NCBI GenBank assembly: GCA_003171255.1
Contig: PMYK01000047.1
Coordinates: 1,083 to 51,938, forward strand
Reading direction: 5' to 3'
Length of the DNA: 50,856 bases
Source: Chloroflexota bacterium
Lineage (GTDB): Bacteria; Chloroflexota; Limnocylindria; Limnocylindrales; CSP1-4
This document shows, piece by piece, positions 1-50,856 of the stretch (position 1 is the first letter of the stretch; each line of letters begins with the position of its first letter). Made by a program: the position numbers and the translations under genes. Under the pieces are notes generated by a model. The model was given only the letters and a program-made list of their open reading frames with translations. It was not told the DNA's origin and made no database searches.

Positions 1-1
1 C

Positions 2-817
2 ACCTACGCCAGCGGCAACGGCTACGTTCCCGCCGATCCGGCGACCCGTGTCCTCGACACCCGCAACAACACGGGTTGGGCGGGCAAGCTCTCCGCCGGC
101 CTCCCGGCTACCTTCCTCGTCGGCGCTGATAACCCCTGCGAAGGCAGCAGCCATTTGCGCGCTGTCACGGGCAACCTCACCGTTACCAATGCGACCAGCG
201 GCTGGGCGCTCTTCCTTGGGCCAGTCGCCCAGGCGCTTCCCACAAGCTCGACGATCAACTTCACCGGTGGTCAGATCGTGGCCAACGGCGTGACCGTCGG
301 CGTGGGCCCGTCCAATAGCCTGTCCGCGACCTACATCTCCACGCCCGGCAACACGCTCGATCTCGTCTTCGACGTGACCGGCTACTACTGCAACAACGGC
401 GGCGCGGCTTACGAGCCGGTTGCTCCAACGCGTCTTCTCGATACCCGCGTCGGCAACGGCTACTCCTTCCCGCTGTCCGCCAACCATCCTCAGTCCTTCC
501 AGGTTGCCGGTCGTGGCGGCGTCTACATCGGCGCAGTCGCCGTTACGGGCAACGTCACCGTGGTCAACGAGACCAACGGCTGGGCGGTCTATGTTGGTGC
601 AGAACCGGCTGCGATCCCGCCCACTTCTAACCTCAACTTCCTCACGGGCGACATCATCGCCAACGGAATGACCTCGGCTCTACATTCCTACTACCCAATC
701 GTCGCCGGAGAATTTGGTCAGCTGAACGCGACCTACATCTCCACGGCTGGCAACACGACCGATCTGGTCTTCGATGTCAGCGGCTACTTCTTCTATACCA
801 CCTCCAGTATGGGGTAG
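2..817 (+). CDS. Secreted surface-module protein, 3' part only
   Basis: The frame is open from the window edge, so only the C-terminal 271 residues are visible. They make two tandem beta-type modules. Each starts with a PATRVLDTR or PTRLLDTR motif and ends with DLVFDVTGY or DLVFDVSGYF, and each holds LTVTN/VTVVNET and ANG-type motifs at the same spacing. The same module occurs three times each in the protease at 987 and the SpoIID protein at 3780. It resembles the repeated PARLLDTR...DVVGYF domain of secreted actinobacterial proteins, where it is usually a C-terminal accessory domain. The enzymatic or anchoring N-terminus lies outside the window. An excellent terminator follows at once. A role as a secreted, wall-exposed adhesive or binding protein is inferred from the module only. 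Confidence 0.85.
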   Translation, partial: TYASGNGYVPADPATRVLDTRNNTGWAGKLSAGLPATFLVGADNPCEGSSHLRAVTGNLTVTNATSGWALFLGPVAQALPTSSTINFTGGQIVANGVTVGVGPSNSLSATYISTPGNTLDLVFDVTGYYCNNGGAAYEPVAPTRLLDTRVGNGYSFPLSANHPQSFQVAGRGGVYIGAVAVTGNVTVVNETNGWAVYVGAEPAAIPPTSNLNFLTGDIIANGMTSALHSYYPIVAGEFGQLNATYISTAGNTTDLVFDVSGYFFYTTSSMG

Positions 818-858
818 CTCATAGGGAGACGGCCGCTAAGTAATCGACCGGCTCCACT

Positions 859-913
859 ATCCGGCGGCGTGAGGACACAAAGGTTGTGTCCCTTACGCCG
901 CCGGATGCTTTTT
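859..913 (+). terminator. Rho-independent terminator
   Basis: A 12-bp outer stem (859-870 with 895-906, CCGGCGGCGT core) encloses an 8-bp inner hairpin (873-880 with 884-891, loop AGG). A run of five T (909-913) follows. It lies 42 bases after the stop of the first gene and before the protease gene, so it should separate the two transcripts. Confidence 0.9.
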
Positions 914-986
914 AAGCCCGGCGCCGCCATCCGAGCGGGAATACGTGGCGGGTCGTGGATCGTCGGGCAGTGCTGAGGAGCCAGAG

Positions 987-3449
987 ATGGTCCGGATCTC
1001 GAGGATGACGCGACGGATATCGATGGCCATCGTCCTGGGCGCTCTGGCAGCTCAGTTCTTCGGAACGGTGCCGTCGGTGGCGGGCTCAGTCGGAAAGCAG
1101 AGCGCCAACGTAGAAGGCGTCTGCCCTTCGGCAAGTCCTGGCAACGCTCAATGTCTCGCCATTCTTCGCACCGATATGGCGGCGCGTCCCGCATCGGCGG
1201 TTTCAGCCCTGGCGCCGCCACCCGGATACGGTCCTGCCGATCTTCAGAGCGCCTACGCACTTCCGTCTGGGAGCGCGGGCGCCGGGCTGACGGTCGCCGT
1301 GGTCGACGCATTCGACCTGCCGACGGCAGAGTCCGATCTCGCGGTCTATCGAAGCCAGTTTGGTCTGCCCCCATGCACAACCGCCAACGGTTGCTTCCGA
1401 AAGGTGGACCAGAACGGCGGGAGTAGCTATCCGGCTGCCAACAAGAACTGGGGAGCGGAGATCGCTCTGGATATCGAGATGGTCTCCGCCACATGCCCTA
1501 ACTGCAAGATAGTGCTCGTCGAGGCCAATGGCACCAGCCTCTCCGACCTGGGAGTGGCGGTCAATGCCGCGGTGTCGCTGGGCGCGGTCGCCGTGTCGAA
1601 CAGCTATGGCGGTCCCGAGTGGAGCGGTGAAACCAGCTCCGACGCGTACTACAACCACCCGGGCGTGGCGATCACTGCCGCTACCGGTGACTGCGGCTAC
1701 AACTGCACCGGCGTCTACAAGGCGTCTGTCTACAACAGTGTCCAATACCCGGCGGCTTCACCGTATGTGGTCGCAGTCGGCGGCACCAGCCTGACGCGCG
1801 ACGGGAGCGCCCGTGGCTGGACCGAGTCGGCCTGGGGTAACGCCGATGGCGGAGCGGGCAGTGGCTGCTCCCTGTACGAGCCAAAGCCATCCTGGCAGTC
1901 AGACACCTGGTGCGCGAATAGAACCCAAGCCGATGTCTCCGCCGTCGCCGATCCCTTGACTGGCGTGGCCATGTACGACCCCGACTACGGCGGCTGGCAA
2001 GTCGCGGGTGGCACCAGCGCCGCGTCGCCGATCATCGCCGCGACCTTTGCTCTCGCCGGCAGTCCGGCGGCCGGAACCTATCCGGCGAGCTACCTGTACG
2101 GAGATTCCGCCGGCTTGAACGACGTCGTCGGTGGCAACAATGACGTCACCTGGAATAACTGTACCGTCACGAACCTCTGCAACGGTGTTGCCGGCTACGA
2201 CGGTCCGACGGGGCTGGGCACACCGAATGGCACGGCCGCCTTCACTGCCCCAGCCGCCCTTCCTCCGGTCGGACCAGGCCCCCTTCCTCCGGTCCCTACC
2301 GGTGCCACATACCACCCAATCACGCCGGCCCGCGTCCTCGACAGCCGTGACGGCAACGGCCTCATGGCGCCGTTGTCCGCCAACACTCCGGCCACGTTCC
2401 AGGTCGGCAGCCTGGGCGGCGTGCCTTCCAACGCGACGGCTGTCACCGGCAACGTCACCGTGGTCAACGAGACCAGCTCCTGGGCCGTCTACCTCGGACC
2501 AGATCCGATTGCGAGCCCGACGAGCTCGACGATCAACTTCACCGCGGGTCAGGTCAGGGCCAACGGCCTGACCGTCGCTCTATCCGCCACCGGCAGCCTG
2601 AGCGCCACCTACATCTCGACGGCCGGCAACACGACCGATCTCGTCTTCGACGTGACCGGCTACTTCACGCCCGATGCGAGTGGCGCCACCTACCACCCGA
2701 TGGCGCCTGCCCGCCTGCTCGACACCCGCTCCGGCAACGGCCTCTCCGGCAAGCTGTCCGCGAACACCCCGGCCACCTTCGCGGTCACCGGCCGTGGCAG
2801 CGTTCCCGTGGGCGCTACCGCAGTCACGGGCAACCTCACCGTGGTCAACGAGACCAGCTCCTGGGCCGTCTACCTCGGACCATATCCGATTGCGAGCCCG
2901 ACGAGCTCGACGATCAACTTCACGGCAGGCGACATCCTGGCCAACGGCCTGGCCGTTGCTCTTAGCCCGGCCGGCACTCTGAGCGCGACCTACATCTCGA
3001 CCGCCGGCAACACGACCGACCTGGTATTCGACGTGACCGGCTACTTCACGGCCGATGCCAGCGGCGCCGAGTACGTGGCCGTTGCCCCTGCCCGCCTGCT
3101 GGACACCAGATCCAGCAACGGCCTCTCGGGCAAGCTGTCAGCCAACACGCCCCGAACGTTCGCGGTGAGCGGCCGTGGCGACGTTCCTGCGGGCGCCACG
3201 GCCGTCACGGGCAACGTCACCGTGGTCAACGAGACCAGCGCCTGGGCGGTCTTCCTCGGACCATCTCCGATCGCGAGCCCGGCTAGCTCAACGATCAACT
3301 TCAAGGCGGGCGATACCTTAGCCAACGGGCTGACCGTTGGCCTTGGTTCAGGTGGCAGCCTGAGCGGCACCCTGAGCGCGACCTACATGTCCTCTGCCGG
3401 CAATACGACCGACCTGGTATTCGACGTGACCGGCTACTTCACGCCGTAG
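987..3449 (+). CDS. Sedolisin-family (S53) serine peptidase with three C-terminal surface modules
   Basis: Secreted acid-type endopeptidase of 820 residues. I chose ATG 987 because GAGGAG lies 6 bases upstream; a GTG at 945 is in frame but has no such site. A Met-Arg-rich start and a hydrophobic stretch (about residues 10-33) form a signal peptide. The S53 catalytic set is present: Glu158 and Asp162 in GAEIALDIEM, oxyanion Asp235 in TGDCG, and Ser344 in GGTSAASP. No long activation propeptide of the kumamolisin kind is seen, so it is a short-form sedolisin. Residues from about 439 onward are three modules of about 127 residues (nt 2301, 2682, 3063). The module also occurs in both neighbours, which suggests a shared location on the cell surface. 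Substrate unknown. Confidence 0.9.
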   Translation: MVRISRMTRRISMAIVLGALAAQFFGTVPSVAGSVGKQSANVEGVCPSASPGNAQCLAILRTDMAARPASAVSALAPPPGYGPADLQSAYALPSGSAGAGLTVAVVDAFDLPTAESDLAVYRSQFGLPPCTTANGCFRKVDQNGGSSYPAANKNWGAEIALDIEMVSATCPNCKIVLVEANGTSLSDLGVAVNAAVSLGAVAVSNSYGGPEWSGETSSDAYYNHPGVAITAATGDCGYNCTGVYKASVYNSVQYPAASPYVVAVGGTSLTRDGSARGWTESAWGNADGGAGSGCSLYEPKPSWQSDTWCANRTQADVSAVADPLTGVAMYDPDYGGWQVAGGTSAASPIIAATFALAGSPAAGTYPASYLYGDSAGLNDVVGGNNDVTWNNCTVTNLCNGVAGYDGPTGLGTPNGTAAFTAPAALPPVGPGPLPPVPTGATYHPITPARVLDSRDGNGLMAPLSANTPATFQVGSLGGVPSNATAVTGNVTVVNETSSWAVYLGPDPIASPTSSTINFTAGQVRANGLTVALSATGSLSATYISTAGNTTDLVFDVTGYFTPDASGATYHPMAPARLLDTRSGNGLSGKLSANTPATFAVTGRGSVPVGATAVTGNLTVVNETSSWAVYLGPYPIASPTSSTINFTAGDILANGLAVALSPAGTLSATYISTAGNTTDLVFDVTGYFTADASGAEYVAVAPARLLDTRSSNGLSGKLSANTPRTFAVSGRGDVPAGATAVTGNVTVVNETSAWAVFLGPSPIASPASSTINFKAGDTLANGLTVGLGSGGSLSGTLSATYMSSAGNTTDLVFDVTGYFTP

Positions 3450-3453
3450 CGGG

Positions 3454-3538
3454 CCACAGTTGAGGGCGCCGCGCCGCATCAACTGATTCCCACCCAGGGT
3501 GTGCGCACCCGCTCCGCATGCGACGTTGGTTCCCTGTG
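3454..3538 (-). pseudogene. Relic of a SpoIID-type gene (C-terminal fragment)
   Basis: Read on the minus strand, this piece encodes [15 protein letters not shown] and ALNCG, close to [15 protein letters not shown] and ALNCA in the intact gene at 3780-5900. The DNA match runs over about 85 bases and has small insertions that break the frame. One breakpoint lies within a few bases of the protease stop at 3449. No start, signal peptide or remaining domain is present, so it is a dead fragment of a second copy. The rest of the gap from 3450 to 3771 holds no other gene I can support. Confidence 0.7.
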
Positions 3539-3771
3539 TTGCGACGACCGATTGCGTCCAGGTCCCCACCCATGGCCGGGTCAGATGGTCGTCGCCGGGC
3601 AACTGCGCTCGAGTGTTCCGGCAAGAAGCGGCCCCACTCCTCGAACGGCCAGTGGCTGGAAGCCGGTATCGTCGAGCGGGGCAAAGCCGAGTTCATCGAC
3701 GATCACAAGGGTCGCCCCGCAGCAGGCCCTAAATGAGACGGCAGCGAGCGGACCGCCGATGCGAGCCGGCG

Positions 3772-3792
3772 CTTCACGCCTACGGCGTGAAG
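3772..3792 (-). terminator. Hairpin over the 3' end of the SpoIID gene
   Basis: A perfect 9-bp stem (CTTCACGCC with GGCGTGAAG, loop TAC) includes the last codons and the stop of the minus-strand gene. There is no T-run on the downstream side, so termination without Rho is uncertain. It could also protect the 3' end of the transcript. Confidence 0.5.
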
Positions 3793-5900
3793 TAGCCAGT
3801 CACGTCGAAGACGAGATCGGTGGTTTTGCCGGCGGTCGAGATGTAGGTGGCGGATAGGGTGCCGGTCGCACTCAGGGCGACGGTCAGGCCGTTGGCCTTG
3901 ACGTCACCCGTGACGAAGTTGATCGTCGAGCTAGTCGGGCTCGCAATCGGATCTGGTCCTATATAGATAGCCCAGCCCGAGCTCGAGCCTGTGACCGTGA
4001 GGTTGCCCGTGACTGCGGTGGCGCCCGCGGGAACGCCGCCACCGCCGGTGACCGCGAAGGTGGCCGGGGTGTTCGCGGACAGCTTGCCGGAGAGACCGTT
4101 GCCGGCTCTGGTGTCGAGCAGGCGGGCGGGAGCGAGCGGGTGGTATGTAGCGCCACTCGCATCGGGCGTGAAGTAGCCGGTGACGTCGAAGACGAGATCG
4201 GTGGTTTTGCCGGCGGTCGAGATGTAGGTGGCGGATAGGCTGCCGGTGGCACTCAGGGCGACGGTCAGGCCGTTGGCCAGGATGTCGCCCGCCCTGAAGT
4301 TTATCGTCGAGCTAGTCGGACTCGCTACTGGATCTGGCCCTAGATAGATAGCCCAGCCAGAGCTGGAGCCTGTGACCGTGAGGTTGCCCGTGACTGCGGT
4401 GGCGCCCGCGGGAACGCCGCCACGGCCGGTGACCGCGAAGGTGGCCGGCTTGTTTGCCGACAGCTTGCCGGAGAGACCGTTGCCGGCTCTGGTGTCGAGC
4501 AGGCGGGCGGGAGCGAGCGGGTGGTATGTGGCGCCACTCGCATCGGGTGTGAAGTAGCCGGTCACGTCGAAGACGAGATCGGTCGTGTTGCCGGCGGTCG
4601 AGATGTAGGTGGCGGATAGGGTGCCGGTCGCACTCAGAGCGACGGTCAGGCCATTGGCCAGGATGTCGCCCGCCTTGAAGTTGATCGTCGAGCTAGTCGG
4701 GCTCGGATTCGAATCGGGTCCTAGATAGATAGCCCAGCCCGCGCTCGAGCCTGTGACCGTTAGGTTGCCTGTGAGGCCGGTAGCGCCGGTCGGAACGCCG
4801 CCACGGCCGGTTACCTGGAACGTGGCGGGCGCGTTGGCCGACAGCTTGCCGGAGAGGCCGTTGCCGGAGCGGGTGTCGAGCAGGCGGGCGGGAGCGAGCG
4901 GGTGGTATGTGGCACCGGCTACGGTCGTCGGGGTGACGCTATTTGAAGCGACTGAGGCAGGCCCTGTCCCAGCGGCATTCGTCGCGGTCACGATGAAGGT
5001 GTAGGCCGTGCCATTCACCAGCCCACCGACCGCGCAGCTCAAGGCGACCGGCGTTGTGCAGGTCCACCCATCGGGCGTCGACGTCGCGGTATAGGCGGTA
5101 ATCGCCGAGCCACCGTCGGAGGCCGGCGCGGACCAACTCACCTGTGCGGAAGCGTCATGACCAACCGCCGTCACACTCGTCGGAGCGTCCGGTGGCGTTG
5201 GGGCTCCTTGTATCACCAACCCGGGGCCATAGTAGATTTCGAGGATCTGCTCGCCTGTGTTTCCGGCGATGGCACAGTTGAGGGCACTGTGCTGCATCAG
5301 GTAGTTCCCCAGCGTGTGCGCATCCGCTCCGCAGGCGACGTTGGTTCCCGGTCGGTAGCCGGTGAACACAAAGACGCCACCCTTCGAGATCGACTCGGAC
5401 CAGGTGCTCTCGACGGCCTGGACGTGGCTGGCGGCTGGTGTGTACGTTCCGGGCTGGTAGATCTGGTCGTTGTTGTTGTCCACGACGTCATAACAGCCGC
5501 CCGTGCCGCTTCCACCTCGCCAGTGCATCGCGTAGTACCAGGCGTACTGCTTGATGGCTACCGCTCCGGCCCTGAGTGACTCCAAGGACCATGTGGAGGG
5601 CCACTCCGCAGCCATTACGACCTTGACGTAGGTCTTGAAGTCGACCATCTCGACCACTCCAGTCCCAGTTCGCAGGACCCGGATCGTGGGTGGCGGCATG
5701 GTCGTACTGGACCAACCCGTGCAAGTGGCCGCGTGCACGATGGGTGGACTCGCGACCGACGGCAACCAGATAGCCACGGCGAGCAGAGCCGCCGGTACGA
5801 GCCGGCGCAAGCGGGGGCGGTACGCTGCCTTGCCTGGCAAGGCTGCCACGGCTACGGCCAGTCCGAGCCGGAGCGGCGGCACCGACGAGCGGTTGAACAT
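3780..5900 (-). CDS. SpoIID/LytB-domain surface protein with Fn3 and three surface modules
   Basis: A 706-residue exported protein. ATG 5900 is preferred because GAGGA lies 5 bases upstream; longer frames reach 6200 but lack such a site. An Arg-rich segment followed by a hydrophobic stretch (about residues 33-51) forms a signal peptide or anchor. Residues about 60-235 match the SpoIID/LytB family ([42 protein letters not shown]). In sporulating Firmicutes SpoIID cuts peptidoglycan glycan strands, but the family also occurs in non-sporulators as wall-remodelling proteins. A fibronectin type III domain (about 245-335) and three 127-residue modules follow (nt 4536-4916, 4155-4535, 3783-4154). 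No other sporulation gene is in the window. The three modules are very alike at DNA level, so recombination between them is likely. Confidence 0.88.
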
Positions 5901-5973
5901 GACGGTCCTCATCCGATCGCGCAACGCCAGATTGCCCAGCCCGGGCAAGCGACGATCCGCACGATTCGCTCTG

Positions 5974-6011
5974 GTTGACGAAACGACTGACAAGTTGGCG
6001 AAGCGACTGAC
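5974..6011 (-). repeat. Two 18-bp direct repeats with 20-bp period upstream of the SpoIID gene
   Basis: Two 18-base copies (5974-5991 and 5994-6011) differ at only two positions. The second runs into a small palindrome, CTGACGGCGTCAG, at 6007-6019. They lie 74-111 bases upstream of the chosen ATG. A 20-bp period places both copies on the same face of the helix, as in tandem operators. The remainder of 5901-6157 holds no gene I can support. Confidence 0.55.
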
Positions 6012-6157
6012 GGCGTCAGCCCGCAGGCTGTCGAACGATAGATGCGCCCCTATCTTGGGCAGGACTCCGGTTCCAATCCTAGCATCGGGCTGCTTGTGCC
6101 TGTCGCTTTGCCCGCCGCGGGCCGAGCGTGCATGCGGCAACCCCCCAAGCCAGAACC

Positions 6158-6327
6158 CTAGGAGGTGGGCGCGGTCCTTCGAAGGAACCCACTCCGGCAA
6201 TAGGTAGTCGCCAGGCGCTCGTAGCTTCGGTCTACCTCGAAGTCCGGGTGGGCCGTCAGGAAGTCGCTCACTGCCTCCAGGGTGGACGTGTCGGTCGAGC
6301 TGCCCTCGATGAGGGTGATGCGGCGGC
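6158..6327 (-). pseudogene. Remnant of a CmcI-type (cephalosporin hydroxylase family) gene
   Basis: The minus strand reads LIEGSSTD, then [16 protein letters not shown] and a GFLRR ending at a stop. In CmcI-family proteins the first motif starts the catalytic SAM-like core and the last ones form the C-terminus, separated by about 80 residues. Here the core between them is missing and the upstream reading is unrelated, so the gene has an internal deletion and no N-terminus. It lies just downstream of the CDP-sugar operon on the same strand. Such genes often sit in sugar-modification operons, so it was probably once the last gene of that operon. No further gene lies between here and 6392. Confidence 0.65.
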
Positions 6328-6392
6328 TCGCCGGGTGGCTTTCCCGCTCGCCCTCGGCCGTGCGAACAGGATCAACCTGTCGGGCTGGCTGA

Positions 6393-7301
6393 CTACGGTC
6401 GATTCCTTCGCTGGTTGATCCTGTCACGCGTGGCCCACCAGGCGGTGGTTTCTTGGATTCCTTGCGGCAGGTCGTAGCGCGGCCGCCACCCGGTGGACAG
6501 CAGCGCGGCTGGATCGCCGGTGGCGGGCCAGGCCATCGTCTCGGAACCCGCCAGGGCCCCGATCCGGAGCAGGGCCGGCTTGCCGGTCGCCCGGGCGATC
6601 TCCTCGAAGACGTCCCTGAGCCTCACCGGCATGCCGGTGCATACGTCGACGCGGCCGGTCAGGTCGCTCTCGACGATCCGGCAGAGCGCGTCGGCGACAT
6701 CCGCGACATGCAGATAGTCGCGAGACTGCAGTCCGTCGGTCACGTCGATCTGCTCGCCGCGAAGGAGCGATCGGGTGACCATTGGGATGACCCGCCGCTC
6801 ATCTTCCCAGGGCCCGTAGAGGTAGTGGATGTGAGCGCAGGCCGCGCTCATCGATCCCTCGGCGAAACCGCCGGCAAGGTGGTGCTGGGCCGCTTTTGCC
6901 GCCGCGTAGATCGTGGGTGCGGGAGTATCCAGATTCTCGAGGCACGTGCCGGCCACCACCACGCGGCGGCATGTGCCGCCCCGGGCCAGCGCCTCGAGGA
7001 GGTTGATCCCACCCCGAAGCGAGGTGAGGTTCTCCGGCACCGCGCGCAGGTACGACCGCGGCTCGGCGTACCAGGCCAGGTGAATGGCTGCGTCCGGCGC
7101 GATCGACCCGATGGCGTCGCGAACCCAGCTCGCGTCGGCCAGGTCGCCCTCGAGCAGCTCCAGTTGCGACGCGACGTCGGCGATCCGGTAGCGGGACGCG
7201 CCCGGCAGAGTCATGGCGTGCACTTCGACGCCTCGGTCGATCAGCGCTCGTGCGACGTGCGCCCCGATGAAGCCTGTGGCTCCGGTCAGCAGGATGCGCA
7301 T
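6393..7301 (-). CDS. NAD(P)-dependent sugar epimerase/reductase (extended SDR)
   Basis: A 302-residue protein starting at ATG 7301, whose first base overlaps the stop of the upstream cupin gene (TGATG). It has the Rossmann motif GATGFIG at residues 7-13 and the catalytic Tyr-Lys pair in IYAAAKAA, with a Thr-rich strand VVVAGT before it. It belongs to the extended SDR family that reduces or epimerises nucleotide sugars. As last intact gene of the five-gene CDP-sugar operon it is best explained as the 4-ketoreductase that finishes the sugar. Exact stereochemistry cannot be read from sequence. Confidence 0.85.
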   Translation of the reverse strand: MRILLTGATGFIGAHVARALIDRGVEVHAMTLPGASRYRIADVASQLELLEGDLADASWVRDAIGSIAPDAAIHLAWYAEPRSYLRAVPENLTSLRGGINLLEALARGGTCRRVVVAGTCLENLDTPAPTIYAAAKAAQHHLAGGFAEGSMSAACAHIHYLYGPWEDERRVIPMVTRSLLRGEQIDVTDGLQSRDYLHVADVADALCRIVESDLTGRVDVCTGMPVRLRDVFEEIARATGKPALLRIGALAGSETMAWPATGDPAALLSTGWRPRYDLPQGIQETTAWWATRDRINQRRNRP

Positions 7302-7750
7302 CAATGCTGGCGGACTTCCCAGTCGTAGGGAATGTCGTTGTCGAACGGGTCGAGGCGGATCGAGCGGCTCGGGTCGTGGGGGTGCGTGCAGCAGTTGGCG
7401 ACGATCGCGGTCTCGCTGCCCAGGCCCTTGAAGCCATTCCACACGCCCGGCGGAATCTGCACGAGGCTGTGGTTGTCCGGGCCCAGGAAGATCTCCATGA
7501 GCTCGCCCTTGGTGGGCGACCCTTCTCTGTCGTCGAACAGGACGAGCTTTATGCGGCCGTGGATGCAGGCGTAGTTGAGGGTCATCTGGGCATGCTTGTG
7601 CCAGCCCTTGACGAGACCCGGGTAGATCGTGGAGAAGTAGATCTCGCCGAACTCGATGAAATGCGGGTCCGTCCGCTTGAGCATGTGCAGGACAGTCCCG
7701 CGCTCGTCCGGGATGCGTTTGAGGGGAACCACGAGCACGCCATCGATCAT
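7301..7750 (-). CDS. RmlC-like cupin, NDP-4-keto-6-deoxyhexose 3,5-epimerase family
   Basis: A 149-residue single-domain cupin. It starts at ATG 7750, two bases after the stop of the methyltransferase gene. The stretch KGWHKHAQMTLNYACIHG corresponds to the RGxHxQ...G core of RmlC-type epimerases, and IPPGVWNGFKGLG matches the second cupin motif. It is shorter than RmlC (about 180 residues). In the operon it would epimerise C3 and/or C5 of a CDP-4-keto-6-deoxy sugar before or after C-methylation. A non-catalytic or isomerase role (FdtA/WxcM type) is possible. Confidence 0.8.
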   Translation of the reverse strand: MIDGVLVVPLKRIPDERGTVLHMLKRTDPHFIEFGEIYFSTIYPGLVKGWHKHAQMTLNYACIHGRIKLVLFDDREGSPTKGELMEIFLGPDNHSLVQIPPGVWNGFKGLGSETAIVANCCTHPHDPSRSIRLDPFDNDIPYDWEVRQH

Positions 7751-7752
7751 CG

Positions 7753-8979
7753 TCACACCAATGTCAGCTTTGGAACCGGAATGATGAACCTGCCACCGAG
7801 GCGCCGGTACTCGGCTTGCTGGGCCAGGATCTCGTCGGCGAAGTTCCAGGCCAGGAGCAGGCACTCCTCCGGCCGCCGGGCCACCAGTTGCTCGGGGCCG
7901 ACGATCGGGATATGCACGCCCGGCATCAGGTAGCCCTGCTTGTAGGGGCTCCGATCGGCTACGAACGAGATCAGGTCCGGGCCGATGTCGAAGGCGTTCA
8001 GAAGCACGGCGCCCTTTGCCGCGGCCCCGTACGCGGCGACGGTATGGCCCTTTGCCCGCAGGTCCTCCAGGGCCGCCCGCAGCTCGCGACCCAGAGCCTC
8101 CACGCGGCCGGCGAAGGCGGCGTAGTACTCGGGGCTGCACAGGCCCACGGCCGTCTCTTCGGCCAGAAGCGAGCGAACGGCTTCGCTGGGCTCGGCCGCT
8201 TCCGAGCGCATGGCGAAGACGCGCAGGGATCCGCCGTGGACCGAGATGCGCTCGACGTCCACGACGGTCAGCCCGTTGCGCTCGAAGACGCGCGACAGGG
8301 CCGTGAGCGAGTGGTAGAAGACGTGCTCGTGATAGATCGTGTCGAACTCGAGCCGCTCCACCAGCTCGCGCAGGTAGGGCGTCTCGATGACGGCGACGCC
8401 GCCCGGCTTGAGGATGCGCGCGATGCCGGCCACGAAACCGTTGAGATCGGGCACGTGGGCGATGACGTTGTTGGCGTGGATCACGTCGGCCGTCCGGCCG
8501 CTGCCGGCCAGCTCGTCTGCCAGGTCGCGGGTGAAGAACTCGGCCAGAGTGGGGACGCCGCGAGCGGTGGCCACCTCGGCCACGTTTCGAGCCGGGTCGA
8601 TGCCCAGGACCGGCACGCCGGCCCGGGCATAGTGCTGCAGCAGATAGCCGTCGTTGCTGGCCAGCTCCACGACCAGGCTGTCGGAACCGAGACTCCGCTC
8701 GGCGATCAGCCGTTCGGCGATCCCGCGGGCGTGCTCGACGAACGCGTCCGAAACCGAGGAGAAGTACGTGTAGTCCCGGAAGAGGAGGTCCGGCGCGACC
8801 GTCTCGGTTATCTGGACCAGCCAGCAGTCGGGGCAGTAGGCCAGCGCCAGCGGGTACCGCGGCTCGGGCCGGCCCAGATCGCTCTCCTCGAGAATGGCGT
8901 TGGCGAGCGGCATGTCCCCAAGGTCGAGCACGACCTCCAGGCCGGATCTTCCGCAACCGCGGCAGGCAGTCGCCTTCAT
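7753..8979 (-). CDS. Sugar C-methyltransferase (class I SAM, Zn-binding N-terminus)
   Basis: A 408-residue protein from ATG 8979, overlapping the dehydratase gene by 4 bases (ATGA). The N-terminus carries CRGCG (residues 5-9) and a second pair CPDC, the zinc-binding domain of the TylC3/NovU C-methyltransferase group. Motif I for SAM is LVVELASNDGYLLQHY. A long C-terminal domain follows, as in that family. Known members methylate C3 or C5 of NDP-4-keto-6-deoxy sugars. With the CDP-glucose dehydratase upstream, the substrate should be CDP-4-keto-6-deoxyglucose, giving a branched-chain 6-deoxy sugar. Confidence 0.87.
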   Translation of the reverse strand: MKATACRGCGRSGLEVVLDLGDMPLANAILEESDLGRPEPRYPLALAYCPDCWLVQITETVAPDLLFRDYTYFSSVSDAFVEHARGIAERLIAERSLGSDSLVVELASNDGYLLQHYARAGVPVLGIDPARNVAEVATARGVPTLAEFFTRDLADELAGSGRTADVIHANNVIAHVPDLNGFVAGIARILKPGGVAVIETPYLRELVERLEFDTIYHEHVFYHSLTALSRVFERNGLTVVDVERISVHGGSLRVFAMRSEAAEPSEAVRSLLAEETAVGLCSPEYYAAFAGRVEALGRELRAALEDLRAKGHTVAAYGAAAKGAVLLNAFDIGPDLISFVADRSPYKQGYLMPGVHIPIVGPEQLVARRPEECLLLAWNFADEILAQQAEYRRLGGRFIIPVPKLTLV

Positions 8980-10001
8980 GCGGCCTTCGTCAGATAGGAC
9001 CGGTACCACTCGATGGTCTCGAGCAGGCCCGACTCGACGGTCGACCGCGGTCGCCAGCCCAGGACGCGCCTTGCCCGGGCCGCGGAGACGCGTTGCTCGG
9101 GGATCTCCTTGAGCGGCAGGCCCAGGATGACCGGCTCGAGCTCGGAGCCCATCAGAGTGAGGATCCGGCGCACGACCTCGATGACGGGCAGTCGGACGCC
9201 GGCGGCGAAATTGAAGGCCGTCCCGGCAATCTCGGGCTGCTCGCCCACGGCATCGGCCAGCGCCACGACGCCCGCGGCGGCGTCCCGAACGTACAGGTAG
9301 TCGCGCACGAAGGACCCGTCGGACCGGATGACCGGCGCCTCTCTTTCGACGACCGAGCGGATCGTGCCGGGGATGATCCGGCTCCAGTTCAGGTCGCCGC
9401 CGCCGTAGAGGTTGCCGCATCTCGTGATGGCGACCGGCAGCCCGTACGTGTAGCCGTACGTCTGCGCCAGGAGGTCGGTCACGGCCTTGGACGTGTCGTA
9501 GGGATGGTGGGGCCGGAGCGCCATCTCCTCTCGATACGGCCGGCCGGAGGCATCGCCGTAGGCCTTGTCCGACGAGGCGACGACGATCCGGCGCACGCCG
9601 CCCTTGCCGTCGCCGCTGCCCGCGTTGCCAGCGTTGCGACAGGCCTCGAGCACGCTCCAGCTGCCCTCAATGTTGTTGCTGAAGGTGTCGACCGGGTCTT
9701 CGATCGCCGGCCCGACCAGCGTCTGGGCTGCCAGGTGAATGACGGTATCGATGGCCCGGCGCCGCAGGAGGTCACGGAGCAGGGGCGTGTCTCGAACGTC
9801 GCCGTCGATCCTCTCTACGCCCGCCGGCGGAGTGGTGGCCCGCGGACTGTCCCAGGCGACGTCGAGGCCCAGGACCGAGGCCCCGGATTCGAGGAGCTCG
9901 CGCGCGACCCATCCGCCCAACAGGCCGGCCGCCCCGGTGATGAGAACCGTGCGGCCGGACCAGTGGCCGCGGCTGTCGTCTCCTACCGCCACGTCGCCCA
10001 C
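8976..10001 (-). CDS. rfbG: CDP-glucose 4,6-dehydratase
   Basis: Converts CDP-glucose to CDP-4-keto-6-deoxyglucose with bound NAD. About 341 residues. The Rossmann motif GAAGLLGG lies near the N-terminus, followed by HLAAQTLVGPAIEDP, which is typical of RfbG, and by YDTSKAVTD in the Tyr-x3-Lys position. Start: GTG 10001 or GTG 9992; both overlap the end of the cytidylyltransferase gene, and neither has a strong ribosome site, so translation is probably coupled. The frame runs open to 10208 but those codons belong to the upstream gene's other frame. Confidence 0.88.
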   Translation of the reverse strand: MGDVAVGDDSRGHWSGRTVLITGAAGLLGGWVARELLESGASVLGLDVAWDSPRATTPPAGVERIDGDVRDTPLLRDLLRRRAIDTVIHLAAQTLVGPAIEDPVDTFSNNIEGSWSVLEACRNAGNAGSGDGKGGVRRIVVASSDKAYGDASGRPYREEMALRPHHPYDTSKAVTDLLAQTYGYTYGLPVAITRCGNLYGGGDLNWSRIIPGTIRSVVEREAPVIRSDGSFVRDYLYVRDAAAGVVALADAVGEQPEIAGTAFNFAAGVRLPVIEVVRRILTLMGSELEPVILGLPLKEIPEQRVSAARARRVLGWRPRSTVESGLLETIEWYRSYLTKAA

Positions 10002-10753
10002 GGCGCCGTCTGAGCGGCCCACAGCGCACGAAGGTAGCGGACGTCGCGCAATGTATCCATCGACTGCCAGAAGCCCTCGTGGCGGTAGGCTGCCAGCCGA
10101 CCCTCGTTGGAGATCCTCTCGAGGACGTCGGCCTCGAGGTTCGTCTGGTCCCCGGGGATGTAGTCGAGGACTTCGGGCTGGAGGACCATGAAGCCGCCGT
10201 TGATCCAACCCTCGCCGATCTGCGGCTTCTCGATGAAGTGGACCGAGCCGTTCGCGTCGAAGCTCAACCCACCGAACCGCGAAGGAGGCCTCACCGCCGT
10301 GACGGTGACCAGCTTGCCCGAGGCGCGGTGTACTTCGACGAGACGCGACAGGTCCACGTCGGCGACGCCGTCGCCGTAGGTCAGGAGGAACGGCTCGTCC
10401 CCGAGCCAGGCCCGCAGCCGCCCGACACGACCGCCGGTGTTGGTGTCCAGGCCGGTGTCGACCAGGTGAACGGTCCAGGCGTCCCGCTCCGGCTCGTGGC
10501 GCTGCACCGCCCGATCCCTGAGCTCTACCGTCATGTCCCCGTTCAGCGAGATGTAGTCCACGAAGAATCGCTTGACGTCATCGGCCCGGTAGCCCAACGC
10601 GATGACGAATTCCGTGAACCCATACTGCGCGTAGTGCTTCATGATGTGCCAGAGAATCGGCCGGCCCCCGATGTCGACCATCGGCTTGGGGCGGGTCTCC
10701 GTCTCCTCGGCCAGCCGTGTACCCTGTCCTCCGGCAAGGATGACTACTTTCAC
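9983..10753 (-). CDS. rfbF: Glucose-1-phosphate cytidylyltransferase
   Basis: Makes CDP-glucose from CTP and glucose 1-phosphate, the first step of CDP-deoxy sugar synthesis. It has 256 residues, the usual family length. The nucleotide-binding motif GGQGTRLAEET is at residues 8-18, followed by RPKPMVDIGGRPILWHIM, and the later FLLTYGDGVAD and GFWQSMDT motifs are family hallmarks. The GTG start at 10753 has no ribosome site, but CATAAT lies 7 bases upstream, which suggests a leaderless message for the operon. The next gene overlaps its end. Confidence 0.92.
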   Translation of the reverse strand: MKVVILAGGQGTRLAEETETRPKPMVDIGGRPILWHIMKHYAQYGFTEFVIALGYRADDVKRFFVDYISLNGDMTVELRDRAVQRHEPERDAWTVHLVDTGLDTNTGGRVGRLRAWLGDEPFLLTYGDGVADVDLSRLVEVHRASGKLVTVTAVRPPSRFGGLSFDANGSVHFIEKPQIGEGWINGGFMVLQPEVLDYIPGDQTNLEADVLERISNEGRLAAYRHEGFWQSMDTLRDVRYLRALWAAQTAPWATWR

Positions 10754-10760
10754 GCGAACG

Positions 10761-10766
10761 ATTATG
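10761..10766 (-). promoter_or_regulatory. -10 element of the CDP-sugar operon
   Basis: On the minus strand CATAAT ends 7 bases before GTG 10753. Transcription would start at or next to the start codon. No -35 box of TTGACA type lies at 17 bp. The element lies in the divergent gap shared with the GT2 gene. Confidence 0.5.
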
Positions 10767-10820
10767 CCCGATCAGGAACCCCCGGGTGGCCGATCGGCAA
10801 CCTTCGGTCGGAGGTCTCGT

Positions 10821-11765
10821 TTGGACCAGCGCGCGCCACTCGTCAGCGTCGGCATGCCCACATACAACGGCGCCCGCTACCTGGCCGAGTCGCTGGACTC
10901 GCTGCTCAGCCAGGACTATTCGAACTGGGAGCTGGTGATCAGCGACAACTGCTCGACTGACGAGACCGAACGGATCGTCCGATCGTACGCCGGTCGGTAT
11001 CCCCAGATTAGATATGAGAGAAGCCCGGCCAATCGGGGCGCGGCCGCGAACTTCAACCGGGTCCTGGAGCTCGCCAGGGGTCCGTACTTCGCGTTCGCGG
11101 CGGATCATGACCTGTGGGCTCCAACGTTCCTATCTCGGTGCGTGGCAGTCCTGGAGGCAAACCCGCAGGCGGTCCTGGCCTACCCGCAGACGACCCTGAC
11201 GAGCATGGAGGGCCGGCCTCTCGAGGTCATGAATGATCGGATAGACCTTCGGGACCGCTCGGCCATGGCCAGGTATCGGCGCCTCATCTGGAATCTCCAC
11301 GCCTGCAACATGATCTACGGCGTGGGTCGGCTGGACGCTTTTCGCGGTGCCGGCGGCTTCGCGGACATATTCGGCCCGGATCTTCTGATGCTGGCCAGAA
11401 TGGTTCTGCTGGGAACCGTCGAGAGGGTCGAGGAGCCGCTCTACTTTCGCCGCCAGAATCGAGCCGAGGAGACCTTCGAGGAGGAGCGACTTCGGATAAT
11501 CGCCGACCTCAACCCGACCGCGGCGCCGGAGCGCGTGAAGTTGCCTTATGTGCAGCATATGCGGCAAGTCAGGGACGCCCACCTGCGGGCGGTGATTGGC
11601 GCGAGGACGTTATCGCGGCTGGAGCGGGTCCAGGCCGCAGTGACGACCCTGGCCTGCTACCGACAGCGTTTCGGAGTCCGCTCGAGGGTACTCAAGGCGG
11701 TGTCCCTGGCGTCCCGAGTCATTCCGCTCCGGACGTGGATCCAGCGTCCGTCCGGCGATGCCTAG
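10821..11765 (+). CDS. Family 2 glycosyltransferase
   Basis: A 314-residue cytosolic GT-A enzyme. TTG 10821 is chosen because GGAGG lies 6 bases upstream and the product then starts directly before VSVGMPTYNGARYL; ATG 10764 is in frame but has no ribosome site. Family motifs are LVISDNCSTDETE and AADHDLW, the latter in the place of the metal-binding DxD. The remaining C-terminal third is basic and alpha-helical. It should add one sugar to the lipid-linked repeat unit made by the surrounding locus; donor and acceptor are unknown. It is divergent from the CDP-sugar operon. Confidence 0.88.
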   Translation: MDQRAPLVSVGMPTYNGARYLAESLDSLLSQDYSNWELVISDNCSTDETERIVRSYAGRYPQIRYERSPANRGAAANFNRVLELARGPYFAFAADHDLWAPTFLSRCVAVLEANPQAVLAYPQTTLTSMEGRPLEVMNDRIDLRDRSAMARYRRLIWNLHACNMIYGVGRLDAFRGAGGFADIFGPDLLMLARMVLLGTVERVEEPLYFRRQNRAEETFEEERLRIIADLNPTAAPERVKLPYVQHMRQVRDAHLRAVIGARTLSRLERVQAAVTTLACYRQRFGVRSRVLKAVSLASRVIPLRTWIQRPSGDA

Positions 11766-11771
11766 CTGAGC

Positions 11772-11790
11772 CCGGGCGCAGGGCGCCCGG
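11772..11790 (+). terminator. GC-rich hairpin after the GT2 gene
   Basis: A perfect 8-bp stem (CCGGGCGC with GCGCCCGG, loop AGG) begins 6 bases after the stop. No T-run follows. It sits between two convergent genes, so it may serve either strand. The rest of 11791-12010 shows no gene I trust. Confidence 0.5.
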
Positions 11791-12010
11791 CGACGGGGCG
11801 GCGAACAGGAAGCCGCGGTAATCGGCCTGTTCGGGTGCGTCGGGCACGACCGGGCGTTCCTCGATCAAGAACTCCCGCAGGAGCGTCAGGCCGATCGATC
11901 TGGCGGCTCGAGACAGTTTTGGCACCGCTAGGAGCCTTCGCGGCCCGTCCCGGACGCGTTCTCGACGCGGCGGACGCCCAGCGATAAGGCTTCGACGACA
12001 GTCGCCGGCA

Positions 12011-13423
12011 TCACCTGCCGCTGCCGGCCAGCATCGCCGGAACCGTTCGGGCGATGATCTTGAGGTCCAGCCAGAACGACCACCGGTCGATGTACTCGAG
12101 ATCCTTCTCCACCCAGCTGTCGAACTCGGGCTCGCGGCGGCCGGCGATTTGCCAGAGACCCGTCATCCCCGGCTTCATGGAGAGGCGGCGCCGATGCCAG
12201 ACATCGTATTCCGCCACCTCGCAGGGGAGTGGGGGCCGGGGACCAACCAGACTCATCTGCCCGCGCAGAACGTTCCACAGCTGCGGCAGCTCGTCGAGCG
12301 ACGTGGAGCGCAGGAACCGCCCGACGCGGGTGACGCGCGGGTCGCGCTCCATCTTGAAAGCTTGACCCTTGATGACGTTGAAGCCTCGCAGCTCATCGAG
12401 CTGACCTTCCGCCTCGGCGCACATGGTGCGAAGCTTCAAGACCTGGAACGACCGCCCGTGCAGCCCGACTCGCGCCTGTCGGAAGAAGGCGTTGCCCGGC
12501 GAGTCCAGCCTGACCAGGAGGGCAAGGAGCGCAAACAGCGGCGACAGCACGACGAGCAGGAACGCACTGCCCACGATGTCAAGGACGCGCTTCGCCGCCA
12601 GGCCTACGACCCGGTCGGGTCCGGTGATCAGCGAGAGGATGGGCAGCCCGTCGATCTCCTCGATCCGTCCGCTGCTGAGCGTCCGCTCCAGAACAGCGAC
12701 CGGGATGCGCACGATCTTGCCCTCTTCCTCGCACAGGAGCGCGACCTCGTCGATCACCTCCTGGACGGACAGTGGAAGGCAGATGGCGACCTCGTCGATG
12801 ACCTCGGAGTGCAGGATCGTGACCAGGTCGTCCACGGACCCAAGCAGTGTCCGGCTGAGAACGACACCGTTGTCCGTGGACGTGCCCATCAAATGGCCGA
12901 CGACCTTGATCCCAAGCTCATGATGGGACTCGACCAGATCGGCGAACTTCTGGGCTTGTCCATTTGCGCCCACCACCAGCATGAAACGAGTGTTCCGGCC
13001 GCTTCCTCGAAGTTTCGCCAGAGCCAGCCGCAGGCCGATCCGCGTGACGAGCGCCATTGCCGCCATCGACGGGAAGAGGTAGATCAATAGCAGTCGGCTC
13101 ACGTCCGGCAGCTTGAAGACGTAAAGGAACGCGAGCGTCGCGATGGCGAAGGTCAGCGTCGCCCGAATGATGTCGCCCGCCTCGCTACGGAATGTCCACC
13201 GGGCCCGGGAGCGGTACAGACCGTGCATCCACAGGACCGAGACCCAAGCCCCGGCGAACACCACGATTACGGCTCGGGCGTCCGGCAGGGCCGAGCGCAG
13301 GCTGGGGAGCACGTCGCCCTGGCCGAACCGGACAACGGAGAGCAGGAACGCAAGCCCGATTGCAAGGCCCCCGTCCGCCAGCATCAGGGTTGTACGGAAT
13401 GCGAGGGCGTGGCGTCGAATCAT
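12011..13423 (-). CDS. Polyprenyl glycosylphosphotransferase (WbaP/WcaJ-type)
   Basis: Starts lipid-linked glycan synthesis by moving a sugar phosphate from a nucleotide sugar to undecaprenyl phosphate. At 470 residues it has the full polytopic layout: four to five N-terminal membrane segments (about residues 10-125), a CoA-binding-like Rossmann domain ([12 protein letters not shown]), one more membrane segment after [15 protein letters not shown], and the catalytic domain with [34 protein letters not shown] and LVGPRPPLP. The Asp-Glu pair of the DELPQ motif is the catalytic dyad. AGGAGG lies 8 bases before ATG 13423. It is the second initiating transferase in the locus; the other is at 18131. 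Confidence 0.93.
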
Positions 13424-13606
13424 TCCCCCGACCTCCTACCTATGTCTGGGCGACGCGAACACTAGTCCCCGGTCTCGCCGATCGGGCCGCGTGCCAGAAC
13501 GTGCGCTGCGAGTGGGCCTCCAAACTCGACGCCGATCCATTCTACTCGCGTCGTCGAAACCCTGAAGCGGCCCAGCAGGCCGGGAATGTGATAGAGTCCC
13601 GGCGAT

Positions 13607-15001
13607 TTGGATGAGAAACCGCCGACTGCGAGGGGTCGCAGACGTTCGCCATCGTTGGCAGCCCTGCTTTCCTTCTTGTGGCCCGGCCTTGGACAGCTCT
13701 ACCTCCGGAACCGCCGCATGGCGGCGCTCTTCGCCGTACCCCCGATGTTCGTCCTTTTGCTGCTGGCGTATGAGCTACGCCGAGGGACAGTGGCTTTTGC
13801 CGGGCGTTTCGTCGATCAGGGCGTGTGCCTTGCCGCGATCGCGGTCGTCATCCTGGTTGGCGTCTGGCGGCTCGTGGCAGTCGTGTATGCCTTCATGAGC
13901 GGCGAGCAGCGCAAGTCGCGCCAGCTTCTGCTCGACAGGCTGGTCCTGGTAGCCCTCGTGGGAGTCGTGGTCTTGAGCCACGCCGGCGCTGGCTACGTTC
14001 TGGCGGTGACCTACGACGCCGATGGCCATGCCTTCAACGACCACCCTTCCGCTATCGACCTGACCACTCCGAAGCCGAGCCTGGTTGTCGGAGAGACGGC
14101 TGGACCTACAGCGACCCCGGTCAAGACTCCCTCGATTGGCAGCCGCGTGACCATCTTGTTCACAGGCTTCGACTCCGCTCCGGGCCGGGGCGAGACGCTG
14201 TACGACTCGCTCATGGTCGTCAGCTACGATCCGATCACGAACTCGGTCCAGATGGTCAGCGTCCCTCGCGACAGCACGAGCTTCCCTCTCTACTTCGGTA
14301 GCCACAACGTGGTTCCGTCCTGGCTCAGGCTCAATACCGTACCAACGAACGTGGTCAAAGAAGGGATCGTCGGGTCGCCCGATAGCCCCTACATGACCCT
14401 GGTGAACGAGGTGGGCTACCTCGTGGGCATCCATATCGACTACTACGCCGCGATGGATCTGGGCGGGTTCGTAAAGATGATCGACTCGGTCGGCGGGATC
14501 GATGTCGTCAATCCGGCCGTGATCAACGACGGTAGTTACGACTGGCTGGACGGCTCACGGTTCGGCTTCTACCTCGCCGCGGGAGCGCAGCACCTCGACG
14601 GCAGGCACGCGCTCGCCTACGTGAGATCGCGAAAGAGTCCAGGCGACAACGACTTCGGAAGGTCGTCGCGCCAGCAGCAGGTCCTGGTCGAATTGATGCA
14701 CAAGATGGCTCAGCCAGGCCAGATCCTGAACCTGCCGGGCTTGATCTCAACGCTAGGATCGAGTGTGACCACCAATTTCCCGGCCGATCAGGTGGCCAAC
14801 TACCTGGACATCGGGCAGAAGATCCCCAGCGACAACATCAAGCAGGTCGTGCTCAGCCCGGACCAGAGCTATTCGGAGTACTTGCCCAACGGCGCCCTGT
14901 GCCTGTTCAACTCCAAGCTTTCGGCCCTGTCGGTCCAGCTCTTCGGCAAGGACAGTCTCTGGTCCGGCAAGCCTGCGGCCGAGAACACCTGTCCGGCCTG
15001 A
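13607..15001 (+). CDS. LytR-CpsA-Psr (LCP) family glycopolymer transferase
   Basis: LCP enzymes attach lipid-linked glycopolymers to peptidoglycan at the outer membrane face. A 464-residue protein. The N-terminus has a WPGLGQLYL motif and three membrane segments (about residues 18-55, 65-88, 106-130), more than the single anchor of classical LCP proteins. The LCP domain starts at about residue 180 (VTILFTGFDS) and has DSLMVVSYDP, SVPRDS and the conserved Arg cluster YVRSRKSPGDNDFGRSSRQQQ. The start is TTG 13607, with no clear ribosome site; TAGAGT 9 bases upstream may be a -10 box. It probably anchors the polysaccharide made by this locus. Confidence 0.92.
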   Translation: MDEKPPTARGRRRSPSLAALLSFLWPGLGQLYLRNRRMAALFAVPPMFVLLLLAYELRRGTVAFAGRFVDQGVCLAAIAVVILVGVWRLVAVVYAFMSGEQRKSRQLLLDRLVLVALVGVVVLSHAGAGYVLAVTYDADGHAFNDHPSAIDLTTPKPSLVVGETAGPTATPVKTPSIGSRVTILFTGFDSAPGRGETLYDSLMVVSYDPITNSVQMVSVPRDSTSFPLYFGSHNVVPSWLRLNTVPTNVVKEGIVGSPDSPYMTLVNEVGYLVGIHIDYYAAMDLGGFVKMIDSVGGIDVVNPAVINDGSYDWLDGSRFGFYLAAGAQHLDGRHALAYVRSRKSPGDNDFGRSSRQQQVLVELMHKMAQPGQILNLPGLISTLGSSVTTNFPADQVANYLDIGQKIPSDNIKQVVLSPDQSYSEYLPNGALCLFNSKLSALSVQLFGKDSLWSGKPAAENTCPA

Positions 15002-15064
15002 GCCGTCAGCATGCGCACCCGAACCGGATCGGGTGCCGTGGCCAGCGAGGTCGACGCCCTCGCG

Positions 15065-16258
15065 CTAAAGCGGCCGCAGGATCCCCTCAAGCCGCTCCAC
15101 GACGTAGTCGACCTCGCCGTCCGTGAGGTCGGGATAGATCGGCAAGGAGATCTCCCGCTCGAACTGCAGGTTCGCCACCGGCAAGTCGTCGGGCGCGTAG
15201 CCGTACATGCGTCGGTAGTACGGGTGCAGATGCAGCGGGATGAAGTGGACGCTCGTGCCGATGCCGGCCCCGGCCAGCCGGTCGATGGTCTCGGCCCTGG
15301 TGATCTTGATGCGATCGAGGCGGAGCCGGATCGGGAAGAGGTGCCAGGCGTGGACCTCGTTGGGTCGCGGCATCAGGGGTAGCTCGACCAGATCGGCGAT
15401 GCTCGAGGCCGCGAATGCCTGCTCGTAGCGCCGGGCCACGCGCTCGCGCTCCAGTCTCGTCGACTCCGCCCGCTCCAGCTGGACCAGGCCGATGGCCGCG
15501 GCCAGGTCGGTCAGGTTGTACTTGAAGCCCACGTCCTCGATCTCGTAGTACCAGCTGCCGCCACCCGAGTAGCGCTTCCAGGCGTCGCGGGTCAGGCCGT
15601 GGAGCCGCATCGAGCGGGCCCGATCGGCGATCTGGGCCGTGTCGGTCACGATCATCCCGCCCTCGCCGGTGGTCACGGTCTTGGTGGCGTAGAAGCTGAG
15701 CGCGCCGGCGGTGCCGACCGTTCCCGCCTGGCGGCCTTCGCGGCTGGAGGGCAGGGCATGGGCCGCATCCTCGATGACCGGCAGGTTGCGGCTCCGGGCG
15801 AGCTCCAGGATGGGCTCCATGTCGGCCATCAGGCCCGCGAAGTGGACCACCATGATCGCCTTAGTCTCGGGGCGGAGCTGCGCCTCGATCGTCGCGGCGG
15901 TGGCATTGAAGGTGACGGCATCGACGTCCGCGAGCCGTGGCCGGGCATTCAGGTAGCGCACGGTCTCGCCGCACGAGGCGAAGGTGTAGGTCGGGACGAC
16001 GACCTCGTCGCCCGCCCGAACCCCCAGCGCCTCGAGGATGAGGTGCAGCGCAGCCGTGGCCGAGTTGACGGCGACTGCATGGCCGCAGCCGATGCGGGCC
16101 CGCACGGCCTCCTCGAAGTCCACGGTCTTCTGGCCCGTGGTGAGCCAGCGCGATTCGAGGACTTCCAGGACCGCGTCGCGCTCGGCGTTGCCGAGCGATG
16201 GGCGATGGAAGGGGATCTTGCGGGCCGGCACCGAGCCGGCTCCATCGGGAATGCTCAC
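15065..16258 (-). CDS. DegT/DnrJ/EryC1-family sugar aminotransferase (PglE-like)
   Basis: PLP enzyme that transfers an amino group to C4 of an NDP-4-keto sugar. It has 397 residues. Key residues are Lys193 in SFYATKTVTTGEGG, Asp164 in VIEDAAHALP, and the N-terminal fold motif NSATAALHL. The GTG start at 16258 overlaps the stop of the dehydratase gene by 4 bases, so the two are coupled. With the PglF-like dehydratase and PglC-like transferase directly upstream, the product is likely UDP-4-amino-4,6-dideoxy-N-acetylhexosamine. No PglD-type acetyltransferase follows. Confidence 0.9.
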   Translation of the reverse strand: MSIPDGAGSVPARKIPFHRPSLGNAERDAVLEVLESRWLTTGQKTVDFEEAVRARIGCGHAVAVNSATAALHLILEALGVRAGDEVVVPTYTFASCGETVRYLNARPRLADVDAVTFNATAATIEAQLRPETKAIMVVHFAGLMADMEPILELARSRNLPVIEDAAHALPSSREGRQAGTVGTAGALSFYATKTVTTGEGGMIVTDTAQIADRARSMRLHGLTRDAWKRYSGGGSWYYEIEDVGFKYNLTDLAAAIGLVQLERAESTRLERERVARRYEQAFAASSIADLVELPLMPRPNEVHAWHLFPIRLRLDRIKITRAETIDRLAGAGIGTSVHFIPLHLHPYYRRMYGYAPDDLPVANLQFEREISLPIYPDLTDGEVDYVVERLEGILRPL

Positions 16259-18138
16259 CCTTTGCCCTCCGGTGCCGGTCGGCCCAGGGCAGCCACTGTC
16301 CGGAGAAGCTCGCGGACTTGATCGTCGTCGTGACGCCGCGCCGCCGACTCGAGCTCGGCGAGCAGCTTCTCGAGCGCCTCGCCGACGGGGCCGACCGCGC
16401 TGGCTCGGACCCGCATTATCGACTCGTGGCCGGTCCTTTCGGTCGTCTCGTGGTCGTACGCGAGGGCTTCGTGCAGACGCTCTCCGGCCCGGAGGCCCGT
16501 GTAGACGATCGGCACCCGACCCTCGGCGATGCCCGAAAGGTGGATCAGGTCCCGGGCCAGGTCGACGATCTTGACCGGATCGCCCATGTCGAGGACGAAG
16601 ATGACGCCGCTGTCTGGGCTCGATCCGGCCTGCAGGACCAGGCTGACGGCCTCGGGGATCGTCATGAAGTACCGCGTGGCCTCGGCGTGTGTGATCGTGA
16701 TCGGCTTGCCCTGCTCCAGTTGCCGCTGGAATATCGGGATGACGCTGCCGCTCGAGCCAAGCACGTTGCCGAACCGGACGGCCACGAACGGTCGACCCGT
16801 GCGCCGGGCGCTGGCCACGGTCAGGAGCTCGGCCAGGCGCTTGGTGGCGCCCATGGCCGAAATCGGCTCAACGGCCTTGTCCGTGGAGATCAGCACGAAG
16901 CGCTTGACGCCGAGCCGCTCGCAGGCGGAGATGACGTTGCGCGACCCGAAGACGTTGGTAAGTGCCCCCTCCGCCGGCGCGTGCTCCACCATCGGCACGT
17001 GCTTGAGCGCCGCCGCGTGGAAGACGACGTCCGGCTTGGCGTGGCCGATCACGACGTCGACGGCGTCCTGGGAGCGGATGTCCGCCAGGACGGGTTCGAA
17101 GGTGACGCCGGGGTTGGCCGCCAGCCGCTCGGCCAGCTCGCGCTCGATCGACCAGAGGGCCTCCTCATGGTTGTCGACGACGGTGATCAGCCGCGGGCCG
17201 ACGTCCATGATCTGGCGGACCAGCTCGCTGCCGATCGATCCGCCGCCGCCCGTGACCAGGACGCTCGACCCGTTCAGGTAGCCGGCCACAGCATCTGTGT
17301 CGATCTCCACCGGTTCGCGGCGAAGCAGGTCGTCGACGCTGACGCGGCGAATCCGGCTGGCCAGAGAGTCGCCCGACAGCAGCTCGCGAGGGTGGGGGAC
17401 GGTCCGGACCTCGAGACCCAGCTCTCGTCCGCGCTCGAAGACGCGGCGGATGGCAGTGCCCGATGCGGTCGGCATGGCCACCAGCAGCTGCTTTGCGTGG
17501 GTGTCGCGAGCGGCCTTGTCCAGCGCCTCGGGTCCCCCGAAGACGCGCTTGCCAAGGAGCCTCGACCCACGCTTGGCCGGGTCGTCATCGATGAAGCCGA
17601 CGACGTTGAGGTGAGTCGCGGGATCGCGAGCCGCCAATCTGGCGACGGTAGCTCCCGTCTCGCCGGCGCCGTAGACGATCGTCGGGACGAGGCCCAGCTC
17701 CTCGTCGGTCCCGCCCGAGAGGCCGCGTCGTTCGAGGCTGGCCCGAACGGCGAAGCGTGCGCCGCCCACGAAAGCGAGTTCCAGGAGCGCTTCGACGGCG
17801 AAGACCGAGCGTGGGTAGCCGTGCGTGCCTGGGAAGTTGAGGGCAACGAGGCCCAGGAAGACAAGGGCCGCAATCGCGGTCCCGACCACGACCGCGAAGA
17901 CGATCAGGTACATCTCCTGCACCGACGCGTAGCGCCACTCTCGTCGATACAGGCCGAAGGCGACGAATACCACCGGCATCACGAAGAGCGGCGCGAGGGC
18001 GGCCGGCATGGCCTGAGTCAGCGACGGGCCGAAACTGGCCAGGTCGAACCGCAGCAGGAACGCCAGGACGATCGCGATCGCGGTCGCGGCGACGTCGTAG
18101 ATGAAGAGGTGGCGGCCGCGCAGGAGGAAGTTACGCAT
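16255..18138 (-). CDS. Membrane-bound UDP-HexNAc 4,6-dehydratase (CapD/PglF/WbpM family)
   Basis: A 627-residue protein with the full family layout: four membrane segments (about residues 12-110), a first Rossmann domain (VYGAGETGATVARL, about 156), and the catalytic SDR domain with TGGGGSIGSE (296-304), HAAALKHVPM and ISTDKAVEPISAMGATKR. The Met of SMGATKR in the usual Tyr place and Lys433 are typical of this group. It makes a UDP-4-keto-6-deoxy-HexNAc. ATG 18138 is chosen because GAGGAA lies 7 bases upstream; it overlaps the end of the phosphoglycosyltransferase gene by 8 bases. Middle gene of a three-gene operon. Confidence 0.94.
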   Translation of the reverse strand: MRNFLLRGRHLFIYDVAATAIAIVLAFLLRFDLASFGPSLTQAMPAALAPLFVMPVVFVAFGLYRREWRYASVQEMYLIVFAVVVGTAIAALVFLGLVALNFPGTHGYPRSVFAVEALLELAFVGGARFAVRASLERRGLSGGTDEELGLVPTIVYGAGETGATVARLAARDPATHLNVVGFIDDDPAKRGSRLLGKRVFGGPEALDKAARDTHAKQLLVAMPTASGTAIRRVFERGRELGLEVRTVPHPRELLSGDSLASRIRRVSVDDLLRREPVEIDTDAVAGYLNGSSVLVTGGGGSIGSELVRQIMDVGPRLITVVDNHEEALWSIERELAERLAANPGVTFEPVLADIRSQDAVDVVIGHAKPDVVFHAAALKHVPMVEHAPAEGALTNVFGSRNVISACERLGVKRFVLISTDKAVEPISAMGATKRLAELLTVASARRTGRPFVAVRFGNVLGSSGSVIPIFQRQLEQGKPITITHAEATRYFMTIPEAVSLVLQAGSSPDSGVIFVLDMGDPVKIVDLARDLIHLSGIAEGRVPIVYTGLRAGERLHEALAYDHETTERTGHESIMRVRASAVGPVGEALEKLLAELESAARRHDDDQVRELLRTVAALGRPAPEGKG

Positions 18139-18775
18139 CGGTCGGTTCCTCAATCGCTGCCTGGAGGGTGGCTGGCAGGCGGATCGGGCGACCCATCAAC
18201 GCCAGCGGCGTGTGGGCCAGGATCCACAGGTCGAGCTTAGTGGACCGGTGGCGAAGATATGCGGCGTCGATGGCGACCTTGCGCGGCAGGATCTTCTCGC
18301 GGTAGTGCGCGTCGGGGTCCGAAGAGTCGTCGAGAAGCCGGCCCTCGTCGTGATACACGAGCTGCGTCAGGCCGGCGATCCCCGGCCTGGCGGTGAAGAC
18401 CTCGCGGTGGAACGGCAGGTCGAGGTCCACGTAGCGCGGGTCCTCGGGCCGCGGCCCAACGAGTCGCATCTGGCCACCGGCCACGTTCCACAGCTGGGGC
18501 AGCTCGTCCAGGCGGAAGCGGCGGAGCAGGCTGCCGACTCGGGTGATGCGATCGTCCCGGCCGCGCGTGATGCCCGGTCCCTCGTCGGGGCGGTTGGCGC
18601 GCATGGTCCGAAGCTTGAGGCATCTGAACGGCCGACCGCCCGCCCCCACTCGCTCGGCCCGGAAGAGGACCGGCCCGGACGTCTCCAGACGGACTGCCAG
18701 CCCCAGGGCCAGTAGAAGCGGCGCGGTCAGGATCGCGAGGAAGAAGCCGGCGACTCGCTGGACGGGGTCAGGCAT
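18131..18775 (-). CDS. Short phosphoglycosyltransferase (PglC-like)
   Basis: A 214-residue monotopic enzyme that moves a sugar phosphate from a UDP-sugar to a polyprenyl phosphate. It has a re-entrant hydrophobic helix (about residues 7-28), [24 protein letters not shown] and LVGPRPEDPRY; the Asp-Glu of DELPQ is catalytic. It has no polytopic N-terminus, unlike the enzyme at 12011. First gene of the operon with the dehydratase and aminotransferase, so its substrate is probably the amino sugar they make. A 9-codon ATG frame just upstream ends inside its start codon; see findings. Confidence 0.9.
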   Translation of the reverse strand: MPDPVQRVAGFFLAILTAPLLLALGLAVRLETSGPVLFRAERVGAGGRPFRCLKLRTMRANRPDEGPGITRGRDDRITRVGSLLRRFRLDELPQLWNVAGGQMRLVGPRPEDPRYVDLDLPFHREVFTARPGIAGLTQLVYHDEGRLLDDSSDPDAHYREKILPRKVAIDAAYLRHRSTKLDLWILAHTPLALMGRPIRLPATLQAAIEEPTDA

Positions 18776-18856
18776 GGTTGAGGCCGGGTGCTCTCATCGG
18801 CGCCGATCCTACTCGGTCGGAGTGTGGCCCGCTCCGGTCGGGGGCCATCGACACTG

Positions 18857-18862
18857 TATATT
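18857..18862 (+). promoter_or_regulatory. -10 element of the flippase gene (leaderless type)
   Basis: TATATT lies exactly 6 bases before ATG 18869, with TG just before it. Transcription would begin at the A of the start codon. No -35 consensus lies 17 bp upstream. Confidence 0.55.
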
Positions 18863-18868
18863 CCCGCC

Positions 18869-20314
18869 ATGCCGTCAACTCCCCAGGCGCCCGGGCCCGA
18901 TGCCGACGCGCTCCCGAAGCGCGCCGGCTGGGCCAACGACACGTCGCTCTTCGCGTCGCGAGTGGTCGTGATCTTCGCCACGAAGATCGCCCAGTTCGTG
19001 ATGGGCGGGGCCACTTTGTTCCTCGCCCTGGTTCTCCTCAGCACCGCTCAATACGGTGAGTACGGAGTGCTGCTGACCTGGGTCGGCCTGCTCTTCGCCT
19101 TCGGCCAGCTGGGGATGCCGGCCGCGATGACCTACATGGCCGGCCGGGGCGGGTCGGTGAAGTCATTGCAGCGGATCGAGCTGGGGCTGACGGCCGCAAT
19201 CTCGTTGGCCCTCGCGGCGGCTGCGATCGTGGCTCTGCCTGTGCTCGAAACGACCGCTCTCAAGGCCCTTGCGGGATCGGATGCCACCGCCTCCGACGAT
19301 CTGCTTCGACTGATGCTCGTGGCTGTGCCGATGCTGCTCCTCACGCAATTCGGCGCCGGGATCCTCTACACGCACGGCGAGAACCGTGCCTACAACCGGA
19401 TCCAGGTCGCCGTTGCGGCGGCAATGCTGATCCTGACCGCGCTCCTCCTCGGGTTCGTTCCCTTCGGTGTTAGCGGCGCCATCGCCGCGTACCTCATCGC
19501 GAACGGAGCCGGCGCCATCGCCGTTGTCTACGAGGTCCACAAGCTGGCACGACGCACCGAGGGAACGCTGAGTGGACCAGTCCCCTTTGGCGAATTCGCC
19601 CGCTATGGGCTCAAGCTCTACCCGCAGAGCATCACGAGCTTCTTCAGCTATCGAGCCGATGTGCTGTTGCTGAGCTGGATGCTGGGCGATCTGAAGATCA
19701 TCGCCGCCTACTACATGGCGGTCCGGATCGCGGAGATGACCTTCTACGTGCCGGATTCGATCAGCGCCATGCTCTACCCGGCCATCTCCGCCTCGAACCG
19801 GGCCGAGGCCGATCGACTGGCCCCGGCGGTGTCGCGGATGGCGATGCTGACGACCTTCATGGCTGCCGCGGCGGTCGTGCCCGCCGGGTTCGTGATGATC
19901 TTCGGATTCCTCAGGCCGGAGTACCATGCCGCCTTCCCGGCCCTCGTGGTCATCATGCCCGGCATCCTGTCGCTCAGTCTCTCGAAGGTCCTGGCGTCGT
20001 ATGTCTCCGGTCTGGGTCGGCCCATTGCGACCGCCGTTGCAGGGATCGTGGGCTTGACCGTCAACCTCGCGGCCAACCTGATCCTCATTCCCAGGTGGGG
20101 GATCGTGGGCGCCTCTGCCGCATCGCTGATCTCCTACACCTGCCACGCCTCGATCCTGCTCTTCGTCTCGAGCCGATGGGCGAAGGTGTCACCGCTGGCA
20201 TTCATCGTGCCGCGACGGGCGGAGTTCGAGCGTCTCCGACGGATGCTCCTCGAGGGTCTGGCGATGGTTCGCTCGGCGGCAATGCGTCGATGGCGCGGCC
20301 CCGTCGGCCGGTAG
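18869..20314 (+). CDS. Wzx-type oligosaccharide flippase
   Basis: Polytopic MATE/MVF-fold protein that flips lipid-linked repeat units across the membrane. It has 481 residues and about 12-14 hydrophobic segments spread evenly from about residue 30 to 460. The N-terminal SRVVVIFATKIAQFVMGG helix with polar residues and the GLGRPIATAVAGIVGLTVNLAANLILIP stretch near residue 390 (read in parts) are typical of polysaccharide exporters. ATG 18869 is chosen because the -10 element lies 6 bases upstream; the frame itself is open to 18788. Basic C-terminal tail. Divergent from the PglC-like operon. Confidence 0.9.
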   Translation: MPSTPQAPGPDADALPKRAGWANDTSLFASRVVVIFATKIAQFVMGGATLFLALVLLSTAQYGEYGVLLTWVGLLFAFGQLGMPAAMTYMAGRGGSVKSLQRIELGLTAAISLALAAAAIVALPVLETTALKALAGSDATASDDLLRLMLVAVPMLLLTQFGAGILYTHGENRAYNRIQVAVAAAMLILTALLLGFVPFGVSGAIAAYLIANGAGAIAVVYEVHKLARRTEGTLSGPVPFGEFARYGLKLYPQSITSFFSYRADVLLLSWMLGDLKIIAAYYMAVRIAEMTFYVPDSISAMLYPAISASNRAEADRLAPAVSRMAMLTTFMAAAAVVPAGFVMIFGFLRPEYHAAFPALVVIMPGILSLSLSKVLASYVSGLGRPIATAVAGIVGLTVNLAANLILIPRWGIVGASAASLISYTCHASILLFVSSRWAKVSPLAFIVPRRAEFERLRRMLLEGLAMVRSAAMRRWRGPVGR

Positions 20315-20322
20315 CCTGCGGG

Positions 20323-21432
20323 TCAGGCGCGCCTGGGCCTCGAAACGACGCCGGCGTAAACGCTCTCCATTCGATCGACGCAGCTTTCCCAGCGGTACTC
20401 GGCCTCGATCTTCCGCCGTCCGGCCTCACCGTACCGCGACCTGAGCTCAACGTCGGCGAATAGTGTCGCCAGCGCCCCGGCCAGCGCCGCCGGATCCTCC
20501 GGCGGAACCAGGATGCCGGTCTCGCCGTCGACGACGATCTCGGGTATTCCGCCGACCCGTGACGCCACGACGGGCAGGCCGGTCGCCGACGCTTCGGCCG
20601 CAGCCACGCCCCATTCCTCGCGGCGCGAAGGCATGGCGAAGATGTCCAGGTCGGCGAGCAGCGGCGCTACCTCCGAGTGGGGCAGGCGGCCCAGGAAGCG
20701 AACTCGATCGTCGAGTCCCAGCGTCTTGACCCGCTCCTCCAGGGTGGCTGTCAAACCCGCGTCTCCGGTGATCAGGACCTCGAACGGGCAGTCGGAGGGC
20801 AGTCGGCCGAGAGCTTCGATCAGAACGTCCGGTCCGTACTTTGGGTCGAGGGCGACTTTCACGAAGCCCACCCGGATCGGGCCGGGTCGTCGCTTTGCGG
20901 TGGCGGGACGGAAGCGCCGGAGGTCGATGCCGAAAGGCACGACCGTTGCCTCGAGGCCGAAGCGTCGACGCACCGTGTCGGCGAGGAACTGGCTGGTGGC
21001 GGTGATCGCGTCGGCCGCGCGGAAGAGCCCGCGGAGCTGGCGGCCGCGAACCCGAGCCAGGAGACCCGGCCCCTCGGTGGTGACGTCCGCGCCCCAGGCG
21101 TGGAGGACGATCGGGTGGAGCCCGCGCATCCCCGTCGCGAGGAAGCCGTCGGGGACGCCGTGCACGACGATGACGCCTCGCTCCGAGCGCGCCACCCGAG
21201 CCATCGCCCGCCGCAGTTCGACGAACGCCGCGACGCGCCCCAACGCAGATCGGCCGCGTCCCGAGAGGTCGATCGGCACGACTGTGTGCCCGCGCGCCGC
21301 CATGGCCGCCGACCAGCGCTGGATGTGCACGCTCCGCGGGTCGCCGACCATGCCCAGCGTCAGACGGGGAGTGCCAGAGTTTGGGGCGGGCGCCCCGGCG
21401 GGCGTACTCGTCGATTGCCTCATCGGTCCCAT
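20323..21432 (-). CDS. Family 4 glycosyltransferase
   Basis: GT-B retaining glycosyltransferase of 369 residues. The N-terminal half has GMVGDPRSVHIQRWSAAMAA and the C-terminal half has the nucleotide-sugar site RREEWGVAAAEASATGLPVV, the E-x7-E motif of GT4, followed by GGIPEIVVDGETGILVPPEDP. No signal peptide or membrane segment. It ends 8 bases from the convergent flippase gene. It should extend the repeat unit; donor unknown. Confidence 0.92.
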   Translation of the reverse strand: MGPMRQSTSTPAGAPAPNSGTPRLTLGMVGDPRSVHIQRWSAAMAARGHTVVPIDLSGRGRSALGRVAAFVELRRAMARVARSERGVIVVHGVPDGFLATGMRGLHPIVLHAWGADVTTEGPGLLARVRGRQLRGLFRAADAITATSQFLADTVRRRFGLEATVVPFGIDLRRFRPATAKRRPGPIRVGFVKVALDPKYGPDVLIEALGRLPSDCPFEVLITGDAGLTATLEERVKTLGLDDRVRFLGRLPHSEVAPLLADLDIFAMPSRREEWGVAAAEASATGLPVVASRVGGIPEIVVDGETGILVPPEDPAALAGALATLFADVELRSRYGEAGRRKIEAEYRWESCVDRMESVYAGVVSRPRRA

Positions 21433-21507
21433 CTTCGCATGTCGTTGCGCGCCGAGCGGCTCGTCGTCGAAGGGCCCCCAAACGACACCTCAGCCGCCAG
21501 GATCGCT

Positions 21508-21513
21508 TACGAT
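21508..21513 (+). promoter_or_regulatory. -10 element of the polymerase gene (leaderless type)
   Basis: TACGAT lies exactly 6 bases before ATG 21520. No -35 consensus is seen at the standard distance. Confidence 0.5.
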
Positions 21514-21519
21514 CGACCG

Positions 21520-23103
21520 ATGATGCTCAGCCTTCGCCGGACCGCCTCCGGCCTGTTCGCCTGGCTCCGGGCCGAGGAGCCCGATCTGGCGGTTGGCCTG
21601 CTGGCGATCGCCGCCGCTCTCGCCGCCGCGGCGGTCTGCCTGCCGCGTGGCTTCGAACGTGGCGGCATCCAGGTTCCGGCGGTGGCCGCCTGGGGGGTCA
21701 TGGGGCTGGGCGTGGCAATTGCCGCCCTGGCGGCCCTGCGCCCGTGGCCGGCCCTGCTGGTCTGGATCGTCTTCATGCCGTTCTTCACCGCCGCGCGAAT
21801 CGGCCCGGTGGTGGGCTGGGTCCAGGTCACGAGTTCGACGGTCATCCTGGCAACGCTCGTGTGCTCGTGCCTGCTCGGCTTCCGCCGGGCCAGGCCTGCG
21901 GTCGCGGCGCCGCCGTTGGCTCTCGGCGGCTTGATCGTGCTGCTGGCGATCATCTCGACCGTCGTCTCTCCCGATCTCTCGACCGGAGTCTCGATCACGC
22001 TGCACGGCATCGTCGAGCCGGTCGCAATCGCGATCCTTCTCGTCCTTCTCCGGCCGGGCCTCCGCGGGCTGGTGGCGCTGGCCGTGGCTATGTCCGTGTC
22101 GGTGGCGATTGCCGGGGCGGTCAACCTGGCCCGGATGCTCCTCGTGGTCCATGCCCTGAGCGATTTCGAGACGCTCCGGGGCGAATTGGGGAGGATCACG
22201 TACTACAACGTGGGGCTCTTCGGCGGGATGCTGGTCATGGTCCTGCCCCTGGCGGCGGTTGTCATCGCGCGCCCGGACCTGCCGGCGGGGGTCCTGGAAC
22301 GGGCCGCGTCGGCCGTGGCGACGGCGGCGGGCCGGACTGCCACCGCCTGGCGTCCTGAAACAGCCGCGCGGGCGACCCGGGCGGTCCGATTCTCAGCCTG
22401 GGCCGTGTTCGCCTTCGCTCTGCTGGTGATCGACCTCACCTTCTCCAAGAGCGCCTGGATCGCCGCCCTGGTTCTCGGTCTGGCGCTGGCGCTGGCCGTG
22501 CCCGGCACATGGCGTCGACGTGCCGCCGGGCTGGTCGGGGTGGCGGCGGTCGCCGGGCTGTTCGTGGCGACCTCGATCGTGACGTTCGCTCCGTCGAGCG
22601 ATCGCAATGGCTCGCTGGACCCGAATTCCGTCGAGGGCGAGACCTCCATCACCGGGCGCTTCCTGGCGACCGAGGCCGCTCTCCAGATGACGGTCGACCA
22701 CCCGCTCGTGGGTGTCGGGCCGGGCCAATTCGGCGTGGAGTTCTCGGGCCCGTATCACAACCCCCAGGTCAAGGAGGCGCTCCAATCGGCCCACGACATG
22801 ATCCCGAACGTGGCCGCCGAGTATGGCCTGCCGCTGGCGCTGGTGTTCAGCCTGACGGTGCTGGCGGCACTGCTGGTCGCCTGGCGTCGGTGGCGGGCCG
22901 GGGTCGGGCTGGCGGGGCTTCTGGCGCTGGGTTTCGGGCTGGCCCTGGTCGGGTTCATGGTCGTGGCGACCCTCTTCGGCACAGACCTGTACCGAACCTA
23001 CCGCTACATGAACACCGACCTCCTGTATCTGGGCCTGATCCTTGGCGCGATCGCGGTGCTGGCCACTCGCGTTGAGCCGCCACAGGCGACCAGTGGTGAC
23101 TGA
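21520..23103 (+). CDS. O-antigen polymerase/ligase family membrane protein (Wzy/WaaL type)
   Basis: A 527-residue protein with about 12 membrane segments. A large external loop between about residues 360 and 430 contains TGRFLATEAALQMTVDHPL and GVGPGQFGVEF, the Wzy_C signature. Such proteins polymerise flipped repeat units or ligate glycan to an acceptor. It starts with two consecutive ATG codons; the first is preceded by TACGAT at 6 bases. The next glycosyltransferase gene overlaps its end. In a monoderm organism a polymerase role is more likely than lipid A ligation. Confidence 0.85.
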   Translation: MMLSLRRTASGLFAWLRAEEPDLAVGLLAIAAALAAAAVCLPRGFERGGIQVPAVAAWGVMGLGVAIAALAALRPWPALLVWIVFMPFFTAARIGPVVGWVQVTSSTVILATLVCSCLLGFRRARPAVAAPPLALGGLIVLLAIISTVVSPDLSTGVSITLHGIVEPVAIAILLVLLRPGLRGLVALAVAMSVSVAIAGAVNLARMLLVVHALSDFETLRGELGRITYYNVGLFGGMLVMVLPLAAVVIARPDLPAGVLERAASAVATAAGRTATAWRPETAARATRAVRFSAWAVFAFALLVIDLTFSKSAWIAALVLGLALALAVPGTWRRRAAGLVGVAAVAGLFVATSIVTFAPSSDRNGSLDPNSVEGETSITGRFLATEAALQMTVDHPLVGVGPGQFGVEFSGPYHNPQVKEALQSAHDMIPNVAAEYGLPLALVFSLTVLAALLVAWRRWRAGVGLAGLLALGFGLALVGFMVVATLFGTDLYRTYRYMNTDLLYLGLILGAIAVLATRVEPPQATSGD

Positions 23104-24136
23104 GCGGCCGGCTCGGCTGCTGATCGTCACCAGCCTCTACCCCTCGCCCGACCGGCCGCAGATGGGCGTCTTCGTGGCCCGGCGAGTGGCGGCGCTTCGC
23201 GAGCGAGGCGTCCAGGTCGTGGTCGTCGCCCCGGCCGACTATCGCCACTCCATGCTCCGTCGCCACCTGACGATCCTGTGGGGAGCGCTCACGGCACGCG
23301 GCCGCTTCGATGGTGTGGAGGGCCACGTCGTCTATCCCACCGGCCTGATCGCACTTCTCGCGGCGCGTCTGCGGCGCATCCCGGTCCTCGTCTACGCCCA
23401 CGGCACAGACGTGCTCGTGGCGGCCAGGCGCAACCGCCTCCATGCCCTGGTCGCGCGGTTCGTGGTCAGGCACGCCGATGCCCGGGTCGCGAACTCGCGC
23501 TGGGTTGCCGATGCCGTGGCCGCGCTCGGCGGTGAGGCCGAGGTCGTTCCGCCCGGCGTCGACTTCGATTCGTTCAAGCCCGGCGACGCGGCGGCTGCGA
23601 GGACTCGACTCGGCCTGGCATCGGGCGCCCGCATCGCGCTGTTCATCGGCGGCCTGGTCGAAGTCAAGGGCCCCGATGTGTTTGCCGAGGCAATGGCCGA
23701 CCTGCCCGGCTGGCTCGGTCTGGTGGTTGGCGATGGGCCGCTGGTCGGGCGGATCGCCGCGATCGGCACCGTCAGTCTGCATCCGGCCGTGCCCCCGGCC
23801 GAAGTGGCCGACTGGATGACCGCCACCGACGTGGTCGTGGTCCCGTCGCGCGGCGAAGGGCTTGGTCTGGCGGCGGTGGAGGCTCTCGCCTGCGGGCGTC
23901 CGGTCGTGGCATCGGCCGTGGGCGGTCTCCCGGAGCTGGTCCGGGATGGCGAGAACGGCCTGCTCGTGGCGCCGGGCGATGCGGCCGGTCTGGCGGCGGC
24001 GCTGGATCGACTCTCCGACGATGGGCTCCGGGCGCGGCTCGGGAGCGCCGGTCCGGCCTCAGTCGCCGCCCACGGTCTGCCCGCGGCGACCGCGGCGATG
24101 GCACGGGTCTGGGCGGAGCTCGGCGTCCGGCTATAG
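23093..24136 (+). CDS. Family 4 glycosyltransferase
   Basis: A 347-residue GT-B enzyme that starts at GTG 23093 or 23096, overlapping the stop of the polymerase gene and so probably coupled to it. It has LLIVTSLYPSPDRPQMGVFV at the N-terminus, the PPGVDFDSFKP linker, and the donor-site motif SRGEGLGLAAVEALACGRPV with GGLPELVRDGENGLLV after it. Closest in style to mannosyl or glucosyl transferases of capsule loci. Its stop overlaps the next gene on the other strand by 6 bases. Confidence 0.92.
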   Translation: MVTERPARLLIVTSLYPSPDRPQMGVFVARRVAALRERGVQVVVVAPADYRHSMLRRHLTILWGALTARGRFDGVEGHVVYPTGLIALLAARLRRIPVLVYAHGTDVLVAARRNRLHALVARFVVRHADARVANSRWVADAVAALGGEAEVVPPGVDFDSFKPGDAAAARTRLGLASGARIALFIGGLVEVKGPDVFAEAMADLPGWLGLVVGDGPLVGRIAAIGTVSLHPAVPPAEVADWMTATDVVVVPSRGEGLGLAAVEALACGRPVVASAVGGLPELVRDGENGLLVAPGDAAGLAAALDRLSDDGLRARLGSAGPASVAAHGLPAATAAMARVWAELGVRL

Positions 24137-25384
24137 CCTCGGGTTCTGGCCTCGGCCCTTGCCGTAGCGGTCGCTCAGCCGATCGTAGATCCGGAGCAGC
24201 TGCTGCGATTGCACGGCCCAGTTGTATGTCGTCTCGGCCGCCACTCGAGCGCTCCGACGTCGGGCGGCCCGCTGCTCCTTCGGCTCGGCGAGCAGCTCCT
24301 TGATCGCGACCGCCAGCGATTCGTGGCTCGATGTGTCGCGAGCGATGCCGGCGCCGGTCTCGGTCACGATGCGCCGCATCTCCGGGAAGTCGCTGACGAC
24401 CATCGGCACGCCGGCCTCCATGTACTCGAACAGCTTGTTCGGAGTGCCGAGGACGTTGTTCCGATCGACCGGCTGGAAGGCGATGATTCCCACATCGGCG
24501 TCGCAGACCCAGTTGGGCAGGTCCGCGATCGGCACGGCCGGCACGACGAACAGGCGGCCGCGGTAGTCGTCTTCGGTCGCGAGCGTGGCATATATGTCGA
24601 CGAGGTTGCCGTAGCCGAGCAGCACCACGGCTGCCTCTACGGGCAGCAGCGGAATGGCGTCGACGAGCTGTTCGACGCCGCGTCCGGGGCTGATGGCACC
24701 GTGGTACAGGATCAGGGGTCGCTGGCCAAGGTCGAGGTGGTCGCGCAGCTTGCCTCGCTTCCGCTCGGGCAACAGCGGCGGGCAGTTCATGAGCACGACC
24801 GGGTCGACGCCGTAGCGGTCGTGGAGTTCGGTCGCGATCGACTGGTTGACGGTGATGACGGCGTCGGCCTTGCGGCTGGCCCCGCCTTCGGACCGGCCGA
24901 GGAGTGTCCTGGCCGGAGCTGGGAGTCTGGTCACGGATCCGGCCTCGAGGAACAGTTCGTGGCTGTCGTGGACCAGACCGCCGCCGTGGCGCTTCTGGAG
25001 GCTGCGCGCTGTCAGGAGGCCAGGAAGATCGTGGCCGTGCCAGACGTCGGCGGCCGGCATCTGGCGCAGAGCCGCCTGGTTCCAGCTTCGATATGTGCTG
25101 GCGTAGCCCTTTGCCCAGCGCAGCCGAGCGAGGAGCCGGCCCACCTTGCCCGGCGACGCGGTGCTCAGGTACGGGCTGTCGGCTCCGGGCAGGAGCTCTC
25201 GGTGCCGTGGGGCCAGGGGAACGATGCGCGCGCCATCCAGCTGGAACGGGGCTCGCGGCGACGCCACAAGGGTCGCTACGGTCACCGAATGACCGGCTGC
25301 CGCGAGAGTCGCCATCTCGCGCCGGACCCGGGAGTCGTGGTCGATCTCCCCGTACAGCAGCATGGCGATCCGGAGCGGGCGCAT
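24131..25384 (-). CDS. Family 4 glycosyltransferase
   Basis: A 417-residue GT-B enzyme. It has RIAMLLYGEIDHDSRVRREM at the N-terminus, HGHDLPGLL and HDSHELF in the acceptor half, and the donor-site region NKLFEYMEAGVPMVVSDFPE in the C-terminal half. The full E-x7-E is altered compared with the other GT4 enzymes here (FEYMEAG), as in FkpM/WcaI-like groups. ATG 25384 has TACAAT exactly 6 bases upstream. The tail is rich in Arg and Gln. Convergent and overlapping by 6 bases with the preceding glycosyltransferase. Confidence 0.9.
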   Translation of the reverse strand: MRPLRIAMLLYGEIDHDSRVRREMATLAAAGHSVTVATLVASPRAPFQLDGARIVPLAPRHRELLPGADSPYLSTASPGKVGRLLARLRWAKGYASTYRSWNQAALRQMPAADVWHGHDLPGLLTARSLQKRHGGGLVHDSHELFLEAGSVTRLPAPARTLLGRSEGGASRKADAVITVNQSIATELHDRYGVDPVVLMNCPPLLPERKRGKLRDHLDLGQRPLILYHGAISPGRGVEQLVDAIPLLPVEAAVVLLGYGNLVDIYATLATEDDYRGRLFVVPAVPIADLPNWVCDADVGIIAFQPVDRNNVLGTPNKLFEYMEAGVPMVVSDFPEMRRIVTETGAGIARDTSSHESLAVAIKELLAEPKEQRAARRRSARVAAETTYNWAVQSQQLLRIYDRLSDRYGKGRGQNPRL

Positions 25385-25390
25385 CGGCGA

Positions 25391-25396
25391 ATTGTA
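25391..25396 (-). promoter_or_regulatory. -10 element of the minus-strand GT4 gene (leaderless type)
   Basis: TACAAT on the minus strand lies exactly 6 bases before ATG 25384. Confidence 0.55.
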
Positions 25397-25411
25397 GTCA
25401 GGCGCCGCGTA

Positions 25412-25452
25412 GCGGGGCGTCGTCGCCCCGCGTCGCGGCCCCGTCGCGGCCC
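25412..25452. repeat. 8-bp hairpin and 11-bp tandem repeat between divergent promoters
   Basis: GCGGGGCG and CGCCCCGC form a perfect stem (25412-25431, loop TCGT). Two copies of a CGTCGCGGCCC unit follow directly. They lie between the divergent -10 elements at 25391 and 25471 and could hold a shared regulatory site, or simply be GC-rich slippage. Confidence 0.4.
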
Positions 25453-25470
25453 CGTCGCCACGTCGCCGCC

Positions 25471-25476
25471 TATACT
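25471..25476 (+). promoter_or_regulatory. -10 element of the GT2 gene
   Basis: TATACT matches the consensus at five of six positions. It lies 50 bases before GTG 25527, leaving a leader of about 45 bases that contains the GGAGG ribosome site. No -35 consensus. Confidence 0.45.
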
Positions 25477-25526
25477 GGCCTGGCCTGCGCCGGCCCGAGG
25501 CGCACCGCCGCATGGAGGTCGACGCC

Positions 25527-26549
25527 GTGACAACGGCCCAGCCGCCGGTCGAGCGGCCGGCTGTGTCGACGGCGTTCCCGTTCGTCTCGGTCCTGCTGCC
25601 GGTTCGGGGCGAATCTCACGAGCTGGCCGAGTGCCTGGCGTCCCTGGCCCGCCAGACATATCCGCGCGACCGCTTCGAAGTCCTGATCGCCGACGCCTCC
25701 GACCGTCCGATCGACCCCGCGATCCTGCCGCACGGCATGGACGTCCACGTCTATCCGAACGAGGCCCGGGTCATGAGCCCCGGCCTGAACATGGCCGCCG
25801 GCCATGCGCGCGGCGAGTACCTGGCCATCGTCAGCGCCCACAGCTACCTGCCCGACGCCTACTTCCAGCGAATGCTGGCGACGGCCCGAGCCACCGGCGC
25901 GGCCAACGTCGGAACGCGGATCCGCAAGGTCGCCGGCTCGGCCTGGGGGTTGGCGATCGCCGCGGCCACTTCGAGCCCCTTCGGTGTGGGCAGCAGCATC
26001 CAGCACCACCGCGCCGAAGCCGGGCCCGCTGATTCGGCCTTTCCCGGGTTTATTGCCAGGCCCATGTTCGAGAAGCTCGGCGGCTTCAATGCCGCCCTGG
26101 CCTGCAACGAAGACGATGAGTTCAACGCCCGAGTCCGCGCCGCCGGGGGTCTTGTGTGGTACGAGCCGGCCGTCACGGTGGCCTATCGCCCGCGCGAGAC
26201 GCTGCTCGGCCTCTACCGACAGCATTTCCGGTACGGTCGCTGGAAGGTGGCAGTGGCGAGGCTCGGCGTTCCGGGCTATCTGCGACCGCGTCATGCGATT
26301 CCGAGTCTGGTGGTGGTTGGCGCGGTGGTGGGGCCGCTGCTCTCCGTCTTGTGGTGGCCGTTTGCCATCCCAACGGCGCTGGCCGCCCTTGCCTATTTGG
26401 CGCTGGCGCTCGTTGAGGGTCGGCGCATGGGTCGCCGCCACGGCGCCGCCACGTGGCGGACCGCACTCGTATTCCCGGTCGTCCACGCCGGCTACGGAAT
26501 CGGGTTCCTGCGCGGGCTCCTCGATCGCGGGTTGCCCCGCGAGGGCTAG
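25527..26549 (+). CDS. Family 2 glycosyltransferase with C-terminal membrane helices (ExoA-like)
   Basis: A 340-residue protein. GTG 25527 is chosen over ATG 25512 because GGAGG (25514-25518) lies 8 bases upstream of it. The GT-A domain has SVLLPVRGES, LIADASDRP, GLNMAAGHARGEYLAI and the acceptor-binding EDDEFNARVR, corresponding to the ED motif of family 2. QHFRYGRWK matches the QxxRW-like motif of processive or membrane-bound members. Two or three hydrophobic segments (about residues 255-335) anchor it. Similar to ExoA succinoglycan glucosyltransferases. Overlaps the convergent Nramp gene by 4 bases. Confidence 0.9.
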   Translation: MTTAQPPVERPAVSTAFPFVSVLLPVRGESHELAECLASLARQTYPRDRFEVLIADASDRPIDPAILPHGMDVHVYPNEARVMSPGLNMAAGHARGEYLAIVSAHSYLPDAYFQRMLATARATGAANVGTRIRKVAGSAWGLAIAAATSSPFGVGSSIQHHRAEAGPADSAFPGFIARPMFEKLGGFNAALACNEDDEFNARVRAAGGLVWYEPAVTVAYRPRETLLGLYRQHFRYGRWKVAVARLGVPGYLRPRHAIPSLVVVGAVVGPLLSVLWWPFAIPTALAALAYLALALVEGRRMGRRHGAATWRTALVFPVVHAGYGIGFLRGLLDRGLPREG

Positions 26550-27835
26550 GACCCGATCCCGAATACGGACGTGGCGACCAGCGTCAGGGACAGGACCACC
26601 AGCAGCGCCGTCCCGAGCCAGCCGATCCCGAGCAGGAAACGGCCGCTCACGAGCGGGCCCATCAGCTCCTTGTCGGCTGAGAGCCGCATCACGAATACGA
26701 GCACGAATGGCAACAGCAGGCAGTTCACGACCTGGGCCATGAACATGACCTGTACGAGTCCGCTGAGGGGCACGATGAGCACCACCAGGGCGGCGCTCGC
26801 AATGAAGAAGATCATCAGGCCGTAGAACGCCGGCGCTTCCCGAACGCGCCAGTCCACACCCGTTTCCCAGCCGAACGCTTCGCACGCTGCATACGCGCTG
26901 GTCAACGGAACCACGCCCAGTCCAAGGAAGGAAGCGGCGAGCAGCCCGATCGCAAACAAGATGTAGGCGCCGTCTCCGGCCAGCGGCCTCAAGGCGTAGG
27001 CAATCTGCTTGATCGCTTCGGCAGAGTTGGTGTCTACCGGAGCTTTGACGGTCCACACGGCTGCGGCGCAGGCGATCACGATGAAGGCGCCGATGAGGTT
27101 GGTCAGGAACGCACCGAGACCCACGTCCAAACGCGAGCCCATCAGGTCCTCCGGACCGAGACGTTTGTCGGCGACATACGACTGGATAAAGGCCTGGCCC
27201 CACGGCGTAATCGTGGTGCCGACCGTGGCGACGACGGTGAGCCAGTACAAGGCGTCGGTTTTCAGTTGTGGGACGACGAGCGATGTGGCCGAGCGGCCCC
27301 AGTCAGGATGCGCCAGCACGGCCGACACGAAGTAGGCGAGGGATACCCCGATCCCAACGGCCACGAACAGGTACTGGACCTTGCTGTAGTTGCCTCGGGT
27401 CAGGAGCAGGACCACGACCGTAGCAGCCAGCAGGGCGCTCACCACGCTTGGCACGCCGAACAGGCTCAGGGCGGCGGAGCAGCCGGCGAACTCGGCGATG
27501 ATCGATCCGACGTTGGCGACGAGCATCGTGCTGGTCATGAAGGCGGCCCAGCGTACGCCGTACTTCTCGCGAACGACCCCGGCCAGCCCCTGACCTGTTG
27601 CCAGCCCGAGCCGCGCTCCGACCTCCTGGGTGAAGAAGAGCACGATCTGGCTGGCCAGCAGCACCCAAAGCAGGTCGTAGCCGAATCTGGCTCCAGCCAC
27701 GGAGTAGGTGGTGATGCCGCCGGCATCGTTGTCGGCAAAACCGCTCACGAGCCCTGGGCCAAGAATCCCCAGGATGGCCGCGAACCGGACTCTGTTGACT
27801 ACTCGAGGCGTGAGGCCCAGGGCGGGAGCCCTCAT
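26546..27835 (-). CDS. Nramp-family (SLC11) divalent metal transporter, atypical metal site
   Basis: A 429-residue protein with 11 membrane segments in the LeuT-like fold. The first helix reads GFADNDAGG (residues 32-40) where classical Mn/Fe Nramps have a DPGN motif, and helix 6 reads ITPWGQ (209-214) without the Met that selects soft transition metals. This pattern fits Nramp-related carriers with other substrates, such as Mg2+. The start at ATG 27835 overlaps the stop of the MgtE-N/CBS gene (ATGA), so the pair is translated together. That partner supports Mg2+ as substrate, but Mn2+ is not excluded. Confidence 0.88.
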   Translation of the reverse strand: MRAPALGLTPRVVNRVRFAAILGILGPGLVSGFADNDAGGITTYSVAGARFGYDLLWVLLASQIVLFFTQEVGARLGLATGQGLAGVVREKYGVRWAAFMTSTMLVANVGSIIAEFAGCSAALSLFGVPSVVSALLAATVVVLLLTRGNYSKVQYLFVAVGIGVSLAYFVSAVLAHPDWGRSATSLVVPQLKTDALYWLTVVATVGTTITPWGQAFIQSYVADKRLGPEDLMGSRLDVGLGAFLTNLIGAFIVIACAAAVWTVKAPVDTNSAEAIKQIAYALRPLAGDGAYILFAIGLLAASFLGLGVVPLTSAYAACEAFGWETGVDWRVREAPAFYGLMIFFIASAALVVLIVPLSGLVQVMFMAQVVNCLLLPFVLVFVMRLSADKELMGPLVSGRFLLGIGWLGTALLVVLSLTLVATSVFGIGS

Positions 27836-29106
27836 CGATCCGCGGTCCCGGACCTGCTGAAGAGGCGCGGGATACGGCGCTTGGACGGTTGCGGCAGAAG
27901 CGTGTCGATGGCGTCGTCGACGGTAACTATGCCTTCGAGGCGGCCCTCGGCGTCAACAATCGGGACGGCCAGCAGGTTGTACCGGGCCACGACCTCGGTC
28001 ACTTCTTCCTGGCTCGAGTCGGTGCGGACGGCCACGGGCTCGCCATACATGAACGTGGATATGAGGGTCTCGGGCTTGGCCACGATCAGGTCGCGCAACG
28101 ACAGCACGCCCACGAGCCGATCCTCCGGGTCGGTGACGTAGACGTAGTAGATGGTCTCGGCGGTAGGCTCGAGCTCGCGCAGGCGATCGATCGTCTGGGC
28201 GGCGGTGAGGGTTGCGGGGACGGCGACGAACTCGGTCGTCATGATGCCGCCGGCGGTCTCCTCGTCGTAGGTCATCAGCTCCTGGACTTCGTCGGCCTCT
28301 TCCTTCTCCATGAGGCCCAGGATCTCCTCGCGGCTCTCGTCGGAGAGGTCGGCCACCAGGTCCGCGGCTTCGTCCGGATCCATCTCCTCGAGGATGTCGG
28401 CCGCGCGGCCGGGCTCGAGGTCTTCGAGAATGTCGACCTGGGTCTCGGGCTCCATCTCGCCGATGGCGTCGGCTGCGGCCTCGTCGTCGAGCGAGGCGAT
28501 GACTCCGACGCGGTCACTGCGGCTGAGCTGGTCGATGATCGTCGCCAGGTCCGCGGGGTGCAATTCGGCCAGGCCCTTGTGCGGAACGCGCAGCTTGACA
28601 CTGGCGATGGTCCGCTCGACCGGGTCCACGTCCTCCCAGTCGATGTAGCGCTCGGGGACCTCACGATGCAGCCCACGGGCGATGGTCCGCCACGGCCCCT
28701 CGATCCCAAGCCGGCGCAGCAACCCCGCCGCACCCACGTCCACGGCTACCAGATGCAGCGCGCCCTCGACCTCGTCCAGGCGCAGATCGTTGACGCGGAC
28801 CACCTTGCGGCCGTCGATGTCCACGATCTGGCGGTCCATGAGGTCCAGCTTGAGACGGATCTCGTTGGGCCGCTGGTGGAACTTGCTGATGTCGATCGCC
28901 GACGTGCCGAGAGTCGCGCCGCTGGCGTCCAGCGACGTGACCGACTGCCAGTGCAGGAAGATCTCGCGGCCGTTCGTCTTGACGACGATGCCGGTAACGG
29001 GCGGATACCGATCGCCAATTGCGACCAGAAGGTCGGCGACCTTTCCGATCTCCTCGCCGGCCTGGTCGCGCACGGGCCGGCCAATCATCTGGCTCAGATA
29101 GAGCAT
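27832..29106 (-). CDS. PRC-barrel / MgtE N-domain / CBS-pair protein
   Basis: A soluble 424-residue protein. ATG 29106 is chosen because GAGGTGG precedes it and the PRC-barrel begins at once (MLYLSQMIGRPVRD). Order: PRC-barrel (1-75), a linker with a second PRC-like half (80-150), the MgtE N superhelical domain (about 185-285; LHPADLATIIDQLS, EMEPETQVDILEDLEP, EMDPDEAADLVADL), and two CBS domains (about 290-405; MTYDEETAGGIMTTEFV). In MgtE this part closes the channel when Mg2+ binds its acidic faces. The membrane domain is missing here, and the coupled downstream gene supplies a different transporter. Probably the Mg2+-sensing regulator of that transporter. Confidence 0.92.
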   Translation of the reverse strand: MLYLSQMIGRPVRDQAGEEIGKVADLLVAIGDRYPPVTGIVVKTNGREIFLHWQSVTSLDASGATLGTSAIDISKFHQRPNEIRLKLDLMDRQIVDIDGRKVVRVNDLRLDEVEGALHLVAVDVGAAGLLRRLGIEGPWRTIARGLHREVPERYIDWEDVDPVERTIASVKLRVPHKGLAELHPADLATIIDQLSRSDRVGVIASLDDEAAADAIGEMEPETQVDILEDLEPGRAADILEEMDPDEAADLVADLSDESREEILGLMEKEEADEVQELMTYDEETAGGIMTTEFVAVPATLTAAQTIDRLRELEPTAETIYYVYVTDPEDRLVGVLSLRDLIVAKPETLISTFMYGEPVAVRTDSSQEEVTEVVARYNLLAVPIVDAEGRLEGIVTVDDAIDTLLPQPSKRRIPRLFSRSGTADR

Positions 29107-29479
29107 GTGCCACCTCGATGGCGGGTCCAACCCGCCTGTCGGTGGCGCGCATCCGGTGGGTGCGAACCGCTAGAAGGCTGGGCGGACCAGGGTGAGGGTA
29201 TCGGCGTGGAAGGCGCCTACTGCGCGCCCGGCGCCGCTGGTACTGGGTCCGGTCTCCACTGAGGGAGATATCCTCCGAAAGCGGGTCTTGACGATCCATT
29301 GGGGCACGGGAACACTGCCCTCGAACCACCGCGGAGTGTAGTCCGCTCCGTGCAGATGGGTCAACGAGGCGCGACGAGATCCGCCGCAAACCTTGTGGAA
29401 CGCAAGTACGGCCTTTGGTAGCCCTCATGTACCCGCTCGAACGGTCAGACAACGAGCCCGCTTGGAGCATCCTTTCCAC
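29107..29479. other. Divergent intergenic region, MgtE-like / GGDEF genes
   Basis: About 370 bases between divergent genes. I looked for an M-box Mg2+ riboswitch on the minus strand and did not recognise its conserved core. GGAGGATATCTCC around 29266-29278 (minus strand) is a small palindrome. A possible small gene at 29170-29364 is listed separately. Codons between 29393 and 29479 in the GGDEF frame lack the strong third-position GC of the gene body. Confidence 0.4.
29170..29364 (-). CDS. Possible small protein of 64 residues
   Basis: ATG to stop frame upstream of the MgtE-like gene on the same strand. Third codon positions are mostly G or C, as in real genes here, and the product has an uneven, protein-like composition (YTPRWFEGSVPVPQWIVK). 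No ribosome site, no known motif. It could be a real small gene or part of a structured leader. Confidence 0.25.
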   Translation of the reverse strand: MTHLHGADYTPRWFEGSVPVPQWIVKTRFRRISPSVETGPSTSGAGRAVGAFHADTLTLVRPAF

Positions 29480-30898
29480 GTGAGCCTGCCCCATCCCCAC
29501 GATTCGCCTGGGATCCACGCGGGAGGACGGAGTCCGCGCGTCCTCTTCACATGGGCGGCTTTGGGCCTCTCGTCGATCCTGCTCGTGGGCAAGGAGCTGC
29601 TGGAGTACCTCCAGGGCAGAGGTGGAGTCATGGACCTTGCCCTGTCGATCGCGATCACGGGTCTCGTCGCCACTGCCGTGATCAATGCCCGAGCCTCGGG
29701 CACTGAGGTAGAGCGGCGCAACTCGGAGTCGGAGAGCTTCAGCCGCATCATGCGGGCCCTGTCGAGATCGGTCTCGCCGGATGCGGTGGTCGAGGCCATC
29801 GTCCAGGAGCTCGGAGCGGCTACCGACGCCGACCACGTGGCCGTTGTGCGGCTGCGGCCGGGAAGCGCCGTCCTCGACGTCACGTTCGTGTCGATGCTCC
29901 CCGGCGCGCCGACCTCGAATACGGTCATGCCGCTTCGCCAGCTCGAGCCCGTCGAGCCGCACCACCTTCGAGAGCTTCCGCGGCCCCAACCGGACGGCAT
30001 GTCGCTACGACTCGTCGATGGCGAGCCGACTCCGGTCTGGCGCGACGATGGCGGCGTCCCGGCCGATCCTTCGGCGACCGCGAACGGCGCGACGGCATCG
30101 CTCCGGCGCAACGTCCGCGCCCGATCACGGACGGCGAACTCGCTCAACAACGAGGCGCGGGCTCGAGAGGTGGCCGACAGGATCGCCTATCGGCTTCGCG
30201 ACGCCTACGGTCTGCGCAACACTCTGGCGGCGCCTCTGCAGGCCGGCGGATCGATCGCCGGGGCCATCGTGCTGTCGCGCCGGACCGGCGGCATCTGGCC
30301 CGAAGCCGCCATACGGCTGCTGAACAGCGCTGCCTCTGAGGCGTCGGCGGCACTGGCCCGTGTCTATTCCCACCAGGCGGCCGAGTCGGAGGCCCGAACC
30401 GACCAGCTCACCCAGCTGCCGAACCGGCGCTACTTCGATGAGTACTGCCGGCTCCTGGCGAGCCGCCGGCGATCCACGGACCGAGTCTCCATCCTGGCCG
30501 TGGACGTGGATCACTTCAAGAATCTCAACGACCAATACGGGCACCAGGTCGGCGACGTGGTCCTGCGCTCGATTGCCAACGCCATCCAGTTCTCGGTTCG
30601 GGAGGAGGACGTGCCGGTCCGTTCCGGAGGCGAGGAGTTCATGGTCCTGCTGCGCAATCCCGCCGACGGAGTTGCCCTCGAGATCGGCGAGCGTATCCGC
30701 CACAACGTCCGCGACATGGACCTGCTCGATGCCGGCGTGACCGAGCGGGTCACGGTCTCGGTCGGTGTAGCTTCCGGGCAGCACGCCGGCGAGACGATCT
30801 CCGACATAGTGGAGCGCGCCGATCGGGCCCTCTACGCCGCCAAGCGGGCCGGCCGCGATCGGGTCGTAGAAGCCTGGCACTCCGACATCGCCCAATAG
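29480..30898 (+). CDS. Membrane-anchored diguanylate cyclase
   Basis: Makes c-di-GMP from two GTP. GTG 29480 gives 472 residues; the frame is open from TTG 29393, but the added codons look non-coding. Two membrane segments (about residues 20-40 and 50-66) are followed by a coiled linker, a GAF-like sensory region (about 75-290, interrupted by a low-complexity insert at 165-220) and the GGDEF domain (about 300-470). The active site is GGEEF at 383-387 and the product-inhibition site RxxD is REED at 374-377, five residues before it. DVDHFKNLND and FMVLL are also canonical. Active and feedback-inhibited enzyme expected; probably regulates the exopolysaccharide programme. Confidence 0.9.
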   Translation: MSLPHPHDSPGIHAGGRSPRVLFTWAALGLSSILLVGKELLEYLQGRGGVMDLALSIAITGLVATAVINARASGTEVERRNSESESFSRIMRALSRSVSPDAVVEAIVQELGAATDADHVAVVRLRPGSAVLDVTFVSMLPGAPTSNTVMPLRQLEPVEPHHLRELPRPQPDGMSLRLVDGEPTPVWRDDGGVPADPSATANGATASLRRNVRARSRTANSLNNEARAREVADRIAYRLRDAYGLRNTLAAPLQAGGSIAGAIVLSRRTGGIWPEAAIRLLNSAASEASAALARVYSHQAAESEARTDQLTQLPNRRYFDEYCRLLASRRRSTDRVSILAVDVDHFKNLNDQYGHQVGDVVLRSIANAIQFSVREEDVPVRSGGEEFMVLLRNPADGVALEIGERIRHNVRDMDLLDAGVTERVTVSVGVASGQHAGETISDIVERADRALYAAKRAGRDRVVEAWHSDIAQ

Positions 30899-31046
30899 CC
30901 GGGCTGCACCCTCGGAAGGCGGCGCCGCTCCCAGCGGCTTCCTGCGCGTAAAGTTAGGTCCGATCAAGACCTACTGGGACACGACCCTGACAGCCTCCAC
31001 CGGCGCCTCCAACCACCGTCTCCCGTGGCCCGCCCTCTCCTGGCCG

Positions 31047-32489
31047 GTGTTCCTGGTGGCCGGCCTCATGGTCGTCGGGCTGGTCGTTCTGTCGGGCGCC
31101 TACGGCTTCCACGGCGACGAGATGTATTTCATAGTCGCGGGCCAGCACCCCGCCTTCGGCTATGTCGACCAGCCACCCCTTACCCCGCTGCTCTCCGCCG
31201 CGTCGGTCGCCCTCTTCGGGGTCTCACCTTCAGCCGTGCGGTTGTTCCCCGCCCTCGAGATGGGCCTCATCGTGATCCTGATCGCGCTCATCGCACGGGA
31301 CCTGGGTGGATCGCGACGAGCCCAGACCCTGGCGGCGGTCACAGCCGCCCTCTCCGGCTACCTCGGCGCAGGCCATCTCAACTCCACCAGCGACCTCGAT
31401 TTTCTCGCCTGGGCGATCGTGTTGTGGCTGCTGGTGAAGCTGCTCAGCGGCGGTGATCGGCACCTCTGGCTGGCCCTCGGTGTCGTGACAGGCCTTGGTC
31501 TGGAGAACAAGGACACGCTCCTGTTTCTGGGAGCGGGTCTGGCGGTGGGGCTCGTCCTCGTCCGACGCTGGGACATCGTGCGCTCACCCTGGGCCTGGGC
31601 GGCGATCGGTATCGCGCTCCTGATCTGGGCGCCGAACCTCGCCTGGCAGGCGACGAACGGTTGGCCTCAGATCACGATGGCGCATGCCATCTCTCAATAC
31701 GCCGACGACAACCGCGGCCAGATCGTGCCGCTGCTCTGGCTCTTCACCGGCCCGCTCCTCTTTCCGGTGAGCGCCGCGGGTCTGCTCTGGTTCCTCCGGG
31801 CGAAGGGAGCGGCTCCGTGGCGGGCTCTCGGGATCGCAACCTTGGTCGCACTTGCCCTCGTCGTGATCAGTGGCGGCAAGGCCTACTACGCGATCGGTAT
31901 CGCACCTGTGCTCATGGCGGCCGGGGCGATCCTCCTGGACCGCTGGCTCGCCCGTGGCCACTTCCGCCTGAAGGCCGGGAGCTTCGGGACGGCAGCCGTG
32001 CTCTCCGGTGCCCTGATCGCCTACCTGACGCTGCCGATCCTGCCGTTGGCCTCGTATGCCACGTCGTCGCTTCCTTCGACGGTCCCCGACATCGCGAACG
32101 AAGTCGGCTGGCCGCAGTTCGTGGCGACCGTGGAGCACGTGGTGGACGCACTACCCGCGGACGAGCGCGCCCACGCGGTGATCCTGACCAACGACTACAG
32201 CGAGGCGAGCCCGCTCGTGTTGCTCGGCACAGGGCTGCCGCCGGTCTACTCGGGCCACAACTCGTTCTGGAGCTGGGGACCCCCGCCGCCTGACCTCACA
32301 GTCGTGGTTCACGTGGGGGACTGGCGCCCCACCGACTGGAGCCAGTTCTTCGTCGGTTGTCATGTCGTCGCCCAAATCGACAACGGGCTCGGCATCGATA
32401 ACGGCGAGCAGGGAAAGGATGTCTCGGTCTGCACAGGCTTGCGCGCGCCTTGGACGACGCTCTGGCCGAGCCTCCGGACGATCTCCTGA
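31047..32489 (+). CDS. GT39-type membrane glycosyltransferase (ArnT/PMT_2-like)
   Basis: A 480-residue polytopic protein. About 11 membrane segments occupy residues 1-350. The first external loop has GFHGDEMYFIVAGQHP; the Asp-Glu pair matches the catalytic acid of GT39/GT83 enzymes that use polyprenyl-phosphate sugars. VDQPPLTPL and LGLENKDTLL are typical of the PMT_2 group. The soluble C-terminus (from about 360) is outside the cell. GTG 31047 is the only usual start; the open frame continues upstream through the gap, so the first helix may start earlier from a rare codon. It transfers a sugar from a lipid carrier to a protein or glycan at the cell surface. Confidence 0.85.
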   Translation: MFLVAGLMVVGLVVLSGAYGFHGDEMYFIVAGQHPAFGYVDQPPLTPLLSAASVALFGVSPSAVRLFPALEMGLIVILIALIARDLGGSRRAQTLAAVTAALSGYLGAGHLNSTSDLDFLAWAIVLWLLVKLLSGGDRHLWLALGVVTGLGLENKDTLLFLGAGLAVGLVLVRRWDIVRSPWAWAAIGIALLIWAPNLAWQATNGWPQITMAHAISQYADDNRGQIVPLLWLFTGPLLFPVSAAGLLWFLRAKGAAPWRALGIATLVALALVVISGGKAYYAIGIAPVLMAAGAILLDRWLARGHFRLKAGSFGTAAVLSGALIAYLTLPILPLASYATSSLPSTVPDIANEVGWPQFVATVEHVVDALPADERAHAVILTNDYSEASPLVLLGTGLPPVYSGHNSFWSWGPPPPDLTVVVHVGDWRPTDWSQFFVGCHVVAQIDNGLGIDNGEQGKDVSVCTGLRAPWTTLWPSLRTIS

Positions 32490-32579
32490 AGTCTCGTGCG
32501 CTCGCCTGGCCAGGCTGAGCGGCGAGGAGACAGCCCGACTACGAGCCGGAACGTGAGGCCACGCGTCCACGGCCGTCGC

Positions 32580-32585
32580 TAACAT
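32580..32585 (+). promoter_or_regulatory. -10 element of polX (leaderless type)
   Basis: TAACAT lies 7 bases before ATG 32593. No ribosome site is present before the ATG. Confidence 0.45.
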
Positions 32586-32592
32586 TCCTGCG

Positions 32593-34470
32593 ATGGACGA
32601 TTCCGAGAGTCCTCAGCTGCTCTCCAACGGCGAGCTGGCGCGCATCTTCCACGAGATCGGCGACATGCTCGAGGTCAAGGGCGAGCTCGTCTACAAGACT
32701 GTGGCTTATCACAGGGCCGCCGACGCGATCGCCCACTCGCCGGTCGAGGTCGCGCGCGCCTACCTCGACGGCAATCCGCCACGCATCCCGGGCGTCGGCG
32801 AGGCCATTGCCAGGAAGATCGAAGAGCTGGCGCGGACGGGCCAACTCGCCTTCTACGAACGCCTGCGCGAAGAAGTGCCACCGAGTCTGGTGGCCTTGCT
32901 CGCGATCCCCGGTGTCGGGCCACGGACGGTGAAGCAGCTGCACGAGGAGATCGGCATCGAAACGCTGGACGACCTCCGGCGTGCGGCCGAGGCGGGCTTG
33001 CTGCGCGGGCTCAAGGGCATGTCCGAGAAGACAGAGGCTCAGGTTCTGGCGGGCATTCAGGCGCTGGAGTCGCGTCAGGATCGGATGCGCCTTGGCCAGG
33101 CCGAGGCCATCGTCGAGGTGCTGATTGGCGAACTCAGCGACGTTCCGGGCCTGCGGTCGATACTGCCGGCGGGCTCGTTTCGGCGCCGGCGCGAGACCAT
33201 CGGAGATCTGGATCTGCTGGCCGAGACCGACCGGCCGCTGGACCTGGTCGAACGGTTCACGACCCTTGGTTCGGTCGAGTCGGTGATCGCGAAGGGCCCG
33301 CATAAGGCTGCCGTCCGACTGCTCCGAGGCCCGCAGGTCGACCTCATGATCATGCCGCCCGGTGAGGCCGGCACCTACCTGATCCACTTCACCGGCTCGA
33401 AAGAGCACAACGTCCGACTGCGCGGCATGGCCCGCGACAAGGGCTGGAGCCTGTCCGAGAAGGGCTATCTGCGACTCGGCGCCGACGGCGAGCCGGCGGT
33501 GGGGGATTCGGGTCGGGCGGCCGAGCTGCGGACCTTCCCGACCGAGGCGGAGGCATACGCGTTCCTTGGGCTGCCATTCATCGAGCCTGAGTTGCGCGAG
33601 GACCGCGGCGAGATCGAGGCCGGGTTGGCGGGGACGCTGCCATCGCTGGTGACGCGGACCGACCTGCGCGGCGACTGCCACAGCCACTCCGACTGGTCGG
33701 ACGGTGTGCACGCGATCGAGACGATGGCGGACGCGGCACGCAGGCGAGGCTACTCGTACCTGGTGCTGAGCGACCACAGCGTCAGCCTGACGATCGCCCA
33801 TGGGCTCTCCGTCGAGAGGGTCGAGGCGCAGAGGGCGATCGTCGCGTCGCTGAATCGACGGTTCGCCGCGGAGGAGGCCGACGGCACCAGCCCGGACGGG
33901 ACATCGGCCGAGGGCTTTCGACTGCTGCACGGCTGCGAGCTGGAGGTTCGGGCGGACGCGACGCTCGACTACCCCGACGAGCTCCTCGCCCGCTACGACC
34001 TGGTCGTGGCCTCCGTCCATGTCGCTCGCCGGCAGTCGCGCGAGCAGCTGACCGCCCGGACCCTGGCTGCGATCCGGAACCCCAACGTGGACATCATTGC
34101 CCATCCGGCCGGCCGCTACATCGGCTCGCGCGACGACCTCGACCTCGACTGGGACGCGGTCTTCTCGGAGGCCGGTCGGTCGGGCACGGCCCTCGAGCTC
34201 AACGGCTCCGACGAGCGCCTGGACCTCTCGGACGTACGTGCGCGTCGAGCCTTGGAGTTCGGTTGCATCTTCACGATCGATTCCGACGCCCACCGAATCG
34301 AGGAGCTGGACAACCTGCGCTGGGGCGTGGCGATGGCTCGCCGAGCCTGGCTCACGCCCGACAGGATCATGAACACCCGCTCTCGCGCGGAGCTTCTGGA
34401 GTGGGTGAGGGGGAGACAGCCGCCCAGCGGGGCTGGCGCGCGACCGGAGATGCCAGGGCGATCGTGCTGA
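32593..34470 (+). CDS. polX: DNA polymerase/3'-5' exonuclease PolX
   Basis: Family X polymerase fused to a PHP exonuclease, active in gap-filling repair. It has 625 residues. The N-terminal 8-kDa-like domain has two helix-hairpin-helix motifs (IPGVGEAIARKI at 65-76, IPGVGPRTVKQL at 105-116). The palm holds GSFRRRRETIGDLDLL with Asp205 and Asp207, and Asp250 in QVDLMI. The PHP domain has DCHSHSDWSDG (361-371), SDHS, GCELEV, ASVHV, HPAGR and a final SDAH, so all metal-binding residues are present. Slightly longer than usual (about 570) because of a Gly-Ser insert after RRFAAEE and a C-terminal tail. Single gene. Confidence 0.94.
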   Translation: MDDSESPQLLSNGELARIFHEIGDMLEVKGELVYKTVAYHRAADAIAHSPVEVARAYLDGNPPRIPGVGEAIARKIEELARTGQLAFYERLREEVPPSLVALLAIPGVGPRTVKQLHEEIGIETLDDLRRAAEAGLLRGLKGMSEKTEAQVLAGIQALESRQDRMRLGQAEAIVEVLIGELSDVPGLRSILPAGSFRRRRETIGDLDLLAETDRPLDLVERFTTLGSVESVIAKGPHKAAVRLLRGPQVDLMIMPPGEAGTYLIHFTGSKEHNVRLRGMARDKGWSLSEKGYLRLGADGEPAVGDSGRAAELRTFPTEAEAYAFLGLPFIEPELREDRGEIEAGLAGTLPSLVTRTDLRGDCHSHSDWSDGVHAIETMADAARRRGYSYLVLSDHSVSLTIAHGLSVERVEAQRAIVASLNRRFAAEEADGTSPDGTSAEGFRLLHGCELEVRADATLDYPDELLARYDLVVASVHVARRQSREQLTARTLAAIRNPNVDIIAHPAGRYIGSRDDLDLDWDAVFSEAGRSGTALELNGSDERLDLSDVRARRALEFGCIFTIDSDAHRIEELDNLRWGVAMARRAWLTPDRIMNTRSRAELLEWVRGRQPPSGAGARPEMPGRSC

Positions 34471-34775
34471 CCGGAACGGCGGCGAATCGTGCCAGGGCGG
34501 AGAAGTTCGGGGCGACCGCCGCGGTCACGCTGGAGGCGGTCCCGCCGCAGGGCGGGCGCGACACGCGCCGCTGGCCGGCTCACCCCGATGGCCCGAACCC
34601 TGCCGCGCTCTGGTTCGTCACAGATAGCCATGTGATGACTACTATCAAGCGGCGGAGGATCCGGCGAGGGCGAATCGCGGGTTCGAGGACTGATCCGACG
34701 AGTATTGCGAGCGTGACGGCGGGCGCGTCGAGGTGATTCTCGGGGGTGTCGGACTCGGGTGTGGGCCTCGAAGTT
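34471..34775. other. Gene-free stretch downstream of polX
   Basis: About 300 bases without a supportable gene. Short frames here lack ribosome sites and codon bias. GGTTCGA at about 34680 looks like a tRNA T-loop but has no matching stem or acceptor. Confidence 0.5.
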
Positions 34776-34875
34776 CGATACCAGTCACGTGGTGGCTAAT
34801 CGAAACCTCGGCGGCCGATCGGGCGCGATACCAGTCACGTGGTGGCTAATTGCGATCTCGCAGGCCGCCACGGAA
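34776..34875. repeat. 50-bp tandem duplication with a CACGTG core
   Basis: Two units of exactly 50 bp lie head to tail (34776-34825, 34826-34875). The first 25 bases of each are identical and contain CCAGTCACGTGGTGG, an imperfect palindrome around CACGTG; the second half has diverged. The first copy begins 218 bases before the membrane-protein gene. Five helical turns between copies would place both palindromes on one face of the DNA, as expected for a regulator site. The 34876-34981 remainder holds no feature I can name. Confidence 0.7.
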
Positions 34876-34981
34876 GCGGCCCGCCCCATCACCGCCGACT
34901 CCTGCGCACGGCCGGGGCTGGATGGACACCCAGGAATCTGCGAGTCGGGACGCGCACTCGCCGCCATTGGGCCGGGTTGCG

Positions 34982-34987
34982 TACCAT
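34982..34987 (+). promoter_or_regulatory. -10 element of the membrane-protein gene (leaderless type)
   Basis: TACCAT lies exactly 6 bases before ATG 34994; no ribosome site. Confidence 0.5.
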
Positions 34988-34993
34988 TTGCGA

Positions 34994-35935
34994 ATGCAGC
35001 AACGCAACGTAGCCCGCGAGTTGGGTCTGGTCGTGGCGTCGGTCGCGGTCCTCGTCCACTGGCTCGATACCGCTCCGGCAGTGCTGGCGACGGCACTCAT
35101 AGCGACGGCGGCCGCCGTCGGAACGGGCCCGCTCGTCGGGGTGTGGCGGCCCTGGCGCATGCCGCTCATCCCCATGGTCCTGCCCGCCCTGGCCGCGGTC
35201 TCGATCGCGGGGATTGCCCGCGTCGTCGCCCCGGTGCCGTGGCTCGCCCTCGACTTCGTGGCCGGCTGGGCGGTCGTGGCCTGGGTTGTCCAGCTCGAGA
35301 CGGCGCCCGAGGTGATGGCCGTGGATGAGACTCCGGCCGTGGAGCTGGTCGGTGTGGGAGCCGCCGCCATGGCCACCTCGCAACCCCGTATTCGTCTGCG
35401 CGCGAGGCGGCGGGCGGAGTTCGATCTGCCCAAGATCCTGGCCGATCCGGTGGTCGTGAACACCCCCGAGATGCCGCCGCATCCACGGCCGCTGGCCGTT
35501 CGATCGGCCGCGCTTGGGCTGGCCTTTCTGGGCTTCGTCGCCGCCGGCGGCCTGATACCGGGCGGACTGGCCCTCGATCGTGAGCCGCTGAGTACGACCC
35601 ACCTGGCCGAGTTCGTAGGCCTGAACGCCGCGATCGCCGGCCTCGTCGGCTATCGGATGGCTTCGCTGACCTCGCCGCACCGGTTCGACAGAATCGTCCG
35701 GGTGGTGGCCGTCGGCCAGTACGCGATACCCGTGGCGGTCGCTGCGTATGTTCTTCGTACGATGGCCCTGCCGCGACTCTTCGTCCCGGCGCTGCTGGGC
35801 CTCGCGGTCTACGTCGTGACTGATCTGCGCGAATCGCCCGAGCCACTAACCCAGAACGGGCGGCTGCTCCAGGAGCTGGCGGTGCTCGGCCTCGCTGCCC
35901 TGGCGGTGGTCGCCTGGGGTCTCGCGGCGAAGTAG
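34994..35935 (+). CDS. Polytopic membrane protein of unknown function
   Basis: A 313-residue protein I do not recognise. Four hydrophobic segments occur before residue 110, then a soluble basic stretch (about 130-170, IRLRARRRAEFDLPKILADP), then five or six more segments to the C-terminus. ATG 34994 is chosen because TACCAT lies 6 bases upstream; the frame is open back to 34850 through the second tandem repeat, which is unlikely to be coding. Single gene. The only distinctive context is the CACGTG repeat pair upstream, which suggests dedicated regulation. Confidence 0.75.
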   Translation: MQQRNVARELGLVVASVAVLVHWLDTAPAVLATALIATAAAVGTGPLVGVWRPWRMPLIPMVLPALAAVSIAGIARVVAPVPWLALDFVAGWAVVAWVVQLETAPEVMAVDETPAVELVGVGAAAMATSQPRIRLRARRRAEFDLPKILADPVVVNTPEMPPHPRPLAVRSAALGLAFLGFVAAGGLIPGGLALDREPLSTTHLAEFVGLNAAIAGLVGYRMASLTSPHRFDRIVRVVAVGQYAIPVAVAAYVLRTMALPRLFVPALLGLAVYVVTDLRESPEPLTQNGRLLQELAVLGLAALAVVAWGLAAK

Positions 35936-36259
35936 GGCCGGGCGAAGGGCCGGGGCGGAGGATCATCGAGGCCCGAACTGGAGTCGACCCGGCCGCGGTT
36001 CTTGCCGACTTCACATCAGACCGACATTTGGGAAGGGCTTTCGGGTGGAGGAGCAGACACCTGACCTTGTGAGCCCTGGTCAGTCGATCGCCTGGGGCGC
36101 TTCCACGCTCGGCCTGCCCACAGATTGCGCCCAGGTAGGCCCGCCAGGAGCGGACGAGCGTCGCGTCTCTGGCCGAATGCACGGCTGGTGTGAATCCGGC
36201 GACTTCCAGGCGAGAGGGTCGCCCGGAGCCGGGCCATGGGGCCTCAACGACCCTCCGCG
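35936..36259. other. Gene-free stretch before the TPR gene promoter
   Basis: About 320 bases. A GTG frame at 36045 preceded by GG-rich sequence yields a 72-residue product without recognisable features or codon bias. I see nothing else. Confidence 0.5.
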
Positions 36260-36288
36260 TTGACAGGTGCGCGGCCGGATGCTAGAAA
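36260..36288 (+). promoter_or_regulatory. Sigma-70-type promoter of the TPR gene
   Basis: A perfect -35 box TTGACA (36260-36265), a spacer of exactly 17 bases, and a -10 box TAGAAA (36283-36288). Transcription would start near 36295, leaving a leader of about 110 bases. It is the best housekeeping-type promoter in the window. Confidence 0.75.
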
Positions 36289-36332
36289 GCTTGGTCCGGA
36301 CGGGTCGAGCCCGTAGAATTGGTATGCCCTCC

Positions 36333-36358
36333 GCGAGATGGCATCACCGCCATCTCGC
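36333..36358 (+). promoter_or_regulatory. 10-bp leader hairpin upstream of the TPR gene
   Basis: GCGAGATGGC and GCCATCTCGC form a perfect 10-bp stem around the loop ATCACC, inside the predicted 5' leader. A smaller 5-bp hairpin (ACGGG/CCCGT, 36299-36313) precedes it. The hairpin ends 46 bases before the start codon, without a T-run, so it is more likely a stability or binding element than a terminator. Confidence 0.6.
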
Positions 36359-36404
36359 CGCTCCAGCGATCGGCCTGGCGCAGCTAACGAAAGGACGCAT
36401 CTCC

Positions 36405-37256
36405 TTGGCTTTCCACGAGATCGAAAAGAGCGCCGGCGGCAATACCGTTCGGATCAAGCGCCAGCTGGTGGAGCAGGCGATCACGTACGCCGCCGCCGGT
36501 CGTTGGGCGGAGGCCGTCGAGATCAACCGCAAGATCCTGGACTTCGGCGCCGACGCCGAGGCGGAGAACCGCCTGGCGAAGTCCTTCTGGGAGCTCGGTG
36601 AGCTTGGCGAGGCGCGCGAGCACTACCAGGTCGCGCTTGCCCTGGATCCCACGAACCGCATCGCCGAGCGGAACATCGAGCGGCTGCGAGTTCTCATGAG
36701 TGAGGCCGGCGAGAAGACGGTGGCGGCGGAGAAGGCCGAAAAGGCGCCCGTGGCCATCTTCGTCGAGGAGACCGGCAAGACCGGCTTCGCGATGCTCACG
36801 GACCTGGCTTCGCCGCGGACCCTGGCCCACGTCAACCCCGGCGATGCCGTCGAGCTGATCCCGGAAGGCAACCGCCTCTTTGCCGAAGCCAACGGCACGC
36901 GGATCGGCATCGTCGAGCCTCGCGTAGCGGCCCGCCTGCTCAAGCTGCTCGCCGACGGCAACAAGTATTCGGCTGGGATCACGTCCCTCGGCGACCGCGA
37001 CGTCCGGATTGTCATCCGCGAGATCTTCCAGGACCCCCGAAACTACGGCAAGGTGAGCTTCCCGACCGCGGCCCGCTCCTCGGACCTCCGCCCCTACACC
37101 AAGGGCACGCTTCTCCGCGAGGAGGAGTTTATGGAGGAGGATCTCGAGGACGACGAGGAGGACGAGGAGATCGAGGACCTCGATCGCGTCCTGCCGACCG
37201 AAGTCACAGGCGAGGAAGCCTTCGAAGACGAGGTCGACGAGGTCGAAGAGCCGTAG
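36405..37256 (+). CDS. Tetratricopeptide-repeat protein with acidic C-terminus
   Basis: A 283-residue soluble protein. TTG 36405 is chosen: AAGGA lies about 10 bases upstream and the upstream frame overlaps promoter and hairpin. Residues about 18-95 form two TPR units (QAITYAAAGRWAEAVEINRK, LAKSFWELGELGEAREHYQV, each read as one helix pair). A compact domain follows (about 115-230; VRIVIREIFQDPRNYGKVSF). The last 40 residues are almost only Glu and Asp. Such tails often bind basic partners. A strong promoter suggests high, constant expression. Function unknown; likely an assembly or scaffold protein. Confidence 0.85.
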   Translation: MAFHEIEKSAGGNTVRIKRQLVEQAITYAAAGRWAEAVEINRKILDFGADAEAENRLAKSFWELGELGEAREHYQVALALDPTNRIAERNIERLRVLMSEAGEKTVAAEKAEKAPVAIFVEETGKTGFAMLTDLASPRTLAHVNPGDAVELIPEGNRLFAEANGTRIGIVEPRVAARLLKLLADGNKYSAGITSLGDRDVRIVIREIFQDPRNYGKVSFPTAARSSDLRPYTKGTLLREEEFMEEDLEDDEEDEEIEDLDRVLPTEVTGEEAFEDEVDEVEEP

Positions 37257-37257
37257 G

Positions 37258-38514
37258 TCAGTCGCCGTCGGCAGGTTCGCTGGCGGGCGCGGCTCGAACC
37301 GGCGCCAGGCCGATCAGCAGGGCCAGTAGAAGCGCGCCGTAGCTCAGCGACCCAACGGCAGCCAGAACGTTGGTAAGGGCAAGGTCGTCGGATCGCAGCC
37401 AGGCCACCGAGGTCATCAGCCAATCCGTCAGCCCGAGAATCGGGTAGTCCAGCACGTGGTATAGCTGAAGCCCAAACAGCCCAGCGGTACCCGCCAGGAC
37501 GAGTATCCATGCTTGGCCGCCGCCTCGGCGCAGGCATGTGAAGGCCGTCCAGAAGATCGCCATCCACGCGAACATGTCAAGCGACTGCATGACCGCCTGG
37601 TAGAGAAGCCTCGGCAGGTACTCAAACGCAGGGCTATAGGCCATGGAGCGGCCGATGGCCGAGTCAACCTGGACGTACAAGACGGCTCCCACGGCCACCG
37701 CGACGACGAACCACCGGGGCCGCGGAGCCACACCGGCGCGAGCGGCCAGGCCGATCGCCAGTGCCAACCAGCCGAACGCGGTAAGCGTCCAGTTGGTCTC
37801 CAGGAACTGAGGCGTCGCAAGGGCCAGCGCGACGGCCCCGATCAGGAGCCAGCGAGAGGATCGGTCGCTCACCGGGTAGCGAAGCGCGACAACGGCGGCC
37901 AGAGCGGCAGGCAGGAACATCGAGATGGAGTAGTAGGACAGCATCGGTGGGTGCACGTAGGGCTGCGTCACCATGTAGCTGACCGGGAGGATCGCCAGCA
38001 GGAGAGCCAGCCGAGGTACCTTCCGCAGACGGCGCGGCAGCGGAACCACGTGCGCGACAACGGCGCGGCGGCCGACGGCGATGCGACGTATCCCTGCTTG
38101 GATGGGCCCCATGGATAGGCTGACCCCGGCCAGCACGCTCAGCACCAGGATGACGACCAGCCCGAGAGGGTCGATCAGCCAGGGCGATGAAATCGGACCG
38201 GAGTCCGGGGCAACGATCGGGTTGAGTCCGGTCGGCGCGCCCAGGCTGTAGCTCCCCGTGCTGGCGCTCGTCACGACGAACAGGAACAGTCCGGCCCACG
38301 CCAGGACGACCAACAGCGACGCGGCCGCCGAAACGAACTGGGGCACTCGCGACAGCGTGCGTCTCGGGCGGGCCGCCTCTGCCCGGAGATCAGCCGAGAT
38401 CCGGAGCCGCGCCCCAATCGGCATCGGGGCGGGTTCGAGGCTACGAAGCCAGCCGGAGAGCTCGGCCTCCAGTCGGGCTTCGGGCGCGTCCAGGCGGCCG
38501 AACCTCTCGTTCAT
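37258..38514 (-). CDS. Polytopic membrane protein, probable anti-sigma factor
   Basis: A 418-residue protein whose ATG overlaps the stop of the ECF sigma gene by 4 bases (ATGA). The N-terminal 55 residues are soluble (MNERFGRLDAPEARLEAELS, then RLRISADLRAEA) and about ten hydrophobic segments follow. This layout, cytosolic N-terminus plus membrane part encoded with the sigma gene, is that of ECF anti-sigma factors. The HxxxCxxC zinc motif of the common ZAS type is absent, so it belongs to another class, and the membrane part is unusually large. It may sense an envelope signal directly. Confidence 0.7.
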   Translation of the reverse strand: MNERFGRLDAPEARLEAELSGWLRSLEPAPMPIGARLRISADLRAEAARPRRTLSRVPQFVSAAASLLVVLAWAGLFLFVVTSASTGSYSLGAPTGLNPIVAPDSGPISSPWLIDPLGLVVILVLSVLAGVSLSMGPIQAGIRRIAVGRRAVVAHVVPLPRRLRKVPRLALLLAILPVSYMVTQPYVHPPMLSYYSISMFLPAALAAVVALRYPVSDRSSRWLLIGAVALALATPQFLETNWTLTAFGWLALAIGLAARAGVAPRPRWFVVAVAVGAVLYVQVDSAIGRSMAYSPAFEYLPRLLYQAVMQSLDMFAWMAIFWTAFTCLRRGGGQAWILVLAGTAGLFGLQLYHVLDYPILGLTDWLMTSVAWLRSDDLALTNVLAAVGSLSYGALLLALLIGLAPVRAAPASEPADGD

Positions 38515-39122
38515 CGATCGTCCTCCTCTCGCCAGCCGGCCCGTTCGAGCTCGGCGCGCAACCGCTTCAGGCCGGTGTGGAGCCGCGACTTGACCGTGCC
38601 CAGCGGGATGCCCAGTAGTTCGGCGATCGACTCGAGCGGCAGATCGCGATGGAAGCGCAACGCGACTACCAGCTGGAGGTTGGGGTCGAGCTTCGGGAAG
38701 GCGCTGGCGATGGCGTCGCGCTGCGCCACGAGACCGAAGTCGTCGCGGCGTGCCAACTCGAACTCGGCCGACAACGCCGCCTCGCGGACGTGCCCGCGCC
38801 GGCGCGAGCGGAGCCGATCGCGGCACAGATTGAGGACTATCCGCCCGAACCACGCGTCGAAGTGCTCCGGGTCGCGCAGCGAGCCGAACTTGCGCCAGGC
38901 GAGCAGGACTGCGTCATGCACGACATCCTGGGCCTCGATCGGGTCGCGCAGAACCACGGCGGCCAATCGGTAGGAATCGTCGAGGCAGCGATCGCTCAGA
39001 GATTCGAACGCATCCAGCGTCCGAGCGTCGCTCGCTTCCTCGGCGGCCAGAACATCGACCACTTCGTGTCCCACTCGATGAATTGTCGGGTTCGGCGGGC
39101 TCCACCGCTCACCTGTTGACAC
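38511..39122 (-). CDS. ECF-family RNA polymerase sigma factor
   Basis: A 203-residue sigma-70-family factor. Region 2 spans about residues 40-110 (YRLAAVVLRDPIEAQDVVHD, AWFGRIVLNLCRDRLRSRRR); region 4 spans about 135-190 (LPLESIAELLGIPLGTVKSR, a helix-turn-helix that reads the -35 box). Region 3 is absent, as in all ECF factors. The GTG start at 39122 has no ribosome site but lies 5 bases after a CGTC -10 of ECF type, consistent with leaderless, self-activated transcription. The next gene, overlapping by 4 bases, is the presumed anti-sigma. Confidence 0.93.
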   Translation of the reverse strand: MSTGERWSPPNPTIHRVGHEVVDVLAAEEASDARTLDAFESLSDRCLDDSYRLAAVVLRDPIEAQDVVHDAVLLAWRKFGSLRDPEHFDAWFGRIVLNLCRDRLRSRRRGHVREAALSAEFELARRDDFGLVAQRDAIASAFPKLDPNLQLVVALRFHRDLPLESIAELLGIPLGTVKSRLHTGLKRLRAELERAGWREEDDR

Positions 39123-39127
39123 TCACC

Positions 39128-39152
39128 GACGTCTGGCGAACTCGAAAGGTTC
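39128..39152 (-). promoter_or_regulatory. ECF-type promoter of the sigma gene
   Basis: On the minus strand GAACCT (39152-39147), a 15-base spacer and CGTC (39131-39128) match the GGAAC-N15/16-CGTC form used by many ECF factors. The start codon is 5 bases downstream. It suggests that the factor drives its own gene. Confidence 0.6.
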
Positions 39153-39178
39153 GCGCCGCTGTCGGCGGGTCCGTCTGT

Positions 39179-39184
39179 CACAAT
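39179..39184 (+). promoter_or_regulatory. -10 element of the pseudo-methylase gene (leaderless type)
   Basis: CACAAT lies exactly 6 bases before ATG 39191. It faces away from the ECF promoter only 27 bases away, so the two could interfere. Confidence 0.45.
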
Positions 39185-39190
39185 TGAGGC

Positions 39191-42067
39191 ATGGTCGGGC
39201 GCGCTGCCACCAACCCCGAGCCAGTGCTCGCCAGCATTCCGTCGCTGCCCGCCTTCGAGCGGCTTGCCCCGCCGGCGTCGGCGGCCGAGCTGGTGGCCGC
39301 GATCGAGGCCTGGACCAAGCCCGGTGAGGTCGTCCTCGACCTGAACGGCCGTGGCGGTTGGGTCGCTCGGGCGGCGATCGCGGAGCAGCGTCGCGCGGCC
39401 GACCTCGAAACGTGGCCCCTGACCCGGCTTCTCGCCGACGTGGTGCTGCGTCCACCGGGGATCCGCCAGATCGACGCCGCTGCCGCGGCCATCGCCAGCG
39501 CGAAGATCGCCGGCTCGACGGTCCGACGCACCATCGACGCCCTTTACGCCAGCACGTGCCCCCGCTGCGGCCGGCCGGTCATCCTCGAGTCGATGGTCTG
39601 GCAGCCCGTGGCCTCGCCCGCGAAGTCGGACGGCACCCCTGCGCCAAAGAGTCGCGCCCGAAGTCGCGCCAAGTCGCAGGCCATCTCCACGAACCTCGGC
39701 GCGCTGCCGGAGCTGTCATTCGGTCCGGATGAATCGCTCCGGGCAATCGCCCGCGAGTATCGCTGCGCCCAATGCCACGAACAGATGGGTGGCTCTGAGT
39801 TGAGAGCCGCGGACCCGACGCACGGTGACGTGCATCTGGCCGAGTCGGTTCCGACCAGCGGCGACGTCCGTGAGGCGATGCGGAGGCGCTTTCCGGCGCC
39901 ACGACCGACCCACCCGCTGGTGGATCAGCTGATCGACCTCCACACGCCCCGACAGCTCATGGGGTTGCAGGCCATCCTGACGCGGATCGACGCCGAGGAC
40001 CGCGTCGGGGCACTCACTGCGGCACTGCGACTCGCCTTTCTCCACGCCGTGATCCTGGCGAGCCGCCTCAACGTGTCTCACGGCAAGCCCGCGCCGCTGC
40101 GCATATCGAACGGCGTCCTCAAGGTTCCCGCCGCCAAGGAGTGGCGCGAGCTGAACCCCTGGCTCGCCTTCGAAGGCGGGTTGAGGCTCGTCAAGACATT
40201 CGTCGGGCGAATCGAGGCGGGGACGCCCCGCGCCGCCGTCGCTCGCCTCGGTTTGGACATTGCCGCGCTGGAGGGTGGCACGTCCAACGTCACGGTAGGG
40301 GAGGCGACACCGGCGTCCCTACGCCGCCTGGGACTCCACGGCGAGCGGATGTCCCATTCCGGATCGACGTCGCGCGTCCGCCTCGTATTGGGTCAGGCGC
40401 CGCTGGGCTGGACTCCGGAACGGATGGCGGCCTCATACCACGGCACCGGCTGGATCTTTGGGGCGGCGGCCGTCTCGATGTTGCCGTACGACTCGCTGTT
40501 CCGGCCGGCCACGAAGTCGACCCAGATCGAAGAGGCAACGGATCTCGCTCGCTCCATAGGTCGGATGCTGGCTATCGCCACGCCCGCCCTGGCCCAGACC
40601 GGCCGGGCCGTGGTGCTCCTGGACGACGCCGAGCCGGCTACCCTGGTCGCGGCCGCGCTCGGTGGCGCCGCCGCGGGCTGCCGCCTCGTCGACGCGCGAC
40701 TTCACCGGGGCGGTGACAACAGCGCGGGCATCGTCGTCTACGTTCCGCCGACCGGCGTCATGTCTCCCGGTCCGCGGACCCGCGCCAACCGACCCCTGCC
40801 GCCTGTCGCGGGCGGAGCGGGCGACCCGGGCACCATCCGCGGTCGGGGCGTCTTCACCGGACCCGAGAGGCTCGACGACGGTCCCTTCAGGGCCAGCATG
40901 GCGGCCTCGACGGTGACCGAAACGGCCGTCGAGCTGCTCAAGGCTCGCGGTGAGCCGGTCTCGTTCGACCAGTTGCTGGGCGACCTCCTGATAGGACTCG
41001 ATCGATCCGGCCAGCTGGCGAGGCTGGCCAGGACGCTTCGACCCGAGCGAGCCGACGACGGCTGGGCGGCCTGGGTCGAGACCGACGGCGTCGGAGCCGG
41101 CGCGTGGGCCGGGACACCGGCGGCCGCGGGGACTTCTGCCGCCGGAGCTTCGACCGGCGACAGCGGAGATGAGGCCGATCTGGGTCCCGTGGCCCGGCTG
41201 ATCGAGGTGATCCGCAGCGAGCTCGACCGACCGAACAACCGCCGTCTCCGCCAGATCGAGCCCGGTCAGTACTGGCTGGCATCTGAGGAGGACCGCAGCG
41301 TGGCCGCGCCGCCACTCGCCGACAGGGTGGAGTGGGCCGTCTTCTCGCTGCTCTCGTCGGCCGGGCACCTCACCGAGCGGGCGGCCTTCGATCGGACCGC
41401 GGCGTTGTTCAAGGATCAGGATGCCCCGGACGGAGCGCTGATCGAGGCCTGCCTGGCCAGCTACGTCGCGCCCACCAGCACACCCGAGGCTCTCTCCGGT
41501 TTCGAGCGTCTCGAGACTCGCACCGCCGACCACGACAGGGTCGTCGCCATGCTCGCCGATGTCGGCCATCGACTTGGCATGAGGGTCTGGATCGGCAAGC
41601 GCCAGCAGACGCGGCGAGTCGACGGTCGGCCGCTGGCGGCCTGGATGGACGAGGCCGAGCGGGAGGTCCATCTGCCGCTGATTGCGTGGGCTCCCGAAGG
41701 CGAGCTCGATCGAGTCGACTGCGCCTGGTATGTCCGGCGGAAGGCGACCTTCCTCTTCGAGGTCGAATGGACGGCCATGCTGGGCGAGCCGGTGCTGGTG
41801 CACCACGCCCGCTATCCGATCGACGACAAGGTCGTCCGCTTCCTGGTCATCCCGCCGGAGAGGGCGGACCTGGTGAAGGTGAAGCTCGCGCGCTCGCCTC
41901 TGCTGCGCAAGGCCGTCGAGGCGCGCAACTGGCATTTCCTCAAGTGGAATCACCTGGCCGAGTTCGCCGCGCGCCCGGAGGCGACGCTGGCCGACCTTGA
42001 GCCGTACCTGGGTCTCGAGGCGGCGGCCGACTCATTTGGCGAGCAACTGCCATTGTTCGGGGCCTGA
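39191..42067 (+). CDS. Zn-ribbon DNA-methylase-like protein with C-terminal PD-(D/E)XK-like domain
   Basis: A 958-residue protein. Residues 1-120 resemble the SAM-binding part of COG1743/DUF1156-type DNA methylases, but motif I reads VVLDLNGRGGWVARAAI instead of DPFxGxG. Residues 121-200 hold a split zinc ribbon (Cys123, Cys126, Cys192, Cys195). HTPRQLMGLQAIL (about 253) is another family marker. The second Rossmann half ends with GRAVVLLDDAEPATLVAAAL. I find no DPPY-type catalytic motif, so the methylase is probably inactive. Winged-helix-like regions follow (about 580-790). At the end, Asp843 in RVDCAWY and Glu857/Glu859 in LFEVEW fit a PD-(D/E)XK nuclease core of E-x-E type. Whether it cuts DNA is unknown. 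Confidence 0.6.
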   Translation: MVGRAATNPEPVLASIPSLPAFERLAPPASAAELVAAIEAWTKPGEVVLDLNGRGGWVARAAIAEQRRAADLETWPLTRLLADVVLRPPGIRQIDAAAAAIASAKIAGSTVRRTIDALYASTCPRCGRPVILESMVWQPVASPAKSDGTPAPKSRARSRAKSQAISTNLGALPELSFGPDESLRAIAREYRCAQCHEQMGGSELRAADPTHGDVHLAESVPTSGDVREAMRRRFPAPRPTHPLVDQLIDLHTPRQLMGLQAILTRIDAEDRVGALTAALRLAFLHAVILASRLNVSHGKPAPLRISNGVLKVPAAKEWRELNPWLAFEGGLRLVKTFVGRIEAGTPRAAVARLGLDIAALEGGTSNVTVGEATPASLRRLGLHGERMSHSGSTSRVRLVLGQAPLGWTPERMAASYHGTGWIFGAAAVSMLPYDSLFRPATKSTQIEEATDLARSIGRMLAIATPALAQTGRAVVLLDDAEPATLVAAALGGAAAGCRLVDARLHRGGDNSAGIVVYVPPTGVMSPGPRTRANRPLPPVAGGAGDPGTIRGRGVFTGPERLDDGPFRASMAASTVTETAVELLKARGEPVSFDQLLGDLLIGLDRSGQLARLARTLRPERADDGWAAWVETDGVGAGAWAGTPAAAGTSAAGASTGDSGDEADLGPVARLIEVIRSELDRPNNRRLRQIEPGQYWLASEEDRSVAAPPLADRVEWAVFSLLSSAGHLTERAAFDRTAALFKDQDAPDGALIEACLASYVAPTSTPEALSGFERLETRTADHDRVVAMLADVGHRLGMRVWIGKRQQTRRVDGRPLAAWMDEAEREVHLPLIAWAPEGELDRVDCAWYVRRKATFLFEVEWTAMLGEPVLVHHARYPIDDKVVRFLVIPPERADLVKVKLARSPLLRKAVEARNWHFLKWNHLAEFAARPEATLADLEPYLGLEAAADSFGEQLPLFGA

Positions 42068-42165
42068 TCGCCGGGCTGGTCCCGGATCATCGCGGTAACC
42101 TAGAGGCAACAGCCACCGCCAGACGGCGCCACGTCCGGCCGCTGGCGATTTCGCTGGAGGATCCG

Positions 42166-43866
42166 GTGGGCGACGTCAGGAACGCAGCCGACGCCGTGAA
42201 CGCGCTGTCAGATCGATTCTGGGACGGCATCCTGGATCTCTCGCCGGTCACGGCCACCGTGCTCGGCTATGAGCAGGGCATGGATCGGCTCGACGACCCG
42301 GGACCCGAAGGTCGGCAGCGGGCGCGAACCCTCTACCGCGAGACGCTCGCCGGAGCCGACGCGATCGAGGCCGACGCTGCCGGGGCGGCCGGCCTGCCCA
42401 CCGAGGAGCGGATCACGCTCGACATCCTGCGGGTCATCTGCAACGTCGAGCTCGAGCAGCAGGACCAGCGTTTCGATCGGCTCAAAGTCGTCGACCAGAT
42501 GGACGGCCCGCAGACCATGCTCCCGCTGCTGGCTGCGTTCCAACCGACGGAGGCGCCCGACCAGTTCGAAGCCTTCATGGCCCGGCTGGCCGACTACCCC
42601 CGCTTCATGGCCGCCAACGCCGACCTGGTTCGCGAAGGTCTGGCGAGCGGCCTGACCGCGGCTCGGATCGTGACTGAGCGCGTCATCAGCCAGATGGAGC
42701 GGCTGCTGGCGATTCCGGACGAGCAGTCGCCGATCGTGACCGTGCTCAAGCTCCCCAAACCTTCAGACCGCGACCGTGTCGTCGAGGCCATCGGCAAGTA
42801 CGTCCGCCCGGCCGATCGCGGCTTCCTGGAGGCGTTCCTGGGCAAGTACCGCGAGGCCTCGCGCGAGGAGCCGGGACTGTGCTCCGCGCCGGATGGGGAT
42901 CGCCTGTACCGGACCCAGATCCGGGCCTGGACCTCGCTGGACATCGATGCCGGCAAGCTGCATCGCATCGGGCTCGAGGAGCTGGCCTCGATCGAGGGAG
43001 AGCGGCGGACAATCGCCCACGACCTCGGTTTCGGCGATGACACGACGGCCGCCCGAACCGCCCTGCGGGCCGACCCGGCTGCCGTGCCCGCTTCGATCGA
43101 CGAGTTGCTCGACCGTGCCCGCGGCCAGATCGAGCGCGCCCTCGCTGCCGCCCCTGGCTACTTCGGCCGGCTGCCCCATGCCGGCTGCGAGGTTCGGCCG
43201 GTCGAGCCGTACAAGGAAGCCGATGCCCCGGCCGCCTACTATTACCCGCCGTCGGTCGATGGCAGCCGGCCGGGCGTTTACTACGTCAATTCCTACGACC
43301 TGCCGAGCCGCAGCTACATTGGCCTGGCCAGCATGAGCTTCCACGAGGCCGTTCCCGGTCACCATTTCCAGATCGCACTGCAGACCGAGCATCCGAGCCT
43401 CAACGCCTTCCGACGGATGGGCTCACGAATGGCGGGTATGGCCTACGTCGAAGGCTGGGGCCTCTACTCGGAGCGTCTGGCGGACGAGATGGGCCTCTTC
43501 CTCAACCAGTCCGAGCGGTTCGGGATGCTGGACGGCCAGTCGCACCGAGCCGCGCGACTCGTCGTCGACACGGGCATACACGCGTTCCACTGGACCCGCC
43601 AGCAGGGCGTGGCGCAACTCCTGGAGGCTGGCTTGTCCGATACGGACGCGGCGATCGAGACGGACCGCTATATCACCTGGCCCGCCCAGGCCCTGACCTA
43701 CAAGGTGGGCCAGCGCGAGATCGAGCGATTGCGACGCGAGGTCTCAGCCGCCCTGGGCCCGGCCTTCGACCTCCGAGCCTTCCACGACGCCGTCCTCGGC
43801 CACGGCACGCTGCCCCTCGCAACCCTCGCCAAAGAGCTCCCGACCTGGCTCGGAGTTGCCGGCTAG
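42166..43866 (+). CDS. DUF885-family metallo-hydrolase
   Basis: A 566-residue protein of the DUF885 family, predicted zinc-dependent peptidases related to M32-type carboxypeptidases. The metal motif HEAVPGHH is at residues 393-400, followed by a glutamate-rich helix with YVEGWGLYSERLADEMG that supplies the third ligand. Family landmarks YYPPSVDGSRPGVYYVN and YITWPAQALTYKVGQ are intact. Cytosolic, since no signal peptide is seen. GTG 42166 has GGAGG 7 bases upstream. Single gene; substrate unknown. Confidence 0.9.
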   Translation: MGDVRNAADAVNALSDRFWDGILDLSPVTATVLGYEQGMDRLDDPGPEGRQRARTLYRETLAGADAIEADAAGAAGLPTEERITLDILRVICNVELEQQDQRFDRLKVVDQMDGPQTMLPLLAAFQPTEAPDQFEAFMARLADYPRFMAANADLVREGLASGLTAARIVTERVISQMERLLAIPDEQSPIVTVLKLPKPSDRDRVVEAIGKYVRPADRGFLEAFLGKYREASREEPGLCSAPDGDRLYRTQIRAWTSLDIDAGKLHRIGLEELASIEGERRTIAHDLGFGDDTTAARTALRADPAAVPASIDELLDRARGQIERALAAAPGYFGRLPHAGCEVRPVEPYKEADAPAAYYYPPSVDGSRPGVYYVNSYDLPSRSYIGLASMSFHEAVPGHHFQIALQTEHPSLNAFRRMGSRMAGMAYVEGWGLYSERLADEMGLFLNQSERFGMLDGQSHRAARLVVDTGIHAFHWTRQQGVAQLLEAGLSDTDAAIETDRYITWPAQALTYKVGQREIERLRREVSAALGPAFDLRAFHDAVLGHGTLPLATLAKELPTWLGVAG

Positions 43867-43923
43867 GGTCCCTTCTGGAACACAAGCGAGCGGCAGCGAA
43901 GCAGTCCGCCGGCGCCGAAGAGA

Positions 43924-43953
43924 GGCGACTCTGACGCAGAGCTAAGCGTCGCC
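43924..43953. terminator. Hairpins between convergent genes
   Basis: GACGC/GCGTC (43933-43937, 43946-43950) and an alternative GGCGAC/GTCGCC stem (43924-43929, 43948-43953) can form between the convergent DUF885 and ankyrin genes. No T-run, so it is a weak candidate for a two-way terminator. Confidence 0.4.
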
Positions 43954-43995
43954 GAACGCAGCGCGCCGACGGGTTACTTCGCGTGTTTTCGCCTC

Positions 43996-44688
43996 TCAGC
44001 GCTTGCCGGCCTGGGTGCGAAGCAGCTTGGCCAGTGCGGCGTGGCCGTTCTCATCCGCGAGGTCGACGGCCGTCTTGCCGTCGTCGCTTGCCCGAGTCGG
44101 GTCGGCCCCGCGCAGCACCAGCATGTCGACGATGGCCTCGTCGCCGTTGCGGGCGGCAGAGTGCAGGGGCGTCCAGCCACCGTGCCGGACCGCGTTGGGC
44201 GACGCGCCCAGGCTCAGCAGAAGGCTGGCCGTGTCGCGATGCTTCGCCGCCACCGCGCTGTGGAGCGGCGTGACGCGCGACTCGTTCAGGGCGACGGCGT
44301 TGGGGTCTGCGCCGCAGCCCAGGAGCAGCCGTGCCACTTCCAGTTGTCCGTAGTAAGCCGCGAGGTGGAGGGCCGTGTAACCGTCGGGCCCCCGGTCGTC
44401 GACTGCGGCACGATCGCTGGAGAGCAGCGTCCGGATGACCCCGACATTGCCGACTGTCGCGGCGTCGAACATATCGAGGCCGTCGGGCGTGCCCACAGCT
44501 AGGGCGGCGAGGCGCGCCGCCATCTTGGTATGGCTCGAGTAGGCGGCCGTCAGAACCGGCGAGAACCCGGCGGCGTCACGGGCATGCAGCAGCTCCGCGT
44601 GGGCGCCGATCGCGCTGTCGACGTCCACGTCGTTGCCCTTGCGGATCGCCTCGAAGAACGCGGCGACGATCGGCCCCTGGTCGGTCAT
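43996..44688 (-). CDS. Ankyrin-repeat protein
   Basis: A 230-residue soluble protein made of about six ankyrin repeats: the clear ones contain GYTALHLAAYYGQLEVARLL, TPLHSAVAAKHRDTASLLL, GWTPLHSAARNGDEAIVDML and KTAVDLADENGHAALAKLL. The first two repeats are degenerate. No catalytic domain or signal peptide. Its ATG overlaps the stop of the aminotransferase gene by 4 bases, so the two are translated together. It may bind that enzyme or a partner protein; that link rests only on the coupling. Confidence 0.9.
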   Translation of the reverse strand: MTDQGPIVAAFFEAIRKGNDVDVDSAIGAHAELLHARDAAGFSPVLTAAYSSHTKMAARLAALAVGTPDGLDMFDAATVGNVGVIRTLLSSDRAAVDDRGPDGYTALHLAAYYGQLEVARLLLGCGADPNAVALNESRVTPLHSAVAAKHRDTASLLLSLGASPNAVRHGGWTPLHSAARNGDEAIVDMLVLRGADPTRASDDGKTAVDLADENGHAALAKLLRTQAGKR

Positions 44689-46055
44689 GCTCCCTCCATT
44701 CGCGCGCGAGGCGGCGACTTGGCCGCTGTCGATCCGGCTATCTCGTGCAGCGCCTCGGCCAGGCGCTCGATCTCCGCGGGCTCGTTGTAGTGGACAAGAC
44801 CGACCCGGACCATCCCGCCCGATTCCGCCAGGCCGAGGGTTCGGATCAGCTCGTAGGCATAGTAGTCGCCGTCCCAGACGGCGATGCCGCGCCTGCCCAG
44901 CTCGACCGCGATCTCGTGCGGCGTCAGGCCCGCCATGGTGAAGGCGAACGTCGGCACGCGCTCGTCGAGGCGGGCCGGGTCGACGATGCCGCGCAGGCTC
45001 AGCCCAGGGACCTCGCTGAGCGCCGCCAGCGCGTTGCGGGCGAGCCTGCGCTCAGTGGCGCGAATGGCCAGCATCGCCGCCACCAGGGTCGTCCGCCGGG
45101 TCGCCGACTCCGCCGCGCCACCGAACTCGCGACCCAGCCACGACAGGTAGTCGAACGTCCCGAGCAGCCCCGCGATGGCCTCGCCGGACAGCGTTCCTGT
45201 CTCCCATTTGCCCGGCGGCTCCGACGGGGCGGGCCGGACCTTGTAGGCGGCCAGCTGCTCGAGACGTTCACGTTTGCCGTACAGGAGGCCAAGATGCGGC
45301 CCGAAGAACTTGTAGGGCGAGCAGACCAGGAAGTCCGAGTCGAGCGCGGCCACATCGATGGGCATATGGGGCGCCGCATGGACCGCATCGACGTACGTCC
45401 ACGCCCCCGCGGCATGGGCCATCTCCACGATGCGCGGAATCGGGTTGATCGTCCCGACCGCGTTGGATGCCAGACCGACCGCGACCAGTCGAGTCCGGGG
45501 TCCGAGCGCCCGCTCTAGGTCGTCGAGATCGAGGGTGCAGTCGACCTCCCGAACGCCCACCCAGCGCACGGTGACGCCACGCTCCTCCTCGAGAGCCAGC
45601 CAAGGCGCGACGTTGGCGTCATGGTCCAGGCGGGTCACCACGACCTCGTCACCGGCTCTGAGCGTCCGGCCGATGGCGCGGCTGACCGCGAAGGTCAGGG
45701 TCGTCATGTTCTGGCCGAAGGCGACCTCGTCCGGTCCGGAAGCGCCAAGGAAGTCGGCCGCGGCTGCGTGGGCCTCGACCAGAATCGCGTCGCTCTCCTC
45801 GCTGGTGGCGAATGCCCCCTCGTGGTTCGCGTTCGACCGCTCGAGGTAGCCGGCCATGGCGTCGATCGTCTTGCGGGGCACCTGCGTTCCGCCGGGGCCG
45901 TCGAGGTAGCAGTAGGTCTGGCCTGCGTGCCGGCGGGTGAGGGCAGGGAACTCCGCACGCACGGTCGACAGGGCCTCGCCCGGCGCAATCCCGCCGGCGA
46001 CGTCGCGAGTCCCAGGGAGTTCAAGGCGGGGTTGCGAGTTGCGATCGCTGCTCAC
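44685..46055 (-). CDS. Cysteine-desulfurase-like aminotransferase (class V, VC1184 type)
   Basis: A PLP enzyme of 456 residues. GTG 46055 is chosen because GGAG lies 5 bases upstream; the frame is open to 46196. The sequence follows the VC1184-type cysteine desulfurase family: YLDGPGGTQVPR, NANHEGAFATSEES, TRLDHDANVAPWL, VDAVHAAPH with Asp223, and CSPYKFFGPHLG with the PLP Lys249. GTLSGEAIAG is also typical. I see no active-site Cys loop like that of SufS or IscS, so another beta-elimination or epimerase activity is possible. First gene of a pair with the ankyrin protein and divergent from the IclR regulator. Confidence 0.88.
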   Translation of the reverse strand: MSSDRNSQPRLELPGTRDVAGGIAPGEALSTVRAEFPALTRRHAGQTYCYLDGPGGTQVPRKTIDAMAGYLERSNANHEGAFATSEESDAILVEAHAAAADFLGASGPDEVAFGQNMTTLTFAVSRAIGRTLRAGDEVVVTRLDHDANVAPWLALEEERGVTVRWVGVREVDCTLDLDDLERALGPRTRLVAVGLASNAVGTINPIPRIVEMAHAAGAWTYVDAVHAAPHMPIDVAALDSDFLVCSPYKFFGPHLGLLYGKRERLEQLAAYKVRPAPSEPPGKWETGTLSGEAIAGLLGTFDYLSWLGREFGGAAESATRRTTLVAAMLAIRATERRLARNALAALSEVPGLSLRGIVDPARLDERVPTFAFTMAGLTPHEIAVELGRRGIAVWDGDYYAYELIRTLGLAESGGMVRVGLVHYNEPAEIERLAEALHEIAGSTAAKSPPRARMEGA

Positions 46056-46240
46056 TGAAACTCCATTGAGTGCCCGTCGGATCGGTGCGACCGATAGTAC
46101 GCCGCCTCGGCGAGTCCAGGCTGGGGTGCAAGCCCGTAGGTGCTCTGGGTAGGTCGCGGCCCACTTTGAAAGCAGATTGAAGCGTTTCTGGGGCATCGAT
46201 GAAGAGGGCCCGGACTACTCCCCAACATAGCGTTCGTGTC

Positions 46241-46262
46241 GCCAAATTGGCACATATTGTGC
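46241..46262. promoter_or_regulatory. Twin palindromes in the divergent IclR region
   Basis: GCCAAATTGGC (46241-46251) is followed directly by GCACATATTGTGC (46250-46262), two perfect inverted repeats sharing two bases. They lie in AT-rich sequence between the divergent aminotransferase and IclR genes. IclR factors bind such short palindromes, and a TTGACT box (46286-46291) follows. Likely operator. Confidence 0.55.
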
Positions 46263-46337
46263 GTGGAGAAAGCCTCCTGGCGGCCTTGACTAATCCTTAG
46301 TAACTATGTCAACATTCCAGCCATCAGTTCCGCCTTA

Positions 46338-46393
46338 CGAGACGAAAGGGCCGAAGGTCCTGAAAAGGGACCAACCCGGCCGGGTAGGTCTCG
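46338..46393 (+). ncRNA. Candidate structured leader of the IclR gene
   Basis: CGAGAC (46338-46343) can pair with GTCTCG (46388-46393), closing a junction with GGTCC/GGACC (46356-46360, 46368-46372) and ACCC/GGGT (46374-46377, 46382-46385). This gives a three-way fold of 56 bases. I do not recognise a known riboswitch core. The leader continues to the GAGGAG ribosome site at about 46527. Confidence 0.35.
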
Positions 46394-46538
46394 GGGGGAG
46401 GGAACACGAAGCGGCGCGGTAGCCGCAACGGGTCAGACAATGGATCGCTCCGGTTCGGGCGCGGAGCGATGCGCAGCCCAGATGCCTCCGGGAAACCGGC
46501 CGGGTTTGCGAACGAAGGACGCCCGCGAGGAGAAATCG

Positions 46539-47306
46539 ATGCTCGACGGGAATGCGGTTCGGTCGGTCGACCGCGCTGCGTCACTCCTGATTGCTCTGGG
46601 GGATACGCAAGGAGAGGCAGGGGTTACCGAGCTCGCACGCCGTCTCGGACTCCACAAGTCGACGGCATCGCGGTTGCTTGCCACTCTCCAGAAGCGGGGT
46701 CTGGTCGAACAGGACGACGACTCGGGCAAGTACCGGCTTGGGCTGGCAGTCGTTCGACTCGGCGGTCACGCCGAGAAGTCACTGGACCTGCGATCCATCG
46801 CCATGTCTGAGCTCGAGTTGCTCGCCCGCTCGATCCGTGAGACGACCACTCTCCAGACCCTCGAGGGTGACAGCGTCTTGACGATCGCTTACTCGGATGC
46901 CTCCGGCATGGGCCGCGATCGAACCGGTCGCAACTCTCCGCTTCACGCGACGGCACCGGGCAAGGTCCTGCTGGCCAGCCAGCCGGAGCGCGAGGTCATA
47001 CGCCTTTCGAAGATCGGCTTCACGCCGTATACCTCGCACACAATCGTTCGTGTCGACTTGCTGCTCGAGGAGTTGGCTCGCGTCCGCAAGCGTGGCTTTG
47101 CCACCGCCTTCGGCGAGTACGAGCCCGCCGTAAACGCCATCGCCGTGCCGGTCTTCGACCAGCGCGCCTCGGTCGTGGCAGGGCTCGAGATTCGCGCGTC
47201 GGGGAACAGGATCACTCCGAGCCGCGTGCCTGAGCTCGTCGAGCGCGCCCGCGAGGCGGCGGCCGTGATCACCGACCGCATCGGCGGCGTCGTGGCCTCC
47301 ATCTGA
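46539..47306 (+). CDS. IclR-family transcriptional regulator
   Basis: A 255-residue regulator. ATG 46539 is chosen because GAGGAG lies 7 bases upstream; the frame is open to 46440. The winged helix-turn-helix is at residues 6-70 (VTELARRLGLHKSTASRLLA, recognition helix within). The effector domain follows (75-250) with HATAPGKVLLAS, GFATAFGEYEPAVNAIAVPV and the final helix. Such factors usually bind a small organic acid. Divergent from the aminotransferase and ankyrin genes, which are its most likely targets. Three hairpins follow the gene. Confidence 0.93.
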   Translation: MLDGNAVRSVDRAASLLIALGDTQGEAGVTELARRLGLHKSTASRLLATLQKRGLVEQDDDSGKYRLGLAVVRLGGHAEKSLDLRSIAMSELELLARSIRETTTLQTLEGDSVLTIAYSDASGMGRDRTGRNSPLHATAPGKVLLASQPEREVIRLSKIGFTPYTSHTIVRVDLLLEELARVRKRGFATAFGEYEPAVNAIAVPVFDQRASVVAGLEIRASGNRITPSRVPELVERAREAAAVITDRIGGVVASI

Positions 47307-47312
47307 GCCTCA

Positions 47313-47396
47313 GGCCCGCTCTGCGGGCCGTTCCTAGACAGTTGACAATCGGCGGCCCCTCGGTCCCCCTCCCGAGGGGCCGCTCCCGTTCTCGGG
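47313..47396 (+). terminator. Three successive hairpins after the IclR gene
   Basis: First GGCCCGC/GCGGGCC (47313-47329, loop TCT), then a 12-bp stem GCGGCCCCTCGG/CCGAGGGGCCGC (47352-47383, 8-base loop), then CCCG/CGGG (47385-47396). No T-runs. The middle stem is among the strongest in the window. Further on (47417-47448) the CCACGTT heptamer occurs three times. Confidence 0.65.
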
Positions 47397-47535
47397 TGGC
47401 CTAACTGGAGGCCCGCCACGTTGTCCACGTTATGTTGCCCACGTTGTTGCGACCCCCCTTGCTAGGCCGGACCCGCAGCGGGGCGCCACAGGGCGGCAGA
47501 GGGCCAGCCGATACGTAACCCCAGCCCAGCCGCGC

Positions 47536-47541
47536 TACGCT
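47536..47541 (+). promoter_or_regulatory. -10 element of the MscS gene (leaderless type)
   Basis: TACGCT lies exactly 6 bases before ATG 47548; no ribosome site precedes the ATG. Confidence 0.45.
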
Positions 47542-47547
47542 ATCGGC

Positions 47548-48417
47548 ATGGATCCATTTGACCTGCAACTGACACTGCCCTGGAGCAGCCAGCCCGTGCA
47601 TCTGGGCGCCGCGCTCCGGACGGGCGCAGAGGTGCTGGCGATTCTGGTGGCCGCGGCGATCGTCATCCGCGTGGCCCACGTCTTCGTCCGTAGCACGGCT
47701 CGGGCGCTGCTCAACCGCGAGAGTCTGGAGGGCACGGCTCAAGAGCTGAGTTCGCTCGAACTCAAGAAGCGACAGGACACGATCGAGGCCCTGGCGGTCA
47801 ACGTCATTCGCTTCTTCGTCGTCGTGATCGCCAGCCTGATGATCCTGGAGGCCGCCTTCGCGCTGGACATCGGCCCCGCCATCGCCGGGCTCGGGATCGC
47901 CGGGATCGCGATCGGCCTCGGCACGCAGCATCTGGTCCGCGACTACCTCAACGGCGCCCTGATCCTGATCGAGAACCAGTACGGCAAGGGCGACGTGGTC
48001 CGCATCGCCGGGGTGTCCGGCACGGTCGAGGATTTCACGCTGCGCCGGACGACGCTTCGAGACCAGGATGGGACCGTGCACACGGTGCCCAACGGCGAGA
48101 TAAGCGTCGCCTCGAACATGACGCGCGTCTTCGCCCGCGTGAACCAGGACGTCCGGGTCGTGTACGGGACCGATATCGAGAAGGCCACGGCCGTGGTCAA
48201 CGCGGTGGGGCAGGAACTGGCGGACGATGCCGACTGGGGCCCGCGCATCCTGGAGGCACCCCGAGTGGAGCGCGTCTCAGCCCTGGGCGAGTCGGGCATC
48301 ACGCTCAAGATCCTCGGCACGGTCCATGCCTCGGAGCAGTGGGCCGTCGGCGGCGAGCTGCGCAAGCGCCTGCTGGCCGCGTTCCAGGAGAACGGCATAG
48401 ACATCCCGCACTCGTAG
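47548..48417 (+). CDS. MscS-family mechanosensitive channel
   Basis: A 289-residue small-conductance mechanosensitive channel protein that releases solutes under osmotic down-shock. Three membrane segments (about residues 25-48, 84-105, 108-133); the pore helix TM3 is IAGLGIAGIAIGLGTQHLVRD with the usual Gly-Ala packing. The beta domain follows (IENQYGKGDVVRI, GTVEDFTLRRTTLRDQDGTV, VPNG) and then the alpha-beta domain to the end. The size and TM number match the E. coli MscS/YnaI core. Single gene. Confidence 0.94.
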   Translation: MDPFDLQLTLPWSSQPVHLGAALRTGAEVLAILVAAAIVIRVAHVFVRSTARALLNRESLEGTAQELSSLELKKRQDTIEALAVNVIRFFVVVIASLMILEAAFALDIGPAIAGLGIAGIAIGLGTQHLVRDYLNGALILIENQYGKGDVVRIAGVSGTVEDFTLRRTTLRDQDGTVHTVPNGEISVASNMTRVFARVNQDVRVVYGTDIEKATAVVNAVGQELADDADWGPRILEAPRVERVSALGESGITLKILGTVHASEQWAVGGELRKRLLAAFQENGIDIPHS

Positions 48418-48434
48418 CGGGTGCGCAGCCGGCG

Positions 48435-48471
48435 GAGGAGCGGAGAAGGCAACGAAGAGATCGGCCGCCCG
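48435..48471 (+). repeat. 37-bp direct repeat, copy 1
   Basis: Begins GAGGAGCGGAGAAGG and ends GGCCGCCCG; perfectly repeated at 48564-48600. It lies in the gap between the convergent MscS and CpaE-like genes. A CGCACC/GGTGCG hairpin (48544-48558) precedes copy 2. Confidence 0.85.
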
Positions 48472-48563
48472 ACTGCCGCCACGACTCCCGATCGCCGGAC
48501 CGGCGAGCCGAGATCGAGGCGCCGCCCGAGCACCCGCAGCGAGCGCACCTAAGGTGCGTGAGC

Positions 48564-48600
48564 GAGGAGCGGAGAAGGCAACGAAGAGATCGGCCGCCCG
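48564..48600 (+). repeat. 37-bp direct repeat, copy 2
   Basis: Identical to copy 1, 129 bases later. The base after it begins TCCGGCGATCGG (48601-48612), a perfect 12-base inverted copy of 48488-48499. Copy 2 therefore sits inside a large potential hairpin that ends at the CpaE-like gene. Confidence 0.85.
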
Positions 48601-48613
48601 TCCGGCGATCGGA

Positions 48614-49888
48614 TTAGGAGGCGCGCATCGAGGGGTTCGTGTTCCTACCGCCGCTGAAGATCCCGAGGAAGCCCTGGCCGGACTTAGCTGCCCCCGACTC
48701 ACGCGTGGCCATCAGCCGATCGCATAGGGTCTCGATGTCCTCGATGACCTTCTCCTTGGGGAAGCGCTCGACAGCCGAGCGACCCTCGTTCGCTGCCCGA
48801 ACGAAGATCATCCCGGCGGACCTGACCTCGGCCAGGGCCGGCATGCCCACGGTCCGTTCCATGTCCGCGACAGAGACTCCGCTATTGGCCCGATTCACGA
48901 CCATGGCCAGGCGGTCGCGGATCTCGAGCTCGACGGCGACCTCGCGGAACTGGACGGCGGCTCGGATGGCGGGCACGTCCGGCGTCACCGGCACGATGAT
49001 CTTGTCGGCGCGCTCGAAGATGACCTGGTTGAGCGGCCCGTAGTCCGGGTGCATGTCGACGATGACCCAGTCGTAGACCCAGCAGGCCGTTGTGATGGCT
49101 TCTGCGACGCGCTTCGGATCGAGGATCTCGGTGTGGAGAGGGGACTCGGCCATGACCAGGACCGAGACGCCGTTCTGATGCATCGCCGCGATTTCGGAGA
49201 ATGACTCGGCCACGCCCATGTTGAGGTCCTCGGTCCAGGCATCCGCAACGGTTCGGGTGTTCTCCATGCCAAGCGACGACGCGACGTGACCGGTGACGGT
49301 GTCGCAGTCCACCAGCAGGACGCGCTGGCCCTTCCTGACCTGAAGCATGGCGGCCACATTGACGGCGATCGTCGTCTTGCCAACGCCGCCCTTGGGGTTG
49401 AAGACGATGACGATCTGGCCGCGCGGCCCGGCGTTCGTCGGGGCGAAAACCTGCTCGGGCGGCTCGGACGGCTCGGACTGGATGATGCCGCTCGACGACC
49501 TGTCCCCAATCGGGATCTCGGCCCGGATGAGCATTGCTTCGACCCGCCACCGGAGCGACTCGGCCGAGTAGGGGCGGGTGAAGTACTCGTCGTTGACGCG
49601 GGCCTTGCCCGCCAGACCCATGCGATCGAGGGCTCGTGGCGCCACGACCATCAGGGCCGGGATGTTTCGATCCTGGTCGTGGAGCAGCGAATACATCTCG
49701 AGCGTGCGGTCGAAGTCGTTCTCGCCGTCGAGGATGGCAACGCCGATGTCCCGTCGCAGGCTCAGCAGTTCTTCGAGCTCGTCCGCGGTCCTGACTGCGA
49801 TCGGCTCGTAGCCAGCCTCAGCTATCTGCGAGCTGACAGCGGCATACTCCGCCGGCGGAAGAGCGATTGCGACTGCAGGCCGAGGCAC
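48614..49888 (-). CDS. CpaE/MinD-like ATPase with receiver-like N-terminus
   Basis: A 424-residue protein. The N-terminal 125 residues resemble a response-regulator receiver with Asp54 in AILDG at the phosphoacceptor place, as in CpaE-type pilus proteins. The ParA/MinD ATPase domain follows (about 157-400): deviant Walker A PKGGVGKTT with Lys166 and Lys171, LLVDCDT, IVDMHPDYG and VNRANSG. CpaE proteins position Flp/type IV pilus or secretion machines. The start is GTG 49888, preceded by GGGAG about 12 bases away. Second gene after the coiled-coil protein, 42 bases apart. No other pilus gene is visible, though they may lie beyond the window. Confidence 0.85.
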   Translation of the reverse strand: MPRPAVAIALPPAEYAAVSSQIAEAGYEPIAVRTADELEELLSLRRDIGVAILDGENDFDRTLEMYSLLHDQDRNIPALMVVAPRALDRMGLAGKARVNDEYFTRPYSAESLRWRVEAMLIRAEIPIGDRSSSGIIQSEPSEPPEQVFAPTNAGPRGQIVIVFNPKGGVGKTTIAVNVAAMLQVRKGQRVLLVDCDTVTGHVASSLGMENTRTVADAWTEDLNMGVAESFSEIAAMHQNGVSVLVMAESPLHTEILDPKRVAEAITTACWVYDWVIVDMHPDYGPLNQVIFERADKIIVPVTPDVPAIRAAVQFREVAVELEIRDRLAMVVNRANSGVSVADMERTVGMPALAEVRSAGMIFVRAANEGRSAVERFPKEKVIEDIETLCDRLMATRESGAAKSGQGFLGIFSGGRNTNPSMRAS

Positions 49889-49930
49889 GTGACGGAATCT
49901 CCCTGAGGCACGAGAGCCGTTCGGTGAAGT

Positions 49931-50842
49931 CTAGCCCTCCGCCTCGGGGTCGTGAGCGGAAACATTGAGCACGCCTTCGCGCTCACTCACGACCCGGGCC
50001 TGGAAGGCAGGCAGAGTGGGGATGAGAGAGCTGAGCGAGGTGTCCGAGCCGTGGCCGACCGTGAAGATGAACTCGCCGTCGGGGCCGGACGATACGCCGA
50101 CGTTCTTGACGCCCGGCAGACGGCCGAGCTGGCGCTTGAACGTGGCGATGCTGGCGACACTGACGAGTCCAACGACGACGACCTGGGTCGACTCGACCGG
50201 AGCCGGCTTCGCGGGTGCTCCCCGATTGCCAGCCCTTGCCGACTCGTCCGACATTTGGGCGGCTGTCGGTTCCCCGGCCGGCCGCGCGCCATTGGAACCC
50301 GGCTCGGGACCGCCGGCTCGCATGATCTGTTCGCGGCGCGCTCGCAGGTCGGGCGCGATGTTCTCGCGGTCGCTGTCGGTGAAGGTCGGCGGGTCGGGCA
50401 TCTGGGAGGCCATGCTGGCGAAGACCGTGGGGTCGGCTTCCTGGAGCAGCTGCTCGAAGAAGTTCGCGACCTCCGATTCGAAGCTGGTGACGCGGGTCTG
50501 AACGCGCTCGATCTCGAGCTCGATGGAGGAGTTGTACTCCTGCAGCTCCTGCTCGAGGAGCTCTCGGCGGCGAGCAATGCGCTGCTCGGTCTCGACGCGG
50601 ATGCGCTCCATCTCGGACTTGGACCAGTCGCGAATCGAGCTGACATCGGCCTCGGCGGCCTTACGCAGGGAGGCGGCCTCGTCATCCGTGCGCGCGTGCA
50701 GTTTCTCCGTGTATGCCTTTGCGTCCGCCTGGCACTGTTCGATCGTCGCCTGCCGCGCCGTCTCGGCGGTCGAACGCATGGCCTGCGTGAGGTCCGCCAG
50801 GAATCGGTTCGGATGACGCGCGGCCGTCTCGTTCACGCTCAT
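49931..50842 (-). CDS. Coiled-coil protein paired with the CpaE-like ATPase
   Basis: A 303-residue protein starting at ATG 50842 with GGGAG upstream. Residues about 15-135 form a long charged coiled coil (ARQATIEQCQADAKAYTEKL, RIARRRELLEQELQEYNSSI, without Pro or Gly). A Pro/Gly/Ala-rich linker (about 150-215) leads to a small alpha-beta domain (about 218-290: TQVVVVGLVSVASIATFKRQ, LPGVKNVGVSSGPDGEFIF) with a ferredoxin-like pattern. No membrane segment. Not a named family I can assign. The gene order suggests a structural or adaptor partner of the ATPase. Confidence 0.8.
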   Translation of the reverse strand: MSVNETAARHPNRFLADLTQAMRSTAETARQATIEQCQADAKAYTEKLHARTDDEAASLRKAAEADVSSIRDWSKSEMERIRVETEQRIARRRELLEQELQEYNSSIELEIERVQTRVTSFESEVANFFEQLLQEADPTVFASMASQMPDPPTFTDSDRENIAPDLRARREQIMRAGGPEPGSNGARPAGEPTAAQMSDESARAGNRGAPAKPAPVESTQVVVVGLVSVASIATFKRQLGRLPGVKNVGVSSGPDGEFIFTVGHGSDTSLSSLIPTLPAFQARVVSEREGVLNVSAHDPEAEG

Positions 50843-50856
50843 CTCCCCGTGGTCTG

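What the first reader, a model, noticed from the sequence alone, without database searches (positions are those of the whole stretch)
39191..42067. Decayed DNA methylase fused to a PD-(D/E)XK-like domain
The N-terminal 560 residues follow the layout of large Zn-ribbon DNA methylases, yet motif I is degenerate (DLNGRGG) and no DPPY-type motif is visible. The C-terminus adds a nuclease-like core (D843, E857, E859) after winged-helix segments. A protein that may still bind DNA or SAM, cannot methylate, and could cut or hold DNA does not fit a standard restriction-modification gene. It stands alone with its own promoter. It could be a one-protein defence factor, a DNA-repair scaffold, or a domesticated methylase.
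Basis: partly seen in the sequence, partly recalled or inferred. Interest (0 to 1): 0.75.

Follow-up and report, generated by a model that had tools for sequence, protein, structure and literature searches.

The report
Conserved dead DNA-methylase/nuclease fusion
A Chloroflexota bacterium carries a gene, present in most genomes of its class, that began as a DNA-methylating enzyme joined to a DNA-cutting domain, has lost the methylating motif in every relative examined, and has been kept and reshaped for some other, still unknown task.

Summary
The ORF (39191-42067 +, 958 aa) is real and under purifying selection (dN/dS 0.12-0.21). It is not a lone decaying methylase. It belongs to an unnamed family: the window has no Pfam or NCBIfam match above cut-off. 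The family is found in 151 of 177 genomes of its class, 50 of 53 good ones, and in a second class (101 of 249 at E<=1e-15, 90 of them at E<=1e-48).

In 144 aligned family rows (143 distinct) the four zinc-ribbon cysteines are invariant, and none has the methylation motif [DNS]PP[YFW], which 4 of 4 true methylases have. The window's odd motif I is not random decay: D, R, G and W of D-x-x-G-R-G-G-W are fixed in 62 of 62 f1-type rows. The C-terminus is predicted to fold as PD-(D/E)XK. D843/E857/E859 (or D for E) stand in 70 of 71 rows of the window's alignment; the full triad is in 0 of 56 rows of the second-class type.

Best reading: a domesticated restriction-modification-like fusion, now a chromosomal, probably nucleic-acid-binding pseudo-methyltransferase whose nuclease half may still work in the window's lineage. 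A stand-alone defence role is not supported.

The parts
39191..42067 (+). The gene: pseudo-methyltransferase / Zn ribbon / winged helix / PD-(D/E)XK fusion, 958 aa
   Evidence: homologues
39227..39544 (+). N-terminal part of the methyltransferase core (aa 13-118)
   Evidence: profile match to RsrI; AF2 model; dN/dS 0.05-0.17
39338..39361 (+). Altered motif I, D50-L-N-G-R-G-G-W57
   Evidence: D50, R54, G55, W57 in 62 of 62 f1-type rows that have letters there; 3 more rows are gapped
39557..39775 (+). Zinc ribbon C123-x2-C126 ... C192-x2-C195
   Evidence: CCCC in 144 of 144 family rows
40391..40402 (+). Lost motif IV (G401-Q-A-P404) where DPPY would be
40892..41278 (+). First winged-helix-like segment (aa 568-696), interrupted by a low-confidence linker (633-661)
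   Evidence: AF2 secondary structure and pLDDT; inference
41315..41500 (+). Second winged-helix-like domain (aa 709-770)
   Evidence: AF2 secondary structure; inference
41510..41944 (+). PD-(D/E)XK-type domain (aa 774-918) with D843 (41717-41719), E857 (41759-41761), E859 (41765-41767)
39176..39184 (+). Conserved box TGTCACAAT just before the ATG, a possible -10 element
   Evidence: function is inference
36267..37256 (+). TPR protein with acidic tail, upstream on the same strand throughout the class loci examined
32593..34470 (+). DNA polymerase X (HHH, pol-beta thumb, PHP), conserved further upstream
   Evidence: 48 of 55 class loci
42166..43866 (+). DUF885 gene, conserved downstream neighbour
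   Evidence: 52 of 69 class loci
38511..39122 (-). ECF sigma factor, divergent; a relative at this place in few loci (3 of 55)

Best explanation
The gene is a domesticated descendant of a one-chain methylase-nuclease (restriction-modification-like) protein. Shown: it is present in most genomes of its class, under purifying selection in its genus, related to Zn-ribbon N6/N4 DNA methylases, and without the standard methylation motif IV in every relative aligned. Shown for most of the window's class: the PD-(D/E)XK acidic triad is kept. Inferred: the former methylase half no longer transfers methyl groups and serves as a nucleic-acid-binding module (zinc ribbon, altered former SAM loop, winged helices); the PD-(D/E)XK half still binds metal and possibly cuts or holds DNA in the window's lineage, but has become structural in the second class. 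It acts in chromosomal housekeeping (repair, replication or chromosome upkeep), perhaps with the TPR protein encoded upstream.
For: Present in 151 of 177 class genomes and 50 of 53 good ones; 101 of 249 genomes of a second class at E<=1e-15, 90 of them at E<=1e-48. 0 of 144 rows with [DNS]PP[YFW] against 4 of 4 true methylases; Zn cysteines 144 of 144. Former motif I rebuilt and conserved (R54 and W57 in 62 of 62 f1-type rows). dN/dS 0.12-0.21 for the gene and 0.10-0.15 for the PD-(D/E)XK domain in six comparisons. In the gene tree all family rows lie on one branch apart from four true methylases; 13 of 16 labels with more than one row are clades, and the other three mix labels by my naming. 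No plasmid or phage hit (L158 in plasmids). Ordinary neighbours. TPR gene upstream in 55 of 55 distinct class loci; in two of the f4-type loci viewed (L149, L155) its stop codon ends one base before the ATG.
Against: No direct evidence of nucleic-acid binding or of any housekeeping role. No neighbour was found shared between the classes; the three loci outside the class with enough upstream DNA lack the TPR gene (L202-L204), and no f10 genome is among the TPR matches listed although f10 has the family. At most 101 of 249 second-class genomes have the family, so it is not essential across the phylum. SAM binding is not excluded: GRG survives in a loop one residue short. The motif IV stretch keeps [NS]PP without the aromatic residue in nine rows, a partial N4-methylase-like pattern.
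Confidence: 0.5

Rival explanations
1. Modification-dependent (type IV-like) restriction: the dead methylase half and winged helices read a base modification and the PD-(D/E)XK half cuts.
For: Winged helices joined to nucleases are known 6mA readers (PMC11037411, abstract and section 28 read). The acidic triad is kept in 70 of 71 rows of the window's alignment.
Against: In most genomes of its class, no match in plasmid and phage records, ordinary neighbours, full triad in 0 of 56 rows of the second-class type. f1 genomes often carry a likely active SPPY methylase, whose marks a self-cutting reader would have to tolerate.
Confidence: 0.12
2. Non-catalytic partner of an active methylase, as METTL14 is to METTL3 (recalled): it binds substrate while another enzyme methylates.
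For: The window's genome and 88 other class genomes carry a relative of an apparently intact SPPY-type N6_N4 methylase of about 500 aa.
Against: All 89 genomes with that methylase at E<=1e-20 are f1, yet f2-f5 have the pseudo-methylase. In the window's genome the two genes are on different contigs (C10, C28).
Confidence: 0.1
3. A still active methyltransferase with an unusual catalytic motif and another substrate (RNA or protein).
For: Motif I is strongly conserved in f1-type rows; DPPR survives in three rows (f66, f66b, f103), RPPY in f15, TPPY in f108, QPPF in L108, [NS]PP without the aromatic residue in nine; f4 keeps DPW-x-G-x-G.
Against: No motif-IV replacement is shared across the family; in f2 neither motif I nor motif IV is recognisable.
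Confidence: 0.13
4. A decaying relic with no function.
For: Both catalytic centres drift in parts of the family.
Against: Most listed matches have no stop inside; dN/dS well below 1; C123, C126, W137, C192, C195, R254 and E320 in 107 of 107 rows.
Confidence: 0.02

Closest known systems
N6/N4 DNA methylases of PF01555 with cysteine pairs between motif I and motif IV (L174 626 aa, L175 570 aa here)
   Same: Order motif I - cysteine pairs - motif IV; L174 aligns with the family over the core, including the four cysteines; L175 was read but not aligned
   Different: They have DPPF/DPPY and a standard motif I and no winged-helix/PD-(D/E)XK tail; the family has no standard motif IV and, outside f4-type rows, no standard motif I
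EVE-domain proteins with a FEVEHTTS-type PD-(D/E)XK-like domain (L176, L177)
   Same: C-terminal domain homologous to that of L177 (hhalign probability 91.5); same D-x13-E-x-E pattern
   Different: N-terminal EVE domain (PF01878: L176 above, L177 below cut-off) instead of a methylase; distribution not tested
Single-chain restriction-modification enzymes (type IIG/IIC; recalled)
   Same: Methylase and PD-(D/E)XK nuclease in one chain
   Different: Methylase motif IV lost; nuclease C-terminal after winged helices; no sign of mobility
Winged-helix fusion 6mA-dependent endonucleases such as DpnI (PMC11037411, abstract and one section)
   Same: Winged helix next to a PD-(D/E)XK domain
   Different: Named PD-(D/E)XK-wH there, so the nuclease comes first; no methylase relic is mentioned in what I read
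Pseudo-methyltransferases METTL14 and DNMT3L (recalled; METTL14 also in a search listing)
   Same: Methylase fold kept without catalysis
   Different: Eukaryotic, partners of active paralogues; no nuclease domain (recalled)
MADS mad2 methylase (PADLOC)
   Same: 3 of 18 members match mad2 (best E 9e-7)
   Different: The window protein itself does not; I did not search for the other MADS genes

Membership tests
Amino-DNA methyltransferase (N6/N4) | Motif IV [DNS]PP[YFW] | tested here: not met
   GQAP in the window; 0 of 144 family rows
Amino-DNA methyltransferase (N6/N4) | Motif I DP[FW]xGxG | tested here: not met
   DLNGRGG in the window; 10 of 144 rows, all f4 or f4-type, have it
Amino-DNA methyltransferase (N6/N4) | Profile match to PF01555 at its cut-off | tested here: not met
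   Window: PF01555 not listed up to E 1; 2 of 16 relatives scanned reach it
Amino-DNA methyltransferase (N6/N4) | Methyltransferase fold | tested here: inconclusive
   Confident AF2 model; Foldseek top hits mostly methyltransferases, none below E 0.001 in PDB, one viral N4 methylase at 6.3e-4
PD-(D/E)XK superfamily | Core alpha-beta-beta-beta-alpha-beta | tested here: met
   AF2 models, pLDDT 86.6 and 90.1; predicted, not solved
PD-(D/E)XK superfamily | D ... (D/E)-x-K motif | tested here: inconclusive
   D843 ... E857-V-E859: Lys replaced by Glu, as in L176/L177; D, E/D, E/D in 70 of 71 rows of A2
PD-(D/E)XK superfamily | Similarity to a known member | tested here: inconclusive
   hhalign 91.5 to L177, itself assigned by pattern; Foldseek hits YaeQ, EcoO109I, Card1, MspJI all with E above 0.5, mixed with other folds lower down
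Known anti-phage defence systems | PADLOC match and defence neighbourhood | tested here: not met
   Window: only MTase_II over 66 residues, E 2.3e-4; members also mad2 (3 of 18), REase_II (2, best 0.043), JetA (1, 8e-4); neighbours ordinary by Pfam
Type IV (modification-dependent) restriction | Cleavage of modified DNA | not testable with these tools
   Needs an assay
Single-chain restriction-modification enzyme | Active methylase protecting self DNA | tested here: not met
   By sequence only: motif IV lost

The most novel reading that the evidence does not exclude
Chloroflexota tamed a one-chain restriction-modification protein before at least two of its classes split: the methylase motif was lost early or repeatedly and in several ways, in the window's family the SAM loop was rebuilt into a new conserved motif (GRGGW), the nuclease was kept in one class and erased in another, and the remnant became a near-core chromosomal nucleic-acid-binding protein of unknown but selected function.
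Probability: 0.4. Interest if true: 0.78.

Novelty: new variant of a known kind. Interest (0 to 1): 0.6.

Why it matters
Pseudoenzymes from methylases are familiar in eukaryotes; I recall no bacterial one derived from a DNA methylase that is near-core in a class. The family offers a graded series (true methylases, partly kept motifs, fully lost) in which the loss of two catalytic centres can be read and tested, and it points to a protein of about 750-1000 aa in Chloroflexota for which the Pfam and NCBIfam copies searched here showed no model of its own.

Tried and rejected
Rejected: (a) Mobile or defence gene: tblastn of the window protein in plasmids and phages found nothing, of L158 in plasmids nothing. 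(b) Zinc-finger, VapC and NfuA matches of the first scans: all below cut-off. (c) Spread beyond the phylum: in 296 genomes of the phylum of G437 (a MAG titled Solirubrobacteraceae; the tool names no phylum) 12 passed E 1e-10, two of them below 1e-90 and one at 3e-32. The G437 contig is 4 kb and carries the same TPR gene upstream (L136), so mis-binned Chloroflexota DNA is likelier there; the others were not looked into. (d) A regulon sharing the box: TGTCACAATN{4,10}ATG has one hit, this gene, in the own genome. (e) Literature: five searches bearing on novelty showed no title or abstract that I recognised as this family; two searches listed 20 of 114 and 12 of 34 papers; only open-licence PMC papers are held. 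Searches were side searches; one paper was opened (PMC11037411).

Limits: rows were chosen by me. A2 uses 70 of 77 loci plus the window; seven loci were left out as incomplete or holding X. The 144 rows are these 71, 36 further rows and 37; one gene is in twice (L155 and L186). Of the weak second-class matches only two (G840, G843) and a second hit of G769 were looked at; all three are true methylases. The alignment of the shortened C-terminus in the second class is the least certain part. The dS values of distant pairs are near saturation, and two of six values for the linker could not be computed. The tree carries no support values here and its four outgroup methylases did not form one clade. 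Counts hold repeats; one search replaces them, and f2 is not in its count. Phyla other than Chloroflexota and that of G437 were not searched, apart from the named collection.

Full report
Observation. The ORF at 39191-42067 + is open over 958 codons and present once in its genome of 55 contigs and 2.56 Mb. The window comes from a Chloroflexota genome by its relatives: of 77 loci fetched from named genomes 72 are titled Chloroflexi or Chloroflexota, two Candidatus Limnocylindrales, one Anaerolinea, one Solirubrobacteraceae and one Thermoleophilia.

Not a lone relic. A search of 61 genomes, the own one included, gave 59 with a match. Over the whole class 151 of 177 genomes match at E<=1e-15, and 50 of 53 of those at least 90 percent complete and at most 5 percent contaminated; this undercounts family f2, several of whose members matched but not at this threshold. 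A near-full-length second copy is listed for one genome, G1030. In the phylum sample 144 of 400 matched at E<=1e-3; four weak ones that I read are two ordinary methylases and two EVE-nuclease-like proteins. In the class of G302, 101 of 249 matched at E<=1e-15, 90 of them at E<=1e-48. No named family covers it: Pfam and NCBIfam give nothing above cut-off for the window; of 16 relatives scanned with Pfam two reach the PF01555 cut-off, L172 and, just at it, L171; of nine scanned with NCBIfam none matches.

Methylase half. Alignment with true methylases places motif I at residues 50-57 and motif IV near 398-404. The four true methylases have DPPF or DPPY. In 144 family rows none has [DNS]PP[YFW]; three keep DPP followed by R, f15, f108 and L108 keep PP plus an aromatic residue without the acid, and nine keep [NS]PP without the aromatic. 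Losses therefore look repeated and different in kind. The four cysteines are kept in 144 of 144, and W137, R254 and E320 in 107 of 107. In f1-type rows, the window's type, the former SAM loop is D-x-x-G-R-G-G-W: D50, R54, G55 and W57 in 62 of 62 rows with letters there; its mean column entropy is 0.59 against 1.47 overall, and 4 percent of windows of that length are as conserved. The motif IV stretch (17 percent) and motif II (35 percent) are not unusual. So the loop is reshaped and kept while the catalytic corner is let go. In f2, of the same order, motif I is not recognisable. Whether the loop still binds SAM is open.

C-terminal half. AlphaFold2 on 71 sequences gives pLDDT 86.6 and pTM 0.84; the last 189 residues alone give pLDDT 90.1. 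The order of elements is that of PD-(D/E)XK proteins, with D843 before the second core strand and E857/E859 at the end of the third. Foldseek finds no significant PDB match; its top hits for the tail are YaeQ, EcoO109I, Card1 and MspJI, with Mus81 and XPF further down among unrelated folds; that these share the fold is recalled. The tail matches an EVE-domain protein with the FEVEHTTS pattern (hhalign 91.5). The triad D, E/D, E/D is kept in 70 of 71 A2 rows (exactly D-E-E in 68), with K also allowed at the third place in 74 of 84 rows of the class and 3 of 4 rows of f15/f23/f33/f7, but in 0 of 56 remaining rows. The f3 and f5 rows have Q, K or H at 857, and the f2 rows lack an acid at 859.

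Selection and descent. dN/dS (NG86) against six relatives of the genus is 0.12-0.21 for the gene and 0.10-0.15 for the PD-(D/E)XK domain. The linker 633-663 is loosest (0.22-0.78 where it could be computed, four of six); the first winged helix reaches 0.50 in one comparison and the Zn-ribbon segment, which holds a disordered insert, 0.39. A FastTree tree of 89 rows puts all family rows on one branch apart from four true methylases; 13 of 16 labels with several rows are clades. No named species tree was available, so vertical descent is an inference.

Neighbours. No neighbour was found shared between classes. Counting each gene once, 55 of 55 class loci with at least 7 kb upstream have a TPR protein gene with acidic tail upstream on the same strand within 8 kb, 48 of 55 DNA polymerase X, and 52 of 69 with at least 2.5 kb downstream have DUF885 next; the three loci outside the class lack the TPR gene (domains). 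In L149 and L155 the TPR stop codon ends one base before the ATG; in five other loci viewed the gap is larger. The TPR protein is itself widespread (152 of 201), but no f10 genome is among the matches listed. In the window an ECF sigma factor gene on the other strand lies between the TPR gene and this gene; a relative of it stands there in 3 of 55 loci. The box TGnCACAAT stands just before the ATG in all 11 sequences, exactly in 11 of 36 of a wider set, and by eye as CACAAT or GACAAT in 20 of 36; the five f4-type loci in that set lack it.

A possible companion. The window's genome has a second, apparently intact methylase with SPPY on another contig; 89 of 177 class genomes have it at E<=1e-20, all f1. 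A METTL14-like pairing is therefore possible in f1 only.

Verdict. The stronger finding is that this state is old, conserved and selected. I put most weight on a domesticated, non-methylating, nucleic-acid-binding chromosomal protein; the nuclease half may be live in this lineage. Function remains inferred.

Noticed in passing
G000:C28:13131-14735 (L296:1132-2736 -): Second, apparently intact solitary N6_N4 methylase (motif I DPFSGRGTT, motif IV SPPY) in the window's genome; in 89 of 177 class genomes, all f1.
   Followed up: partly
window 36267-37256 +: TPR protein with a conserved unknown domain and acidic tail; its unknown domain matches in 152 of 201 phylum genomes, Pfam shows only TPR.
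   Followed up: partly
window 37258-39122 -: ECF sigma factor and a probable membrane companion gene without Pfam match placed between the TPR gene and this gene; sigma relatives there in 3 of 55 loci.
   Followed up: partly
window 39176-39184: Conserved TGTCACAAT box right before the ATG, unique with that spacing in the own genome; hints at a leaderless transcript.
   Followed up: partly
L176:1299-2432 and L177:1281-2423: EVE-type domain joined to a FEVEHTTS-like PD-(D/E)XK-like domain for which Pfam gave no match.
   Followed up: no
L136, L139: Contigs filed under Solirubrobacteraceae and Thermoleophilia that carry this family; L136 also has the same TPR gene and is likely mis-binned Chloroflexota DNA.
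   Followed up: partly
window 43996-44688 -: Ankyrin-repeat protein next to a class-V aminotransferase gene.
   Followed up: no
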